Shown piece by piece: positions 1-64,000 of a stretch of DNA of 64,000 nucleotides. Source of the stretch: Collimonas arenae (GTDB lineage: Bacteria; Pseudomonadota; Gammaproteobacteria; Burkholderiales; Burkholderiaceae_D); the NCBI RefSeq assembly GCF_001584165.1, contig NZ_CP013233.1, positions 1,488,001 through 1,552,000 on the forward strand, in the 5' to 3' direction. Position numbers and translations under genes: made by a program. The notes beneath the pieces are model-generated. The model made no database searches. It was given only the letters and a program-made list of their open reading frames with translations, and was not told where the DNA came from. Numbering within the stretch: position 1 is the first letter of the stretch; each line of letters opens with the position of its first letter.

Positions 1-360
1 ATTGCCGTCGGCGTCGCGGAAATATGCGCCGTAGTAGTTGGCGTGATAATGCGGCCGCAGCCCGGGAGGGCCTTCGCACAAACCGCCATGCTCCAGGGCG
101 GTTGCATAAGCACGCTCGACAGCAGTACGCGAAGGTGCCAACAGCGCGGTCATCTGGCCGTTTCCGGGTGTGGCAATCTCGCCGTTGTACGGCAAGCCGA
201 TAACAAACAGCGGGCGCGATTTGTCGCGCGCCATCCAGCCGGCCCACGGATGTTCGCTCTCGCAGAATTTCAATGGCACATCCAGCTGCTCCATGATGGC
301 CGAATAAAAGCGATATGCGCGCTCGAAATCTGTGATGCCAACAAATACATGAGAAATCAT
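1..360 (-). CDS. VOC-family (glyoxalase/bleomycin-resistance-like) protein, 3' end outside window
   Basis: Reading leftward from an ATG at 358-360 gives 120 open codons that run off the left edge, so the C-terminus is missing. The start MISHVFVGITDFERAYRFY is the typical first beta-alpha unit of the vicinal oxygen chelate fold, and HANYYGAYFRDADGN near the edge is the usual end of the second module. A Shine-Dalgarno-like AAAGGAA precedes the ATG. VOC proteins of this size are metal-dependent lyases, dioxygenases or drug-binding proteins; the substrate cannot be told from the sequence. It is divergent from the DUF1810 gene, with 127 bp between starts. Confidence 0.85.
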   Translation of the reverse strand, partial: MISHVFVGITDFERAYRFYSAIMEQLDVPLKFCESEHPWAGWMARDKSRPLFVIGLPYNGEIATPGNGQMTALLAPSRTAVERAYATALEHGGLCEGPPGLRPHYHANYYGAYFRDADGN

Positions 361-487
361 GGGGATTCCTTTCAATCGTTCATACCAGTGATGGATTCGC
401 CAATGCTTGCGCGATAGAATCTCGCGCTGGTCCGCGCCACATAAAAATTTCCGGCCTATGCCAGCGCTGGGTTTCTAGGAGGAAGGT

Positions 488-907
488 ATGGAGGATCAAT
501 ATGACCTGCAACGCTTTGTCGAAGCCCAGAAGCCGGTCTTCGATACTGTCTGCGCCGAATTGCGCAGCGGTCGCAAACGCGGTCATTGGATGTGGTTCAT
601 TTTCCCACAAGTTGCCGGACTAGGTTGCAGCGCCACGTCGCAAAAATTCGCTATTTCTTCACTTGAAGAAGCTGCTGCATACCTGACGCATCCTTTGCTC
701 GGACCACGTCTGCGGGAATGCTGCCGATTGGTCGCTGCCCTTGACGGGCGCTCGATAGACGCGATCTTCAGCTATCCCGACGATTGCAAATTCCAGTAGT
801 CGATGACTTTGTTCGCCAATGCCACGGCCGATAACCAGATCTTCAACGATTGTCTGCATAAATTTTTTGGTGATGTGGCAGATGCGGCGACACTTGAAAA
901 ATTGTGA
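488..907 (+). pseudogene. DUF1810 family gene interrupted by an in-frame TAG
   Basis: ATG at 488 follows GGAGGAAGGT. The reading begins MEDQYDLQRFVEAQ and contains HWMWFIFPQ, both typical of DUF1810 proteins (about 140 residues, function unknown). Codon 104 (797-799) is TAG, but the same frame then continues SMTLFANATADNQIF through FFGDVADAATLEKL to a TGA at 905-907, which is the expected C-terminal third. Family members have a serine or similar residue where the TAG stands, so a single C-to-A change of TCG would explain it. Full length would be 139 residues. Read as a nonsense mutation, or a sequencing substitution; amber readthrough is less likely. Confidence is for the family and the interruption. 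Confidence 0.85.
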
Positions 908-1003
908 CAGCGACGCTTTTGTCGTGTCGATGGCATCCGGCCAGAGTACAAGGCTGATTGCGGGTGCGCGGGCGATCATCGACTGATGTTCAACCTCAAA
1001 GAT

Positions 1004-1558
1004 TCATTGGTCTACCCGCTCTGCCGGGAGGCGCAGACGTGCATACATCCAGAAATTTCCTGGGCGTCCGCGTACCATGCGAAAGCTGCGCAGCAGTCCT
1101 TCACGTTCAAAGCCGGATTTTTCCAGGACCCTGATCGAGCGATCGTTCGATTCAAGTACGGTGGCCTGGATGCGGACCGCGCCGAGCTGTTTGAAACCCC
1201 AAGCGATCACCGATTCGCACACGGCCGGTGCGATACCCTGGCCCCAGATGGCTGGCGATAGGTCATAAGCCAGTTCGGCGGTCTTGTTGACGGTCGATAT
1301 CGTGTGAAATCCTACCGTTCCGACCAGATCGTCCGAGCTGCGCAGGGCAATCGCGAAACGGATCTCAGAAGACGGGCTTAAGGATTCAATTGCATCGAAT
1401 TTCGGCGCCAGTCCGTCAATCGAGCGCAGATCCCAACTGGTGTGTTCGATAACGTGCGGCATGCACAGATAGCCGTACCAGGCGATGGCATCTGCCCGGG
1501 TCAGTGGGCGCAGGTAGACCAGATCGTGCGTTAATTGTGGCAGATCTCTATATTGCAT
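1004..1558 (-). CDS. GNAT-family N-acetyltransferase (RimJ/RimL type)
   Basis: 184 residues from the ATG at 1556-1558 (MQYRDLPQLTHDLVYLRPL). A TTG start 19 codons upstream is possible but adds an atypical Lys/Ser-rich head. The order is that of RimJ/RimL acetyltransferases: LRPLTRADA at the start, the strand and acetyl-CoA pyrophosphate loop near ELAYDLSPAIWGQGIA, then ATVLESNDRSIRVLEKSGFEREG at the C-terminus. Such enzymes transfer acetyl from acetyl-CoA to protein N-termini or small amines; the acceptor here is unknown. It lies downstream of the MFS gene on the same strand, separated by 72 bp. Confidence 0.88.
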   Translation of the reverse strand: MQYRDLPQLTHDLVYLRPLTRADAIAWYGYLCMPHVIEHTSWDLRSIDGLAPKFDAIESLSPSSEIRFAIALRSSDDLVGTVGFHTISTVNKTAELAYDLSPAIWGQGIAPAVCESVIAWGFKQLGAVRIQATVLESNDRSIRVLEKSGFEREGLLRSFRMVRGRPGNFWMYARLRLPAERVDQ

Positions 1559-1630
1559 GGTTGTAGGTGATGATGAAGATGCACCAGTTTGCCTTATTTT
1601 CGGCACACATTTCAACTGGCTCGAGCGGGA

Positions 1631-2935
1631 TCAGGCGTCGGATGTCGTCTTGCTCGGGAAAGCCTCTGGATATTCCTTTCTATACCATCCTGTCACTGCA
1701 TCGTGATCGAGGCCCAGGAATAGGTGAATTCGAGGAACCAGCGACAGACCCATCGTGCAGACAGCGATCAATATTCCAAACGCGATATAGCATTGCGCCA
1801 CTGATGCGCCAAGCAAGGCCACGCCGGCAATCGCCGGGCCGAGTGTCGACGAGATCTGCCATGCCAGGATGTTGACTGAAGCATTTCGCGCGCGATACTC
1901 GGCAGGCATGGCAAGCAAACGATGCGTTACGCCGACAAACTGCGTAGTGGATTGTGAAATACCCAGCATGAAAAACGCCGCGACCATCGCTGCCGGCGTC
2001 GCCGTCAGACCGACTGCGAGCAGGGCTAACACGCGTAGCGCCGCGGCACTCATCAGGGCCCGAAAGCGCCCCAGTTTCCTGGATGCGAAGGACGCACAAC
2101 CGAGGAAACCCAGGAACATGCCGGACATGATGCCCATGTTGGTGGCGCCGAGCCACGTCGCAGACAGGCCCAGATTGGTTATTCGCAAGGCTGCCATCAT
2201 GCCGATCGCAGGTGCGTAAAACATGCCGACAACCAGATTGACCAAGGTCCAGTTGCGCTCAAGCGGCACATGCCATTTTATGCGCAGGCCTGCGCCCAAC
2301 TCGCGCATCCATTGCCCCAGTCCCAAAGATGCACGGTTGCTGACGCTGACTGCTTTGGGCAATCTGGTTGCAGCAAACGCCGCCACCAACAGCAATGCCA
2401 CATGCAGCCAGAGCGCGCTGGCGATGCCGCTCGCCGCAATCACGCCGCCGCCCAAGGCTGGGCCGAGAATGCCGCCGATGGAACCGCTGACCTTTTGCAT
2501 GCTCATGGCGAGTGACACCTTGTCCGCCGCTACCAGTTCAGCAGCAATGGTTTGAACGCACGGCATGATGATCGCCATCGCGCACACACCGATCATTTCG
2601 CAGGCGATGATTGTGGTGAGATGGTAGTAATGCGCTTGCGCCAGCAAGGCCAGGACCACGCTTTCGGCGGCGATCGCGATGAAGCCGATGGCCATCAGGA
2701 GTTTCTTCGGATAACGATCGCCAAAAGGGGAGAGCAAAGGGATGGCGACCAGGCTTGCGGCAGCCACGACTACGCCAAAGGTAGCCAGGTCAGCGGCGCC
2801 GCCGCGTTGCGCGATCCACCACGATATGGTCATGTTGCCGAGCAGTAGTGCGCTGAGCGTCGCCATTTCACTGACGAGTACGAAGAAAAAAGGCTTACCA
2901 AGTTGGGCCAGGTCGCGCTTGAATTTCTCGATCAT
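1631..2935 (-). CDS. MFS transporter (EntS/DHA3-like exporter)
   Basis: 434 residues with about 12 hydrophobic segments. The cytoplasmic loop between TM2 and TM3 reads FGDRYPKKLLMAIGF, the MFS signature G-x-x-x-D-R-x-x-K form. The N-terminal LLLGNMTISWWIAQRGGAADLATFGVV and overall pattern resemble the EntS/MFS_3 subgroup, which exports siderophores or drugs by proton antiport in the inner membrane. No siderophore genes lie nearby, so the substrate is open. The start ATG is 28 bp below the moeA stop, which suggests co-transcription with the molybdopterin genes without implying shared function. Confidence 0.85.
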   Translation of the reverse strand: MIEKFKRDLAQLGKPFFFVLVSEMATLSALLLGNMTISWWIAQRGGAADLATFGVVVAAASLVAIPLLSPFGDRYPKKLLMAIGFIAIAAESVVLALLAQAHYYHLTTIIACEMIGVCAMAIIMPCVQTIAAELVAADKVSLAMSMQKVSGSIGGILGPALGGGVIAASGIASALWLHVALLLVAAFAATRLPKAVSVSNRASLGLGQWMRELGAGLRIKWHVPLERNWTLVNLVVGMFYAPAIGMMAALRITNLGLSATWLGATNMGIMSGMFLGFLGCASFASRKLGRFRALMSAAALRVLALLAVGLTATPAAMVAAFFMLGISQSTTQFVGVTHRLLAMPAEYRARNASVNILAWQISSTLGPAIAGVALLGASVAQCYIAFGILIAVCTMGLSLVPRIHLFLGLDHDAVTGWYRKEYPEAFPSKTTSDA

Positions 2936-2963
2936 GCTTTTATCGCGGCGGTTGGCGTCGGTT

Positions 2964-4274
2964 CTAGATCAGGCCGTCAAACAGGATGACCTCGACCATG
3001 TCGCCGCTGGCTACATCGCCTTGATCGTGCCCCAGCACGATCATGCAATTGGCTTCTGCCATCGAACGCAGGATGCCGGAGCCCTGCGCTGCGGTGGGGC
3101 GCACCGACCATTGTCCATCGTTCATGGCGAGGATGCCGCGCTGGTATTCGGTGCGGCCCGGACGTTTGCGGATGTTGACGGCGGCTGTGACGCGCATCAG
3201 CGGCAACGCGGCGGCTTGCGCTCCCATCATCTGTAGCAATGCATCGCGTGCAAAGAAATAAAACGACACCATCACCGCAACCGGATTGCCGGGCAATCCG
3301 AAAAACAGCGCCTGCCTGTCGCCAGAAGCAATGCTGCCGAACGCCAGCGGACGTCCCGGACGCATGCCGATTTTCCAGAAGGCGACATCGCCCAGCTTCG
3401 CCATCATTTGCTTGGTGTGATCGGCATCGCCGACCGAGACGCCGCCCGAGGTAATGATGGCGTCGGCATTTTCACAGGCGCTGCGGAAGGCTTCTTCCAG
3501 AGCCTGGGGATCGTCGCCGATCACGCCCATGTCGATGATGTCGCAGCCGAGGCGCCGCAGCATGCCGTACAGCGTGTAGCGATTGGAGTCGTAGACGCAA
3601 CCTGGATCGAGGATTTCGCCGACCGAGCGTAATTCATCGCCGGTAGAGAAAAAAGCCACGCGTAGGCGGCGTCGCACCGGCACTTCAGCTATGCCCAGCG
3701 ACGCCAGCAAACCGAGATCGGCCGGACGCAGGATTCGGCCCTGACGCAACGCAGGCATCCCGGATTTCAGGTCTTCGCCAGCCAAGCGGCGATTGGCGCC
3801 GGGTTTGACGGCGTTAGTCGGGATGGTGACAGAATCGGTTGTCGCGCCGCCGACAAATTCCTGAGGAATCACGGTGTCGAGCGTGGCCGGCATCAGCGCC
3901 CCGGTCATGATGCGGATCGCCTGGCCTCCGGCGATTGAGCCTTCGTAGGCGCGGCCGGCATGGGCAGTGCCGATGACGTTCAGGACGGTATCGTTATTCT
4001 GGTGCAGGTCGGTAGAGCTGAAAGCGTAGCCATCCATGGCCGAGTTATCGTGCGCCGGAACGTCGATCGGCGAAATGATGTCGCTGGCCAGAACCCGATC
4101 CAGTGCGCTGCGCAACGCGACTTTTTCAATTGCCGTGACCGGCGTGATGAAGTCGCGGATGATGGCCTGCGCCTGATGTACTGGCATTGCATGCGGATCG
4201 TAGTCCGACAGGCAACTGGTCAGTTCTGTTAATGACGGCTTGGCCTGGCGGCTCGGATTGTTCAAATTGGTCAT
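2964..4274 (-). CDS. moeA: molybdopterin molybdenumtransferase MoeA
   Basis: 436 residues, close to the usual 400-430. MoeA inserts molybdate into adenylylated molybdopterin in the last step of molybdenum cofactor synthesis in the cytoplasm. Domain marks are clear: VPAHDNSAMDGYAF near residue 80, the MoCF-binding loop ITSGGVSVGDADHTK near 270, FGLPGNPVAVMVSFYFF near 330, and a C-terminal domain IV. The N-terminal 25 residues (Asn/Ser/Pro-rich) are an extension before DPHAMPVHQAQ. It is third in the leftward moaA-mobA-moeA series, 46 bp below mobA. Confidence 0.97.
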   Translation of the reverse strand: MTNLNNPSRQAKPSLTELTSCLSDYDPHAMPVHQAQAIIRDFITPVTAIEKVALRSALDRVLASDIISPIDVPAHDNSAMDGYAFSSTDLHQNNDTVLNVIGTAHAGRAYEGSIAGGQAIRIMTGALMPATLDTVIPQEFVGGATTDSVTIPTNAVKPGANRRLAGEDLKSGMPALRQGRILRPADLGLLASLGIAEVPVRRRLRVAFFSTGDELRSVGEILDPGCVYDSNRYTLYGMLRRLGCDIIDMGVIGDDPQALEEAFRSACENADAIITSGGVSVGDADHTKQMMAKLGDVAFWKIGMRPGRPLAFGSIASGDRQALFFGLPGNPVAVMVSFYFFARDALLQMMGAQAAALPLMRVTAAVNIRKRPGRTEYQRGILAMNDGQWSVRPTAAQGSGILRSMAEANCMIVLGHDQGDVASGDMVEVILFDGLI

Positions 4275-4320
4275 CTTTATGTGTTGTCGCTGCCGCGGTT
4301 GTTGGGCAATTATTACGTAT

Positions 4321-4935
4321 TTATTGCTCTAGTTGCTGCCGGGTGTTGATGTTGCGGAACGCCTCAGTATCGCTGAACAGCGTTTCGCAGTAGTTCAGGC
4401 GTCGATACCAGGTTTCCATCTTACGCCCGCCACCCCGCAGATAGTCATTGAGGTCGGTCAATAAAGTGGTTTTCAGCAGCATGAATACAGGCTGCGGCTG
4501 GACCGCTTCGGTTTCAGGATCCAGCGTGGCTGCCACCGCCAGGTCGGCATCGGCGTCCTGCAACGATTGCGCCAGACGCGATACCAGATCCTGCGGCAGG
4601 AATGGTGAGTCGCAGGGCGCCGTCGCCAGATATGGTGTGGCGCAGTGCTGCAGGCCGGCCTGCAGCCCCGCCAACGGGCCGGCAAAGTCCGGCTGCTCAT
4701 CCGGCCATACCGGCCAGCCAAACGCCGCGTAGGCGCCCTGGTTGCGGTTGGCGTTGATGAGTAGGGAGTTGACCTGCGGCGTCAGGCGCGCGATCACGTG
4801 TGCAGCCATCGGCTTGCCGTCGAGCAGGACCAGACCCTTGTCGACACCGCCCATGCGTGTGCCACGCCCGCCGGCCAGTATCAGGCCGGTGATATTTGAT
4901 GAGGTGGGAGGAAGAGTGGCTGCCATGGCGAACAT
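4321..4935 (-). CDS. mobA: molybdenum cofactor guanylyltransferase MobA
   Basis: 204 residues. MobA transfers GMP from GTP to Mo-molybdopterin, making the bis-MGD cofactor used by DMSO-reductase-family enzymes. The nucleotide-binding start GLILAGGRGTRMGGVDKG (about residues 17-34) is diagnostic, followed by DEQPDFAGPLAGLQAGL and the acidic metal site in TAPCDSPFLP. The start ATG lies 3 bp after the moaA stop; an internal ATG three codons in would also serve. Its presence suggests that the organism makes at least one bis-MGD enzyme such as a respiratory nitrate reductase or formate dehydrogenase. Confidence 0.96.
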   Translation of the reverse strand: MFAMAATLPPTSSNITGLILAGGRGTRMGGVDKGLVLLDGKPMAAHVIARLTPQVNSLLINANRNQGAYAAFGWPVWPDEQPDFAGPLAGLQAGLQHCATPYLATAPCDSPFLPQDLVSRLAQSLQDADADLAVAATLDPETEAVQPQPVFMLLKTTLLTDLNDYLRGGGRKMETWYRRLNYCETLFSDTEAFRNINTRQQLEQ

Positions 4936-4938
4936 TGG

Positions 4939-6051
4939 TCAGCCGCCGATGTACGACATTTCCACTTTCTTCCGGGCCGGCGTCAACCCTTCGGTATTTT
5001 GCGTCCGCAGTTCAGAGTAGCGGTCATCGCGTGCGCGCCACAATTGGGCTATCACGCTGGAGATTTCGCGGTCGCTGCCTTCACTGCGCAACAATGCGCG
5101 CAAGTCGTGGCCGGCGGTGGCGAACAGGCAAGTGTACAGCTTGCCCTCGGTTGACAGGCGCGCGCGCGAACAGTCGTGGCAGAAGGCCTGGGTGACACTG
5201 GAAATCAACCCGATTTCGCCGCTGCCGTCGGCATAGCGCCAGCGCTGCGCGGTTTCGCCAGTGTAGTTGGCGGCGATGGGCTGTAGTGGCAATTCGCTGT
5301 GGATGCGCTGCGCTACCTCGGCCGACGACATGACTTCGTCCATCTTCCAACCGTTCGAGGCGCCGACATCCATGTATTCGATGAAGCGCAGGATATACGG
5401 CGTGTCCTTGAAGTGGCGCGCCATCGGCAGGATTTCCTGGTCATTGACGCCGCGTTTGACCACCATGTTGACCTTGATCGGGCCAAGTCCGACCTGATGC
5501 GCAACATCAAGCCCATGCAGCACGTCAGCAACCGGAAAGTCAGCATCGTTCATGCGTTTGAAGATGGCTTCGTCAAGCGCATCAAGCGAAACCGTCACGC
5601 GCTTGAGGCCGGCATCCTTCAGTGACTGGGCTTTTCTCGCCAGTAGCGAGCCGTTGGTGGTCAAGGTCAGGTCGAGATCCTTGCCGTCCGGCGTCTTCAG
5701 CGCACTCAGCATTTCGATCAAACGCTCAATGTTCTTGCGCAGCAGTGGCTCACCGCCGGTCAGGCGGATCTTGTGCACGCCGTGTGCCACAAACAGGCTG
5801 GCCAGGCGCGTAATTTCTTCAAACGACAGTAATGCGGTATGCGGCAGGAACGCATAATCCTTGTCGAACACTTCGCGCGGCATGCAATAGATGCAGCGGA
5901 AATTGCAGCGATCTGTGACTGAAATCCGTAAGTCGTGCAAAGGCCTGCCTAACTCATCGGCCAACAGCCCAGTCGGCGTTTCGAGTATGGACGGCAAGGT
6001 CGGCGGCAGGGCACTGCGGCTATCGATCAGCGGGATGACTTTTTTAGTCAT
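4939..6051 (-). CDS. moaA: GTP 3',8-cyclase MoaA
   Basis: 370 residues. This radical-SAM enzyme converts GTP to 3',8-cH2GTP in the first step of molybdopterin synthesis. The SAM cluster motif CNFRCIYC places cysteines at 49, 53 and 56; the second, substrate-binding cluster is CHDC plus a cysteine 13 residues on (291, 294, 308). The protein ends in the conserved Gly-Gly pair (SYIGG) needed for activity. The first 40 residues are an extension common in betaproteobacteria. It is first in the moaA-mobA-moeA series and begins about 120 bp after the rne terminator hairpin, so it should have its own promoter in 6052-6174. Confidence 0.97.
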
Positions 6052-6174
6052 GATGTGTTTCTGGGGAAATGCTCTGGCATTTCTCTACTGAGTTGTAACC
6101 TCTACAAGATACCATGGAGATCGATTTTTGGCTCTGTCGCGGCGCGTAATCAACGCGCCCCGGCTTCAGACGTG

Positions 6175-6201
6175 ACAAAGGGAGTCTGGGACTCCCTTTG
6201 T
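6175..6201 (-). terminator. rho-independent-type hairpin after rne
   Basis: Perfect 12-bp inverted repeat ACAAAGGGAGTC / GACTCCCTTTGT around a three-base loop. It lies between the rne stop (6260) and moaA, where termination of rne transcripts is expected. The following T-run on the minus strand is weak, so efficiency is uncertain. A second 7-bp hairpin (6141-6159, GGCGCGT/ACGCGCC) follows. Confidence 0.65.
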
Positions 6202-6259
6202 TGTCTTGCCATCTTGCCTCGCCGTGTCATGCGCGACGAGGCAGATGTTACAGTGCTGC

Positions 6260-9200
6260 TTACCCTTGCGAACGCTGCGTTTCAACCTGCTGCAGCGGTT
6301 CGTTGGATTGTGGCGGTAACGGCTTGCGTTCACGCGGTACGCGTGGCGCCGCAACGACGCTTGCATTCGCTTCCTGGGCTGCGCGCAGTTTGTTCGGATC
6401 GGTCGCAGCCAGAGTCAGGCCGGCGGCTGCCAATACGCTTTGCAGGTCTTCGACCTTAGGCGATGCTGGCGCAGCAGCGGACTTCACTGGAGCAGGAGCC
6501 GCAGCAACAGGCATTACTTCAACTGGCGCGACGTAGACCGGAGCAGCTTCGACTGGAGCAACCTCGACCGGAGCAATCACTGGAGCGACGACAGGGGCCG
6601 GAGCTGCGACTGTTTCAACAACAGCGGCGACTACTGGCGCAGGTGCTGCAATCGGCGTTTCAACTTCAACCTGCGCTGCAGCTGCTACCGGTTCGTTGAC
6701 CGCAACTGCGGCCACTTCCGGTGTTGTCACGACTGCGCTTGGCGCAAACGAAGCAGGTTCAACCTCGACCGCTGTCGGCGCTGCAACTGGAACCACCACC
6801 GCTGCCTGTGCCGGTTCGACTGCTGCTATCGGTGCTGTTTCCTGCTGCATTTCGACTAGTTGCGGCACCAGCGGTGCGGCAACTGCGTTCGATAGCGCTG
6901 TCGGTGCCGCAACTTCTTGCGATGCAGGAACCGAGGAGGCCATCATTGGTACGTTGCTGTCGACATGGGTCGGCGCTTCGGCTTTCACTGGCGCGCTGAC
7001 TGGTTCGGCAGCGGGCGCTACTACTGGAGCAACCGTTTCAGCGGCTTCCGGCGCAGCTTCCACCGACGTTTCGCCATTTTCCAGTTCTTCTGTCGATCCT
7101 TCGGTTGCATCGCGATCACGGCGATTGCGGTTGCGGCCACCGCGACGACGACGACGACGTGGTTCTTCGTCTTGCTCGCCAGCCTTGACTTCAACGCGGC
7201 CGCCATCGATCTGATTCGGCTCGACTGCTTCGGCAACACCTGCTGCGGCAACACCAGCAGCTACTATGGCGCCGTTTTTCAGCAAGGTTTCATCGACTTT
7301 GACTTCGCCGACAACTTCCTTGCGCTCTTCGCGCGGCGGACGTGGAGGGCGCTCGCCGCGTTCGCGACGGTTTTCGTTGCGTGCTTCCGACTTGCTTTCG
7401 TTGTTGTCGCGCTGTTCCTTCGGTTCACGCGCTTCACGCGGTGGACGCGGTTGACGTTGTTGCGTCTTGGCTTCCGTTGCTTCAACTACCGGCTTCTTGG
7501 CGTTGTCGTCACGTGCTTCCTGGGTGTTGCCATCGCGCTCTTCGCTACGGTCGCGATTGCGGCCGTTACGATTGCGGCCGCGCTGGCCGCCACGATTGTT
7601 GCGATCACCACGGTCGTTACGCTGTTGCGGCCCCTTGGCTTCAGTCGTTGCGGCTGGAGCGACGACTGGCGCTGCAGGCTTGCTGAAGAAGAAACCGAAG
7701 ATCTTGCTGAGGATGCCTGCTTCCGCCGGGTTGCTTGCGACTGGTGCTGTTGCCGCAGCACGGGCTTCGACCGGTTTGCGTTCGACGATAGGCGCCGGCT
7801 GGTCCGGTGTGATGCCCTTGACGACGGCTTCCTGGCGCGGACGGCCTTCTTCCTTCTGGGTCTTGCTGTAGCCGATATCGGTATCGGCTTGCTCTGCCAT
7901 CGCATAGCTGGCCTGGGTTTCTTCCAGACGCGGATCGTCGTGCTTCAGACGTTCCAGCTTGTAGTGCGGGGTTTCCAGATGCTTGTTCGGGATCAGGATG
8001 ATGCCGACGCGGTGCCGCGTCTCGATCTTCAGGATTTCGCCGCGCTTCTCGTTGAGCAGGAAAGCGGCGACGTCGACTGGCGCCTGGACGTGGATCGCTG
8101 CCGAGTTTTCCTTCATTGCTTCTTCCTGGATGATACGCAGGACTTGCAATGCGGACGATTCGGTATCGCGGATATGGCCAGTGCCATTGCAACGCGGGCA
8201 AGTCACGTGGCTGCCTTCTGACAGCGACGGACGCAGGCGCTGGCGCGACAATTCCATCAGGCCGAAGCGCGAGATCTTGCCCATCTGGACGCGGGCGCGG
8301 TCATAGCGCAGGGCGTCTTTCAGGCGGGTTTCGACTTCGCGCTGGTTCTTCGAATTCTCCATGTCGATGAAGTCGATCACGATCAAACCGCCCAGATCGC
8401 GCAAACGCAATTGACGCGCAACTTCTTCAGCTGCTTCGCAATTGGTGTTGAACGCGGTGGTTTCGATGTCGCTGCCGCGGGTAGCGCGAGCCGAGTTGAC
8501 GTCGACAGAAACCAGTGCTTCGGTATGGTCGATCACGATGGCGCCGCCGGAAGGCAATGGCACGGTGCGCGAGTACGCAGTTTCGATCTGGTGTTCGATC
8601 TGGAAGCGGGAGAACAGCGGCACATCGTCGCGATAACGTTTTACGCGATGCACCATGTCGGGCATGACGTGGGCCATGAACTGCTGGGCCTGGTCGTGGA
8701 TTTCATCGGTATCGATCAGGATTTCGCCGATATCCGGTTGGAAATAGTCGCGGATCGCGCGGATCACCAGCGACGATTCCTGATAAATCAGGAAGGCGCC
8801 TTTGCCTTCAGTACCGGCGCCTTCGATGGCGCGCCAGAGTTGCATCAGGTAGTTCAAATCCCATTGCAATTCGTCAACATTGCGACCGATGCCAGCAGTG
8901 CGGGCGATCACCGACATGCCGCTTGGCAGGTCCAGTTGATCCATGGTTTCGCGCAGTTCCTGGCGATCTTCGCCTTCCACCCGACGGGAAACACCACCGC
9001 CGCGAGGGTTGTTCGGCATCAGGACCAGATAACGGCCTGCCAGCGAAACGAAGGAGGTCAGGGCCGCGCCTTTATTGCCGCGCTCTTCCTTTTCGACCTG
9101 CACCATGATTTCCTGGCCTTCGCGCAATGCATCCTTGATCGATGCGTTGCGGACGTCGACACCTTCCTTGAAGTAGGTGCGGGCAACTTCCTTGAACGGC

Positions 9201-9403
9201 AAGAAGCCGTGGCGTTCTTCACCGTAGTTGACGAAGCAGGCTTCCAGCGACGGCTCGATACGGGTAATCACACCTTTGTAGATATTGGACTTGCGTTGTT
9301 CGCGTCCGGTGGTTTCGATATCGATGTCGATGAGCTTTTGCCCGTCAACAATTGCCACGCGCAGTTCTTCTTGCTGCGTAGCATTAAACAACATGCGTTT
9401 CAT
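6260..9403 (-). CDS. rne: ribonuclease E
   Basis: 1047 residues, similar to the E. coli enzyme (1061). RNase E is the membrane-associated endonuclease that starts mRNA decay, processes rRNA and tRNA, and scaffolds the degradosome. The N-terminal half holds the RNase H-like and S1 regions ([23 protein letters not shown] around residue 40), the DNase I-like catalytic part with DVNSARAT and LIVIDFIDM supplying the metal-binding aspartates, and the Zn-link CPRCNGTG near residue 405 for tetramerisation. From about 510 on it is disordered: two Arg/Gly/Asn-rich RNA-binding blocks (about 590-690 and 740-770), then about 230 residues of Ala/Val/Pro repeats, ending in a short conserved-looking tail. 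GGAG precedes the ATG. Confidence 0.97.
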
Positions 9404-10005
9404 TTTTTCGCTCCGTGACCCTTGGGTCAGTTCAATGACGCTTCAGGATGCTGTTCTTCAGCATTTCTGTCAGCGACAAAAAGTACAAGGATGTACGCGA
9501 GAACGGAGTGTCAGGGGGGAGAGAATTGCCTTGGTGTGTCAGCGCCGATCTACCAGGTAGGGCGCAGTGCACAGGCGCGGATGCAGTACTGTCGTCTTAC
9601 CGAATACCACCAGCGCGTACCGGTACAGCGTCGTGCAGTTCGCGGATCGCGAGCATGACGCCTGGCGGTGAGCAGCTTGGTAGAGCCAAATAAAGCATTG
9701 GTTTCAGTAATCTAATCGACAAATTTATAAGTACTGCATCTGCCGGCGAGCTCGTCGCAATCATAAATCGCATCGGGCTTGCCGGACGTTATCCTAATCA
9801 TCCAGACATTCTTGTTCAGCATCCGTGCGCGCTATCCGATGACAACAACGGTGCGACCTTGACTCGCGCAGGGGTGATGCGTACACATTTCCCATCAAAT
9901 TTGCAAATTGGCGAGGCTGATGGGGACGCCCCTGTGTAGAATGGTCTTTTTATTCTTACACCAGCAACTGTTTCTGAACAATTGCGGAACAATTATATAT
10001 TCAAA
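9404..10005. other. rne-rluC divergent intergenic region (rne leader)
   Basis: 602 bp without a convincing gene between two divergent starts. On the rne side, a GGAG Shine-Dalgarno sits 7 bp from the ATG, and a perfect small hairpin (9448-9464, ATGCTG/CAGCAT) lies about 45 nt upstream of it. Long structured rne leaders serve RNase E autoregulation in E. coli; that role here is inference. The rluC side contains a TAGAAT hexamer at about 9937 but no well-placed -35. No recognised RNA family was seen. Confidence 0.5.
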
Positions 10006-11100
10006 ATGAAGGACTTAGCGAGATTTTCTGGAGGGCGAGTCAAGTCTCGCCCGGAGCCGCGGACGCAAGCCGCGCTCAAGCACAAGGCTGAGCCCAAAAT
10101 GGCCGTGGCGCAAGAGGTGACGCCGCCTCCCGCGCCCCTGCAAGTTCAACTGCTGACCATCGGCGAAGAGGATGCGGGGCAACGGATCGACAATTTTTTG
10201 TTGCGCATTTGTAAAGGTGTACCCAAAAGCCATATATACCGCGTGCTGCGTTCCGGCGAAGTGCGTGTCAATAAAGGACGTATCGATCAGACCTATCGCC
10301 TGCTGGAAGGTGATGTGATCCGGGTACCGCCGATTAGAATTGCCGAAAAGCAAGAGCAAGTGGTGCCGGGCGCGGAATTCAAGATATTGCTTGAAGATAA
10401 CCATATGCTGGTGATCGACAAACCGGCAGGGGTCGCCGTGCACGGCGGCTCGGGCGTCAGTTATGGTGTCATTGAGCAATTGCGTGCGGCGCGCCCGCAA
10501 GCCAAGTTCCTGGAACTGGTGCATCGCCTGGATCGGGATACCTCAGGTATTTTGTTATTGGCCAAGAAACGTTCTGCGTTGACCAATTTGCACGAACAAA
10601 TGCGCGACGGTGAAACCGACAAGCGCTACCTGGTGCTGGTGCATGGAGATTGGCAAAATGAAAGGCAGCATATCAAGCTGCCACTGCATAAGTATACGGC
10701 TGCCGATGGCGAGCGTCGCGTGCGTGTGCAGGCCGACGGCCAAGCTTCCCACACGATTTTCAACCTGATTCGCCGCTATGGCGAATATGCTTTGCTTGAG
10801 GCGGAACTGAAAACCGGCCGCACCCATCAGATCCGAGTGCATTTGTCGTCGAGTGGCTTCGCAATCGCAGGAGATGACAAGTACGGCGACTTTGCATTGA
10901 ATCGTACTTTGCAAAAAGCTGACGGCCAACGCATCGCGCTGAAACGCATGTTTCTGCATGCCTATCAAATCACCTTCGCGCATCCTGAAACGGGCAAGCC
11001 GGTGACGTTGAAGGCGCCGCTGCCGCCGGAATGCGAGAAATTCCTGAAGAGCCTGCCCAAGGATGTTGCCTCTGCAACACCGGAAGCCGGGGACGATTAG
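10006..11100 (+). CDS. rluC: 23S rRNA pseudouridine synthase RluC
   Basis: 364 residues from the ATG at 10006; a TTG eight codons upstream is a poorer choice. RluC makes pseudouridine at 23S rRNA positions 955, 2504 and 2580 (E. coli numbering). An S4-like domain begins at about residue 45 (EDAGQRIDNFLLRI, RVLRSGEVRVNKGRID), followed by the catalytic domain with the RluA-family motif LVHRLDRDTSGILLLAKK, where the first Asp is the nucleophile, and GRTHQIRVHLSSSGFAIAGDDKYG. The Lys/Arg/Pro-rich head of about 40 residues is longer than in E. coli. It is divergent from rne, as in many proteobacteria. Confidence 0.94.
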   Translation: MKDLARFSGGRVKSRPEPRTQAALKHKAEPKMAVAQEVTPPPAPLQVQLLTIGEEDAGQRIDNFLLRICKGVPKSHIYRVLRSGEVRVNKGRIDQTYRLLEGDVIRVPPIRIAEKQEQVVPGAEFKILLEDNHMLVIDKPAGVAVHGGSGVSYGVIEQLRAARPQAKFLELVHRLDRDTSGILLLAKKRSALTNLHEQMRDGETDKRYLVLVHGDWQNERQHIKLPLHKYTAADGERRVRVQADGQASHTIFNLIRRYGEYALLEAELKTGRTHQIRVHLSSSGFAIAGDDKYGDFALNRTLQKADGQRIALKRMFLHAYQITFAHPETGKPVTLKAPLPPECEKFLKSLPKDVASATPEAGDD

Positions 11101-11195
11101 AATAGCAATTAATAATTAATATTTATTGGTTTGCCGGTTTATCGGCAGGCTGTCCAATAACATGATCAGGAGCTGGCAGGGAATTGCCAGGCAAT

Positions 11196-11855
11196 ATGGC
11201 GCGAAAGAATTTTGACTTAATCGTATTTGATTGGGATGGCACGTTGATGGACAGTACCGCCATCATCGTGAAATGTATCCAGGCAGCGGCCAAGGATTTG
11301 GGACTGGCAATTCCGGACAACAAGGCGGCCTCGCATGTGATCGGACTGGGTTTGATGGAGGCGATGCAGGTGGCGATGCCGGGTTTGGACGCCAGCCAGT
11401 ACCCGCGTGTGGTGGAGCGCTATCGTTATCATTATCTGGCGCAGGACCAGGACTTGACCCTGTTTGACGGCGTGCGTGAAATGCTGGCCGATTTGTCGCA
11501 ACAAGGCTATTTCCTGGCGATCGCCACTGGCAAGAGCCGCGTTGGCCTGAATCGCGCGCTGCATGAGACCAAGCTGCTGTCGGTTTTCGACGCCACACGT
11601 TGTGCCGACGAAACTTTCTCCAAGCCGCATCCGGCGATGTTGCAGGAATTGACGCGCGAACTGGGGCAAGACCTGAAGCGCACCGTCATGATCGGCGATA
11701 CGACACATGACCTGCAGATGGCGGTCAACGCCGGTGCAGCCGGGATTGCGGTCCAGTACGGCGCGCATCCGGCACACGAATTGCAGGCGCTGAACCCACT
11801 GTTCAGTGCAACTTCAACCCTACAATTGCATGACTGGCTGAATGGCAATGCTTGA
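11196..11855 (+). CDS. HAD-superfamily phosphatase (phosphoglycolate phosphatase-like)
   Basis: 219 residues from ATG at 11196, preceded by CAGG; an upstream TTG is possible. HAD motif I is VFDWDGTLMDS (nucleophile and acid Asp), motif II the Thr in AIATGKSRVGL, motif III the Lys in SKPHPAML, and motif IV GDTTHDLQMA. A helical C1 cap lies between I and II. The Gph/PGP-like architecture points to small phosphate esters; the true substrate is not determined. It is 95 bp after rluC and just before the Rieske gene, the usual rluC-HAD-Rieske-sppA order of this order of bacteria. Confidence 0.9.
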   Translation: MARKNFDLIVFDWDGTLMDSTAIIVKCIQAAAKDLGLAIPDNKAASHVIGLGLMEAMQVAMPGLDASQYPRVVERYRYHYLAQDQDLTLFDGVREMLADLSQQGYFLAIATGKSRVGLNRALHETKLLSVFDATRCADETFSKPHPAMLQELTRELGQDLKRTVMIGDTTHDLQMAVNAGAAGIAVQYGAHPAHELQALNPLFSATSTLQLHDWLNGNA

Positions 11856-11896
11856 TATGTTGTTGATCAGTCGATTACCAGATACGCGAGCGACCA

Positions 11897-12268
11897 GTGA
11901 GTAATACCCTTATCCCCATTTGTTCCTCGTCCGCGCTGGAAGAACGCGGCAAAGGCGTGCGTTTCCCGGTTACCGCCGGTGGCGAGGATGCAGTGGCGTT
12001 TGCGGTTCGCCATCACAATGTGGTCCACGCCTACCTGAACCGTTGTGCGCACGTGGCGATGGAGCTGGATTGGCTTGAGGGCGAGTTCTTCGAATCCAGT
12101 GGCTTGTACTTGATGTGCGCCACGCACGGCGCTGTCTATGAGCCGGAAACCGGCAAGTGCGTCGGCGGCCCGTGCCGTGGCGGTAGTTTGCGTAAGATTC
12201 TGGTTGAAGAAAGCAATGATCAGGTGTTCTGGATCCCTGATGAGTATGTGCGTCCAGTCATTGCCTGA
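11897..12268 (+). CDS. Rieske [2Fe-2S] domain protein
   Basis: 123 residues starting at a GTG (11897). It is a stand-alone Rieske domain: first ligand pair C-x-H in NRCAHVAMEL, second pair C-x-x-H in MCATHGAVYEPETGKC, with GGPCRGGSL after it. Single-domain proteins of this type act as small electron carriers or assembly factors; no partner oxygenase is nearby. It lies between the HAD phosphatase and sppA, with 41 and 51 bp gaps, so it is probably part of one transcription unit. Confidence 0.9.
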   Translation: MSNTLIPICSSSALEERGKGVRFPVTAGGEDAVAFAVRHHNVVHAYLNRCAHVAMELDWLEGEFFESSGLYLMCATHGAVYEPETGKCVGGPCRGGSLRKILVEESNDQVFWIPDEYVRPVIA

Positions 12269-12319
12269 TTGGCCGCAGCCCCAATTAACGATCTCGAACA
12301 ATCGATGTGAGTAAGCACC

Positions 12320-13303
12320 ATGAGCAATAACGAATTTGACAATATGGAAACGGCCATGTCCGACAAAAAAGAGGGTTGGGAACGCGAGCTGCTGGAAAAA
12401 CTTGCCTACGCCTCGTTGCGTGAGCAGCGTGCGCGGCGGCGCTGGGGTGTCTTCTTCAAGCTGGCATTTCTTGGTGTGATCTGCTTCGCGTTCTGGTTGG
12501 GCATCAATTACGAAGGTTCCGATACGCAGACCGTCGGTGCGCACACCGCGCTGGTGAAAATCAGCGGGGCGATCGAATCGGAAGGCAACGGTTCTGCCAG
12601 TGTCGTGGTGCCGGCGTTAGACAATGCTTTCGCCGCAGATGATTCGGTCGGCGTCATCCTGCGCATCAATAGCCCCGGTGGTAGTCCTGTGCAGGCCGGC
12701 ATCATCAATGATGAAATCGTGCGCCTGCGCAAGGAGTATCCGAATAAGCCCTTGTATGTGGTGGTCGATGAAATGTGTGCATCGGGCGGCTACTATATTG
12801 CTGCTGCGGCCGACAAGATTTACGTCAACAAGGCCAGCATTGTCGGCTCGATCGGCGTGCTGATGGATGGCTTCGGTTTCACTGGCTTGATGGACAAGGT
12901 TGGCGTCGAGCGGCGCCTTTTGACTGCTGGCGAAAACAAGGGCTTCCTTGATCCATTCAGCCCGATGAGCGCGACCCAGAAGGGTTATGCCCAAGACATG
13001 CTGGCAGAGATTCATCAACAATTCATCGATGTCGTTCGCAAAGGCCGTGGCGCGCGCTTGAAGGAAACGCCGGAAACCTTCTCCGGCCTCTTCTGGAGCG
13101 GCTCAAAGGCAGTTGACATGGGGTTGGCGGATGGCTTCGGTACGGTCGATAGCGTTGCCCGCGATGTCTTGAAGCAGGAAGATATTGTCGATTACACCAA
13201 GAGCGAAGGCTTGCCTGAGCGCGTGCTGAAAAAATTCGGCGTGGCGATGGGTGCGGGTGTCGTGCAATCGTTGATGAGCAACGTCAAGCCGGTGTTGCGT
13301 TGA
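12320..13303 (+). CDS. sppA: signal peptide peptidase SppA-type S49 protease
   Basis: 327 residues. The protein has one N-terminal membrane helix (about 46-64, FFKLAFLGVICFAFWLG) and a single S49 protease domain, the short form. RINSPGGSPVQAG, then the nucleophile region CASGGYYIAAAADKIY and the lysine in AGENKGFLDPFSPM give the Ser/Lys dyad. It degrades leftover signal peptides in the inner membrane. The first ATG is taken as start, although ATG codons at residues 9 and 13 are alternatives. The protein ends at a conserved-looking VKPVLR. Confidence 0.93.
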   Translation: MSNNEFDNMETAMSDKKEGWERELLEKLAYASLREQRARRRWGVFFKLAFLGVICFAFWLGINYEGSDTQTVGAHTALVKISGAIESEGNGSASVVVPALDNAFAADDSVGVILRINSPGGSPVQAGIINDEIVRLRKEYPNKPLYVVVDEMCASGGYYIAAAADKIYVNKASIVGSIGVLMDGFGFTGLMDKVGVERRLLTAGENKGFLDPFSPMSATQKGYAQDMLAEIHQQFIDVVRKGRGARLKETPETFSGLFWSGSKAVDMGLADGFGTVDSVARDVLKQEDIVDYTKSEGLPERVLKKFGVAMGAGVVQSLMSNVKPVLR

Positions 13304-13397
13304 GTTTTATTTAATGCTTGTTTCGTGGTGCGGCGGAAAAAAAATTGCCGTTGCATCATCGAAGAAAAATCGGCATATCGTAATACCGTAATTCGCC

Positions 13398-13425
13398 TTG
13401 TATCTGCGCGATCCTGTCGTATATT
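13398..13425 (+). promoter_or_regulatory. sigma-70-like promoter of the structured RNA locus
   Basis: TTGTAT (13398-13403), a 16-bp spacer and TATATT (13420-13425). It is positioned about 7 bp upstream of the presumed start of the structured transcript and well downstream of the sppA stop. The -10 matches consensus at 5 of 6 positions, the -35 at 3 of 6. Confidence 0.5.
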
Positions 13426-13447
13426 AAAAGGACTCGAGGAATAGCGA

Positions 13448-13510
13448 ATGGAGGAGGCGACTATAGATATATCAACATTGTTGGCCACTCAGTTGAAATT
13501 GTTCGGGTAG
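13448..13510 (+). CDS. possible 20-residue leader peptide
   Basis: ATG at 13448 is preceded by GAGGAA at good spacing and by the promoter-like sequence at 13398. It encodes MEEATIDISTLLATQLKLFG and stops at TAG 13508-13510, just before the hairpin series. No homologue is known to me. It could be a leader peptide, a dual-function RNA's peptide, or chance; the ribosome-binding site is the only positive evidence. Confidence 0.25.
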   Translation: MEEATIDISTLLATQLKLFG

Positions 13511-13646
13511 CAAAAAGTCGATTCCATAGCAAAACAACCCCTTGCATTGGAGTAGTAAGTTGACTACCTGGCAAACCACCGCATCGCGGATGCGGCACCG
13601 AGAAGTTTTCGACTTCTCAAGATAATGTCTTTCGAGACAGGCAAAT

Positions 13647-13677
13647 ACGGCGACGGCGCAATACCGTCGCCGTTTTG
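13647..13677 (+). terminator. intrinsic terminator of the structured RNA (also faces rsmI-like gene)
   Basis: Stem CGGCGACGG / CCGTCGCCG (13648-13656 and 13664-13672) extended by one A-T pair, 7-base loop, then TTTT on the plus strand. Read on the minus strand it is followed by TATTTG, so it could also end transcripts of the leftward gene that stops at 13714. Confidence 0.75.
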
Positions 13678-13713
13678 CGTTCAGCGCGTATTTCTGTGGA
13701 TGTAGCTTGAAAG

Positions 13714-14466
13714 CTATTGCGCGAGCAGCAGGAAAACGGTTGGTTTCTTGTGAAAGTCCGGCGCCTTGCCGGCGGCCAATGCGGCCTTCCATTTTGCCGC
13801 TGTTTGCGTCTTGATCGATTCCGATGACAAAGTGAGATCGGTGGCGACACAAATCAAAGTGCCGGCCTGGCAATTGTTGGCCAGCGCCTCCAGGAATGCC
13901 GTGTTGCGATACGGCGTTTCAATGAATAGTTGTGTTTGTTGCTCTTGGCGTGAGCGTTGTTCCAATGCCTTGATCCGCTTGTTGCGCTGTTCAGCGTCTG
14001 TCGGCAGGTAGCCATTGAAGGCAAAGCTTTGTCCGTTCAGGCCGCTGCCCATCACCGCCAGCAACAGCGACGACGGGCCAACCAATGGCCGAACCTGAAT
14101 CGAATGCGCATGCGCCAGCCGAACCAGATTGGCGCCGGGGTCGGCCACCGCCGGCACGCCGGCTTCGGAAATCAGGCCGGCATCACGCCCGGCCAGCAAC
14201 GGCGCCAGCAATGCCGGCAGGGCGTTGCTGGCGGTATTCACGTTGAGTTCGGCAATCTCGATTTCCTGCAGCGGCTTGGTCAGCGTTTGTGCCGCGTCGA
14301 TCAGCTTCAGGAAAGCGCGCGTGGTCTTTGCATTTTCAGCAATGAAATAATCGAGGCGGGCAGTGAGAGCCTGGACTTCGAGTGGGATGACCGCTGCCAG
14401 CGGTTGCTTGAGTTCGCTTGTGTCTTGACCCAGCGTATTGGGAATTAAGTACAGGATGCCTGGCAT
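13714..14466 (-). CDS. SAM-dependent methyltransferase, RsmI/tetrapyrrole methylase superfamily
   Basis: 250 residues. It has the COG0313 arrangement: an N-terminal LYLIPNTLG strand, the SAM-site loop GLISEAGVPAVADPGANLVRLAH, and VRPLVGPSSLLLAVMGSGLNGQSFAFNGYLP. RsmI methylates the 2'-OH of C1402 in 16S rRNA. This copy is shorter than canonical RsmI (about 280-290) and its N-terminal motif deviates; betaproteobacteria commonly carry this second paralogue next to maf, so it may have a different target. The ATG is 9 bp below the maf stop, so the two are likely co-transcribed. Confidence 0.85.
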   Translation of the reverse strand: MPGILYLIPNTLGQDTSELKQPLAAVIPLEVQALTARLDYFIAENAKTTRAFLKLIDAAQTLTKPLQEIEIAELNVNTASNALPALLAPLLAGRDAGLISEAGVPAVADPGANLVRLAHAHSIQVRPLVGPSSLLLAVMGSGLNGQSFAFNGYLPTDAEQRNKRIKALEQRSRQEQQTQLFIETPYRNTAFLEALANNCQAGTLICVATDLTLSSESIKTQTAAKWKAALAAGKAPDFHKKPTVFLLLAQ

Positions 14467-14475
14467 GGTGGGATT

Positions 14476-15117
14476 TTATCTTGTGAAAAACGGGAACGCG
14501 GCGCGGCGCAGCATACTGGTCAGTGCAATCAAAGGCAAGCCGGTCAACGCAGTAGGGTCGGTGCTCTCGATTTTTTCCAGGATGGCGATACCCAGGCCTT
14601 CATTTTTTGCGCTGCCGGCGCAGTCGTAGGGTTGTTCAATGCGCAGGTAGGCTTCCAGCTCGGCATCCGGCAGGTCGCGGAAGCTGACGAATGTCTGAAT
14701 GTTTTCGATCTGGACTGCAGCTTCGGGCTGGCTTTGGCGACCGTCCCACAAGCATAGTGCGGTATGGAAAATCACGCGGCGACCACGCATCTTTCGTAAT
14801 TGCTCTAGTGCATTCTGATGGTTGCCCGGCTTGCCGATTTGTTCGCCGTCCAGCGTTGCAACCTGATCCGAACCGATCACCAGGGCGCCGGGCGCCAGAA
14901 ATGCGACGGCGCGAGCCTTTTCGCGGGCCAGGCGCAAGGCTGTGGCTTCTGGTTTTTCGCCTGCGCCAGGCGTCTCGTCGATATCCGGCACCATGACTTC
15001 GAACGGAATATGTAGCCGGGAAAGCAATTCTTTGCGGTACTTGGAGCTGGAGCCAAGGATCAGGCGCGGCAGCGATGGTGTGGTTGAGGCAGGGGGCATC
15101 TGTTGTAAAGTGGTCAT
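14476..15117 (-). CDS. Maf-like nucleotide pyrophosphatase (YceF type)
   Basis: 213 residues. LILGSSSKYRKELLSRL is the nucleoside-binding start of Maf proteins, followed by VPDIDETPGAGE, ALVIGSDQVATLDGE with the catalytic Asp, and FVSFRDLPDAELEAYL, ending with AGSAKNEGLGIAILEKIE. The Maf/YceF subgroup hydrolyses 7-methyl-GTP and similar non-canonical nucleotides. In E. coli yceF also sits beside yceD-rpmF-plsX, divergently, exactly as here. The head MTTLQQMPPASTTPS is probably flexible; ATG 15115-15117 is the only good start. Confidence 0.92.
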   Translation of the reverse strand: MTTLQQMPPASTTPSLPRLILGSSSKYRKELLSRLHIPFEVMVPDIDETPGAGEKPEATALRLAREKARAVAFLAPGALVIGSDQVATLDGEQIGKPGNHQNALEQLRKMRGRRVIFHTALCLWDGRQSQPEAAVQIENIQTFVSFRDLPDAELEAYLRIEQPYDCAGSAKNEGLGIAILEKIESTDPTALTGLPLIALTSMLRRAAFPFFTR

Positions 15118-15185
15118 GGTGTTGGTTATTTGAGCACTTGCCCGGCAACAAAACGCCGATAATCAGCGGAAATTGCGCTAACACT

Positions 15186-15215
15186 TTGACGAATAAGGGA
15201 AAAGGCTGTTATTAT
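15186..15215 (+). promoter_or_regulatory. sigma-70 promoter for yceD-rpmF
   Basis: TTGACG (15186-15191), 18-bp spacer, TATTAT (15210-15215), about 30 bp before the yceD ATG. Both hexamers match consensus at 5 of 6 positions. It would drive the yceD-rpmF unit and possibly the fatty acid genes beyond. Confidence 0.7.
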
Positions 15216-15244
15216 CGCAGGTTTTCCGGGTTCGGCTTCAGACT

Positions 15245-15745
15245 ATGAGTGCTTTTATCATCGACGCGTTTGAGTATTCGCGCCATAAAGAGCGCCGTGA
15301 AGGCGAAATCGCCGTGGCTGACTTGAGTCGCCTAGCCGCTGAATCGGCTGATCGTTCCGGCGTGCTGCATTGGGTTCTCGTTGGTGGTGTTGATCAGTTG
15401 GGGCATCCCCAGTTGACGATGTCAGTAAGCGGTTCCATCAAGATCATGTGCCAGCGCTGCCTGACGCCGTTTGCTTTTGACATCGATTCGGAATCGGTGC
15501 TGGTGTTGGCAAAGGACGAAGAGAGTGCAGATGCAATCGATGCACTTCTCGATAATGATGAAATTGATGTCATCGTTGGCACTAAATCACTAAATATCGT
15601 TGAATTGGTTGAAGATGAGGCTTTGTTGGCCTTGCCGCTATCGCCGAAGCATCCGGTTTGTCCGGATCAGTCTGCGCTTGAAGGTGTGCAAAGTGTCAAA
15701 AAAGAATCGCCTTTCGCGATGTTGAAGAATTTGAAGCAGCAGTAA
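15245..15745 (+). CDS. yceD: YceD/DUF177 family protein
   Basis: 166 residues. DUF177 proteins are encoded just upstream of rpmF across many bacteria and have been linked to 23S rRNA/ribosome assembly. Family marks here are CQRCLTPFAFDIDSE near residue 75, an acidic central segment (DALLDNDEIDVIVG) and LPLSPKHPVCPD near 145, the C-x-x-C and P-x-H-x-x-C pattern. The protein ends shortly after, as expected. It is first in the lipid/ribosome cluster, driven from the promoter at 15186. Confidence 0.92.
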   Translation: MSAFIIDAFEYSRHKERREGEIAVADLSRLAAESADRSGVLHWVLVGGVDQLGHPQLTMSVSGSIKIMCQRCLTPFAFDIDSESVLVLAKDEESADAIDALLDNDEIDVIVGTKSLNIVELVEDEALLALPLSPKHPVCPDQSALEGVQSVKKESPFAMLKNLKQQ

Positions 15746-15934
15746 AAAGTAAGTTAAGTAAAGAATTGCGGTAAATTTGTCGCGCTGATTTTCACATGAA
15801 TGTGATTCCGTGTGACTAAGGTGTGGCAATAGGTAGTAAAATCCGCGCACAAACGCGGCAGGAATATCCAGCCTTTCCCTGTTCTGAGGGTTGGATATGT
15901 TAAACTTTAAGATCTTAAGAAAGCAGGAGTTATC

Positions 15935-16117
15935 ATGGCAGTTCAACAAAATAAGAAGACCCCATCGAAGCGCGGCATGCACCGTGCCCACGATTTTCTG
16001 GTTGCACCTCCGCTGGCCATCGAGCCAACGACTGGTGAAACACATTTGCGTCACCACATCAGCCCGAACGGCTTCTACCGTGGCCGTAAAGTGTTGAAGA
16101 CCAAGAACGACGAGTAA
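15935..16117 (+). CDS. rpmF: 50S ribosomal protein L32
   Basis: 60 residues, the normal L32 length: [20 protein letters not shown] followed by [18 protein letters not shown]. It binds 23S rRNA in the large subunit. It has GCAGGAG before the ATG. The 189-bp gap from yceD contains a TAAAAT hexamer at about 15837 and two hairpins, CCGCG/CGCGG (15843-15858) and ATATCCA/TGGATAT (15864-15898), so the rpmF mRNA may have its own start and a folded leader. Confidence 0.98.
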
Positions 16118-16145
16118 TACTTGTTCTTGCGATGCAGGTTGAAGG

Positions 16146-16181
16146 CGGCGCGATGAGTTTTACTCAATAGCGCCGTTTTTG
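16146..16181 (+). terminator. intrinsic terminator after rpmF
   Basis: Outer stem CGGCGC (16146-16151) / GCGCCG (16170-16175), inner stem TGAGT/ACTCA, then five T. It separates yceD-rpmF from plsX and implies a separate promoter for the fab genes. Confidence 0.8.
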
Positions 16182-16207
16182 TATGCGGAATAATTCCTCG
16201 CGTCATT

Positions 16208-16235
16208 TTGAATCGCGCCCAATCTGCCTCATAAT
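16208..16235 (+). promoter_or_regulatory. sigma-70 promoter for plsX-fab operon
   Basis: TTGAAT (16208-16213), 16-bp spacer, CATAAT (16230-16235), 30 bp before the plsX ATG and just after the rpmF terminator. Position and hexamers fit. Confidence 0.6.
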
Positions 16236-16265
16236 ACGGCTTAGAGTAGGCACTGAATCAAAACA

Positions 16266-17387
16266 ATGACAATCAAAATTTCTATCGACTGCATGGGTGG
16301 CGATCATGGCCCATCGGTTACCGTACCTGCTGCTATTTCATTTGCCAATCGCGAGCCTGAGGCCGAATTGGTATTGGTTGGCCTCGAAGAAGAAATTCGG
16401 GCGCAGCTGAAAAAGCACAAGGCTAGCGCACATCCCCGGTTATCGGTGCTGCATGCATCGGAAGTGGTAACGATGGACGATTCCATCGAAACTGCTTTGC
16501 GCCGTAAAAAAGATTCCTCAATGCGCGTTGCGCTGCGCCTGGTCAAGGATGAGCAGGTGCAAGCCTGCGTATCGGCCGGCAACACCGGCGCCTTGATGGC
16601 GGTATCACGCTATTTGCTCAAGACCATGCACGGCGTCGACCGTCCTGCCATCTGCACCATCCTTCCTAATCAAAAAGACGGTCCGACTTACATGCTCGAT
16701 CTGGGCGCGAACGTCGATTGCGAGCCGTTGCATCTTCATCAATTCGCATTGATGGGGTCGGCGCTGGTGTCGGCCATGGAGGGAAAGCCTCGTCCGACGA
16801 TCGGCTTGCTGAATGTGGGTGAGGAAGATATCAAGGGCAATGAAGTGGTCAAGCAGACTGCCGAATTGCTGCGTGCCGATCACGAAAAGGGTATCCTGAA
16901 TTTTTACGGCAATGTCGAAGGCAACGATATTTTCGAAGGCACCACCGACATCGTCGTTTGCGATGGTTTTGTCGGCAACGTGACGCTCAAGGCGTCCGAA
17001 GGGCTGGGGCGTTTCGTCAAGACCGTATTGACCACGGAATTCAAAAGCGGCATCTTGAACATGGTCGGTGCGGTGATTGCCCGTGGTGCGATCAAGGCCA
17101 TTTCGCGTCGCTTGAATCCTTCGCGTTATAACGGCGCCAGCTTGCTGGGCTTGCGCGGCCTGGTTTTCAAGAGTCATGGCGGCGCGGATGCCTATGGTTA
17201 CGAATGGGCGATACAGCGTGCATTCGATGCTGCGAAATATGATGTATTGTCTCGTATTGCCACCACAATTGCGGAACTGATGCCGCAGCCATCTGCCGAA
17301 GCAGTGGCCAAGCCGATTGAGGCTGGTGTGGATGCGGCATCGGGCCAAATCACTACGACTGAATCTTCCCAACAAAAGACAGCATGA
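16266..17387 (+). CDS. plsX: phosphate acyltransferase PlsX
   Basis: 373 residues. PlsX makes acyl-phosphate from acyl-ACP and phosphate for PlsY, the first committed supply step of phospholipid synthesis. The start [23 protein letters not shown] is typical, followed by [30 protein letters not shown] and [19 protein letters not shown]. The C-terminal 30 residues are Ala/Thr/Glu-rich and variable. Its TGA overlaps the fabH ATG by 4 bases, indicating translational coupling. Confidence 0.98.
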
Positions 17388-18370
17388 CTACATATAGCAA
17401 AATTGTCGGTACCGGCAGCTATTTGCCGCCGAAACGGGTAAGCAATCAGGAGCTCGCCGCGCAGCTCGCTGAAAAAGGGATTGAGACATCCCATGAATGG
17501 ATTTTTTCGCGCAGCGGCATCGCCGCGCGTCACTATGCCGACGCCGATGTGCAGTCCAGCGATCTCGCGGTTGCTGCAGCCAAGCAGGCGCTTGATATGG
17601 CGCGCATGCAGGCCGATGACATTGACCTGATCATCGTTGCCACCTCGACTCCGGATCATTTCGGTGGCTTCCCGAGCACCGCTTGCGTGGTCCAGCAAAA
17701 GCTGGGTATCACCAACGGCGGCGCGGCGTTTGACGTGCAGGCGGTATGCAGTGGTTTTGTGTATGCGGTGTCGATCGCAGACAGCATGATCAAGACCGGT
17801 GCGCACAAGAATGTCCTGGTGATCGGCACGGAAGTGTTTTCGCGGATATTAAATTTTGAGGATCGCACCACCTGCGTCTTGTTCGGTGACGGTGCAGGCT
17901 CGGTTATCCTGAGCGCTTCAACCGAGCCCGGTATTCTTGCCACGAAGTTGCATGCCGATGGCCGCCATAAGGAAATTCTGTGCGTGCCCGGTAAGGTCAA
18001 CGGCGGAGTGGTAGAGGGCAGCGCATTCCTGTACATGGACGGCCAGGCGGTATTCAAGCTGGCAGTATCGGTGCTGGAAAAGGTTGCCAATGAAGCGCTG
18101 CAAATCGCTGGGATGGAGCCATCCGAGATCGATTGGCTGATTCCGCACCAGGCGAATATCCGCATTATGCAAAGCACTGCGCGCAAACTGGGTCTGAGCA
18201 TGGAGCGCATGGTGGTGACGGTCGACCAGCACGGCAATACTTCAGCTGCATCGATTCCGCTGGCGCTCGACCAGGCGGTGCGTGACGGTCGCGTCAAGCC
18301 AGGTCATAACGTCATGATGGAAGGTGTTGGCGGCGGCTTTACCTGGGGTGCGATTCTGGCCCGCATGTAA
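17384..18370 (+). CDS. fabH: beta-ketoacyl-ACP synthase III FabH
   Basis: 328 residues. FabH condenses acetyl-CoA with malonyl-ACP to start fatty acid synthesis. The catalytic triad is visible: Cys122 in [11 protein letters not shown], His255 in PHQANIRI and Asn285 in [12 protein letters not shown]. The C-terminal [13 protein letters not shown] is the family ending. It overlaps plsX by 4 bases; the 130-bp gap to fabD shows no terminator. Confidence 0.98.
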
Positions 18371-18500
18371 TTGCATGTCCACTGCACGGCCAATCTTCTC
18401 CCGGCATTGACCGGAGCAGCGCAGCCGAGGTTGTGATCTATGATGACCTTCGGTACGTTGTATGCGTGTATTTGATAAATTTGATTTCCACAGGTAAGGC

Positions 18501-19433
18501 ATGAATAAATTCGCATTTGTTTTCCCGGGCCAGGGCTCGCAAGCCGTTGGCATGTTGAACGGCTTCGCCAACAATCAGGTGGTGAAAGATACTGTGGCGG
18601 AGGCTTCCGAGGCCTTGCAGTTTGATCTCGGTAAATTGATTGCCGAAGGGCCGAAAGAAGAGCTGGACCTGACAACCAATACCCAGCCGGTGATGTTGAC
18701 TGCGGCGGTTGCCTATTATCGTGCGTGGCTGGCTGCGGGCGGTGCTGCGCCGTCGCTGGTAGCGGGTCATAGTCTTGGCGAATATTCTGCGTTGGTTGCT
18801 GCTGGCGTGATTGCTTTCAAGGATGCGGTTCCACTGGTGCGTTTTCGTGCGCAAGCCATGCAGCAGGCGGTTCCGGTCGGGCAGGGCGGCATGGCCGTCA
18901 TCCTCGGTTTGTCGGACGACGACGTGCGCGCAGTATGCCAGGCTGCGGCGCAAGGCGAAGTTGTCGAGGCGGTGAATTTCAATGCGCCGGCGCAGGTCGT
19001 CATCGCCGGCCACAAGGGAGCGATTGAGCGCGCCTGCGTTGCCGCCAAGGAAAAAGGTGCGAAACGTGCCTTGCCATTGCCGGTTTCGGCCCCATTTCAT
19101 TCCTCGCTGTTGAAGCCGGCGTCGGATCGCTTGCGTGAGTACATGCAGGAACTGACTTTCTCGGTGCCGCAAATTGCATTGATCAACAATGTTGACGTGG
19201 CGATCGTCAACGACCCGCAAGCCATCAAGGACGCGCTGGTGCGTCAGGCGGCCAGCCCGGTGCGCTGGGTTGAGACGGTCCAGAAAATTGCCGGCGAAGG
19301 TATCAGCCATGTGGTCGAGTGTGGACCGGGCAAGGTTCTTGCTGGTTTGACCAAGCGTATTAACGATGGATTGATTAGCGAAGCGATTGTCGATCAGGCA
19401 TCGCTGGATAAAATGTTGGAGACATTGAAGTGA
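18501..19433 (+). CDS. fabD: malonyl-CoA:ACP transacylase FabD
   Basis: 310 residues. FabD loads malonyl groups from CoA onto ACP. FVFPGQGSQAVGML begins the protein; the nucleophile Ser91 lies in AGHSLGEYSALVA, the arginine in VRFRAQAMQ and the histidine in PVSAPFHSSLLKP. The stop overlaps the GTG start of fabG by 4 bases. Confidence 0.98.
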   Translation: MNKFAFVFPGQGSQAVGMLNGFANNQVVKDTVAEASEALQFDLGKLIAEGPKEELDLTTNTQPVMLTAAVAYYRAWLAAGGAAPSLVAGHSLGEYSALVAAGVIAFKDAVPLVRFRAQAMQQAVPVGQGGMAVILGLSDDDVRAVCQAAAQGEVVEAVNFNAPAQVVIAGHKGAIERACVAAKEKGAKRALPLPVSAPFHSSLLKPASDRLREYMQELTFSVPQIALINNVDVAIVNDPQAIKDALVRQAASPVRWVETVQKIAGEGISHVVECGPGKVLAGLTKRINDGLISEAIVDQASLDKMLETLK

Positions 19434-20200
19434 CCTCACAAAATTCAGTTGTACAGGATCTGGACGGCCAGGTCGCCCTGGTGACCGGTGCGTCGCGCGG
19501 TATTGGGCGCGCCATTGCACTGGAGTTGCTCAAGCGTGGTGCGAAGGTCGTCGGCACGGCGACTTCGGAGTCTGGTGCGACGGCAATCGGCGAATATCTG
19601 GAAGCCAGCCAGCCGGGCAGGGGGCGTGGCATCGTATTGAATGTCAACGATGCGGAGGCTTGCCACGCTGCAATCGAGTTTACCCAGAAAGAGTTCGGTG
19701 GACTGTCGATTCTGGTCAATAACGCGGGCATTACCCAGGACCAATTGGCGATGCGGATGAAGGATGAAGAGTGGGATTCGGTGATTGCGACTAATCTTAC
19801 GGCTGTCGGCCGTTTGTCGCGCGCGGTCCTGCGTGGCATGATGAAGGCCAAGCATGGCCGTATCATCAATATCACGTCGGTAGTCGGCTCGGCCGGCAAT
19901 CCAGGTCAGATGAATTATGCGGCTGCCAAGGCTGGCGTATCCGGCATGAGCCGTGCGCTGGCGCGTGAGATCGGTAGTCGTAACATCACGGTCAATTGCG
20001 TTGCGCCAGGCTTTATCGATACCGATATGACCAAGGCTCTAAGTGAGCAGCAGACTGCTTCCCTGCTGCAACAGATTCCGCTGGGGCGCTTGGGTGCTGC
20101 TGAGGATATCGCTGCTGCAGTTGCTTTTTTGGCATCTTCGCAAGCGGCATACATCACTGGCACCACGCTGCACGTCAATGGCGGCATGTACATGAGTTGA
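19430..20200 (+). CDS. fabG: 3-oxoacyl-ACP reductase FabG
   Basis: 256 residues from a GTG that overlaps the fabD stop. An NADPH-dependent short-chain dehydrogenase that reduces 3-ketoacyl-ACP. The Rossmann motif TGASRGIGRAIA is near residue 18, NNAGIT near 100, the catalytic Ser in ITSVVGSAG, and Y-x-x-x-K in NYAAAKAGVSGM. The ending ITGTTLHVNGGMYMS is standard. About 12 residues longer at the N-terminus than E. coli FabG (244). Confidence 0.98.
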   Translation: MTSQNSVVQDLDGQVALVTGASRGIGRAIALELLKRGAKVVGTATSESGATAIGEYLEASQPGRGRGIVLNVNDAEACHAAIEFTQKEFGGLSILVNNAGITQDQLAMRMKDEEWDSVIATNLTAVGRLSRAVLRGMMKAKHGRIINITSVVGSAGNPGQMNYAAAKAGVSGMSRALAREIGSRNITVNCVAPGFIDTDMTKALSEQQTASLLQQIPLGRLGAAEDIAAAVAFLASSQAAYITGTTLHVNGGMYMS

Positions 20201-20371
20201 TTTTGGCTTCGCCAGTATGGCGGCCAATTTGAAAATTCGATGTAAGTAGTACCTATTTAGACATTTTTGGCGTTGTTTTATTAATTATTAAAGACAAATG
20301 CTGAAAGTGAATTTTCAATGCGCAAACCTGCTAAAATGCGCGCACTTTCTGTAACCTAATGGAGGCATCAC

Positions 20372-20614
20372 ATGTCCGATATCGAACAACGCGTTAAAAA
20401 AATCGTCGCTGAGCAACTGGGCGTCGCAGAAGCTGACATCAAGACCGAATCGTCGTTTGTTAACGATCTGGGTGCAGATTCGCTCGACACCGTGGAATTG
20501 GTGATGGCACTGGAAGATGAGTTCGAAATGGAAATCCCTGACGAACAAGCTGAAAAGATCACTACAGTGCAACAAGCTATTGATTACGCCAAGGCCCACG
20601 TTAAGGCGGCCTAA
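20372..20614 (+). CDS. acpP: acyl carrier protein
   Basis: 80 residues, acidic. The phosphopantetheine site is Ser37 in [12 protein letters not shown], modified by AcpS (encoded at 35219). It carries the growing acyl chain. The 171-bp gap from fabG holds a TAAAAT hexamer at about 20332, so acpP likely has its own strong promoter. GGAGG stands 8 bp before the ATG. Confidence 0.99.
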
Positions 20615-20644
20615 GCTAGCTTTGAACGTATCCAGGAGAACCGC

Positions 20645-21886
20645 TTGAGCCGCACACGTGAACGTCGCGTTGTGATCACTGGCCTGGGTTGCATTTCACC
20701 GGTCGGCAATACGATTGCCGATGCGTGGAGTGCGATTATCTCAGGCAAATCAGGGATCGCAACCATCACCAAGTTTGATGCCTCCGCTTTTTCCACGCAT
20801 TTTGCGGGAGAAGTAAAGGGCTTCAATATCGAAGATTACATTCCCGCCAAAGAAGCACGGCATATGGATACCTTTATCCACTATGGCATGGCTGCGGGGA
20901 TGCAGGCGATGCAAGACAGCGGTCTCGAAGTGACCGAAGCCAATGCTGAACGGATCGGTGTCATCATCGGCTCCGGCATTGGTGGCTTGCCGTTGATTGA
21001 ACAAACACATGCCGAACTGACCGCTCGCGGTCCTCGGCGGATCAGTCCGTTTTTTATCCCGGCATCGATCATTAACATGATTTCGGGTAACTTGTCGATC
21101 AAATATGGTCTCAAGGGGCCGAATCTGGCGATAGTGACGGCTTGCACCACCGGTTTGCATTGTATCGGTGCGGCCGGGCGCATGATTCAGTACGGCGATG
21201 CCGATGTCATGATTGCCGGTGGCGCTGAATCAAGCGTTTCTCCGCTTGGTGTCGGTGGTTTCGCTTCGGCCCGTGCCCTGTCGTCGCGTAATGACGATCC
21301 CGCTACGGCATCGCGTCCGTGGGACAAGGATCGCGATGGTTTCGTGCTGGGAGAAGGGGCTGGCGTGCTGGTGCTCGAAGAGTACGAGCATGCCAAGGCG
21401 CGCGGCGCCAAGATATACGCGGAACTGCTCGGCTTCGGCATGAGCGGCGATGCTTATCACATGACTGCGCCGAGCCTGGATGGTCCGCGTCGTTGTGTCG
21501 GAAATGCGTTGCGCGATGCGGGTGTCAATCCTGACCAGGTTCAGTACTTGAATGCACACGGAACTTCGACTCCGTTGGGCGACAAGAACGAAACTGAAGC
21601 GATCAAGGCTGCTTTCGGCGATCATGCCTACAAACTGGTTGTGAATTCGACCAAGTCAATGACTGGTCACCTGTTGGGTGGTGCGGGTGGTTTGGAGTCG
21701 GTTTTCACCGTATTGGCTTTGCATAACCAGATTTCGCCGCCGACGACAAATATTTTCAACCAGGATCCAGAGTGTGATCTTGATTACTGTGCCAATACGG
21801 CACGGGACATGAAAATTGACATCGCAGTCAAAAACTCATTCGGTTTTGGTGGCACGAATGGCACCTTGGTTTTTGGCAAAATCTAG
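20645..21886 (+). CDS. fabF: beta-ketoacyl-ACP synthase II FabF
   Basis: 413 residues from a TTG start with CAGGAGAA at good spacing; no in-frame ATG lies near. It elongates acyl-ACP with malonyl-ACP. The nucleophile is Cys167 in [12 protein letters not shown], the two histidines are in [11 protein letters not shown] and [12 protein letters not shown], and the protein ends [17 protein letters not shown]. Immediately followed by a strong terminator, so it ends the fab operon. Confidence 0.98.
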
Positions 21887-21898
21887 TATTATGCAAGA

Positions 21899-21938
21899 TT
21901 CGAGCCGTCATCTCAGGATGACGGCTCGAAATTTTTTA
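21899..21938 (+). terminator. strong intrinsic terminator after fabF
   Basis: Perfect 14-bp stem (21899-21912 and 21917-21930) closing a TCAG loop, followed by ATTTTTT. One of the best terminators in the window; it ends the plsX-fabF operon. Confidence 0.95.
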
Positions 21939-21952
21939 TAAAGCTTGCCATC

Positions 21953-22438
21953 ATGTCGATCGCCGTATCTGCGATGATTCGACCATCCAGGATGTTACTG
22001 TTCATGGTAGGCGGATTGTGTTCGCTGGTCGGACTATCCGGCGTTTTGATTGTGGCAGGCGTCGTTGGTAACCTGATGTTGGTCGAGCGCCTGGTGTTGG
22101 CATTTACTTGCCTGGCGGCGGCCTTGTATGGCCTGTTTCGCTACACTAGCGCAAGTCGATCGGTTCGGATCGATATTTCTGCAGCCGGTCAAATCCGGAT
22201 TGCGGACGCCATGCCCGCAACGAGCGGGAATACCCCGGTGCATGTGTCGGCAAACGCATATTTGCTGCAAGGCACTACTCTCTGGTCACATTTGCTGCTA
22301 TTACGTCTTCGATTAGATAGCGGCTCAGTCAGAACAATCGCTATACTGCCTGATTGTGTTCCTAATGATACTTTTAGAGTTTTGTCCGTGGCGTGTCGAT
22401 GGATTTCGATGCGTACAGACAAGATGGAGCCCGATTGA
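21953..22438 (+). CDS. small two-helix inner-membrane protein, YgfX/CptA-like (tentative)
   Basis: 161 residues. Two adjacent hydrophobic helices (about 14-37 and 44-62) form a hairpin, followed by a soluble C-terminal domain with WSHLLLLRLRLDSGSVRTIAILPDCVPNDTFRVLSV. This arrangement, and the L-P-D-S/C-x-x-x-D-x-F-R pattern, resembles the YgfX (CptA) family. E. coli YgfX is reported to act on cytoskeletal proteins MreB and FtsZ; no SdhE (YgfY/CptB) partner is next to it here. It lies between the fabF terminator and rpoE. Assignment rests on pattern memory only. Confidence 0.55.
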   Translation: MSIAVSAMIRPSRMLLFMVGGLCSLVGLSGVLIVAGVVGNLMLVERLVLAFTCLAAALYGLFRYTSASRSVRIDISAAGQIRIADAMPATSGNTPVHVSANAYLLQGTTLWSHLLLLRLRLDSGSVRTIAILPDCVPNDTFRVLSVACRWISMRTDKMEPD

Positions 22439-22462
22439 TTGGGTAATGAATAGCTGTTTGTT

Positions 22463-22489
22463 GAAATTATGTTATTGGTTCCAGTCTAC
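22463..22489 (+). promoter_or_regulatory. possible sigma-E (RpoE) autoregulatory promoter
   Basis: GAAATT (22463-22468), 16-bp spacer, TCTAC (22485-22489), compared with the sigma-E pattern GAACTT-N16-TCTNA. It lies 45 bp before the rpoE start. RpoE operons are commonly self-activated. Two positions deviate. Confidence 0.4.
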
Positions 22490-22533
22490 GTTCGGGTCCA
22501 CAAGCTAGTCGCAAAAAAACAAGGGAATGTGGA

Positions 22534-23136
22534 TTGACGACAGAACGCGAAATTGATCAACTGCTTGTCGAGCGCGTACAGCGTGGCGATAAGAAGGCGT
22601 TCGAGCTCTTGGTTGTTAAATACCAACGCAAGCTGATGCGTCTTGTTTCGCGGCTGGTGCGCGATCAGGCAGAAGCTGAGGATGTTGTGCAGGAAGCCTT
22701 TATCAAGGCATACCGGGCACTGCCTCAGTTCAGGGGCGATTCTGCCTTTTATACCTGGTTGTATCGAATTGGCATTAATACCGCCAAGAACTATCTTGTG
22801 ACCCAGGGCCGTAGGGCTCCGACCTCCACCGAAGCAAATTCAGAGGAAGCAGAAACTTTTGACGACGGCGAGCAACTAAGGGATATAAACACTCCTGAAT
22901 CTTTGCTGGCAACCAAGCAGATAGCGCAAACTGTGAATACTGCAATGGAGGCTTTGCCGACGGAATTGCGTACGGCGATTACCTTGCGCGAGATTGAGGG
23001 GTTAAGTTATGACGAAATTGCTGAAGCAATGGGATGTCCGATAGGTACGGTACGCAGTCGAATATTTAGGGCACGGGAAGCTATCGCAGACAAGTTGAGG
23101 CCGTTGCTGGGGACGGCCATCGACAAACGTTGGTAA
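22534..23136 (+). CDS. rpoE: RNA polymerase sigma factor RpoE (AlgU type)
   Basis: 200 residues from TTG 22534, with AAGGGAA upstream. This ECF sigma factor controls the envelope stress response. Region 2 is near-canonical (DVVQEAFIKAYRALPQFRGDSAFYTWLYRIGINTAKNYLV contains the -10-binding helices), and region 4 contains LREIEGLSYDEIAEAMGCPIGTVRSRIFRAREAI, the -35-binding helix-turn-helix. It heads the rpoE-rseA-rseB-mucD operon and would be held by RseA at the membrane. Confidence 0.97.
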   Translation: MTTEREIDQLLVERVQRGDKKAFELLVVKYQRKLMRLVSRLVRDQAEAEDVVQEAFIKAYRALPQFRGDSAFYTWLYRIGINTAKNYLVTQGRRAPTSTEANSEEAETFDDGEQLRDINTPESLLATKQIAQTVNTAMEALPTELRTAITLREIEGLSYDEIAEAMGCPIGTVRSRIFRAREAIADKLRPLLGTAIDKRW

Positions 23137-23195
23137 AAAAAAGATAGTGGTTTTTCGGGAACGAAGGGGTTGGCCAGGTTTTAACTAGGTGACTT

Positions 23196-23828
23196 ATGAA
23201 TACCAAAGAAATGACCCAAGAGCAGATTTCTGCCTTGGCTGACGGGGAGTTATCCAATGCCTACGTGGATATGGCGTTGGCGGCTTTGCGTCAAACGGAA
23301 GGCCGCGATACATGGGACGTATACCACCAGATTGGTGATATCTTGCGCTCCGATGATATGGCGTTGACAATGAGCTCCGATTTTTCCGCCCGTATGGCGG
23401 CGCGGCTCGATGCGGAACCTGTCTATATTGCCGCGCCTCTGGCCGCTGCTGCTGCTGCTGCTCCTCAGCACGAATCCGAGCAGATTGCGATCGGCGGCGG
23501 CCAGCCTGTTCGTTTCGGCAGTACTCGTACCCGACGTACGATCAAGCGCTTTGCATTGCCGGGGATGGCTGCTGCGGCAGTAGCCGCTGCGGCGTTCATC
23601 ATCTCGCCGCAAATCATGGTGGCTAACAGCCCGTCGCCGGCGGCTGTAGCGACGCCGCAACTGGCATTGGCATCGGCAAGCGATGTACATGCCGCGCATG
23701 CCGGCGAAGTGCTGCGTGATCCGCGGATGGATGAATATCTGTTGGCACACCAGCGTTTCTCTCCTTCTTTATACAGCGCTGCGCAATATGCGCGTTCCGC
23801 TACATTTGCACCTGATGCTGATAAATAA
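23196..23828 (+). CDS. rseA: anti-sigma-E factor RseA/MucA
   Basis: 210 residues. The N-terminal cytoplasmic domain begins EQISALADGELSNAYVDMAL and WDVYHQIGDILRSDD, the RseA fold that clamps RpoE. A basic stretch (TRTRRTIKRF) precedes one membrane helix at about 122-140 (Ala-rich), and the rest is a periplasmic tail. Family members are cut by DegS/AlgW and RseP on envelope stress. It follows rpoE by 59 bp and is followed by rseB after one base. Confidence 0.9.
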   Translation: MNTKEMTQEQISALADGELSNAYVDMALAALRQTEGRDTWDVYHQIGDILRSDDMALTMSSDFSARMAARLDAEPVYIAAPLAAAAAAAPQHESEQIAIGGGQPVRFGSTRTRRTIKRFALPGMAAAAVAAAAFIISPQIMVANSPSPAAVATPQLALASASDVHAAHAGEVLRDPRMDEYLLAHQRFSPSLYSAAQYARSATFAPDADK

Positions 23829-23829
23829 T

Positions 23830-24848
23830 ATGCGGCAGACACAGGTCTTGCTTCGGGTTGTCATCCTTTTGTCGACATGTATCATGCTTTCCGCGTATGC
23901 GGAAGGCACCGATACAGCGAAAGTCACCGACAAACAGGAGGCACAGGCCCTGTTAAAAAAATCCAGTCGGCAGCGCAGAAGTTGAATTATTCCGGCACCT
24001 TCATTTACCAGCAGTCGAACCAGATTCGGACTTCGCGCATTACCCATGTGCTTGAAGGTCGGAATGAGATAGAAAAGCTCGAAATCCTGGACGGACAGCC
24101 GCGCGAATATATTCGTCGTAATGAGGATGTCACCTGCTATATTCCGGAAACTAAAACCAAGCTGGTCGAGAAGCGCGTCACGCAAGATGCATTTCCAGCC
24201 ATTCTGGCGGCGCTACCGGCGGATCTGACTGATTACTACGACGTGAAAATGGGCGAGACCGGGCGTGTTGCCGGGTTCGATTGCCAGGCTGTTCTGTTAG
24301 AGCCAAAAGACAATATGCGCTATGGCTACAAGCTGTGGGCAGAAAAAAATACCGGGTTGCTGTTGCGTGCGCAGACGTTGAATGGCAAGAATGAGATCGT
24401 CGAGCAGATTTCCTTTACGCAGATCGGCATCGGTAACGTTGATCACAATCATTTGAAGTCGAGTTTCGGCAATACCAATGGCTGGCATGTCGAAAGCAGT
24501 GTGATGAACCCGGCTAACTTGAACGAGTGGACGGTGACCGGCATGCCGGTCGGGTTCAAAAAGGTGCGTGAGCTCAAGCGCATGGTGACCGATGCGCCAG
24601 CTTCGAATAATGCAGTTAGCCAGGTGACGCGACGTGAAGTGTCGCAGCTGGTCTTTTCCGACGGACTGGCCGCGATTTCAATATTTATTGAGCCGGGCAG
24701 TCAAAGTCGCACTGAAGGCTCCTTGCAGCAGGGAGCGTTGAATATCGTGGGCAAGCGTCAGGGCGACTATTGGCTGACGATTGTCGGTGAGGTGCCATCG
24801 GCCGCGATCAGGCAAGTGGCGAATTCGATTGAACTCAAAAACAAATAA
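23830..24848 (+). CDS. rseB: sigma-E regulator RseB/MucB (frame break at an A7 run)
   Basis: RseB is a periplasmic protein that protects RseA from proteolysis and senses lipoprotein or LPS signals. An ATG at 23830 starts a clear signal peptide (MRQTQVLLRVVILLSTCI, cleavage about at AYA) and runs to QEAQALLKK. In the same frame it then stops at once, but the next frame continues IQSAAQKLNYSGTFIYQQ through the MucB/RseB N-domain and C-domain to GEVPSAAIRQVANSIELKNK. The junction is TTA AAA AAA TCC at 23953-23964: seven A. Adding one A, or slipping back one base at A-AAA-AAA, joins the halves into a 339-residue protein of normal length. Confidence 0.88.
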
Positions 24849-24854
24849 AACTCC

Positions 24855-26357
24855 ATGACTATGAAGATGTTACGTTCTGCTCGTTACGTTTTATCTGCAA
24901 TGGTTGTCGGCGCGACAGCCACTTTTTTTGTTCCTGCGATGGTTGGCGTCGGTCCTGTAGCGGTGGCTGCGCCGTTGTCGGGTTTGCCTGACTTTACCGA
25001 GATCGTTGAAAAAACCGGTCCTGCTGTCGTTAATATCCGCACCACCGAAAGAGTGAAGTCTGGTTCTTCGCAAGGTGATGCGGATGATCCAAGCGACGCG
25101 GAGATGCAGGAGTTTTTCCGGCGTTTCTTCGGTGTTCCTATTCCGGGAAAGCCAAGCCCGCAAGCGCCAAGTCCGCGCGGACGCAAGGGTGATCCGAAGC
25201 AGCAGGAAGAAGTGCCGCGTGGCGTCGGTTCCGGTTTTGTCATTTCGGCAGACGGTTACGTGATGACCAACGCCCATGTGATCGATGGTGCCAGCGATGT
25301 CTACGTGACGCTGACGGACAAGCGGGAGTTCAAGGCCAAGGTCATCGGCGCAGATACGCGTACCGATGTTGCGCTGTTGAAGATCGATGGCAAGAGTCTG
25401 CCGCTTTTGGTCATGGGCGATTCTGACAAGATCAAGGTCGGCGAGTGGGTGCTGGCGATCGGTTCGCCGTTCGGTCTGGAAAATACCGTGACGGCAGGGA
25501 TTGTCTCGGCAAAAGCGCGCGATACCGGCGATTACCTGCCTCTGATCCAAACTGATGTTGCGGTTAATCCTGGCAACTCCGGTGGCCCGCTGATCAATTT
25601 GCGCGGTGAAGTGGTGGGTATCAATTCCCAGATCTACAGCCGTTCAGGCGGCTTCATGGGCATCTCGTTTGCGGTGCCTATCGATGAGGCGATGCGCGTT
25701 TCCGAGCAGTTGAAAACATCCGGCAAGGTAACGCGTGGCCGTATCGGCGTGCAAATCGGCGAGGTGACCAAGGATGTGGCTGAATCGCTCGGTTTGCCGA
25801 AAGCTGAGGGTGCGCTGGTTGCTCGGGTTGAACCGGATGGCCCTGCTGCGAAGGCCGGGTTGCAGGCTGGCGATATCATCCTGAAGTTCAATGGTACGGC
25901 AATTGACAAGGCGAGCGATTTGCCGCGTCTGGTCGGCAATACCAAGCCTGGCGTGCGTGGCACACTCACTGTGTGGCGCAAGGGTAGCAACCGCGATTTC
26001 TCGGTGACGATTGCCGAGCTCGCTGCAGACAAGGTGGCGACTAATTCGGATGAGGACAAGAAGCCGAAGAAGGAGCAAGTGGCAAATGCGCTGGGATTGA
26101 TTGTTAGCGATTTGAGTGATGCGAGAAAGAAAGAGCTCGGCATCGATGGCGGTATCCAAGTTGATTCGGCCGAAGGCAGCGCCGCGCGGGTCGGTTTGCT
26201 TCCCGGCGACGTGATCCAGCGTTTGAACAACACCGATATCAAGGATGCCAAGCAATTCAACGCGCTGGTAGCCAAGCTGGAGCCGAAGAAGATGGCGGTG
26301 CTGCTGGTGCGTCGTGGCGAGTCCTCACAATTCGTGCCGTTGCGTCCAGCTAACTGA
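24855..26357 (+). CDS. mucD: periplasmic serine protease DegP/MucD
   Basis: 500 residues with an N-terminal signal peptide (about 1-39). HtrA-family protease and chaperone that clears misfolded envelope proteins. The trypsin-like triad is His141 (MTNAHVIDGA), Asp171 (RTDVALLKID) and Ser242 (NPGNSGGPLIN). Two PDZ domains follow, about 285-385 (GRIGVQIGEVT...) and 410-495. The long Q-linker region 70-120 between strand 1 and the protease core is charged and Pro-rich. It is the fourth gene of the sigma-E operon, the AlgU-MucA-MucB-MucD arrangement of pseudomonads and betaproteobacteria. Confidence 0.96.
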   Translation: MTMKMLRSARYVLSAMVVGATATFFVPAMVGVGPVAVAAPLSGLPDFTEIVEKTGPAVVNIRTTERVKSGSSQGDADDPSDAEMQEFFRRFFGVPIPGKPSPQAPSPRGRKGDPKQQEEVPRGVGSGFVISADGYVMTNAHVIDGASDVYVTLTDKREFKAKVIGADTRTDVALLKIDGKSLPLLVMGDSDKIKVGEWVLAIGSPFGLENTVTAGIVSAKARDTGDYLPLIQTDVAVNPGNSGGPLINLRGEVVGINSQIYSRSGGFMGISFAVPIDEAMRVSEQLKTSGKVTRGRIGVQIGEVTKDVAESLGLPKAEGALVARVEPDGPAAKAGLQAGDIILKFNGTAIDKASDLPRLVGNTKPGVRGTLTVWRKGSNRDFSVTIAELAADKVATNSDEDKKPKKEQVANALGLIVSDLSDARKKELGIDGGIQVDSAEGSAARVGLLPGDVIQRLNNTDIKDAKQFNALVAKLEPKKMAVLLVRRGESSQFVPLRPAN

Positions 26358-26379
26358 TATAGGTAAATTGCTTTGCCCG

Positions 26380-26417
26380 GAGCTGCAGATCGTCGAGGTC
26401 TGCAGCTCTTTATTTTG
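26380..26417 (+). terminator. intrinsic terminator after mucD
   Basis: Perfect 10-bp stem GAGCTGCAGA / TCTGCAGCTC (26380-26389, 26399-26408), 9-base loop, then TTTATTTT. It should end most rpoE operon transcripts before the glutaredoxin-like gene. Confidence 0.85.
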
Positions 26418-26439
26418 CTTGCTTCCAAAAGGAATGTTG

Positions 26440-26712
26440 ATGCCGAAGCCGCACTTTATTTTGTATGGTCGTTCGTATTGCCATCTTTGTGACGACATGC
26501 TGCAGGCGTTGCTGGCTTTGCGAGGGCCGGATGAGCATAGTGTGGATTGGTTTACCGTCGATGTCATCGATGTCGATGGGGATACCGAGCTGGTCGCCCG
26601 TTACGACGAACTGGTGCCGGTACTGGTCGGTTGTGCGGATGACCAGCCGCAGTTGCAACTTTGTCATTATTTCCTTGATGTGGAGCAGGTAAGGGGGTTT
26701 TTGGCGGGTTAA
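26440..26712 (+). CDS. glutaredoxin-like (DUF836-type) protein
   Basis: 90 residues from ATG 26440, chosen because AAAGGA lies 6 bp upstream; ATG 26434 sits directly on that site. A thioredoxin-fold protein with a C-x-x-C redox site in LYGRSYCHLCDDML and a VPVLVG cis-Pro loop. Such proteins are typically encoded between mucD and lepA in betaproteobacteria; the partner is unknown. Confidence 0.88.
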   Translation: MPKPHFILYGRSYCHLCDDMLQALLALRGPDEHSVDWFTVDVIDVDGDTELVARYDELVPVLVGCADDQPQLQLCHYFLDVEQVRGFLAG

Positions 26713-27211
26713 GCCAATTGTTGCTGCTCAGGCTCGGTGATCGGAATGGGTATGGGCGTGCCAATTATTCTGGAGGCATCAAAGTGACTGCATATTTTGC
26801 ATACTCCTGCGAAAGTTATGAAAAAAGCCTGTCGTATCCCTGCTTTCAATGGCTTTGTTGCATACATGGTGGAGTATGCAGATAACTTGCTTTGCTTGCT
26901 ATACTGTTGAGGAAAATCCCGAGGCCTTTGATTTGTCGGTTTTCCCACCTGAAATCCGGTAAAATGGCGGCACTGAATAACCTGTCATAAAAGGCGCTCG
27001 CCTGGGACACAGGTGCAGTGTTTCGTACTTTCCGGCATATAACAGTTCGTCTTTTTGCCCCATACGGCGTTGCGCATCCTTTCGATAGTTCACTATCGCT
27101 CAGGTGCGTACCCAGTCTGGAACAAAAAACCATCCTTTTATTTGCGCCAACAAGTACAAGGCACCGCACTGGGCCCGGCTCAGAGCGCTTTTTTTGTAAT
27201 CGCGTCTGTCA
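26713..27211. other. lepA upstream region with repeats and promoter elements
   Basis: 499 bp without a convincing gene. It holds a 10-bp inverted repeat TGCATACTCC (about 26798) / GGAGTATGCA (about 26871) flanking a 60-bp AT-rich segment, a TAAAAT hexamer at about 26961 as the best -10 for lepA, and a short hairpin CGATAGT/ACTATCG (about 27084-27099). An AGCGC followed by seven T lies near 27187-27197, just upstream of the lepA start, and might be an attenuator; this is weak. Confidence 0.45.
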
Positions 27212-29004
27212 ATGAACAACATCCGTAATTTCTCCATCATCGCCCACATCGACCACGGTAAATCCACCCTGGCGGATCGTATCATCCAGTCTTGCGGCGG
27301 CTTGTCCGACCGCGAGATGGAGGCGCAGGTACTCGACTCGATGGATATCGAGCGCGAGCGTGGCATCACCATCAAGGCCCAGACCGCAGCCCTGACGTAC
27401 AAGGCGATGGATGGCCAGATCTACAATCTGAACCTGATCGATACCCCTGGCCACGTTGACTTCAGCTACGAAGTCAGCCGTTCGTTGTCAGCCTGCGAGG
27501 GTGCGCTGCTGGTGGTTGATGCCTCGCAAGGGGTGGAAGCACAGACCGTCGCCAACTGCTATACCGCGCTCGATCTCGGTGTGGAAGTGGTGCCGGTGCT
27601 GAACAAGATCGACCTGCCTTCCGCCGATCCGGACAGCGCGATTGCCGAAATCGAAGATGTCATCGGTATCGACGCCCACGACGCGGTGCATTGCTCGGCC
27701 AAGACTGGCCTTGGTGTACGCGAAGTGCTGGAGTCGCTGATCGTCAAGGTGCCGCCACCGAAGGGCGATCCGAATGCGCCTCTGCAAGCGCTGATCGTCG
27801 ATTCCTGGTTCGATAACTACGTCGGCGTCGTCATGCTGGTGCGCATCAAGAACGGTACGTTGCGTCCAAAGGACAAGATTTTGCTGATGGCCACCGGCTC
27901 CCAGCATTTGACGGAAAGCGTCGGCGTGTTTACGCCTAAATCGCAATCGCGCGAATCGCTGTCGGCTGGTCAGGTGGGCTTCATCATCGCCGGTATCAAG
28001 GAGTTGAAGGCTGCCAAGGTGGGTGACACGGTGACGCTGGCGTCCAAGCCTGCGGCAGAAGCCTTGCCCGGCTTTAAGGAAGTGCAGCCGCAGGTGTTTG
28101 CCGGCCTGTTCCCGGTCGAAGCAAATCAATACGATGCGCTGCGCGACTCGCTGGAAAAACTCAAGCTGAACGACGCTGCCCTGCAGTACGAACCTGAAGT
28201 ATCGCAGGCGTTGGGTTTCGGCTTCCGCTGCGGCTTCCTCGGTTTGTTGCACATGGAAATCGTCCAGGAACGTCTCGAGCGCGAGTTCGACATGGACCTG
28301 ATCACGACTGCGCCTACCGTCATTTATGAAGTTGTGAAGCGCGACGGCACCGTCATGCTGGTCGACAATCCATCGAAGATGCCGGATCCGTCGAATATCG
28401 AGGAAGTGCGCGAACCTATCGTCACGGTCAACCTGTACATGCCGCAAGAGTATGTCGGTTCGGTCATCACGCTCTGTACCCAGAAGCGTGGGCAGCAGGT
28501 CGATATGAGCTATCACGGCAAGCAGGTCAAGCTGACCTATGAAATCCCGATGGCCGAAGTGGTGCTGGATTTCTTCGATCGCCTGAAATCGACCTCGCGC
28601 GGTTATGCCTCGATGGATTATGAGTTCAAGGAATACCGTTCGGCCGATGTGGTCAAGGTCGACATGCTGATCAACAGTGAAAAGTTGATGCGCTGGCGAT
28701 CATTGTCCACCGCGCCAACAGCCAGTACCGCGGCCGCGCCGTGGCCGCCAAGATGCGCGAACTGATTCCGCGCCAGATGTTCGACGTTGCCATCCAGGCC
28801 GCGATCGGCGCCAATATCATTTCGCGCGAGAACGTCAAGGCGCTACGCAAGAACGTGTTGGCCAAGTGCTACGGCGGCGACATCAGCCGCAAGCGCAAAC
28901 TGCTGGAGAAACAGAAGGCTGGTAAAAAGCGGATGAAGCAAGTGGGATCTGTCGAGATTCCACAAGAGGCATTCCTGGCAATCTTACAAGTGGATGAAAA
29001 ATGA
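27212..29004 (+). CDS. lepA: elongation factor 4 LepA (one-base frame break near residue 491)
   Basis: LepA is a ribosomal GTPase that back-translocates stalled ribosomes. G1 is [13 protein letters not shown], then [18 protein letters not shown] and [10 protein letters not shown]. The frame is intact up to NSEK (28684); after that the read frame gives a random tail and stops at 28765, while the neighbouring frame gives [17 protein letters not shown] and the normal ending to TGA at 29004. One extra G between 28683 and 28685 (AAG GTT for AAG TT) restores exactly 597 codons, the length of E. coli LepA. Most likely a base missing from the sequence. The stop overlaps the lepB start. Confidence 0.95.
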
Positions 29005-29916
29005 CATTGCAATCAATCCTGGGAAATTTCGCATTAATTCTGTTTATCCTGACGATCGTTACCGGCGTCATCTGGTTTCTGGACCGTTTCTACCTGAGCA
29101 AGCAGCGGCGCGCGAAGGCTACTGCAGCATTGGCCGAGTTCGATGCGCGCAACGCCAAGCTGAGTGCCGAGGTATCAAGCTGGAAGCGAGCGGACGCGCC
29201 GCGCTTGAGGCGAACCTGTTGCGCCAGCCAACCTGGGTCGAATACTCAGGCAGCTTCTTCCCAGTTATTGCGACAGTGTTTTTCCTGCGTTCGTTCTTGT
29301 ATGAGCCGTTCAAAATTCCGTCCAGCTCGATGGTGCCGACGTTGCTGGTAGGTGATCTGATCCTGGTGAATAAATTCACTTATGGGATTCGTCTGCCAAT
29401 CATCAACAAAAAAGTGATTGAGATGAACAACCCGCAGCGTGGCGACGTGATGGTCTTCAAATATCCGAAGGATATGTCGCTGGACTACATCAAGCGCGTG
29501 GTTGGGGTGCCGGGTGATAAAATAACCTACAAAAACAAACGTTTAACGATTAATGGCGAAGCGCTTTCTTATACGCCGTTGCCAGATTACCTGAATGAGG
29601 ACAGCCTGGATTACTCCCAGCAATTCACGGAAAACCTGTCAAACGTGCAACATACGATTGCGATCCGTAGCGGCAGACCACCGATTGCGCTGGAAGGCGT
29701 GATGGATTTTCCTAACAAGGATGCATGCTCTTACAATCCCGAAGGATTTACTTGCACCGTGCCCGCTGGCAATTATTTCATGATGGGCGATAATCGGGAT
29801 AACAGCGAAGACAGCCGTTACTGGGGCTTCGTGCCGGATCAGAATATTGTCGGAAAGGCATTTTTGGTCTGGATGAATTTGGGCAATTTCAAACGAATTG
29901 GCACTTTTTTAAATAA
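29001..29916 (+). CDS. lepB: signal peptidase I LepB (two frame breaks)
   Basis: Membrane serine protease that removes signal peptides in the Sec and Tat pathways. The ATG at 29001 overlaps the lepA TGA. The first frame gives one membrane helix ([19 protein letters not shown]) up to NAKLSAE; the next frame then gives the second helix ([15 protein letters not shown]), the nucleophile Ser in [10 protein letters not shown], the general base Lys in [12 protein letters not shown], and [16 protein letters not shown] missing G at 29171-29172 explains the first break. At the end, six T at 29905-29910 carry the frame past the expected stop to 30061 inside the next gene; five or seven T would give a stop at 29912 or 29916. 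The corrected length is about 305 residues. Confidence 0.92.
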
Positions 29917-29936
29917 ACCAAAGGCGGGAGTCGGGG

Positions 29937-30308
29937 ATGATAAGAATTTCCGGATATACACGGAAGCAACAAGGGATTACGCTATTCGGGTTGATCGTCT
30001 GGTTGGCGATCCTCGGGTTCATCGGCGTTGTTGCGGCGAAGGTGACGCCGACGACGATTGAGTATTTCTCGATCAAGAAAGCCATCGCCAGCGCCAGGAC
30101 GGCCGGTACGACAGTGCAGGAAATCCAGAATGCATTCAATAAGCAGGCCGAGGTAGGCTATATCGATGCGATCGCTGGAAAAGATCTGGACATTACCAAG
30201 AACGGCGACGATATCCAGATCAGCTTTGCGTATGAAAAGAAAATCCCGCTGGCTGGACCAGTCAGCCTGTTGATCAATTATGCGGGCAGCACCGCCAAGA
30301 ACCCTTAA
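29937..30308 (+). CDS. DUF4845 domain protein, membrane-anchored
   Basis: 123 residues. One N-terminal helix preceded by RKQQGITLFGLIVWLAILGFIGVVAAK, which resembles a type IV pilin-like N-terminal segment, then KVTPTTIEYFSIKKAI. DUF4845 proteins lie between lepB and rnc in beta- and gammaproteobacteria; function unknown. GGCGGGAG is upstream of the ATG. Confidence 0.9.
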   Translation: MIRISGYTRKQQGITLFGLIVWLAILGFIGVVAAKVTPTTIEYFSIKKAIASARTAGTTVQEIQNAFNKQAEVGYIDAIAGKDLDITKNGDDIQISFAYEKKIPLAGPVSLLINYAGSTAKNP

Positions 30309-30350
30309 ATACCATTGAACGATGACATCAAAGTAAGCGTCGGCGAAAAA

Positions 30351-31301
30351 ATGGACCTCATGTTATTGCAAAATCGGCTAGGCCACACTTTTAAGGATGC
30401 TACGTTGCTGCAGCAGGCCTTGACGCACCGCAGCCATAGCACCTTGCATAACGAACGGTTGGAGTTCCTCGGCGATTCGATCCTGAATTGCGTTGTCGCT
30501 TCATTGTTGTTCGACCGTTATACCAAGATCGACGAAGGTGACCTGTCGCGCGTGCGCGCCAATCTGGTCAAGCAGCAGTCGCTGTATGAAATCGCGCAGC
30601 GGCTGGAGCTGTCGCAGTTCCTGCGCCTGGGCGAGGGCGAATTGAAGTCTGGCGGGTTTCGGCGGCCGTCAATCCTTGCCGATACGCTGGAAGCGCTGTT
30701 TGGCGCGATTTTCCTGGATGCCGGCTTCGATGCAGCACGTGACGTGATTCGTGCCCTGTACATTCCGATCCTCGATACCGTCGATCCGAAAACACTCGGC
30801 AAGGACGCCAAGACGCTGTTGCAGGAATACCTGCAAGGCAAGAAGATCGCCTTGCCACAATACAATGTTGTGGCTACCCATGGCGCCGCGCACAATCAGG
30901 AGTTCGAAATTGAATGCCTGGTGCCGAAACTGGATATCCAGGTGTTCGGCAGTGGTGGCAGCCGTCGCGCCGGCGAGCAGGCTGCGGCCAAACTGGCGCT
31001 GGAAGCCGTGCAGAAAGCTTTCGTGAAAGCCCCGGCGACGCCACGCAAGACCAAGCCACGTACCGCGCAATTGAAACTCACCGGGATTGCGACGATCCAG
31101 CCGGATGCGCCCGACGCACCGCTTGACGAACCGATTGTTGCCAAGGCAGCCGGATCTGCGAAAACTGCTGGCAGCACGAAAGCTGGCAACGCGGTATCGT
31201 TACCATCCGCTGATGTCGCTGCGCCGGCAACTGCCGCAGCCGCGACTTCTGCAACCTCTAATGCAACACCCCTTATTACGAGTAAATCGAAAACCGCATG
31301 A
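30351..31301 (+). CDS. rnc: ribonuclease III with C-terminal extension
   Basis: 316 residues from ATG 30351; a TTG at 30315 would add 12. RNase III cuts double-stranded RNA in rRNA maturation and regulation. The signature [12 protein letters not shown] and the second acidic site [15 protein letters not shown] are intact, and the dsRNA-binding domain ends about [12 protein letters not shown] (residue 225). The last 90 or so residues (Ala/Thr/Pro/Lys-rich) are an extension not found in E. coli Rnc (226 residues). Its stop overlaps the era ATG by 4 bases. Confidence 0.96.
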
Positions 31302-32224
31302 CAGACTCTACACCCCAGGCATCGACCGAAGCATCGCCGGCAGCTGATTTTCGTTGCGGCTATATCGCGATCGTCGGTCGGCCGAACGTAGGCAAGTCAA
31401 CCTTGATGAACGAGCTGATTGGCGCCAAGGTCAGCATCACCTCGCGCAAAGCGCAGACTACACGGCACCGGATCACTGGTATTCAGACCGTCGCCGATAC
31501 GCAATTCGTGTATGTCGATACGCCTGGTTTCCAGACCCGCCATTCGAATGCGCTCAACAAGACGCTTAACCGCACTGTGACCACCACGCTGACTGCGGCC
31601 GACGTGATCCTGTATATCATTGAAGCAGGTACCTTCGGCCCGGCCGACCAGCAGGTGATGGATCTGTTGCCGAACAACGTGCCATGCATACTTGTCATCA
31701 ACAAATCGGACCGGGTCAAGGACAAGGCAGTTTTGCTGCCTTTCGCGCAGAAGATTGCCGCGTTGCGCGATTTCGCAGCGGTAGTGCCGGTATCAGCCAA
31801 GCTGCGTTTTCAGCTGGATAATCTGCAGGGCGAGATTCGCAAGCATCTGCCGGCTAATCCGCCGATGTTTGGCGAAGACGACATCACTGACCGCAGCGAA
31901 AAATTCCTGGCTGCAGAAATCGTGCGCGAAAAAGTATTCCGTTTTGTCGGCGACGAGTTGCCGTACACCAGCACCGTCCTGATCGAGAAATTTGAGGTCG
32001 AAGGCAACTTGCGCCGTGTATTTGCCGCCATCCTGGTGGAGCGCGATACGCACAAATCGATGGTGATCGGCCAGAAGGGCGCACGCCTGAAGGATATCTC
32101 GACCCAGGCCCGGCTCGATATGGAGCGTCTGTTCGGCGGTCCGGTGTACCTAGAAATCTGGGTCAAGGTGAAATCCGGCTGGGCCGACAACGAGGCCGGA
32201 TTACGCGCATACGGCTACGAATAA
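31298..32224 (+). CDS. era: GTPase Era
   Basis: 308 residues. An essential GTPase that binds 16S rRNA 3' end in 30S assembly. G1 is [13 protein letters not shown]3 DTPG, and G4 NKSD, followed by the C-terminal KH domain with [25 protein letters not shown]. The first 18 residues are a Ser/Thr/Ala extension. Translationally coupled to rnc, as in E. coli. Confidence 0.97.
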
Positions 32225-32234
32225 GCCAATCAGC

Positions 32235-33112
32235 ATGAACGCGATCATCGCCGATGCTATTGCCGGAGAGGCAGCCGAGCCGTCGGCCGGTGTCGCCGTT
32301 GAGGTTGAGGAGGCGGCCATCGCTTTTCCGATCCCGATCCTGATCCTGTTATTGTTCCTGCCGCCGCCAGTCCCAGGCGGCGCGCCCGCGCCCCTGAAAA
32401 AGATACCCGCGTCACCGCGCAGCCTGGTTTTGTCCTGCATAGCTACCCGCACCGCGAAACCAGCCTGATCATCGACGTCTTCACCCGTGACTACGGCCGC
32501 ATTGCGCTGGTCGCCAAGGGAGCCAAGCGTCCCTTGTCGAAACTCCGTGGCGTGCTGCAAACCTTCCAGCCATTGTCGCTGAGCTGGAGCGGAAAATCCG
32601 AAATCCGTACCTTGATTGCCGCCGAATGGGTTGGTGGCTTGCTGCCGCTGGAGAAGTCGGCGCTGTTGTGCGGCTTTTATCTGAACGAATTGCTGGTCAA
32701 GCTAGTGGCGCGCGATGATCCGCACGCAATTTTATTCAATCATTACGTCACGACCCTCAATCAGTTGGCGCATCAGGAGCCTGCGCCGATTGTGCTGCGC
32801 CAGTTCGAAAGGGCGTTGCTCAAGCAGACCGGCGTGGCCGGCGATTTCACCATCTGCACCAGCAGCCGCCAGCCGATTGATCCGGCTGAAATGTACGTGG
32901 TCGATCCCGAGCGCGGTCCGCGGACGGCGCGCGCCTCCGATTCCTGGCCGCGCGTCAGTGGCAAGACATTGCTGGATATGGAACGCGAAGATTATCGCGA
33001 TGTTGCCACCCAGGCGCAAAGCAAGGTGCTGATGCGCTTCCTGTTGGCATATCATCTGGGTGGCGCGCCGCTGAACACGCGCCAGATACTGATTGATCTG
33101 ATGCAGTTGTAG
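32235..33112 (+). CDS. recO: DNA repair protein RecO (one frame break in N-terminal extension)
   Basis: RecO helps RecR load RecA onto SSB-coated DNA. From 32327 to the stop at 33112 one frame carries the whole conserved protein ([21 protein letters not shown], then [19 protein letters not shown]). It has no start codon of its own after an upstream stop. The ATG at 32235 opens the neighbouring frame and reads [19 protein letters not shown] to the four T at 32324-32327; one more T joins both into 292 residues. The extra 60 N-terminal residues are acidic and then Arg/Pro-rich. It lies 10 bp after era, as in other proteobacteria. Confidence 0.88.
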
Positions 33113-33184
33113 GCTGCGCGATGACTTGAGCTGGTTCTGTCAGTAAATGGAAGCACACAGACAATCAACAACGATGATGCAACG

Positions 33185-34336
33185 ATGAAAAATTTCCCCT
33201 GGTCCGGTGTCGCCGCCGGTTTTGTGACGGTACTGGTCGGCATTACAAGTTCAGCGGTCATCGTCTTGCAAGCGGCGTCCGCCGCCGGCGCCACGCCGAC
33301 GCAAATCAGTTCCTGGATGCTGGCGCTGGGATTGGGAATGGGGCTGACTACCATCGGTTTGTCGTTGCGTTATCGCGCTCCTGTGGTGACTGCCTGGTCC
33401 ACCCCTGGCGCCGCCTTGCTGGTGACCAGCCTTTCCGGCGTGCCGATGTCGGACGCCATCGGCGCCTTCGTGTTTGCTGGCGCGCTGGTGACCTTGTGCG
33501 GCGTCACCGGCTGGTTCGAACGGGCGATGGGCAAGATTCCATTGTCGATTGCGGCCGCCATGCTGGCCGCCATGCTGGCCGGCATCCTGGCGCATTTCGG
33601 CATGAACGTGTTTGTCGCGATGGAGCCGCAGTTCGTGATGGTGTTTGCGATGTTCGTCTTCTACCTGCTGTGCAAGCGCTGGTTGCCACGTTACGCCATC
33701 ATCATTGTGCTGCTGATCGGCACCGCGTTGGCCGCAGTCGAGGGCTTGCTGCACTTCGAGAAGTTCCATTTTGCCTGGGCGCTGCCGGTGTTTACGATGC
33801 CGAGCTTTTCCTGGTCGACTACTATTGGCGTCGGCATTCCACTGTTCGTGGTGACGATGGCGTCGCAGAATGCACCAGGAGTGGCGGTGATCAGGGCTTC
33901 CGGCTATAGCACGCCGGTATCGCCATTGATGACGTGGACCGGCCTGACCACGGTAGTGCTGGCGCCGTTCGGTTGTTTCTCACTCAACCTGGCGGCGATC
34001 ACTGCCGCCATTTGCATGGGCAAGGAAGCGCATGAAGACCCGGCCAAGCGCTACTGGGCAGCAGTTGCAGCCGGCGGTTTCTATCTGCTGGTGGGTGTGT
34101 TTGGCGCCACGGTTGGCGCCATGTTTGCCGCATTTCCGCAAGAACTTGTGCTGGCGATTGCTGGCCTGGCGCTGTTCGGCACCATCGCCAACAGCCTGAC
34201 GATCGCGATGGCCAACGACAAACAGCGCGAAGCCGCTCTGATTACATTCCTGGTGACCGCTTCCGGCGTTACGCTGTTCGGCGTCGGCGCCGCATTCTGG
34301 GACTGGTGGCAGGCGCTTTGGCGTACTTCGTCCTGA
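33185..34336 (+). CDS. benE: BenE-family (benzoate/H+ symporter type) transporter
   Basis: 383 residues with 11-12 hydrophobic helices. YRAPVVTAWSTPGAALL and FVVTMASQNAPGVAVIRASGY are BenE-family signatures. BenE proteins import benzoate with protons, but no ben, cat or box catabolic gene lies nearby, so benzoate is only the family guess. It sits between recO and pdxJ, which are usually adjacent, so it looks like an insertion into a conserved gene order. Confidence 0.85.
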   Translation: MKNFPWSGVAAGFVTVLVGITSSAVIVLQAASAAGATPTQISSWMLALGLGMGLTTIGLSLRYRAPVVTAWSTPGAALLVTSLSGVPMSDAIGAFVFAGALVTLCGVTGWFERAMGKIPLSIAAAMLAAMLAGILAHFGMNVFVAMEPQFVMVFAMFVFYLLCKRWLPRYAIIIVLLIGTALAAVEGLLHFEKFHFAWALPVFTMPSFSWSTTIGVGIPLFVVTMASQNAPGVAVIRASGYSTPVSPLMTWTGLTTVVLAPFGCFSLNLAAITAAICMGKEAHEDPAKRYWAAVAAGGFYLLVGVFGATVGAMFAAFPQELVLAIAGLALFGTIANSLTIAMANDKQREAALITFLVTASGVTLFGVGAAFWDWWQALWRTSS

Positions 34337-34447
34337 GCTGGAGGCAGGCGCCGGTTGCCGATGCAGGCTCCCAGGCCTTGCCGTTGCGCCAGAATTAGTT
34401 CAGGATTTCCTTTCCAATAAAATTTTCACCACTCACCCAATCCTCCG

Positions 34448-35203
34448 ATGAGCTATCTCAATCCAACATCGTCGATTATCGACCTTGGCATCAATATCGA
34501 TCACGTCGCTACCTTGCGCAATGCACGCGGCACGATTTATCCGGACCCGATACAAGCGGCGCTGCAGGCGGAAGAAGCGGGCGCTGATGCGATCACCTTG
34601 CACCTGCGTGAAGATCGTCGCCATATCCGCGATGCCGATGTCGAGGCGATTCGCCCGCTACTGCGCACGCGGATGAATCTGGAGGCCGCGGTAACCCAGG
34701 AGATGATCGATTTCTCCTGCAAGATCAAGCCGCATGATTCCTGTCTGGTGCCGGAGCGTCGCCATGAACTGACGACGGAAGGCGGTCTTGACGTGGTCAA
34801 GTATTTTTCCGAGGTGCAGGCGGCAGTTCGACAGTTGCAGGCGGAAGGGATACGGGTCAGTCTGTTCATTGATCCGGAAGCCGACCAGATTCAGGCCGCG
34901 GCGGAAACTGGTGCGCCGGTGATCGAACTGCATACCGGGCGTTATGCTGAAGCGCACGACGAGGGCGCTCAGCGCGCCGAGCTTGAGCGCGTGCAAGTGG
35001 CGGTGCAGGAAGGCGTGCGGCGCGGCCTCAAGGTTAATGCCGGGCATGGCTTGCATTACACCAACGCCCAGGCCATCGCCGCGATTCCAGACATCGCGGA
35101 ATTGAATATTGGCCACGCCATCGTGGCGCACGCGGTTTTTGTCGGCTGGAAAGCCGCGGTCAGTGAGATGAAGGCGTTGATGGTGAAGGCGCGCCTGGCT
35201 TAA
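34448..35203 (+). CDS. pdxJ: pyridoxine 5'-phosphate synthase PdxJ
   Basis: 251 residues, a TIM barrel that joins 1-deoxyxylulose 5-phosphate with 3-amino-2-oxopropyl phosphate to make pyridoxine 5'-phosphate. [15 protein letters not shown] at residue 14 has the conserved His, followed by [12 protein letters not shown] and [13 protein letters not shown] at the phosphate site. It is followed after 15 bp by acpS, the pdxJ-acpS pairing of E. coli. Confidence 0.98.
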
Positions 35204-35218
35204 AAGAGAGGGCTTGCG

Positions 35219-35611
35219 ATGATCTACGGCATTGGTACTGACATCATCCAGATCCCGCGTATCGAGGCGGCGCTGACGCGTAATGGAGATCGCTTTGCGG
35301 GAAAGATACTCGGCCCGCAGGAGATGGAAAAATACCTGCAGCGCAAAGCCAGGGTCGAGGCGCGCGGGATTCGTTTCCTGGCAACACGCTTTGCCGCCAA
35401 GGAGGCTTTTTCCAAGGCGCTCGGATTGGGGATGAGGATGCCGATGACCTGGCGTGCGATGCAAACCTTGAATGCGCCCAGCGGCCGGCCTATCGTGGTC
35501 GTCAACGAAGCGCTCGAAGAATTTATGAAAAAAAACGGCTTGACCGCCCAGGTATCGATTACCGATGAAGTGGATTACGCGGTCGCCTTCGTCATAGTGG
35601 AGAAGTCATGA
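35219..35611 (+). CDS. acpS: holo-ACP synthase AcpS
   Basis: 130 residues. Transfers 4'-phosphopantetheine from CoA to Ser37 of [18 protein letters not shown] holds the Mg-binding Asp, [18 protein letters not shown] the second metal ligand Glu. GAGGG precedes the ATG. The stop overlaps nagZ by 4 bases. Confidence 0.97.
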
Positions 35612-36672
35612 GTGGTGTTGCAGGTGGCGGTGAGGTTGGTGTGAATACGTTTGGTCCGGTCATGCTGGATGTGGTTGGAACCAGCCTGACGGCGGACGAT
35701 ATCCGCCGCATCCAGCATCCGCTGACCGGCGGTGTGATCCTGTTCACGCGCAACTTCCAGGATCGCGCGCAATTGACGGCGTTGACCGCCGCGATTCATG
35801 CCGCGCGTCCAGGTATCCTGATTGCGGTCGATCATGAAGGCGGGCGCGTGCAACGCTTTCGCACCGACGGTTTTACGCGTTTGCCGGCGATGCGCGTACT
35901 TGGCCAATATTGGGAACGCGATGTGCTCGGTGCAACCAAGGCGGCGACTGCGCTCGGTTTCGTGCTGGCCAGCGAGCTGCGCGCCTGCGGTGTCGACCTG
36001 TCGTTTACGCCGGTGCTGGATCTCGATTTTGGCGGGTCGACGGTAATCGGCGAGCGCGCCTTCCATCGCGATCCGCGTGTCGTTACATTGCTGGCGAAGA
36101 GCGTGAACCACGGCCTGGCGCTGGCCGGCATGGCCAACTGTGGCAAGCATTTTCCTGGGCACGGTTACGTCGAGGGCGATTCGCATCATTCGATCCCGGT
36201 CGACGAGCGCAGCCTGGAACAGATCATGGAAGAAGATGTGAAGCCGTATGACTGGCTTGGCATGAGCCTGGCGGCGGTGATGCCGGCACATGTGATCTAT
36301 TCGAAAGTGGACAAGCGCTCGGCGGGTTTCTCCAAGAAATGGCTAACCATCCTGCGCAAGGATATCGGCTTCAACGGCGTCATCTTCAGCGACGACTTGA
36401 GCATGGAAGCGGCCAGTTCGGCCGGCGGCGTGCTCGATGGCGCCAAGGCCGCGCTGCAGGCCGGTTGCGACGTGGTGCTGATCTGTAATTCGCCGGACAA
36501 GGCTGATCAGCTGCTGGCCGGATTGCGCGTTGCCGCCGATGATCCGCGAGCGGCCGCATCTGCTGCGCGCCTCACCACGCTGTTGCCGCAGTCGTCGGCA
36601 ATCGATTGGGAAGCGCTGCAGTCCTATGCGCGTTATCAGGCCGCCAAAGCACTGGTGCAGGCATTGCTGTAA
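35608..36672 (+). CDS. nagZ: beta-N-acetylhexosaminidase NagZ
   Basis: 354 residues, glycoside hydrolase family 3. It trims GlcNAc from anhydromuropeptides in peptidoglycan recycling in the cytoplasm and so influences ampC-type induction. [45 protein letters not shown] with the catalytic His/Asp loop, and [10 protein letters not shown] with the nucleophile Asp are all present. It starts on the acpS stop. Confidence 0.96.
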
Positions 36673-36691
36673 TGATCAAGAGCACAGACTC

Positions 36692-38560
36692 ATGAGTGAC
36701 TTAGAGACTCCGGATCCGCGCGCAGTGGTGCTGGATACTGTCGCCAAATTGCCGAACCTGCCAGGTGTGTATCGTTATTTTGATGCTGCCGACAATATCC
36801 TGTATGTCGGCAAGGCGCGCGATCTGAAGAAGCGGGTGTCGAGCTATTTCCAGAAGAACCTGGCCAGTCCGCGCACTGCGATGATGGTTGAGCGTATCGC
36901 GCGCCTGGAGACCACCGTCACGCGTAGCGAGGCGGAAGCGCTGATCCTGGAAAGCAATCTGATCAAGACGCTGCAGCCGCGCTACAACATCCTGTTCCGC
37001 GACGACAAATCCTATCCTTACCTGAAGCTGAGCAACCAGGAATATCCGCGTATGGCCTATTATCGCGGCGCGGTCGACAAGAAGAACCAGTATTTCGGGC
37101 CGTTCCCGAATGCCTGGGCGGTCAAGGAGTCGATGCAGATCCTGCAGAAGGTGTTCTTGCTGCGTACTTGCGAAGACAGCGTATTTGCCAATCGTACCCG
37201 GCCTTGCTTGCTGCACCAGATCCAGCGTTGCAGCGCGCCGTGCGTCAACCTGATCAGCCAGGACGACTATTTGGTGGATGTCGACAATGCCGCCAAATTC
37301 CTGCGCGGCCGGCAAACTGAGGTGCTGAGTACATTGGAGCAGAAGATGCACGCCTATGCCGCCGAACTGAAGTTCGAGCAGGCAGCAGGGGTGCGCAACC
37401 AGATCACTGCGCTGTCACGCGTGCTGCACCAGCAGAGCATGGAAACTACCGGCGACAGCGATATCGACATCATTGCGGTGATTGTGCAAGGCGGTCGCGC
37501 CTGCGTCAATCTTGCGATGGTGCGCGGCGGCCGTCACCTGGGCGATCGTGCCTACTTTCCTAGTCATGTGGACGGCGCGCTGTCGAGTCCTGAAGAAGTG
37601 GCCGGTGAAACTATCGAGCTTGCAGTGCTCAGGGCGTTCCTGGCGCAACACTATGTCGACGCGTTCATTCCCGGCACCCTGATCCTGAATATTGAATTCG
37701 ACGAACCGGCGCTGATGGTGGCGCTGATGGAGCAATGCGGACATCGCATCAATCTGCTGTTCCAGCCGCAGGGACAGCGTCGCCAATGGCTGGAGATGGC
37801 GCACAAGGGCGCCGAGATTTCGCTGGCGCGGCTGCTGTCGGAGCAGGGATCGCAACAGGCCCGCACGCGTGCGCTGGTGGATGTGCTGGCGCTGGAAATC
37901 GAGGATATCGACAACCTGCGCGTCGAGTGTTTCGACATCAGCCACACTTCCGGCGAGGCGACCCAGGCTTCCTGCGTGGTGTTCCACCATCACACGATGC
38001 AGAATGGCGAGTATCGTCGCTACAACATCAAGGACATCACGCCGGGTGACGATTACGCGGCGATGCGGCAAGTGCTGATGCGGCGTTACGAGAAAGTGGC
38101 TAATGGCGACGGCGTGATGCCTGACATCGTGCTGATCGACGGCGGCAAGGGTCAGGTCGAAATGGCGCGCCAGGTGCTGGCGGAGTTAGGGCTGGATATC
38201 AGTCTGATCGTCGGCGTCGCCAAAGGGGAAGGGCGCAAGGTGGGGCTGGAGACCCTGATTTTCGCCGATGGCCGCGTCGCGCGAGAGTTGGGCAAGGAAT
38301 CTGCAGCGCTGATGTTGATTGCGCAGATCCGCGACGAGGCGCACCGCTTTGCCATCACCGGCATGCGCGCCAAGCGCGCAAAGGTCAGGCAGAGCTCGCG
38401 CCTGGAGGAGATAGAAGGTATCGGCGCCAAGCGCCGCCAGAAGCTGCTGGCGCGCTTTGGCGGCTTGCGTGGGGTGGCTGATGCCAGCATTGAGGATATC
38501 GCGTCGGTCGAAGGAATTTCACGCCAACTGGCGGAGGAAATCTACAGGCAATTGCATTGA
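36692..38560 (+). CDS. uvrC: excinuclease ABC subunit C
   Basis: 622 residues from ATG 36692. An in-frame ATG at 36530 would overlap nagZ by 143 bp and adds an atypical Arg/Cys-rich head, so it is rejected. UvrC makes both incisions in nucleotide excision repair. The GIY-YIG domain ([18 protein letters not shown], about 22-100), the UVR motif around residue 210-245 ([12 protein letters not shown]), the RNase H-like endonuclease ([20 protein letters not shown]), and the C-terminal helix-hairpin-helix pair ([22 protein letters not shown]) are all seen. Confidence 0.97.
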
Positions 38561-38689
38561 ACGCGGATTGCTTGCGCTGTCGGGTGTTGCATTCCCGCAG
38601 TCCGGTTTTACAGGTTTTGTTTCCCAACTGCGGCATACTGCTAGATAATTAACAGACGGACAGCTAGCTCCTTATCAATAAAACTATTT

Positions 38690-39292
38690 ATGCCATTTAA
38701 TATTCCGATTTTACTGACCTGGTTGCGGGTTGCATTGATTCCGTTGGTGGTCGGCGTTTTCTATCTTCCGGATATTTTTCCTCATCTCGGGTTTTCGATA
38801 TTGCAATTGGGCTTGGCATCGACCATCGTATTCATCGTCGCTGCCGTCACTGACTGGTTCGACGGCTTCCTGGCGCGGCGCTGGAATCAGACTTCGGCGT
38901 TCGGCGCTTTCCTTGATCCGGTCGCCGACAAGCTGATGGTCGCCGGCGCCTTGCTGGTGCTGGTGCATCTGGGGCGGGTCGATCCAATCATCGCCTTTGT
39001 CATCATCGGTCGCGAGATCGCGATCAGTGCCTTGCGTGAGTGGATGGCGCAGATTGGTGCTTCGAAATCGGTGGCGGTCAGCTCTATCGGTAAAATTAAA
39101 ACTACTGCACAGATGGTGGCGATCCCAATGTTGTTGTATTATGGCGTCCTGTTCGGCATCGATACCCGTTTCTGGGGGCAGGTGCTATTGCTGATTGCTG
39201 CAGTATTGACAGTGTGGTCCATGTTTTATTATTTACGTAAAGCGTGGCCGCTGATCAAAGAGAGCACTGCAGTGAAAGAAAGCAACAGGTAG
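38690..39292 (+). CDS. pgsA: CDP-diacylglycerol-glycerol-3-phosphate 3-phosphatidyltransferase PgsA
   Basis: 200 residues, five or six membrane helices. Makes phosphatidylglycerol phosphate. The CDP-alcohol phosphotransferase motif D-x2-D-G-x2-A-R-x8-G-x3-D-x3-D is complete at about 62-84 (DWFDGFLARRWN, GAFLDPVADK). The conserved uvrC-pgsA pairing of E. coli is kept, with 129 bp between. Confidence 0.97.
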   Translation: MPFNIPILLTWLRVALIPLVVGVFYLPDIFPHLGFSILQLGLASTIVFIVAAVTDWFDGFLARRWNQTSAFGAFLDPVADKLMVAGALLVLVHLGRVDPIIAFVIIGREIAISALREWMAQIGASKSVAVSSIGKIKTTAQMVAIPMLLYYGVLFGIDTRFWGQVLLLIAAVLTVWSMFYYLRKAWPLIKESTAVKESNR

Positions 39293-39345
39293 TGAAGTAA
39301 AAGTCGGTGTTTTAAAAAATATTTGATGAATAGTTTTTAAAATTA

Positions 39346-39373
39346 TTGACAAAGTCTGTAGAACAACTATAAT
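39346..39373 (+). promoter_or_regulatory. perfect consensus sigma-70 promoter for tRNA-Gly
   Basis: TTGACA (39346-39351), 16-bp spacer, TATAAT (39368-39373), about 50 bp upstream of the first tRNA-Gly. Both hexamers are exact consensus. Confidence 0.9.
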
Positions 39374-39422
39374 GTCGTCTCTGTAGTTGATGCAGACAAA
39401 GAAGTAACAGCAGCAAAAATAT

Positions 39423-39498
39423 GCGGGAGTAGCTCAGTTGGTAGAGCGCAACCTTGCCAAGGTTGAGGTCGAGAGTTCGAGACTCTTCTCCCGCTCCA
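39423..39498 (+). tRNA. tRNA-Gly (GCC)
   Basis: 76 nt with encoded CCA. Acceptor GCGGGAG pairs with CTCCCGC, D-arm AGCTCAGTTGGTAGAGC, anticodon loop with GCC inside the CCTTG/CAAGG stem, T-arm GAGAGTTCGAGACTC. It has its own promoter and terminator, so it can be a single-gene unit. Confidence 0.98.
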
Positions 39499-39503
39499 GA
39501 TTC

Positions 39504-39537
39504 AAAAAAGGAAGCTGGATAAAGCTTCCTTTTTTTA
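39504..39537 (+). terminator. intrinsic terminator after first tRNA-Gly
   Basis: AAAAAAGGAAGCT pairs with AGCTTCC plus a run of T (39504-39516, 39523-39536), 6-base loop. It separates the first tRNA from the tRNA-Cys/tRNA-Gly pair. Confidence 0.9.
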
Positions 39538-39620
39538 TGTGAAGTCAGTAGCTGATCGTGTTGGTTGAAGTTATAGTGCAACCAGTATTGCTTTGATTTT
39601 ACGGTAGGTATAACACCCCT

Positions 39621-39694
39621 GGCGGGGTAGCAAAGTGGTTATGCAGCGGCCTGCAAAGCCGTTTACGCCGGTTCGATCCCGACCCCCGCCTCCA
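39621..39694 (+). tRNA. tRNA-Cys (GCA)
   Basis: 74 nt with encoded CCA. Acceptor GGCGGGG pairs with CCCCGCC, discriminator U as in tRNA-Cys, anticodon GCA in the loop CTGCAAA, T-arm CCGGTTCGATCCCGA. A possible promoter (TTGCTT 39588, TATAAC 39609, 15-bp spacer) lies directly upstream. Confidence 0.97.
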
Positions 39695-39704
39695 GACTCC
39701 ATAC

Positions 39705-39780
39705 GCGGGAGTAGCTCAGTTGGTAGAGCGCAACCTTGCCAAGGTTGAGGTCGAGAGTTCGAGACTCTTCTCCCGCTCCA
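39705..39780 (+). tRNA. tRNA-Gly (GCC), second identical copy
   Basis: 76 nt, identical over its whole length to the copy at 39423. It starts 10 bp after tRNA-Cys, so the two are probably one transcript cut by RNase P and RNase E. Confidence 0.98.
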
Positions 39781-39787
39781 TATTCCA

Positions 39788-39817
39788 GGTAAGGAAGATG
39801 ATTAAATCTTCCTTACC
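39788..39817 (+). terminator. hairpin after second tRNA-Gly
   Basis: Perfect 12-bp stem GGTAAGGAAGAT / ATCTTCCTTACC with a GATTAA loop. The following T-run is poor (ATTTC), so it may be a processing hairpin or a partial terminator; the stronger stop is at 40203. Confidence 0.6.
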
Positions 39818-39925
39818 ATTTCAGTAAAAAATCCTGCCTTGATTTTCTCCTGATGTGCCGTTGCAGCGTATGCTGCGCGCATGGTTTTTCTGGAGTTTCA
39901 TCATCAGCGCGACCTCCTTGCGAGG

Positions 39926-40007
39926 ACCGATACAAGAGTTGATTCACCTTTCGCCGGGGCCACTTTCCAGATAGGACTGGGTTTCGGGAGTCTTCTCCTT
40001 TATCGGT
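39926..40007. repeat. 82-bp repeat with 7-bp terminal inverted repeats, copy 1
   Basis: Bounded by ACCGATA (39926-39932) and TATCGGT (40001-40007). The similarity to copy 2 also extends about 10 bp to the left (CCTTGCGAGGA). It differs from copy 2 by three substitutions inside the unit. No open frame of recognised function. Confidence 0.85.
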
Positions 40008-40059
40008 GGAACTGCGGACATTCGCAGCATTTTCGGGCGCAGCCGTTTCCTTGCGAGGA

Positions 40060-40141
40060 ACCGATACACGAGTAGATTCACCTTTCGCCGGGGCCACTTT
40101 CCAGATAGGACTGGGTTCCGGGAGTCTTCTCCTTTATCGGT
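40060..40141. repeat. 82-bp repeat with 7-bp terminal inverted repeats, copy 2
   Basis: Bounded by ACCGATA (40060-40066) and TATCGGT (40135-40141), 134 bp downstream of copy 1 in the same orientation. The flank has one more A than copy 1 (GAGGAACC against GAGGACC). Together with the end hairpins the 39781-40202 stretch is otherwise unexplained, non-coding as far as I can see. Confidence 0.85.
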
Positions 40142-40202
40142 AAAAGATGCTTTTGTCAGCGGCATCTTTAACACGCTGCAAAATTATTTGGCACCAACAT
40201 TC

Positions 40203-40239
40203 AACGACCTGTTCGCTAATGCGAGCGGGTCGTTTTTTT
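40203..40239 (+). terminator. intrinsic terminator ending the tRNA region
   Basis: AACGACC (40203-40209) pairs with GGTCGTT (40228-40234) with an inner CGC/GCG stem, followed by seven T. It stops rightward transcription before the convergent icd gene. Confidence 0.9.
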
Positions 40240-40285
40240 ATGCGCGCGAATTTCGTGCGGCCACGTCGACGAATCCGCTTTCACA

Positions 40286-40321
40286 AATAAAAATGCCGTT
40301 CAGTCTGAACTGAACGGCATT
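40286..40321 (-). terminator. intrinsic terminator of icd
   Basis: Perfect 12-bp stem AATGCCGTTCAG / CTGAACGGCATT (40292-40303, 40310-40321), 6-base loop, followed on the minus strand by TTTTATTTG. Confidence 0.92.
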
Positions 40322-40379
40322 GGGTCATGCAGGATTGTTTTCTGCGCATGCTGCGCAGATCCATTTTTTTACATTACGA

Positions 40380-42614
<2,235 letters not shown>

Positions 42615-43017
42615 TGTAACTCTCCTAGCGGTTAATGCGTTGGTTATTGCCGCCACATGATATTGGTGTTTGCTTTCACCAAGCTTAAGGGCGTGTTAAT
42701 TCAGTTTTAAATCTCGGTTTCAAATCGCAGTTTGCAGAGTGCTAATATTTGAGGGCAATGCGTGTCTGGATGATGCCTATATTCATCCCGAAGGATGAAA
42801 TTTCATCTCAAAGTATGAAGTTTATTCGTAGTTGGGTTTTCGCGCCAAAAAATGTTAGCGAATAACATGGATTGGCGGTTTTTACGTGGTCGTTGCACCG
42901 AAGTGGGGCGTGGCGGCAGGTCGTGGCTTGGCATGGGCTGCCTTCAGGATAATTTTTTGCGGCTTTCGCGATGCTTGCTGGAAATCGTGATCATGAGTAA
43001 AAAACAATAATGAAATA
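42615..43017. other. icd-pirin intergenic region
   Basis: About 400 bp without a gene. It contains the two tandem dyads at 42782-42819 and otherwise only AT-rich sequence upstream of icd; I found no well-spaced sigma-70 pair. The icd promoter should lie here. Confidence 0.5.
42782..42819. promoter_or_regulatory. tandem TTCAT-N8-ATGAA dyads (operator-like)
   Basis: Two 18-bp palindromes with identical arms, at 42782-42799 and 42802-42819, centres 20 bp apart (about two helix turns). Located about 170 bp upstream of the icd start codon. The first can also form a TTCATCC/GGATGAA hairpin. Looks like a paired transcription factor site; the factor is unknown. Confidence 0.55.
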
Positions 43018-43047
43018 AAAAATGCCCGCATTCTTACGGGCATTTTT
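43018..43047 (-). terminator. bidirectional intrinsic terminator after pirin gene
   Basis: AAAAATGCCCG pairs with CGGGCATTTTT (43018-43028, 43037-43047), 8-base loop; T-runs on both strands. Serves the leftward pirin gene. Confidence 0.88.
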
Positions 43048-43097
43048 GGGCAGCTAGCTATGGATCATTCGGCGTCGTCATCGCTGCATGTTATTTT

Positions 43098-43970
43098 TTA
43101 TGCTTCCGGCAGCGGTATCCGCTCATCATCGCCGGGTACAGGATCGAAGCGCTCCTCACGCCAATCTGCCTTGGCGGCTTCGATCAGGGCTGGGTCGCTG
43201 GCCACGAAATTCCACCAGATGGTGCGCGGTCCATCAATCGGGGCGCCGCCCAAGAGCATGACTTGCGATGCTTCGCTGGCTGCAATCTGCACTGCGACAC
43301 CTGGCTCCAAGACGGCCAGCACACCCATTTCCAGCACGTTGCCATCGATCGTGACGCTGCCGCTGGCGACATACACGGCTTGCTGTGGATATTCGGCTGC
43401 CAGCGTGAATTGCGCGCCGGCATGCATTTCCGCGGCGACGTACAGGGTCGGCGAGTGCACCTTGACCGGAGCTTCCTGGCCGAAGGCGCGTCCGGCAATG
43501 ATCCGTAACTGATAACCATCGCCGCGGATCAATGGCAGTGTAGACGCGGCATGATGGGCAAACGATGGTTCACATTTTTCATCGGCCAGCGGCAATGCCA
43601 CCCAGGTCTGGATGCCATGCAGGCGCCAGCCGCTGGCGCGTTTGTCTGCGGGTGTGCGCTCGGCATGAGCGATACCGCGTCCGGCGGTCATCCAGTTGAC
43701 ATCGCCGGGGATGATTTCCTGGTCGTTGCCGAGACTGTCATGATGGCGGATAGCGCCTTCGAACAGGTAGGTAACGGTTGCCAGCCCGATATGCGGGTGC
43801 GGACGGACGTCGATGCCGGCGCCGCTGGGGAAGTCCACCGGACCCATGTGATCGAAAAAAAGGAAGGGGCCGACACTTTGGTGACGGCCGGCCGGCAGCA
43901 CACGGCGTACTACCAGTTCGCCGAGATCGCGGGCGCGGCCTGGAATCCGATATGCAATTGATGTGGTCAT
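43098..43970 (-). CDS. pirin family protein (quercetin dioxygenase-like bicupin)
   Basis: 290 residues from ATG 43968-43970; a TTG eight codons upstream is possible. The N-terminal cupin has SVGPFLFFDHMGPVDF, DVRPHPHIGLATVTYLFEG and the third metal ligand region GDVNWMTAGRGIAHAERT, giving the 3-His/1-Glu iron site of pirins. The C-terminal cupin (about 180-275) is degenerate, as usual. Pirins are quercetinases or transcription cofactors; role here unknown. Its own terminator follows. Confidence 0.93.
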   Translation of the reverse strand: MTTSIAYRIPGRARDLGELVVRRVLPAGRHQSVGPFLFFDHMGPVDFPSGAGIDVRPHPHIGLATVTYLFEGAIRHHDSLGNDQEIIPGDVNWMTAGRGIAHAERTPADKRASGWRLHGIQTWVALPLADEKCEPSFAHHAASTLPLIRGDGYQLRIIAGRAFGQEAPVKVHSPTLYVAAEMHAGAQFTLAAEYPQQAVYVASGSVTIDGNVLEMGVLAVLEPGVAVQIAASEASQVMLLGGAPIDGPRTIWWNFVASDPALIEAAKADWREERFDPVPGDDERIPLPEA

Positions 43971-44041
43971 GTCATGTCCTGTCTGAAAGCGCAAGCCGGG
44001 GTCGATGACGTTATCATATTTTTCACGGCTTGGCTGAGGAT

Positions 44042-44089
44042 AAAAAAAGGCCGTTGATTTTGCTGTCCTGCTGCGAAATCAACGGCCTT
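44042..44089 (-). terminator. intrinsic terminator ending the urease cluster
   Basis: Perfect 14-bp stem AAGGCCGTTGATTT / AAATCAACGGCCTT (44047-44060, 44076-44089) with a 15-base loop, followed on the minus strand by seven T. It lies downstream of hupE/ureJ and marks the end of the urea operon. Confidence 0.93.
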
Positions 44090-44144
44090 CTTGCATGCAA
44101 TGGCTATCGCAAACCGCGCCAGCCATTGTGGTGCAACTGAATTT

Positions 44145-44747
44145 TTACAACGCGCCTGACAGCAGATAACCACCGACTGCGGCGATAGCGATACCGCCGA
44201 TGCGCACCGCTTGCGCCGCCATTTTCTGGCCAGCGATCAGACCGATGCTCAAGCCCAGCAAATGCAACAGCGCGGTGGCCGCAACAAAGCCGGCGCCATA
44301 CCAGAGAGCCGACGCGCCGTGCGGCAATTCGCTGCCATGTGCATAGCCGTGGAACAGTGCAAATACCGATACCACCGTGGCGCTGGCCCAAACTGGCATG
44401 CGAATGGCAAAGGCGATCAACAGGCCGAGTACCGCTACCGACGCGGCAATTCCGGTTTCAACGCCGGGCGCCGCCACGCCGGCGAACGCCAGCAGCGCTC
44501 CGACCACCATCATCAACGGAAACGCTAGCGGTAGCACCCAGAGTGCAGGGCGCTTGTTTTGCGCAGCCCACAAACCGACTGCCAGCATCGCCAGCAAGTG
44601 ATCGATACCCGAGAACGGGTGGGCGAAGCCGTCGTTGAAACCGAAGGCATCCGGATGGCCGGGATGGGCGAAGGCGGAACTGATGCCGAGTATGGCAAGC
44701 GCCATCGCACTGGCGCGGCCGCAGGTTTTGGCGGAAGGGAGGGACAT
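44145..44747 (-). CDS. ureJ: HupE/UreJ family nickel permease
   Basis: 200 residues with a signal peptide (about 1-27) and six membrane helices. HPFSGIDHLLAMLAVGLWAAQ near residue 43 is the HupE/UreJ nickel-binding signature; a second His-containing helix reads ALFHGYAHGSELP. These proteins bring nickel into the cell. Encoded at the end of the ure cluster, it most likely supplies nickel for urease. GGAG lies upstream of the ATG. Confidence 0.93.
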   Translation of the reverse strand: MSLPSAKTCGRASAMALAILGISSAFAHPGHPDAFGFNDGFAHPFSGIDHLLAMLAVGLWAAQNKRPALWVLPLAFPLMMVVGALLAFAGVAAPGVETGIAASVAVLGLLIAFAIRMPVWASATVVSVFALFHGYAHGSELPHGASALWYGAGFVAATALLHLLGLSIGLIAGQKMAAQAVRIGGIAIAAVGGYLLSGAL

Positions 44748-44853
44748 GGCAGGGCTCCTTGATTATGATGTTGGGGTTATTCATGAAACGGAAATTGTAG
44801 GTAGAACGCAAAATGGGTCCCCGCGTTCGCGTGGACGACGCAGGGCCGATCGG

Positions 44854-45485
44854 CTATTTGGGCTGATCCAGCAGGCCTTGCTTGCGAATGAAATCGATAA
44901 CCTGTTCTACGCCATCACCGCTGCGCAGATTGGTAAAGATGAACGGGCGGTCGCCGCGCATTTTTTTTGCGTCATGCGCCATCACGTCAAGATTGGCGCC
45001 GACATATGGCGCGAGGTCGGTCTTGTTGATGATCAGCAGGTCGGAACGGGTGATGCCGGGCCGCCCTTGCGCGGGATTTTTTCGCCGCCGGCAACGTCGA
45101 TCACATAGATGGTCAGGTCCGACAGTTCCGGGCTGAAGGTGGCGGCCAGGTTGTCGCCGCCGGATTCCAGCAGGATCAGATCGAGATTGGGAAAGTCCGC
45201 GCTCATGCGCGAGATTGCTTCCAGGTTGATCGATGCGTCTTCGCGGATCGCGGTGTGCGGGCAGCCGCCGGTTTCCACACCCATCAGGCGTTCGGCCGGC
45301 AGCGCATCGGCACGCAGCAGGATCTCCATGTCTTCCTTGGTGTAGATGTCGTTGGTGATGACTGCCATGTCGTATTTGTCGCGCATGCCTTTGCATAGCA
45401 TTTCGCACAGGGCGGTCTTGCCGGAGCCTACCGGGCCGCCGATGCCGACGCGCAGCGGGTTGGATGTCGAGGAAGTGTTCATCAT
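44854..45485 (-). CDS. ureG: urease accessory GTPase UreG (one-base frame break)
   Basis: UreG hydrolyses GTP to hand nickel to apo-urease with UreD, UreF and UreE. P-loop [17 protein letters not shown], nickel-binding [16 protein letters not shown] and [17 protein letters not shown] are in the first frame up to IPRKGGP. There the frame is lost, and the next one continues [26 protein letters not shown] (G4 NKTD) to QGLLDQPK. One extra C in the plus-strand CC at 45056-45057 (GGC CCG GGC ATC on the coding strand) restores 210 residues, normal for UreG. As printed, the protein stops at residue 150 without its guanine-specificity motif. Confidence 0.94.
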
Positions 45486-45518
45486 TGGATTCGCTTAAAA
45501 ATATTGGGGATGATGGAT

Positions 45519-46211
45519 TCAGGAACGGTATAGCCGACTGTATTGTTCTTCGTGTTGCATCGACAGCAGCGACAGGCCGGGCGTCCAGTTGGACAATTCG
45601 CGGTCGGCCAGGGCTTGCGCGCGGTCGGCAGCCAGTTGCAGTTCGGGTTGCAAGGACAGCAGCAGGCGTTGGCCTGCAACCTGGCCGAGCGGAATCGATT
45701 TGACGCACACCAGCACCTGGTTTTCCGCCCAGGAAAACAGCATGCCCAGCAGTGCAGCCTGGTGCGGCACCTGCAGCGCCACTGCGGCGTAGGCGAATGC
45801 GGTAGGCAGCGGCAGTTCCGGCTGCGCCTGCAGGATCGCCAGCAGTTCAGCATCGCCAATCTGCAATTCGATTGCCAGCTTGCCCAGCGAGTATCCCATC
45901 TGGATGGTTTCGGCGCGGAACTCGGCGCTGTCGCGGGCGGCGATGAAACGTTCCGTCCACAGCTGTACCGTAGCGCCGTCGCGGCGCTCGAAGGCTTGCA
46001 GCAAACGCCACAGGATCGGCGCTTCGAATACCGCCACCACTTGCTGCAGGTGATCGCAGATCCAGCCGCGCGCCGACTCGTGATTATTGACCCAACCTTT
46101 GTCAATCGCCGTCTCCAGCCCCTGCGAATAGCTGTAGGCGCCGATCGGCAACGATGGACTCGCCAGTTGCAGCAAATGGAGCAGCGCGGGTGCGTGCATG
46201 ATGTCCGTCAA
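45519..46211 (-). CDS. ureF: urease accessory protein UreF
   Basis: 230 residues, all-helical. UreF bridges UreD and UreG in the activation complex. [21 protein letters not shown] at the start and [15 protein letters not shown] are the family signatures. It starts 4 bp after the ureE stop and ends 33 bp before ureG. Confidence 0.96.
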
Positions 46212-46215
46212 CTTG

Positions 46216-46731
46216 TCAGCTTGGGTTCTGGTCGCCGGGGCGGTGGATTTTCTGGCGCAACGGCACCGGCGCCAGCAAGCCGTCGTGATGGTGATGGCCG
46301 CCGCCGTAAGCGCCGGATTCCGGTTCGAACGCGGCCAGTTCTTCCGTCACAGTGGCTTGCAGGCCTTCCAGCATTTCCTTCAGCACCAGGTCCTTGCGGA
46401 TGCGCAGGAAGCCGTCGCCGACATGCGCTTGTGTGTGGCGGTTGCCGAGATGGAAGGCGCAACGCAGCAGCGCTTGCGGATTGACGCATTCGACCCGGTA
46501 AGTCACTTCGGCAGCAGCCAGGATGCGGATCACGCGTTCGACGCCGTCCTCATCGGATCCTTTCAGCAAATCGCCGTGGCGCAACACCGTACCGCGCACG
46601 GTGAAGACGCCGACTTCTTCGCCGTTCGCCAAGTTGGCGCGCAGGCGGCTTTTTTCGCGCAGGTCGTAGGGTAGGCGCAGTTCGCCGTCGATCCTGTCGG
46701 CGTGTTCTATCTTGGTATTGAGAGTTAACAT
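46216..46731 (-). CDS. ureE: urease accessory nickel chaperone UreE
   Basis: 171 residues. UreE delivers nickel to the UreDFG-urease complex. The N-terminal peptide-binding domain and the C-terminal nickel-binding domain (LLRCAFHLGNRHTQAHV, with the conserved His) are followed by a moderate His-rich tail GGGHHHHDG. The ATG is 23 bp below ureC. Confidence 0.95.
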   Translation of the reverse strand: MLTLNTKIEHADRIDGELRLPYDLREKSRLRANLANGEEVGVFTVRGTVLRHGDLLKGSDEDGVERVIRILAAAEVTYRVECVNPQALLRCAFHLGNRHTQAHVGDGFLRIRKDLVLKEMLEGLQATVTEELAAFEPESGAYGGGHHHHDGLLAPVPLRQKIHRPGDQNPS

Positions 46732-46754
46732 CGTGATTCGGTTTCTTCAGTTGT

Positions 46755-48454
<1,700 letters not shown>

Positions 48455-48458
<4 letters not shown>

Positions 48459-48799
48459 TGTTTGATCCCGTCGAGATTGTCTGAAGCGTGTGGCTGCAAT
48501 GCGCCCATTATCTTGCCGCTGAATCCATACACCATGCGGTCGCCGGCCAGTTCCACCAGCTCGACTGTGCGTTTTTGCCCCGGCTCGAAGCGGACTGCGG
48601 TGCCGGCTGCGATGTTGAGCCGCATGCCGTAGGCGTCCTGGCGTTCGAACAGCAGGGCCGGGTTGACTTCGTAAAAATGAAAGTGCGAGCCGATCTGGAT
48701 CGGCCGGTCGCCGCTGTTGGCGACGGTGACGGTGTTGCATCGGCGGCCGACGTTGAGTTCGATATCGCCGGGCTGGATCAGCATTTCTCCTGGGATCAT
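48455..48799 (-). CDS. ureB: urease subunit beta
   Basis: 114 residues. [19 protein letters not shown] and [17 protein letters not shown] are the family marks. A structural subunit of the (alpha-beta-gamma)3 trimer. It starts 20 bp after ureA and its stop overlaps ureC. Confidence 0.98.
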
Positions 48800-48819
48800 G
48801 AAGTTCTCCGGTTTTTCAA

Positions 48820-49122
48820 CTATGGGATCGGGTGATGCACGGTGACCAGCTTGCTGCCGTCCGGGAAGGTGGCTTCGACCTGAATATCTGGAATCATCTC
48901 GGCGATACCGTCCATGACGTCGGCGCGAGTCAGGATCTGGCTGCCGTAGGACATCAGTTCAGCTACGCTCTTGCCGTCGCGCGCACCCTCCATGATGGCG
49001 GCGCTGATCAGGGCGATTGCCTCGGGATAATTGAGCTTCAGGCCGCGCGCCAGCCGTCGCTCAGCGAGCAGCGCAGCGGTGAATATCAGCAGCTTGTCTT
49101 TCTCTCTCGGTGTCAGATCCAT
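48820..49122 (-). CDS. ureA: urease subunit gamma
   Basis: 100 residues, exactly the usual length. [23 protein letters not shown] and [18 protein letters not shown] are typical. Smallest structural subunit. It lies 76 bp downstream of ureD. Confidence 0.99.
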
Positions 49123-49198
49123 ATGTTTTTTTCCAATTTTTACAATGCTCGGATAGTGAAGTGTTTTAGCATATTACGTAGCCGCGCAACATCGAATA

Positions 49199-50095
49199 TC
49201 AAGTGTTCCAGATACGCGGTATATGTGCTTCGCGCTCCAATAATTCGGGTCGAATCCGCTGCCACGCCTGCATCATCCATTGCCGGGCCAGTTCGCTGGA
49301 GTGTCCCAGATAGCGCAGCACCAGCAGCGATTTGATCTGGCTGGCGCCAACGCCGGCCTGGCCTGCCGATAGCAGGCTGGCGGCGTCGCGCAGCTGTTGC
49401 ACGAAAGCCGCCGGGAAAGCCTTGCCGGCCACGATCAGGGTGGCGCAGACCGTGCAATCCGCCAATCCCAATCGGCTGCGCATGGCGGCCGATCCACCGC
49501 CCAACGTGCCTTGCTCAAACCACAACAGCTTGCCATCGCGGCGGATGGTGGTGTGCTGGGCGATACGGCCGCTGTCGAACGATTCGCCCGAAGCGGTGCG
49601 GCCGAAGCACAGGATTTCGCCGCCGATATAACGTGCGTTGCCCTGCAGTTCAACTTGATGGTCAAGTTCGACATCGGCCTGGTCGAAGAAAATGGTTTCC
49701 TGTGGCAGCCATTCCAACGTTGCCTTATCGGCAATCTGCAGGCGCACCTGCTGCTGCGAGATCTTGCCGTTGCTTTGATACCACTTGGCGGCACCGGGCG
49801 TGGTCAGGAAAGCGTGACCGTGTTCGCCGACCTCGGCCTTGATCGTCAATTGGTCGCCGCCGACCACGCCGCCGGGCGGATGGACGATGATGGCGTGGCA
49901 GACCGATGGATGTTCTGGATAGAGCGCCTTCTGCACCCGCAGCGGGCCGTAATGGGCACGTTCGAGCAGGCGTGTAGTGCCGCGGTCGTCGGCAAAGCGC
50001 AACGACAGCCAAGCCTGGTTGGCGCTGTTCTGGACCCGTGTCGCAAATGCCGGATCGGCTGCAGGTTGCAGCAGGGATGGGGTGAGGTTGTCCAT
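49199..50095 (-). CDS. ureD: urease accessory protein UreD
   Basis: 298 residues. UreD binds apo-urease and channels nickel. HPPGGVVGGDQL, TTPGAAKWYQSNG and LEWLPQETIFFDQADVE are diagnostic. It starts 6 bp after the urtE stop, so urt and ure genes may be one transcript. Confidence 0.96.
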   Translation of the reverse strand: MDNLTPSLLQPAADPAFATRVQNSANQAWLSLRFADDRGTTRLLERAHYGPLRVQKALYPEHPSVCHAIIVHPPGGVVGGDQLTIKAEVGEHGHAFLTTPGAAKWYQSNGKISQQQVRLQIADKATLEWLPQETIFFDQADVELDHQVELQGNARYIGGEILCFGRTASGESFDSGRIAQHTTIRRDGKLLWFEQGTLGGGSAAMRSRLGLADCTVCATLIVAGKAFPAAFVQQLRDAASLLSAGQAGVGASQIKSLLVLRYLGHSSELARQWMMQAWQRIRPELLEREAHIPRIWNT

Positions 50096-50101
50096 GCGGC
50101 A

Positions 50102-50800
50102 CTATACCGCCAAGTGTCGTTTCACGCTCTCATCATCCATGCCCTCATGGCTGCCGGAGGCCACCACTTCGCCGCGCGATAGCACCACGAAATTGTCCGC
50201 CAGTTCGCGTGCGAAATCGAAGTACTGCTCGCACAGCAGGATGCCGATGTCGCCGCGCTGGCGCAGCAGGCGGATCACGCGGCCGATATCCTTGATGATC
50301 GATGGCTGGATGCCTTCAGTCGGTTCATCCAGGATGATTAGCTTGGGTTCCGCCAGCAAGGCGCGGGCGATCGCCAGTTGCTGCTGCTGGCCGCCGGATA
50401 GGTCGCCGCCGCGACGCTGCAGCATCTCTTTGAGGACCGGAAACAGTTCATAGACTTCATCCTTGATCAGCAACGCCTTTTTGCCGGATTTGGTGGCCAT
50501 TCCCATCAACAGGTTTTCTTCGACCGACAGGCGAGCGAAGATTTCCCGTCCTTGCGGCACGTAGGCAATCCCGAGCGCGGCACGCTGGTGTGGCTTCAAG
50601 TTGGTGATGTCGCGTCCTTCCAGCGTGATCTTGCCGGCGGCGCTGGGCAATACGCCCATCAGGCATTTCAGCAAGGTGGTTTTGCCGACGCCGTTGCGTC
50701 CCAGTAGCGCCAGGCATTTGCCTTTTTCGAGGGACAGCGAAACACCGCGCAGCGTGTGCGAGGAGCCGTAGTACTGATTCAGTTTGTCAACGTTCAACAT
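50102..50800 (-). CDS. urtE: urea ABC transporter ATP-binding protein UrtE
   Basis: 232 residues, LivF-like. Walker A GRNGVGKTTLLKCL near residue 34, signature LSGGQQQQLAIARAL, Walker B LIILDEPTEGIQPS. With UrtD it powers high-affinity urea import through UrtBC. The UrtE-type EGIQPSIIKDIG ending of Walker B separates it from amino-acid LivF. Six bp after urtD. Confidence 0.95.
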   Translation of the reverse strand: MLNVDKLNQYYGSSHTLRGVSLSLEKGKCLALLGRNGVGKTTLLKCLMGVLPSAAGKITLEGRDITNLKPHQRAALGIAYVPQGREIFARLSVEENLLMGMATKSGKKALLIKDEVYELFPVLKEMLQRRGGDLSGGQQQQLAIARALLAEPKLIILDEPTEGIQPSIIKDIGRVIRLLRQRGDIGILLCEQYFDFARELADNFVVLSRGEVVASGSHEGMDDESVKRHLAV

Positions 50801-50806
50801 AATTAG

Positions 50807-51685
50807 TTAGCGCCCAAGATAAACTTCAATCACGCGCTCATCGGCCTGGACTTCCGACATTTTCCCTGCGGCCAGCACCGAGCCTTCATGCAGGACCGTT
50901 ACCTTGCCTTGCTGGGCGATTTCGGCGACGAAGCCCATGTCGTGCTCGACCACCATGATCGAATGCTTGCCGCGCAATTCGTTGAGCAGTTCGGCGGTGC
51001 GGGCGGTTTCCGCGTCGGACATGCCGGCCACCGGCTCATCCAGCAATAGCAACTGAGGCTCCTGCATCAGCAACATGCCGATTTCCAGCCATTGCTTCTG
51101 GCCGTGCGAGAGCAGGCCGGCCAGGCGTCGCTCGTTGCCGTTCAGGCGTATCAATCTCAGGCAGGCGTCGATCTTGTCGACCTGCTCTGTCGTCAGGCGC
51201 GAAAACAAGGTGCTCTTGACACGCTTGTCCATCTTCATCGCCAGCTCAAGATTTTCGAACACGGTATGCTGTTCGAATACCGTCGGGCGTTGGAACTTGC
51301 GGCCGATGCCCGCGTGGGCGATGTCGTATTCGGTCAGCCTGGTGAGATCGATGCTCTGGCCGAAAAAGGCGGTGCCGGCGGTTGGCCTGGTCTTGCCGGT
51401 AATGACATCCATCATGGTGGTCTTGCCAGCGCCGTTGGGGCCGATGATACAGCGCAGTTCACCAACCGAAATGTCGAGGTTCAGGTTGTTGAGCGCCTTG
51501 AAGCCATCGAACGATACCGTGATGTTTTCCAGGTAGAGGATCGCGCCATGCGTGGTGTCGACGCCTTCCGGCTTGATCCGCGCATACGAGGTGCCATAAT
51601 CGGCATGGCGGGTGTTGTCGACGTTTTCCGACGGCTGCGCTGGATCATAAATTGGACTGATGCGCGGATTGATCGGTTGGTTCAT
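50807..51685 (-). CDS. urtD: urea ABC transporter ATP-binding protein UrtD
   Basis: 292 residues from ATG 51683-51685, chosen for the strong AAGGAGG upstream; the open frame continues above it inside urtC. LivG-like ATPase: Walker A GPNGAGKTTMMD, signature LLSHGQKQWLEIGMLL (the SHGQKQWLEI form typical of UrtD), Walker B LLLLDEPVAGMSDAE. The first 55 residues are a polar extension. It overlaps the urtC stop by 4 bases. Confidence 0.95.
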   Translation of the reverse strand: MNQPINPRISPIYDPAQPSENVDNTRHADYGTSYARIKPEGVDTTHGAILYLENITVSFDGFKALNNLNLDISVGELRCIIGPNGAGKTTMMDVITGKTRPTAGTAFFGQSIDLTRLTEYDIAHAGIGRKFQRPTVFEQHTVFENLELAMKMDKRVKSTLFSRLTTEQVDKIDACLRLIRLNGNERRLAGLLSHGQKQWLEIGMLLMQEPQLLLLDEPVAGMSDAETARTAELLNELRGKHSIMVVEHDMGFVAEIAQQGKVTVLHEGSVLAAGKMSEVQADERVIEVYLGR

Positions 51686-52821
51686 GCGTCCTCCTTGCTG
51701 GCTTCCGGCTTGCTCTTCAAGTGATTTTTCAGTTTCTCCGCCAAGCCCAGAATGCCTTGCGGCATGAACAATGTCACCAGGATGAAAATCAGGCCCAGCG
51801 CATACAGCCACAGATCAGGGAAGGCGCCGGTGAACCAGCTCTTCAATCCATTTACCGAGAAGGCGCCAATGATCGGGCCAAGCAGTGAACCGCGGCCGCC
51901 GACTGCGGCCCAGATCACCATCTCGATCGAATTTCCGGGCGACATTTCCGACGGATTGATGATGCCGACTTGCGGTACATACAAGGCGCCTGCAATCCCG
52001 CACAATACCGCCGACAAGGTCCAGACAAACAGCTTGAACCAGAGCGGGTTGTAGCCGATGAACATCAGCCGCGATTCGGAGTCGCGTACCGCTTGCAGCA
52101 CCCGGCCCAGCTTGGAGGTGACGATCCAGCGACACAGCAGCAGGGCGCCCAGCAGGAATGCCAGCGTAATCAGGTAGAGCACGGCCTTGGTCGACGGCGC
52201 GGTGATCGAATAGCCGAGGATGCGCTTGAAGTCGGTGAAGCCGTTGTTGCCGCCGAAGCCGGTATTGTTGCGGAAGAACAGCAACATGAAGGCGAAGGTC
52301 ATGGCCTGCGTGATGATGGAAAAATACACGCCCTTGATGCGCGAACGGAAGGCAAAGTAGCCGAACACGAAGGCCAATACGCCCGGTACCAACACCACCA
52401 GCGCCATGCAATACCAGAAGTTGTCGGTCATCGACCAGAACCAGGGATAGGTTTTCCAGTCGAGGAACACCATGAAGTCCGGCAGGTTGCTTTGGTACAC
52501 GCCGTCGCGGCCGATGGCTCGCATCAGGTACATGCCGTGGGCGTAGCCGCCCAATGCGAAGAACACGCCGTGGCCAAGCGACAGGATGCCGGTATAGCCC
52601 CACACCAGGTCAAGCGCCAGCGCAGCCATCGCATAGCACATGAACTTGCCGATCAGCGCCACGGTGTAGCTGGAAATGTGCAATACATGGCCGGCTGGGA
52701 ACCACAGATTAAGTAGCGGCAGCAGCGCCAGGATCAGGCTACCGATCAAGATGCCTGCCCATGCCTGGCGCGAGAACAATGGTGTATTCATTGCCGAGAT
52801 TTGTGTGGATGCAGTGCTCAT
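51682..52821 (-). CDS. urtC: urea ABC transporter permease UrtC
   Basis: 379 residues, LivM-like, about ten membrane helices. ALDLVWGYTGILSLGHGVFFALGGYAHGMYLM and VGGRGSLLGPIIGAFSVNGLKSW are the LivM/UrtC marks; the long loop with FMVFLDWKTYPWFWSMTDNFWY between helices is UrtC-specific. Forms the channel with UrtB. Four-base overlap with urtB. Confidence 0.95.
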   Translation of the reverse strand: MSTASTQISAMNTPLFSRQAWAGILIGSLILALLPLLNLWFPAGHVLHISSYTVALIGKFMCYAMAALALDLVWGYTGILSLGHGVFFALGGYAHGMYLMRAIGRDGVYQSNLPDFMVFLDWKTYPWFWSMTDNFWYCMALVVLVPGVLAFVFGYFAFRSRIKGVYFSIITQAMTFAFMLLFFRNNTGFGGNNGFTDFKRILGYSITAPSTKAVLYLITLAFLLGALLLCRWIVTSKLGRVLQAVRDSESRLMFIGYNPLWFKLFVWTLSAVLCGIAGALYVPQVGIINPSEMSPGNSIEMVIWAAVGGRGSLLGPIIGAFSVNGLKSWFTGAFPDLWLYALGLIFILVTLFMPQGILGLAEKLKNHLKSKPEASKEDA

Positions 52822-54422
52822 TCGACGCTCCTGCCTTTCAGCGCGAACAGGCCTTGCGGACGTTTTTGAATGAAGACGATGATGAACACCAGGATGGCGA
52901 TCTTGGCCAGTACCGCACCTGCCACCGGCTCCAGGAATTTGTTGACTTCGCCCAGGCCGAAGGCAGCAATCACGGTGCCGGCCAGCTGGCCAACGCCGCC
53001 CAGCACCACCACCATGAACGAGTCGACGATGTAGCCCTGGCCGAGATCCGGTCCGACATTACCAAGCTGCGACAGCGCCACGCCGCCGAGGCCGGCGATG
53101 CCGCAACCGAGACCGAAAGTCATCATGTCGATCTTGCCGGTGGAAACGCCGACACATGACGCCATGCGGCGGTTCTGCATGACGGCGCGCACAAACAGTC
53201 CGAGCCGCGTCTTATTCAGGATCAGCCATACCGCCAGCACCACGAACAGCGCGAAGAAGATGATGACGATGCGGTTATACGACAGCACCAGCGAGCCTAG
53301 CACGGTAACGCCGCCGGACATCCAGCTTGGATTGGCGACTTCGACGTTTTGCGCGCCGAAAATTGACCGCACCAGCTGCATCAGCATCAGGCTGATGCCC
53401 CAGGTGCAAAGCAGGGTTTCGAGCGGCCGGCCATACAACCAGCGCAGCACCAGGCGTTCCAGCACGATGCCTACCGCGGCGGTGACGATGAAGGCAGCAG
53501 GCAGGGCGACCAGCAGGTAGCCGTCCAGCGCGCCGGGGAAATACTGGCGGAACACCAATTGGCACACGTAGGTGGTGTAGGCGCCGATCATCAGCAGCTC
53601 GCCGTGCGCCATATTGATGATGCCCATCAGGCCGAAGGTAATCGCTAGCCCGAGCGCGGCCAGTAGCAACACGCTGCCGAGCGATATCCCATAGAACACT
53701 TTGCCCATGAAGTCGACGGTGGCCAGGTGGCGGTCCAGTACGCCGAGTGTGCGTACTGCCTCGATGCGCACGGCTTCGTCTGGTTCGGCATAGCTACCGT
53801 CGGGATTTTTGCTGAGCAGGTTTTCCAGAGCGGGGCGGATATTGGCATTGGTGCTGCCGGCCAGTGTTTGTACCGCGGCCTTGCGGGTGGCGGCATCGCT
53901 GGCGTGCAGGTTGGCGGTGGCGATGACCTGCTGCAGCATGGCTTGAATTTCAGGATCGCTTTCCTTGTGGAGTGCTTTGCTAATCAGCGGAATTTGAGCA
54001 GGATCGGCATTTTTCATCAAGTCGATGGCTGCGGCCATGCGCAGTTTGCGATTGCTTGAGAACAGCTTGAGACCGGAGAGAGCGCCTTCGACTACACCGC
54101 GCAGGCGGTTGTTGACGCTGATGCCTTCGGCGTCTTCGGGTGTCGGCAGGGTTTGGTCGGTGGCGGGGTTGAAGGCTTGGGTGTCGTCAACGATCAAGAT
54201 CGTACCGTCGGGCTTGGCGTAGAGGGCGTCGGTGTTGAGGGCGTTGAGAATCTTTAATGCGTCGTCGTTGGCGAGGGCCGCGATCTGGTTGACGGCGGAG
54301 ATGCGGGCGTCAGGATCGTCGCCAGCCAGCGGCTTGAGCAGGGCGGGGTCGATGGCGGCTTGTGCCAGCAGAGGTTGCAGGCACAAACTTGCGATAAGAA
54401 TGATTTTTCTTAGGGTTTTCAT
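52818..54422 (-). CDS. urtB: urea ABC transporter permease UrtB
   Basis: 534 residues. A signal peptide (1-22) is followed by about 200 periplasmic residues with HEAT-like helical repeats (DPDARISAVNQIAAL, RKLRMAAAIDLM, NLHASDAATRKAAVQTL), then about eight membrane helices of LivH type (GLMGIINMAHGELLMIGAYTTY; GVGQLAGTVIAAFGLGEVNKFLEP). The extra N-terminal domain is normal for UrtB and absent from LivH. The 570-bp gap to urtA is repeat-rich. Confidence 0.94.
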   Translation of the reverse strand: MKTLRKIILIASLCLQPLLAQAAIDPALLKPLAGDDPDARISAVNQIAALANDDALKILNALNTDALYAKPDGTILIVDDTQAFNPATDQTLPTPEDAEGISVNNRLRGVVEGALSGLKLFSSNRKLRMAAAIDLMKNADPAQIPLISKALHKESDPEIQAMLQQVIATANLHASDAATRKAAVQTLAGSTNANIRPALENLLSKNPDGSYAEPDEAVRIEAVRTLGVLDRHLATVDFMGKVFYGISLGSVLLLAALGLAITFGLMGIINMAHGELLMIGAYTTYVCQLVFRQYFPGALDGYLLVALPAAFIVTAAVGIVLERLVLRWLYGRPLETLLCTWGISLMLMQLVRSIFGAQNVEVANPSWMSGGVTVLGSLVLSYNRIVIIFFALFVVLAVWLILNKTRLGLFVRAVMQNRRMASCVGVSTGKIDMMTFGLGCGIAGLGGVALSQLGNVGPDLGQGYIVDSFMVVVLGGVGQLAGTVIAAFGLGEVNKFLEPVAGAVLAKIAILVFIIVFIQKRPQGLFALKGRSVE

Positions 54423-54489
54423 TAGTTTGTTTTTGCCAGCGGGTTGTGCTTTTTTACTGTCTCGGAATCACACTCAAAAGCAATTAAAC

Positions 54490-54593
54490 GGGGTCAGAGA
54501 ATTAAATGGGGTCAGAGTCAAATTAATTACACGTAGTTAAATGGAGGCGGAGTTTTTTTTCGGCGGGGTCTTACCGAAAATTACTCTGACCCC
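54490..54593. repeat. GGGGTCAGAG repeat cluster (two direct, one inverted)
   Basis: GGGGTCAGAG at 54490-54499 and 54508-54517, and the inverted form ACTCTGACCCC at 54583-54593. Second and third copies can fold over a 65-bp loop. A 9-bp inverted pair CTACGGAGT/ACTCCGTAG follows (54603-54611, 54665-54673). Repeats of this kind occur as dispersed REP-like elements in related genomes, often near REP-associated transposases; no transposase is here. Confidence 0.7.
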
Positions 54594-54705
54594 TTTTAAC
54601 GGCTACGGAGTGCGTGCGGTGGTGCATCAGCCTTTTTCGTCTGGCGTTACTTAAAACGGTTGCTACTCCGTAGAAGCTTGCCGGGGGCGGCCCGGCAGCC
54701 GCTCA

Positions 54706-54753
54706 CTTTCTTTGCTTCGCCCTAGCCGGGCGCCCGAAAGTAAGCAAAGAAAG
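54706..54753. repeat. 12-bp inverted repeat, dispersed-repeat type
   Basis: CTTTCTTTGCTT (54706-54717) and AAGCAAAGAAAG (54742-54753) around a GC-rich loop containing GCCC/GGGC. From 54865 to 54975 short GCAAC-type units repeat irregularly. No terminator T-run on the urtA sense strand. The 54423-54990 stretch holds these repeats and no gene. Confidence 0.65.
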
Positions 54754-54990
54754 GCGATCGCACAGCCGTTGCCCGCCGTTGGCGGGTTCCCAAATGAGCC
54801 GCGCGCCAGTCGGATGGGATACAAACTCGCTTCGCTCAAACATGTGTCCCATCATTCCCGACTGTCGCACGGCTTATTTGGCAACGTCAGCATGCGAAAA
54901 GTCAAAGGCAACTGCGACGTCAAAAGCAACGGCAACTTCAACCGCAACCGCAACTACAACGTCAAAAACAAACCTCGCTGCGTGCCTCTA

Positions 54991-56244
54991 TTAGAGTTTT
55001 TGCTTGCCTTCATTCCCCGGAATGTAAGGACTCCAAGGTTGTGCGCGGATAGTGGTTTTGGTTTTGCTGACTACGTTGAATTGGCCATCGGCTTTGATTT
55101 CGCCGATCATCACGGGTTTATGCAGGTGATGGTTGGTGGCGTCCATTTCCAGTACATAGCCGGACGGGGCGTTGAATTTCTGGCCGGCCATGGCGGCGAT
55201 GACTTTGTCGGTGTCGGTGGACTTGGCTTTTTCTACTGCCTGTTTCCACATGTAGATGCCGACGTAGGTCGCTTCCATTGGGTCGTTGGTGACTACCGTG
55301 CTGGCGTTCGGCAGGTTCTTGGCGAGCGCGTAGGCTTTCCATTTCTTGATGAACGCGGCGTTAACCGGATTCTTTACCGATTCGAAGTAATTCCACGCTG
55401 CCAGGTGGCCAACCAGCGGCTTGGTGTCGACGCCGCGCAGTTCTTCTTCACCTACCGAAAATGCGACGACCGGAACGTCGGTCGCTTTCAGGCCGGCATT
55501 GCCGAGTTCCTTGTAGAACGGGACGTTGGAGTCGCCGTTGATGGTGGAGATCACAGCCGTCTTGCCGCCGGCGGAGAATTTTTTGATGTTGGCGACGATG
55601 GTCTGGTAATCGGAATGGCCGAACGGTGTGTAGACTTCGTCGATGTCGCTATCCTTGACGCCCTTGCTGTGCAGGAACGCGCGCAGGATCTTGTTGGTGG
55701 TGCGCGGGTAGACATAGTCCGTGCCGAGCAGTACGAAACGCTTGGCGCCGCCGCCTTCTTTCGACATCAGGTATTCGGTGGCAGGGATTGCTTGCTGGTT
55801 CGGCGCAGCGCCGGTATAGAACACGTTTTTCTCCAGCTCTTCACCTTCGTATTGGACCGGATAGAACAATAAGCTGTTGAGTTCCTTGAACACTGGCAAC
55901 ACCGATTTGCGCGATACCGAGGTCCAGCAGCCGAACACTACCGATACCTTGTCCTGGGAAATCAGCTGTCGCGCTTTTTCGGCAAACAGCGGCCAGTTGG
56001 AGGCCGGATCGACCACGACAGGCTCCAATTTCTTGCCCATCACGCCGCCATTGGCATTGATCTCATCAATCGCCATCAAGGCAACATCCTTGAGTGAGGT
56101 TTCGGAAATCGCCATGGTACCGGACAAGGAGTGCAGGATACCTACCTTGATGGTGTCCGCAGCAAAAGCAGAAGGCAGCCATGAGCTTGCGGCAAGTGCG
56201 AAAGCGCCGAGTGCGGTGGCTTTGAGAACGGTGCGACGTGACAT
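54991..56244 (-). CDS. urtA: urea ABC transporter substrate-binding protein UrtA
   Basis: 417 residues from ATG 56242-56244, with AGGGAGAG upstream. The export signal reads MSRRTVLKATALGAFALAAS, a Tat-like twin-arginine start followed by a hydrophobic stretch and cleavage after AFA. The mature protein is LivK-like: IKVGILHSLSGTMAISE, VVDPASNWPLFAEKA, VFGCWTSVSRKSVLPVF and LNSLLFYPVQYEGEE are UrtA/FmdD-type rather than amino-acid LivK. Binds urea in the periplasm. First gene of the urt operon. Confidence 0.95.
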   Translation of the reverse strand: MSRRTVLKATALGAFALAASSWLPSAFAADTIKVGILHSLSGTMAISETSLKDVALMAIDEINANGGVMGKKLEPVVVDPASNWPLFAEKARQLISQDKVSVVFGCWTSVSRKSVLPVFKELNSLLFYPVQYEGEELEKNVFYTGAAPNQQAIPATEYLMSKEGGGAKRFVLLGTDYVYPRTTNKILRAFLHSKGVKDSDIDEVYTPFGHSDYQTIVANIKKFSAGGKTAVISTINGDSNVPFYKELGNAGLKATDVPVVAFSVGEEELRGVDTKPLVGHLAAWNYFESVKNPVNAAFIKKWKAYALAKNLPNASTVVTNDPMEATYVGIYMWKQAVEKAKSTDTDKVIAAMAGQKFNAPSGYVLEMDATNHHLHKPVMIGEIKADGQFNVVSKTKTTIRAQPWSPYIPGNEGKQKL

Positions 56245-56355
56245 GATTTTCTCTCCCTGTAAATGAACTCTAGAAATAGAACTAAAAACGGACCAAGAAA
56301 GCAGCGCGCCCAACAGCAGGCAAGAACGGGAATGCGTTGACTACCCAATTCCTAT

Positions 56356-56371
56356 AGCAGAATGCATGCCA
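56356..56371 (-). promoter_or_regulatory. sigma-54 (-24/-12) promoter of urtA
   Basis: On the minus strand TGGCATGCATTCTGCT matches TGGCAC-N5-TTGCT at all but two positions, with GG and GC exactly 12 bp apart as required. About 110 bp upstream of the urtA ATG. With the NtrC-like sites upstream this makes a coherent nitrogen-controlled promoter. Confidence 0.75.
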
Positions 56372-56492
56372 ATCAGATGGCAAGGCGAGACGCCACGTTT
56401 TCAGAGCTGGAGCTTGAATTTTGGGCAATGTTGGCGCAACGCAGGTTGTGCGCGCCCACAATTGGTGAGATGGCTTGTTGCTGCTGTATTGA

Positions 56493-56538
56493 TGCACCGA
56501 CGTGGTGCCGAAAGATGGCACGGCACCCCGTTGGGGCG
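56493..56538 (-). promoter_or_regulatory. two NtrC-type enhancer sites upstream of urtA
   Basis: Site 1 (56493-56509) TGCACCGACGTGGTGCC carries the perfect dyad GCACC-N5-GGTGC; it resembles the E. coli glnA NtrC site (TGCACC...GGTGC). Site 2 (56522-56538) has GCACC-N5-GGGGC, one mismatch. Centres are 29 bp apart, close to three helix turns, about 130 and 160 bp upstream of the -24 element. The rest of 56245-56701 has no gene; a CTGCGGC/GCCGCAG inverted repeat (56645-56684) lies near the end of the next gene. Confidence 0.72.
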
Positions 56539-56701
56539 TCAGGAAACCTGAACGGTGCAAAAAGGGGGCGCGCTAGCCCGCAGTCTGGCAGGCGTGACCT
56601 GTTTCAGGACATGAATGGCGAGGTCGGATGGGTAAAGCGGGTTGCTGCGGCGGGACCAGGCAGTTGATCCAGTTCCTGCCGCAGTAATGTGGTGCGATCG
56701 C

Positions 56702-57784
56702 TTAGGGGACGATGGTGGTAAACAGATAGACAGCAAAAATCACCAAATGCACTGTGCCTTGCATGACAGTGGTGCGGCCGGTGCCGAGGGAGAACGTGGC
56801 GACGATGAAAGACAGCAACAGCAGCACAGTAGATTTGATATCCAGGCCAAGAGTCAGGGTCCAGCCTGTAGCGAGCGAGACGATGGCCACTGCCGGGATG
56901 GTCAGGCCGATGCTGGCCAGCGCCGATCCGAGCGCCAGGTTGAGGCTGGTCTGCAAACGGTTGGCGCGCGCCGCCCGCACTGCGGCCAGCCCTTCAGGCA
57001 GTAGCACCACGGCGGCGATGATAATGCCGACCAGCGTTTTCGGCGCTCCGACGCTGGCGACGGCAGTTTCCAGCGTCGGCGCCAGCGATTTCGCCAGCAG
57101 GACCACAGCGCCCAGGCAAATCAGCAGCAGCACACCACTAATTGCAGCCACTTTCACCGATGGCGGATCTGCATGCACGTCTTCATTATTGATGGCTTCT
57201 TCCGGCAGAAAATAATCTCGATGTCGCACCGTTTGCACCAGCACGAAGGTGCCATAGAGAATCAGGGAGATGATCGCAATAAACCCTAGTTGGCTCGGCG
57301 TGTAGAAGGGACCTACCGCGCTTGAGGTGTAGTTCGGCAGCACCAGCGTCAGTACAGCAATGGCCGCTAATGTGGCGAGCGAGGCGCTGACCCCAAGCAA
57401 GCCGAAACTTTGTTCCTTATGGTGGCTGGCGCCAACCAGGAGACAAATGCCGACGATACCGTTGAGGATGATCATGATGGCTGCAAATACGGTATCGCGC
57501 GCCAGCCCTGTGGTTTCCTTGCCGCCGGCGAGCATCAGCGACACGATCAGCGCCACTTCGATCAACGTAACCGCCAGCGCCAGCACCAGAGTGCCATAGG
57601 GCTCGCCGACCCGATGAGCGACCACTTCAGCGTGGTACACAGCGGCCAGCACGCTGCCGAGCAGGCCGATCACCAGAAGTATTGTGTAGGCGCCGCCGAA
57701 GTTAAAAGTGGCGCCGCCGAGAAACAGCCAGCCGGCAAGCGGGGCTGCAACGGACCAGATAGGGAGGGAGGTTGAAATTTTCAT
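56702..57784 (-). CDS. CaCA-family cation/proton antiporter (ChaA-like)
   Basis: 360 residues from ATG 57782-57784; a GTG five codons upstream is an alternative. About eleven membrane helices in two repeats. The alpha-repeats read YHAEVVAHRVGEPYGTLVLALAVTLIEVALI and VLLPEGLAAVRAARANRLQTSLNLALGSALASIGLTIP, with the central Glu residues that bind cation. ChaA-type proteins exchange Ca2+, Na+ or K+ for H+. Not obviously tied to urea genes; it reads toward urtA on the same strand. Confidence 0.9.
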   Translation of the reverse strand: MKISTSLPIWSVAAPLAGWLFLGGATFNFGGAYTILLVIGLLGSVLAAVYHAEVVAHRVGEPYGTLVLALAVTLIEVALIVSLMLAGGKETTGLARDTVFAAIMIILNGIVGICLLVGASHHKEQSFGLLGVSASLATLAAIAVLTLVLPNYTSSAVGPFYTPSQLGFIAIISLILYGTFVLVQTVRHRDYFLPEEAINNEDVHADPPSVKVAAISGVLLLICLGAVVLLAKSLAPTLETAVASVGAPKTLVGIIIAAVVLLPEGLAAVRAARANRLQTSLNLALGSALASIGLTIPAVAIVSLATGWTLTLGLDIKSTVLLLLSFIVATFSLGTGRTTVMQGTVHLVIFAVYLFTTIVP

Positions 57785-57881
57785 ACGCCGATTTGACACG
57801 CACCGGACGTTTTTTGCAAGTATTGATTAATTACCATCTTTTTGCCGGCCGGACCGCGGCGTAGCCACGAGGCTTTGAGGG

Positions 57882-58493
57882 TCAGGCGCAAACGGCGGCG
57901 CAGCCGGCGTAGATGGCGTGATACAGGCTGCCGACAGATGTATTGTCGGTCCTGCTTGCGGACATTTGAAGGAAACGGATATTTTCTATTCGCTCCGATA
58001 GTGTAGAGACCAATGCCTGTCCGGCCGCGCTTTGCATATCGTCGACCAGTAGCAGCACCGGTAAATCCGGGTTCCAGGTTCTGGCGGCATGGACGGTGGA
58101 GAGCAGATGCCGATCCGTGTGCCATTGGCTGGCCTGGATAGAGAATATGGCCAGTTGCGCCGTCGCCAGTACATAGAGTGAACTGGCGTCCTCCAGTTTC
58201 GGCATGTCGACGATCACGTCGTGATACTGCATGCTGGCCGACGCCAGTTCCGCTGCAATATCGGCGGCGCCGACTTCGCGCAATTCAGCCGCGGTTTTGA
58301 TTGCCGTCGCCACCCAGCCATCGGCTGCGGCAATGTCTGGCTGCTGGCCGTTCTGTGGCGCAGCCGTTTTCTTGTAGATAAACAGAACGTCGCGCCCGGC
58401 CCGCGCCCGACGCCGGGCAATCGATGCCGCCAAGGAATTGAGTGGGTCGGATGGGCCAACGGTAGATGTGCGGGATGAGATGGTCAGAATCAT
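57882..58493 (-). CDS. ParA/MinD-like protein with degenerate Walker A
   Basis: 203 residues. The start MILTISSRTSTVGPSDPLNSLAASIARRRARAGRDVLFIY aligns by eye with the deviant Walker A beginning of ParA/MinD ATPases (K-G-G-x-G-K-S-T then alpha-helix and LID), but the signature lysines and the S/T are replaced (TSTVGPSDP). Later DVIVDMPKLEDASSLYVLATAQLAIF and LPVLLLVDDMQS follow the ParA sheet order. ATP binding is therefore doubtful; it may be a pseudo-ATPase acting as a partner or scaffold. It lies 7 bp downstream of the dapA-like gene and is probably co-transcribed with it. Confidence 0.65.
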   Translation of the reverse strand: MILTISSRTSTVGPSDPLNSLAASIARRRARAGRDVLFIYKKTAAPQNGQQPDIAAADGWVATAIKTAAELREVGAADIAAELASASMQYHDVIVDMPKLEDASSLYVLATAQLAIFSIQASQWHTDRHLLSTVHAARTWNPDLPVLLLVDDMQSAAGQALVSTLSERIENIRFLQMSASRTDNTSVGSLYHAIYAGCAAVCA

Positions 58494-58500
58494 GATGCGT

Positions 58501-59445
58501 TCATCTCACTAGCCCCAGGCGCCTGGATTCGCTGGCTTTATGCGGTTCAGGTTTGCCGTTTTTTTCCGCAGCTGGAATCGCCATCATTTTTTCCAGCGCC
58601 TTGCCCAGTTTGACCAAGCCGGTTGCCGACATCGGTGTCATCGGCAGTCGTAATTCATCCTGCAACAAGCCCTGCATGGCCAGCGCGGCCTTCAACGGCG
58701 CCGGATTCGGTTCTGAAAACAGTACCTGGATCAACGGCAGCATTTGGTTGAACAACGCACGTGCAGGCGCGACTTGTCCGTCGCGGACCAATCCGTGCAA
58801 GTGAACAAACAGATCAGGGCGAATGTGGGCAGCAGCGGAAATCGCTCCGTGACCGCCAAGACAAAGGGTGCTGAACAGCATGGCATCGTCGCCGCACAAG
58901 ACGTGCAGTCCGGTGCGATTGATCAGTTCCGCAGTCTGCGCGAGATTGCCGCCGCATTCCTTGATGGCGACGATGTTGGTGCAACGCTGCAGCGCGATCA
59001 CGGTACTGACATCAATATTGACGCCAGTCCTGGATAGGATGTTATACAGGATGAGCGGGCTTTCCGCAGCGGCGGCAATTGCTTCAAAATGCAGGCGTAT
59101 GCCTTCCTGCGAAGGCCGCACATAAGATGGTGCGGAGATCAGGAATCCGTCCGGACGAAGAGCATTCAGGCGCGTCACCTTTTCGGTGACCGCGCGCGTA
59201 TCGCTGCCACTGATGCCCATCACCACCGGGCAACGGTCCTGTACGGCTTCCATGACGGCGCATAGCATCTTGTCCTGCTCATGTTCGTTCAGCGTAGCGG
59301 CCTCGCCGGTGGTGCCGCATACGACCAGGCCGTGGGTGCCAGCGCCGGACAGGCGCAATGCAAGTTGCTGGGCGCTGTAAAGATCGAGTTTGCCTTGGCG
59401 GAAAGGCGTGACGAGGGGAACCCAAATACCTTCAAAGGTGGTCAT
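58501..59445 (-). CDS. dapA: DapA-family (dihydrodipicolinate synthase/NAL) aldolase
   Basis: 314 residues from ATG 59443-59445; the open frame continues upstream without family similarity. Class I aldolase TIM barrel that condenses pyruvate with aspartate semialdehyde in lysine and diaminopimelate synthesis. Key residues are in place: Thr45-Thr46 (CGTTGE), Tyr134 (LILYNILSRTG), Arg139 and Schiff-base Lys162 (VAIKECGGN). It may be the housekeeping DapA or a paralogue, since betaproteobacteria carry several. The C-terminal 25 residues are charged and atypical. Confidence 0.9.
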   Translation of the reverse strand: MTTFEGIWVPLVTPFRQGKLDLYSAQQLALRLSGAGTHGLVVCGTTGEAATLNEHEQDKMLCAVMEAVQDRCPVVMGISGSDTRAVTEKVTRLNALRPDGFLISAPSYVRPSQEGIRLHFEAIAAAAESPLILYNILSRTGVNIDVSTVIALQRCTNIVAIKECGGNLAQTAELINRTGLHVLCGDDAMLFSTLCLGGHGAISAAAHIRPDLFVHLHGLVRDGQVAPARALFNQMLPLIQVLFSEPNPAPLKAALAMQGLLQDELRLPMTPMSATGLVKLGKALEKMMAIPAAEKNGKPEPHKASESRRLGLVR

Positions 59446-59495
59446 GGTTTTAGCTTGCAATGTGGATTGATGTTGTTTGAGGCGACCGGTTGCGC

Positions 59496-59867
59496 TCAAG
59501 TTGGCAGCAGCGGAGTGATGCGTCCGAATTCGGCTTGCGGCAGTGTACGCAGGATATTGCCGATGACGGAATCGATGGATGTCTTGCTCAGACACAGCCA
59601 GAATTTCATTTTGGTTGCGTGGTCGACTGGTTTGACGCGCATATAGATCAGCAGGTCGCCGCAAGTGCTGACGATGACGCGCCGCAATTCTGAAACCGAT
59701 GCTGCATCAACTGTGATGCGCATCATGAAATCTTTTTGAGTTGGAAGAGATTTGCCGCGATTGGAGTCGAGCTGGAAGTGCGATGCAGATGCTTGCATTT
59801 CCATTGTTTCTTCATCTGGAAGGAAAGAATGGCGCCATGTTGATGCTGCTGAAATTACCTGATTCAT
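59496..59867 (-). CDS. conserved hypothetical protein, 123 residues
   Basis: Not recognised. The first 47 residues look flexible; the remainder (MMRITVDAASVSELRRVIVSTCG, VDHATKMKFWLCLSK, SIDSVIGNILRTLPQAEFG) has the alternating strand-helix-strand pattern of a small alpha/beta domain, perhaps ACT-like. It is 50 bp upstream of the dapA-like gene on the same strand. If it is an ACT domain it could bind an amino acid, but that is a guess. Confidence 0.6.
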   Translation of the reverse strand: MNQVISAASTWRHSFLPDEETMEMQASASHFQLDSNRGKSLPTQKDFMMRITVDAASVSELRRVIVSTCGDLLIYMRVKPVDHATKMKFWLCLSKTSIDSVIGNILRTLPQAEFGRITPLLPT

Positions 59868-60181
59868 AGAGGATATCTACTGGTCGTTTTGGTAAGTACA
59901 GATTAGCAGGCAGCACGTAAAGATTCTCTAAAAAGGGATGGCGCGGTTGTAAACGCCGCATAAAAAAGCCATTTCACTTTCAAAGAGGCTTAGTCGATTG
60001 CCGACATTGTCCTAGTGGATGGGCACTAAGCATTGTTTTTGTATGCTTGATAAGTTGTAGCTGGGATAGAATTGGTGGTCGATCTTTGTCGATGCTGGAC
60101 GGCTTGACGCTGTGGCCGGCGATATGAAATTCCCTGTAAAAGAGAGGGTTTGTCCAAGGGTGGAGATGTGTTTTTTGTAAC
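59868..60181. other. divergent intergenic region
   Basis: 314 bp between the leftward 123-residue gene and the rightward YfhO-like gene. No gene, no clear promoter pair or terminator seen. GAGAGGG lies about 35 bp before the ATG at 60182, so the ribosome-binding site of that gene is weak. Confidence 0.5.
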
Positions 60182-62473
60182 ATGATAAATAATAAAAAAT
60201 CCCTGATCGTATTTTTCGTACTGCTCTTGTTCGCCGTGGTTTTCTGGTGGCCGACCCTGATGGATGGCAAAACGCTGGTGCACGGCGATTCCGTCATCCA
60301 CGGTTTGCCGCTGTTCGATTTCCATGTCAGATTCCTGCATGGCGGCGCTACACCTCTATGGAGCGACAAAGTATTTGGCGGTCATCCGCTGTTTGCTGAA
60401 GGTCAGGGCGGCTTTGCCAGCCCGTTCAATATCCTGCTGGCCTGGCTGCTGCCGCCGATAGTGGGTAGCAATATCTTTCATCTGTTGTGCATGCTGATTG
60501 CGGGGACGGGCGTTTTTGCGCTGTGCCGTCTGCTGGGAAACAGCGTCTGGTCGGCCGGTTTTGCCGCGCTGGCGGTGGCTTTTTCCGCGCTCTGGATCCA
60601 GGAACAACAGAACCTGACGATATCCGGCACGTTGGCATGGGCGCCATGGGCGTTGTGTGCGATGGAAGCCTGGCTCAAGAGGCCGACGGCCAGGCAAGCG
60701 GTTTTGTTGGCGGTAGCGGCGACCATGATGATCCTTGCCGGCTATCCGCAACTGGTACATGCAACCGTGCTCTACATGGTGCTTTCCCTGTGCACCATGC
60801 CATTTTCGGCGGATGGCAGGACGCTCTGGCAAGTCCAGCGACGTCAACTGATAATGACTGCGCTCATCGCGGGATTGCTGTTCCTTGCACTCTCTGCGGT
60901 CCAGTTGCTGCCGCTGCTTGAGCTGGCGTCGCTATCGCATCGCAGCGGCGGTGTCGGCATCCCTTTTTATTTTTCGCCGATGTCGATCCTGCGCGGCTTG
61001 CTATACACCCGCGACCAGCTGGCATTTGCTCAAGACCAGGTGGATCAGTTCCCCGTGGTCGGCAGTCTGCTGGTCTGCATCTGCGCCTCGCTGTTTCCCG
61101 TATTCCGCTCGTCATGGCGCGCCAAAGGCCATCTGATTGCCGTGTTGATTTTGATTCAACTGGGTATCGGCAATGCATCGCCGTTGTTCCGTCTCCTGTA
61201 TGACTGGCATCTTGTACCGGGTCTGCATTTCTTTAGGACCACCCAAGCTTATCTGGAGATCGCCATCATCGGGATCGCCGTGTTGGCGGCTGGCGCCATC
61301 GATGGTTTCAGCGACTCTCTGCGGCAAGCTGGATCGGGCTGGCTGCGCAACAAACGGATGTGGATCTGCGCGGTTCTTTTTGCCGCCGCCTGGACCTTTC
61401 TGGTGGCGATCAGTTATGTGCCGATGGCGCCGTGGCAGCATTTTGCCATCGTCGCCGCGGCGTTGATTGCCTGCACGGTATTGGCTGCTCGCGACAAGTC
61501 GGCGCATATCCCTTTCCTGATGTTTACGCTGCTAGCGCTTGAATGCATGACGCTGCGGCTACATGTCTTCCATTTCGGTGATGTGGCGCTGTTGCAGCGT
61601 CCTGCCACTTTGCAGACCTTGTCGCAACATTACCCGGTGCAGGATGCCAAATTCCTGAATGGCAGTATCGCGGTGTCCTATGCTATGCGCAACTCCAAGA
61701 CAGATGGTCTGGATACCGCCATGCAAACCGCGTTTTCCTCGATCCCGGCGCTCAGCAACCTGCTGTGGGATATCCCATCGGAAGACGGTGCGCTAGCCTT
61801 GCCACTGCGCGCGCGGACAATGTTGAATCCCTTGTTTGTCGATGAGATGGACGGACGCAACCGCACCGCGCCAGGCCAGCGGGCAATCGATGTGCTTGGC
61901 ATCCGCTTCATTTCCGCTGACCGCCAGCTGACTGCGCCCGATCTGCGGGTAGCGGTTCATGATGAGCGTCTAGGCACGTGGATCATGGAAAACACGGCCG
62001 CGCAGCCGCTGTTCCAGACCTTCACTCGTTTCCGCACAGTGCAATCCGACGAAGAGGCATTGCAGATGCTGGCAACCCCGCGCCCAACTGAGCTGATCGT
62101 CGAAGCAATAAAGGGGCAGCCACTGCCGCCCATATCCGACACCGATAACGATCCTCGCGCCATCAGTTTTGCCATCCTGACCCGGCAGCCGACTTTCTAC
62201 GCATTCGATGTCGATGCCAGCCGGCCTGGATGGCTGTTCCTGGCGGACGCCAATTATCCCGGCTGGCGCGCCACTGTGGATGGCCGGGCAGTGCCGGTAT
62301 TCAGCGCCCAGCTGCTGGGCAAGGCAGTGGCGATCCCGGTTGGCAAGCACAAGGTTGAACTGTATTTTTCATCATCGACTTTCCGTTACGGCTTGCTTTT
62401 GTCCCTGCTGTCGCTGGTGATTGCGGTGGCCGTGCTGCTGCGACCTTTTCTTGGGCGGCGAGGAGAGGATTGA
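60182..62473 (+). CDS. YfhO-like polytopic membrane protein (GT-C type)
   Basis: 763 residues with about twelve membrane helices in the first 470 residues. The first periplasmic loop, DGKTLVHGDSVIHGLPLFDFHVRFLHGGATPLWSDKVFGG, follows the YfhO pattern (acidic residue in loop 1, L-W-x-x-x-x-F-G-G). The C-terminal part is a soluble beta domain with the typical PGWLFLADANYPGWRATVDG and HKVELYFSSSTFRYG, ending in a last helix. YfhO proteins help glycosylate lipoteichoic acid or lipids in Firmicutes; in this organism the acceptor is unknown. Confidence 0.8.
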   Translation: MINNKKSLIVFFVLLLFAVVFWWPTLMDGKTLVHGDSVIHGLPLFDFHVRFLHGGATPLWSDKVFGGHPLFAEGQGGFASPFNILLAWLLPPIVGSNIFHLLCMLIAGTGVFALCRLLGNSVWSAGFAALAVAFSALWIQEQQNLTISGTLAWAPWALCAMEAWLKRPTARQAVLLAVAATMMILAGYPQLVHATVLYMVLSLCTMPFSADGRTLWQVQRRQLIMTALIAGLLFLALSAVQLLPLLELASLSHRSGGVGIPFYFSPMSILRGLLYTRDQLAFAQDQVDQFPVVGSLLVCICASLFPVFRSSWRAKGHLIAVLILIQLGIGNASPLFRLLYDWHLVPGLHFFRTTQAYLEIAIIGIAVLAAGAIDGFSDSLRQAGSGWLRNKRMWICAVLFAAAWTFLVAISYVPMAPWQHFAIVAAALIACTVLAARDKSAHIPFLMFTLLALECMTLRLHVFHFGDVALLQRPATLQTLSQHYPVQDAKFLNGSIAVSYAMRNSKTDGLDTAMQTAFSSIPALSNLLWDIPSEDGALALPLRARTMLNPLFVDEMDGRNRTAPGQRAIDVLGIRFISADRQLTAPDLRVAVHDERLGTWIMENTAAQPLFQTFTRFRTVQSDEEALQMLATPRPTELIVEAIKGQPLPPISDTDNDPRAISFAILTRQPTFYAFDVDASRPGWLFLADANYPGWRATVDGRAVPVFSAQLLGKAVAIPVGKHKVELYFSSSTFRYGLLLSLLSLVIAVAVLLRPFLGRRGED

Positions 62474-62705
62474 GGCCGTGTTCGATCCGCGGCAGGCGCG
62501 TAGAAGATAAGGTGATAACGAAACCGGCTTGATTGGTCGGATACTGCTTGACCGGATGTACCTGATCGATAAAACTCCCGAAGTTGGCCCGTCGATTGGC
62601 TGATTAAATCAACGGATGCATCGCAAAATGGGTTATTCAATGTTTTTCAAATAAGATCCGCGAGGTCTGATGAAGAATCAATGATTTGAAAGTTGGGAGT
62701 ATCTG

Positions 62706-64000
62706 GTGGCAAGAAAATTACCGATCTGGGTCTTCATCGCCACTGCATTGGTCTTTTATTTGGGCGCTTATTTGCAGCACCCCGCGCTGCCGGGCAACAA
62801 TCTGACTTACCCGGAAGGGTGGTGGGGATGGTTCGATCAAGGTGAATATCTTAAAGCGACCAAAGCATTCTTTTCCCTGAATTTTGATCCTGCAAATCAT
62901 CGTTATCCTCCGCTCTATCCGTTGCTTGGAGCGATCTTCTATAAATGGTGGCCCAACCATCCCTATTTTTTCGTCAACGGCGCGGCACTCCTGTGGTTTG
63001 TTTTTGTGTACGCGCGCATCGCGGACCGTTATGTTCCGCGCGTTGCGTCCTTCGCCTTGCTGACGCTTTCCCTGTTCTGCAACCGCGAAATACTTGCAAA
63101 TTTTGTGGTCCCTTGGACCACGGCTGTTACCGCTGCAGTTTATGCATTTGCCTTGTACGGGTTGATGAAACTGTCGGATGCCGGCGAAGCCGATAACAAG
63201 CATGATGGACAGCGGGCATGGATGGCTTTCGTTTACGCGGCAGTCGTTAGCTTGCTGGCCCTGGCGCGGCCGATTGATTCGGCCTTGGTTGCCGTCTTTT
63301 TCCCAGCCTACCTTTACGTTGGTTATCGGGGCGCCAGTGGCGCGCCATTGAAGCAACGCCTTCGCCGCATCGCGTTCATGGCAGTAGGTCTTGGGTTTGG
63401 TTTTTTGATTGGCATCCTGCTGTATTTGATTTTCAATCAGATCGTGTACGGCGCCTTCCTGGGTGGATATTTCCAGGCTACCGCATCCGCGAGCGGATAT
63501 TTCCCGTCGCAGTTGTTCCGTAAAATATTTTCGCTGGTGTTTGATGGCGGCACTGTTTTTCTTGAACAAAGAAGCGGCTTGATTTCGCATTATCCCTGGT
63601 TGATATTTTCAATCCTGGGAATGTGCTGGTGTTTTTCCGTGGCGATTGGCTGCTGCGAACCATCGTGTTGGCGATTGTTTTTCAGTTTTGTCTCTATGCT
63701 CCTTATGGAGACCTCCTGCCGAATGGGCTTTGGCGTTACCACAATGTGCATTATTTCAAATGGGCATTTCCGTACCTGGCCCTGTTGGCCTGGCTGGTGG
63801 TGAGTTGGGTGTTCTCGGGTTCGTGGGCGGCCAACGCCAAAAAGTGGATGTTAAAATCCGGGGTCGTGGCCGCAGGCACGGTTTTGCTGCTGATGCCGCG
63901 CTATGAGGTACATTCGGCGCCTGGCGACATTCAGTTGGCAAGTGCAAGTCCCGGCATTCCTGATGTTGGGTTTCAACTTCGATTTGCGCCAAGCCGAATT
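62706..64000 (+). CDS. polytopic membrane protein, possible GT-C glycosyltransferase (frame break, cut by right edge)
   Basis: Starts at GTG 62706 with GGGAG upstream. The N-terminal helix is followed by WWGWFDQGEYLKATKAFFSL, an acidic-residue loop like GT-C enzymes, and NHRYPPLYPLLGAIFYKWW, then about seven more helices. The frame is coherent to about SILGM (63620), then gives Cys/Trp-rich noise ending at 63803, whereas the next frame continues VLVFFRGDWLLRTIVLAIVF and GLWRYHNVHYFKWAFPYLALL to the window edge. One extra A at 63620-63621 joins them. Its substrate is unknown; the partner may be the YfhO-like neighbour. Confidence 0.75.

Follow-up and report, generated by a model that had tools for sequence, protein, structure and literature searches.

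Introduction

Trans-acting intergenic small RNAs (sRNAs) with C-rich or anti-Shine-Dalgarno loops include the Neisseria sibling sRNAs and ncS27 of Burkholderia, and protein-sponge RNAs of the CsrB/RsmZ type are built as a string of stem-loops carrying GGA triplets. The RNA described here is encoded between sppA and rsmI in the window, namely the 64,000-nt stretch of the Collimonas arenae genome (4.72 Mb, single contig) that was analyzed in this study. Like the Neisseria sibling sRNAs and ncS27, it has a predicted promoter of its own, an intrinsic terminator and, in Collimonas and the nearest relatives (g15), an exposed CCCC-type loop; unlike them, it matches no Rfam family, its main body comprises three conserved hairpins, and many other genera show, as judged by eye, a GGAGG-type segment and no C-loop. 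The string of stem-loops and the GGA triplets are shared with CsrB/RsmZ, but GGA is only slightly enriched here and the C. arenae genome contains no CsrA match. The compact multi-stem build with an intrinsic terminator at the end also resembles the structured sRNAs bound by ProQ, as presented in PMC12001967 and PMC11912907, except that the U tail is short in the present RNA.

A literature search with supplementary files outside its range returned no published report of this RNA, which leaves absence from print unproven, and the main texts of PMC7011215, PMC6337395, and PMC3521395 contain no mention of sppA. We regard it as a new family within a familiar class, the intergenic sRNAs of bacteria. 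It adds a widespread, well-supported and Rfam-unlisted RNA family to environmental bacteria, with members in Collimonas, Glaciimonas, Herminiimonas, Noviherbaspirillum, and Oxalicibacterium, and its fixed genomic address, promoter motif, and covariance model allow annotation and experiments to begin. The RNA probably regulates other genes; strong evidence supports the RNA as such, and moderate evidence at best supports any single mechanism.

Results and Discussion

Distribution of the RNA in Oxalobacteraceae

The interval was compared with 4227 Rfam families, as the original prediction had proposed, and no family was matched at its gathering cut-off or at relaxed thresholds. The best-scoring family, RF02432 (SpF25 sRNA), reached 18 bits where its cut-off is 48 (E 2.1) and was rejected as a chance match, the likeness consisting of a terminator-type hairpin in both. 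The interval had been said to lack the core sequences of RNase P, tmRNA, 6S, and SRP RNA, which agrees with the Rfam result; 6S RNA (RF00013) did not match here, and its one match in the genome is located at C1:892242-892421.

A DNA search of 60 genomes, the C. arenae genome included, detected the interval in 19: all 15 from Collimonas and 4 of the remaining 45. For named genomes, an rsmI search provided 80 loci among the matches listed, and 16 of these 80 were matched by model R1 with an E-value of 1.2e-4 or better. All 16 were situated directly downstream of rsmI on the opposite strand, and they belonged to Collimonas (2), Glaciimonas immobilis, Herminiimonas (3), Noviherbaspirillum (4), an Oxalicibacterium metagenome-assembled genome (MAG), and five other MAGs. 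Model R2, a covariance model covering the final four stems (28 rows), was built without the degraded locus L015 and without close relatives such as L004, L010, L011, and L013. It detected the RNA in 133 of 245 Oxalobacteraceae genomes, representing 22 of 44 genera; the E-values of both home-made models are rough. Each matched genome carried one copy except G130, in which two different copies (L151 and L152) were observed, the second at a contig end. When R2 was applied across the order with strict filters, under which weak matches can be lost, 2 of 200 genomes were matched and both were Collimonas. The R2 matches support the earlier suggestion that the RNA belongs to a betaproteobacterial family of small RNAs; in the genomes sampled, these RNAs are confined to one bacterial family, the Oxalobacteraceae. 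In the rest of the Oxalobacteraceae, the RNA was lost, was never gained, or has diverged beyond recognition.

A search of the C. arenae genome for second copies gave five matches at E-values up to 5: the locus itself, its opposite strand, L104 (E 2.65), and L101 (E 0.001) and L102 (E 0.03), the last two of which were taken, after reading, as terminator-like chance matches.

Genomic context

The features of the locus are listed in Table 1. The gene names sppA and rsmI are those of the original prediction and are presumptive; likewise, the genes rluC, HAD, Rieske, and maf are named presumptively from their protein sequences.

Table 1. Coordinates of the RNA, its parts, and the adjoining genes in the window
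Feature	Position	Strand	Description	Basis
sppA, upstream anchor gene	12320..13303	+	signal peptide peptidase	
Small RNA interval	13397-13679	+	flanked by sppA (+) and convergent rsmI (-)	
Predicted promoter	13397..13425	+	CTTG-N19-TATATT (TTGTAT, 16-nt spacer, TATATT)	conservation
Predicted transcript	13432..13679	+	approximately 248 nt	inferred from promoter and terminator
20-codon frame	13448..13510	+	judged not a gene	ATG not conserved
Purine-rich Shine-Dalgarno-like motif	13450..13466	+	GGAGGAGGCGACUAUAG, no conserved start codon	5' segment
Hairpin 1 (Collimonas and g15)	13505..13568	+	outer plus inner stem, 15 pairs	19 loci
C-rich loop of hairpin 1	13534..13544	+	ACAACCCCUUG	19-locus alignment
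Hairpin 2	13579..13595	+	CCGCAUC/GAUGCGG	7/7 pairs double-changed, 93.9% of cells paired (99 sequences)
Hairpin 3	13600..13618	+	GAGAAGUUUUCGACUUCUC	6/7 pairs double-changed, 85.7% of cells paired (99 sequences)
Hairpin 4	13626..13639	+	UGUCU-UUCG-AGACA	5/5 pairs double-changed, 89.4% of cells paired (99 sequences)
Intrinsic terminator	13647..13677	+	stem 13647-13673, GCGCAAU-type loop, short U run	terminator scan; covariation, 10/10 pairs double-changed, 98.8% of cells paired (99 sequences)
rsmI, convergent neighbour	13714..14466	-	16S rRNA methyltransferase	

The gene order was surveyed in 20 R2 loci with long flanks, which were picked across genera with weak scores included. In 17 of them, the RNA follows sppA and shares its strand; in two (L142 and L144), it follows the Rieske gene and no sppA was found in the gap; and in one (L152), it adjoins a contig end and no neighbouring gene was found. 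Of 60 further short loci, a selection from the 133 genome matches, 54 had the end of sppA upstream in the same orientation. For 12 of the 20 long-flank loci, the contig-end locus being counted among the 12, the flanks yielded no rsmI. By gene order, the RNA is tied to the end of the rluC-HAD-Rieske-sppA operon and not to rsmI, and the constancy of its place after sppA shows that the weak covariance-model matches are real.

The spacer between sppA and rsmI measured 230 to 618 nt in the 15 named loci in which the RNA and both genes were found. Among the 16 RNA-less loci with both genes, it measured 13 to 125 nt in 12 and 283, 878, 970, and 1198 nt in the remaining four; these comparisons draw on an 80-locus rsmI set of which 49 loci, including the RNA match L067, had no sppA in the stretch searched. 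Apparent dispersed inverted repeats were seen by eye downstream of the RNA in L008 and within the sppA-rsmI spacer of L056.

Conserved hairpins and terminator

The segment 13420-13680 folds with a z-score of -4.46, and none of 200 shuffled sequences was as stable. The opposite strand folds equally well (z-score -4.95), which consecutive perfect stems would lead one to expect. When 267 stretches of 120 nt were sampled across the window, with 16 shuffles for each and 100 for the hairpin region, 3 reached the z-score of that region; therefore, folding energy alone is no proof of an RNA gene, and comparison between genomes is decisive.

When 13 loci were aligned with MAFFT alone, double changes were seen in 9 of 29 predicted pairs against 2.4±1.3 in shuffled alignments, and on the measure of further pair types the result was not beyond chance, 23 of 500 shuffles being as high. 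The number increased to 23 of 29 (shuffled, 10.2±2.1) in a model-fitted alignment of 30 rows, one of them antisense, and to 28 of 29 (shuffled, 19.4±1.8) in an alignment of 99 rows, from which L015, identical or nearly identical loci (e.g., L144, L147, L148, L205, L211, L213, and L214), and some others had been omitted. In the latter, 92.4% of cells were paired compared with 36-50% in slid versions. The 30-row and 99-row alignments, like the one underlying R2, were fitted to the model and lean toward the structure; the 13-locus alignment and the two described below are unfitted. Since kinship inflates shuffle tests, a rank test and the slid controls were used. With an average-corrected G statistic as the ranking score for all scorable column pairs, predicted base pairs took the first 4 places of 4931 and 11 of the first 15; 3 of the 25 predicted pairs that were scored ranked low (324, 852, and 1541), and 4 of the 29 could not be scored. 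The original prediction had been made to depend on compensatory stem changes among relatives, and such changes were found in the 13-locus and 99-row alignments and in the rank test.

A MAFFT alignment of 31 loci from other genera recovered hairpins 2-4 and the terminator, with 10 of 34 pairs double-changed. Hairpin 3 was near-invariant in these loci and showed no double changes. An additional stem, GUAGUU/AACUAC, which closes the 5' segment, was likewise near-invariant, with one-sided changes only and no double changes.

Hairpin 1 was analyzed in an alignment of 14 Collimonas and 5 Glaciimonas-like g15 loci. Its cells were paired in 93.7% compared with 20-47% in slid versions, and 6 of 15 pairs were double-changed against 2.9±1.0 in shuffles; on one of five measures, further pair types, the result was not beyond chance (235 of 500 shuffles). 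The ACCCCU core of its loop was invariant in all 19 aligned loci, L015 being excluded. Five consecutive perfect hairpins had originally been described in this region. Hairpins 2-4, including the one with the UUCG loop, and the terminator stem are present and covary. The first of the five is most likely the local stem GUAGU/ACUAC at 13552-13567, which by eye can form in 7 of the 19 rows; it competes with hairpin 1, which does have compensatory changes.

The comparison establishes a promoter, three covarying hairpins, a covarying terminator, and a fixed place after sppA. It also establishes a purine-rich 5' segment in many members and, for Collimonas together with the g15 loci, a hairpin whose C-rich loop has an invariant core. 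The view that this multi-stem RNA did not arise by chance is borne out by covariation, the rank test, promoter conservation, and the distribution of R2 matches, and the locus is almost certainly a real structured RNA gene.

Promoter and predicted transcript

The promoter-like pair noted originally is present and is conserved. Of 103 distinct loci, 94 carry the pattern CTTG-N19-TAYRNT ahead of the hairpins, compared with 0.4±0.6 in shuffled sequences, and the spacer was 16 nt, in the sense of TTGNNN-TATANT, in all 94. The distance from the promoter to the hairpins varied from 67 to 254 nt in the loci examined. The search pattern takes the last match; in L180, this is a second match that lies downstream of the first and is due to chance. 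Among the nine loci without the pattern, seven belong to g56 (L138 and L199-L204) and have another -35 region, and two belong to g66 (L142 and L212) and have a spacer that is 1-2 nt longer. The g56 loci L199-L204 retain the GGAGGTCGA segment and the hairpins without the CTTG -35 element, so the promoter of g56 differs. A simple promoter scan of the window did not return this plus-strand promoter, the evidence for which is its conservation.

A cytosine beside the -10 element belongs to the stationary-phase sigma consensus. Such a C adjoins the -10 element in 73 of the 94 promoters, which is a mere hint of stationary-phase sigma dependence. In the C. arenae genome, the rpoS model match (C1:2551028-2551872) is split over two frames, and rpoS looks interrupted there unless the assembly is in error; hence, nothing was built on sigma dependence.

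The transcript start was placed at the 7th base past the -10 element and its end was taken from the terminator. By the same reasoning, the RNA is predicted to be approximately 170 nt long in most genera examined and approximately 250 nt long in Collimonas.

L015 originates from G001, the sole reduced Collimonas genome searched (1.7 Mb). Pairs of hairpin 4 and of the terminator are broken in this locus, and its promoter letters are altered to CATG and TATCTT instead of CTTG and TATATT. Such decay is in keeping with a regulator that can be dispensed with while the genome shrinks.

Purine-rich 5' segment

The purine-rich stretch at 13450-13466 on the plus strand reads GGAGGAGGCGACTATAG. Among 94 loci, 47 contain GGAGG in the 5' segment (shuffled, 8.5±2.5) and 63 contain GGRGG there (shuffled, 12.6±3.3), and a segment of the GGAGG...CGAUAUA type is present in about half to two thirds of the members. 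The motif is absent from some loci, e.g., L145, L098, and L140, and may therefore not be the seed everywhere. In single-sequence folds, the GGA triplets of the 5' segment were only partly unpaired. The 5' segments of 42 loci contained AGGA 35 times (shuffled, 20.5±4.1) and GGAGG 27 times (shuffled, 4.3±2.1), and GGA as such was slightly enriched (83 against 71.8±5.6), with unpaired probabilities mostly below 0.6. The 20-codon frame that had been proposed behind a good ribosome-binding site does exist in the C. arenae sequence; however, it is not conserved, its ATG being present in 2 of the 15 Collimonas genomes, of which this is one.

Proposed function and alternative explanations

The function that we favor, at about an even chance, is that of a stand-alone Oxalobacteraceae sRNA which is transcribed from its own promoter and acts in trans by base-pairing. 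RNA polymerase would start behind the sppA operon and stop at the built-in terminator. The purine-rich 5' segment and, in Collimonas, the ACCCCU loop would serve as seeds, the former pairing with pyrimidine-rich target stretches and the latter with Shine-Dalgarno-like ones, and this pairing would alter the translation or stability of the target RNAs. Hairpins 2-4 and the terminator would shield the RNA and give an RNA chaperone, either ProQ-type or Hfq, a place to dock. Base-pairing is preferred because the putative seeds, which lie outside the main hairpins, conserve their letters, while most stems conserve shape rather than letters. ProQ-domain and Hfq proteins are both encoded in the C. arenae genome, and an Hfq-type terminator would have a longer U run than the present one. 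According to PMC12001967, FinO-domain proteins bind intrinsic terminators, which makes docking at the present terminator plausible. In the C. arenae genome, a perfect 11-nt complement of the C-rich loop, as well as a complement of the 16-nt purine motif with up to 2 mismatches, was found only in the opposite strand of the RNA itself. As the usual pairing is short and imperfect, the lack of such long complements neither helps nor excludes a trans-acting sRNA.

The conservation of hairpin shapes while the letters change would also suit an RNA that titrates an RNA-binding protein as a decoy or scaffold, in the manner of CsrB/RsmZ or as an RNA dedicated to ProQ, and both the presence of a ProQ-domain protein and the enrichment of AGGA and GGAGG in the 42 5' segments agree with this. 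The CsrA form of the idea was judged unlikely because PF02599 (CsrA) had no match in the C. arenae genome, three of 14 control genomes being positive, and the enrichment of GGA itself is slight; overall, a protein-binding role is rather improbable. The 5' element could instead engage the ribosome. Its AAGGAGG or GGGAGG followed by CGAU resembles a Shine-Dalgarno element without a start codon, and by eye it is complementary to what we take to be the 3' end of 16S rRNA, GGAUCACCUCCUU. Pairing between the two is doubtful, and in several other genera the GUAGUU/AACUAC stem may hold the element in a closed loop. It is just as doubtful that the RNA is a 30S decoy or an initiation brake rather than an ordinary mRNA-pairing sRNA, although contact of such an element with the ribosome, if true, would be an unusual action for a bacterial sRNA. 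If GGAGG were a real ribosome-binding site, the RNA would be a short-peptide messenger or a dual-function RNA, perhaps with an AUA or AUU start. By eye, AUA or AUU follows GGAGG at 5-6 nt in many loci and short open frames come after it; however, AUA/AUU is lost while the G-run is kept in L164, L170, L174, L176, L179, and L196-L198, for which reason a peptide initiated there was rejected. Together with the rarity of the ATG in Collimonas and the variation of the short frames between genera in length and residues, also judged by eye, this makes a messenger role very unlikely.

The position of the RNA at the end of the rluC-HAD-Rieske-sppA operon raises the question of whether it is merely the structured 3' end of the sppA message, that is, a 3'-UTR-derived RNA or an elaborate bidirectional terminator. 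Its regular occurrence behind sppA, in long-flank and short loci alike, is in line with this explanation, as is the terminator, whose A-tract and U-tract pair, so that it could act on either strand. Against it, the 94 loci with a promoter of fixed spacing speak for separate transcription, and the RNA is kept in L142 and L144, where no adjoining sppA was found, as well as in loci where rsmI was not found. Moreover, a mere terminator needs neither three further covarying hairpins nor a conserved 5' segment, and we consider this origin unlikely. A cis-acting leader with an attenuator, as had been suggested originally, would fit hairpins that end in a terminator, but it is contradicted by the gene order: rsmI is convergent, the next plausible plus-strand gene begins only at 15245, past rsmI and another minus-strand gene, and the RNA stays with sppA, including where rsmI was not found, and not with any downstream gene. 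A leader is thus hardly credible.

Elsewhere in the window, RF02514 (5' ureB sRNA) matched the plus strand at 48023-48308 with 142 bits. This segment is antisense to a long urease alpha-type open reading frame (46755-48740, minus strand), and the match probably represents protein-coding conservation and no RNA.
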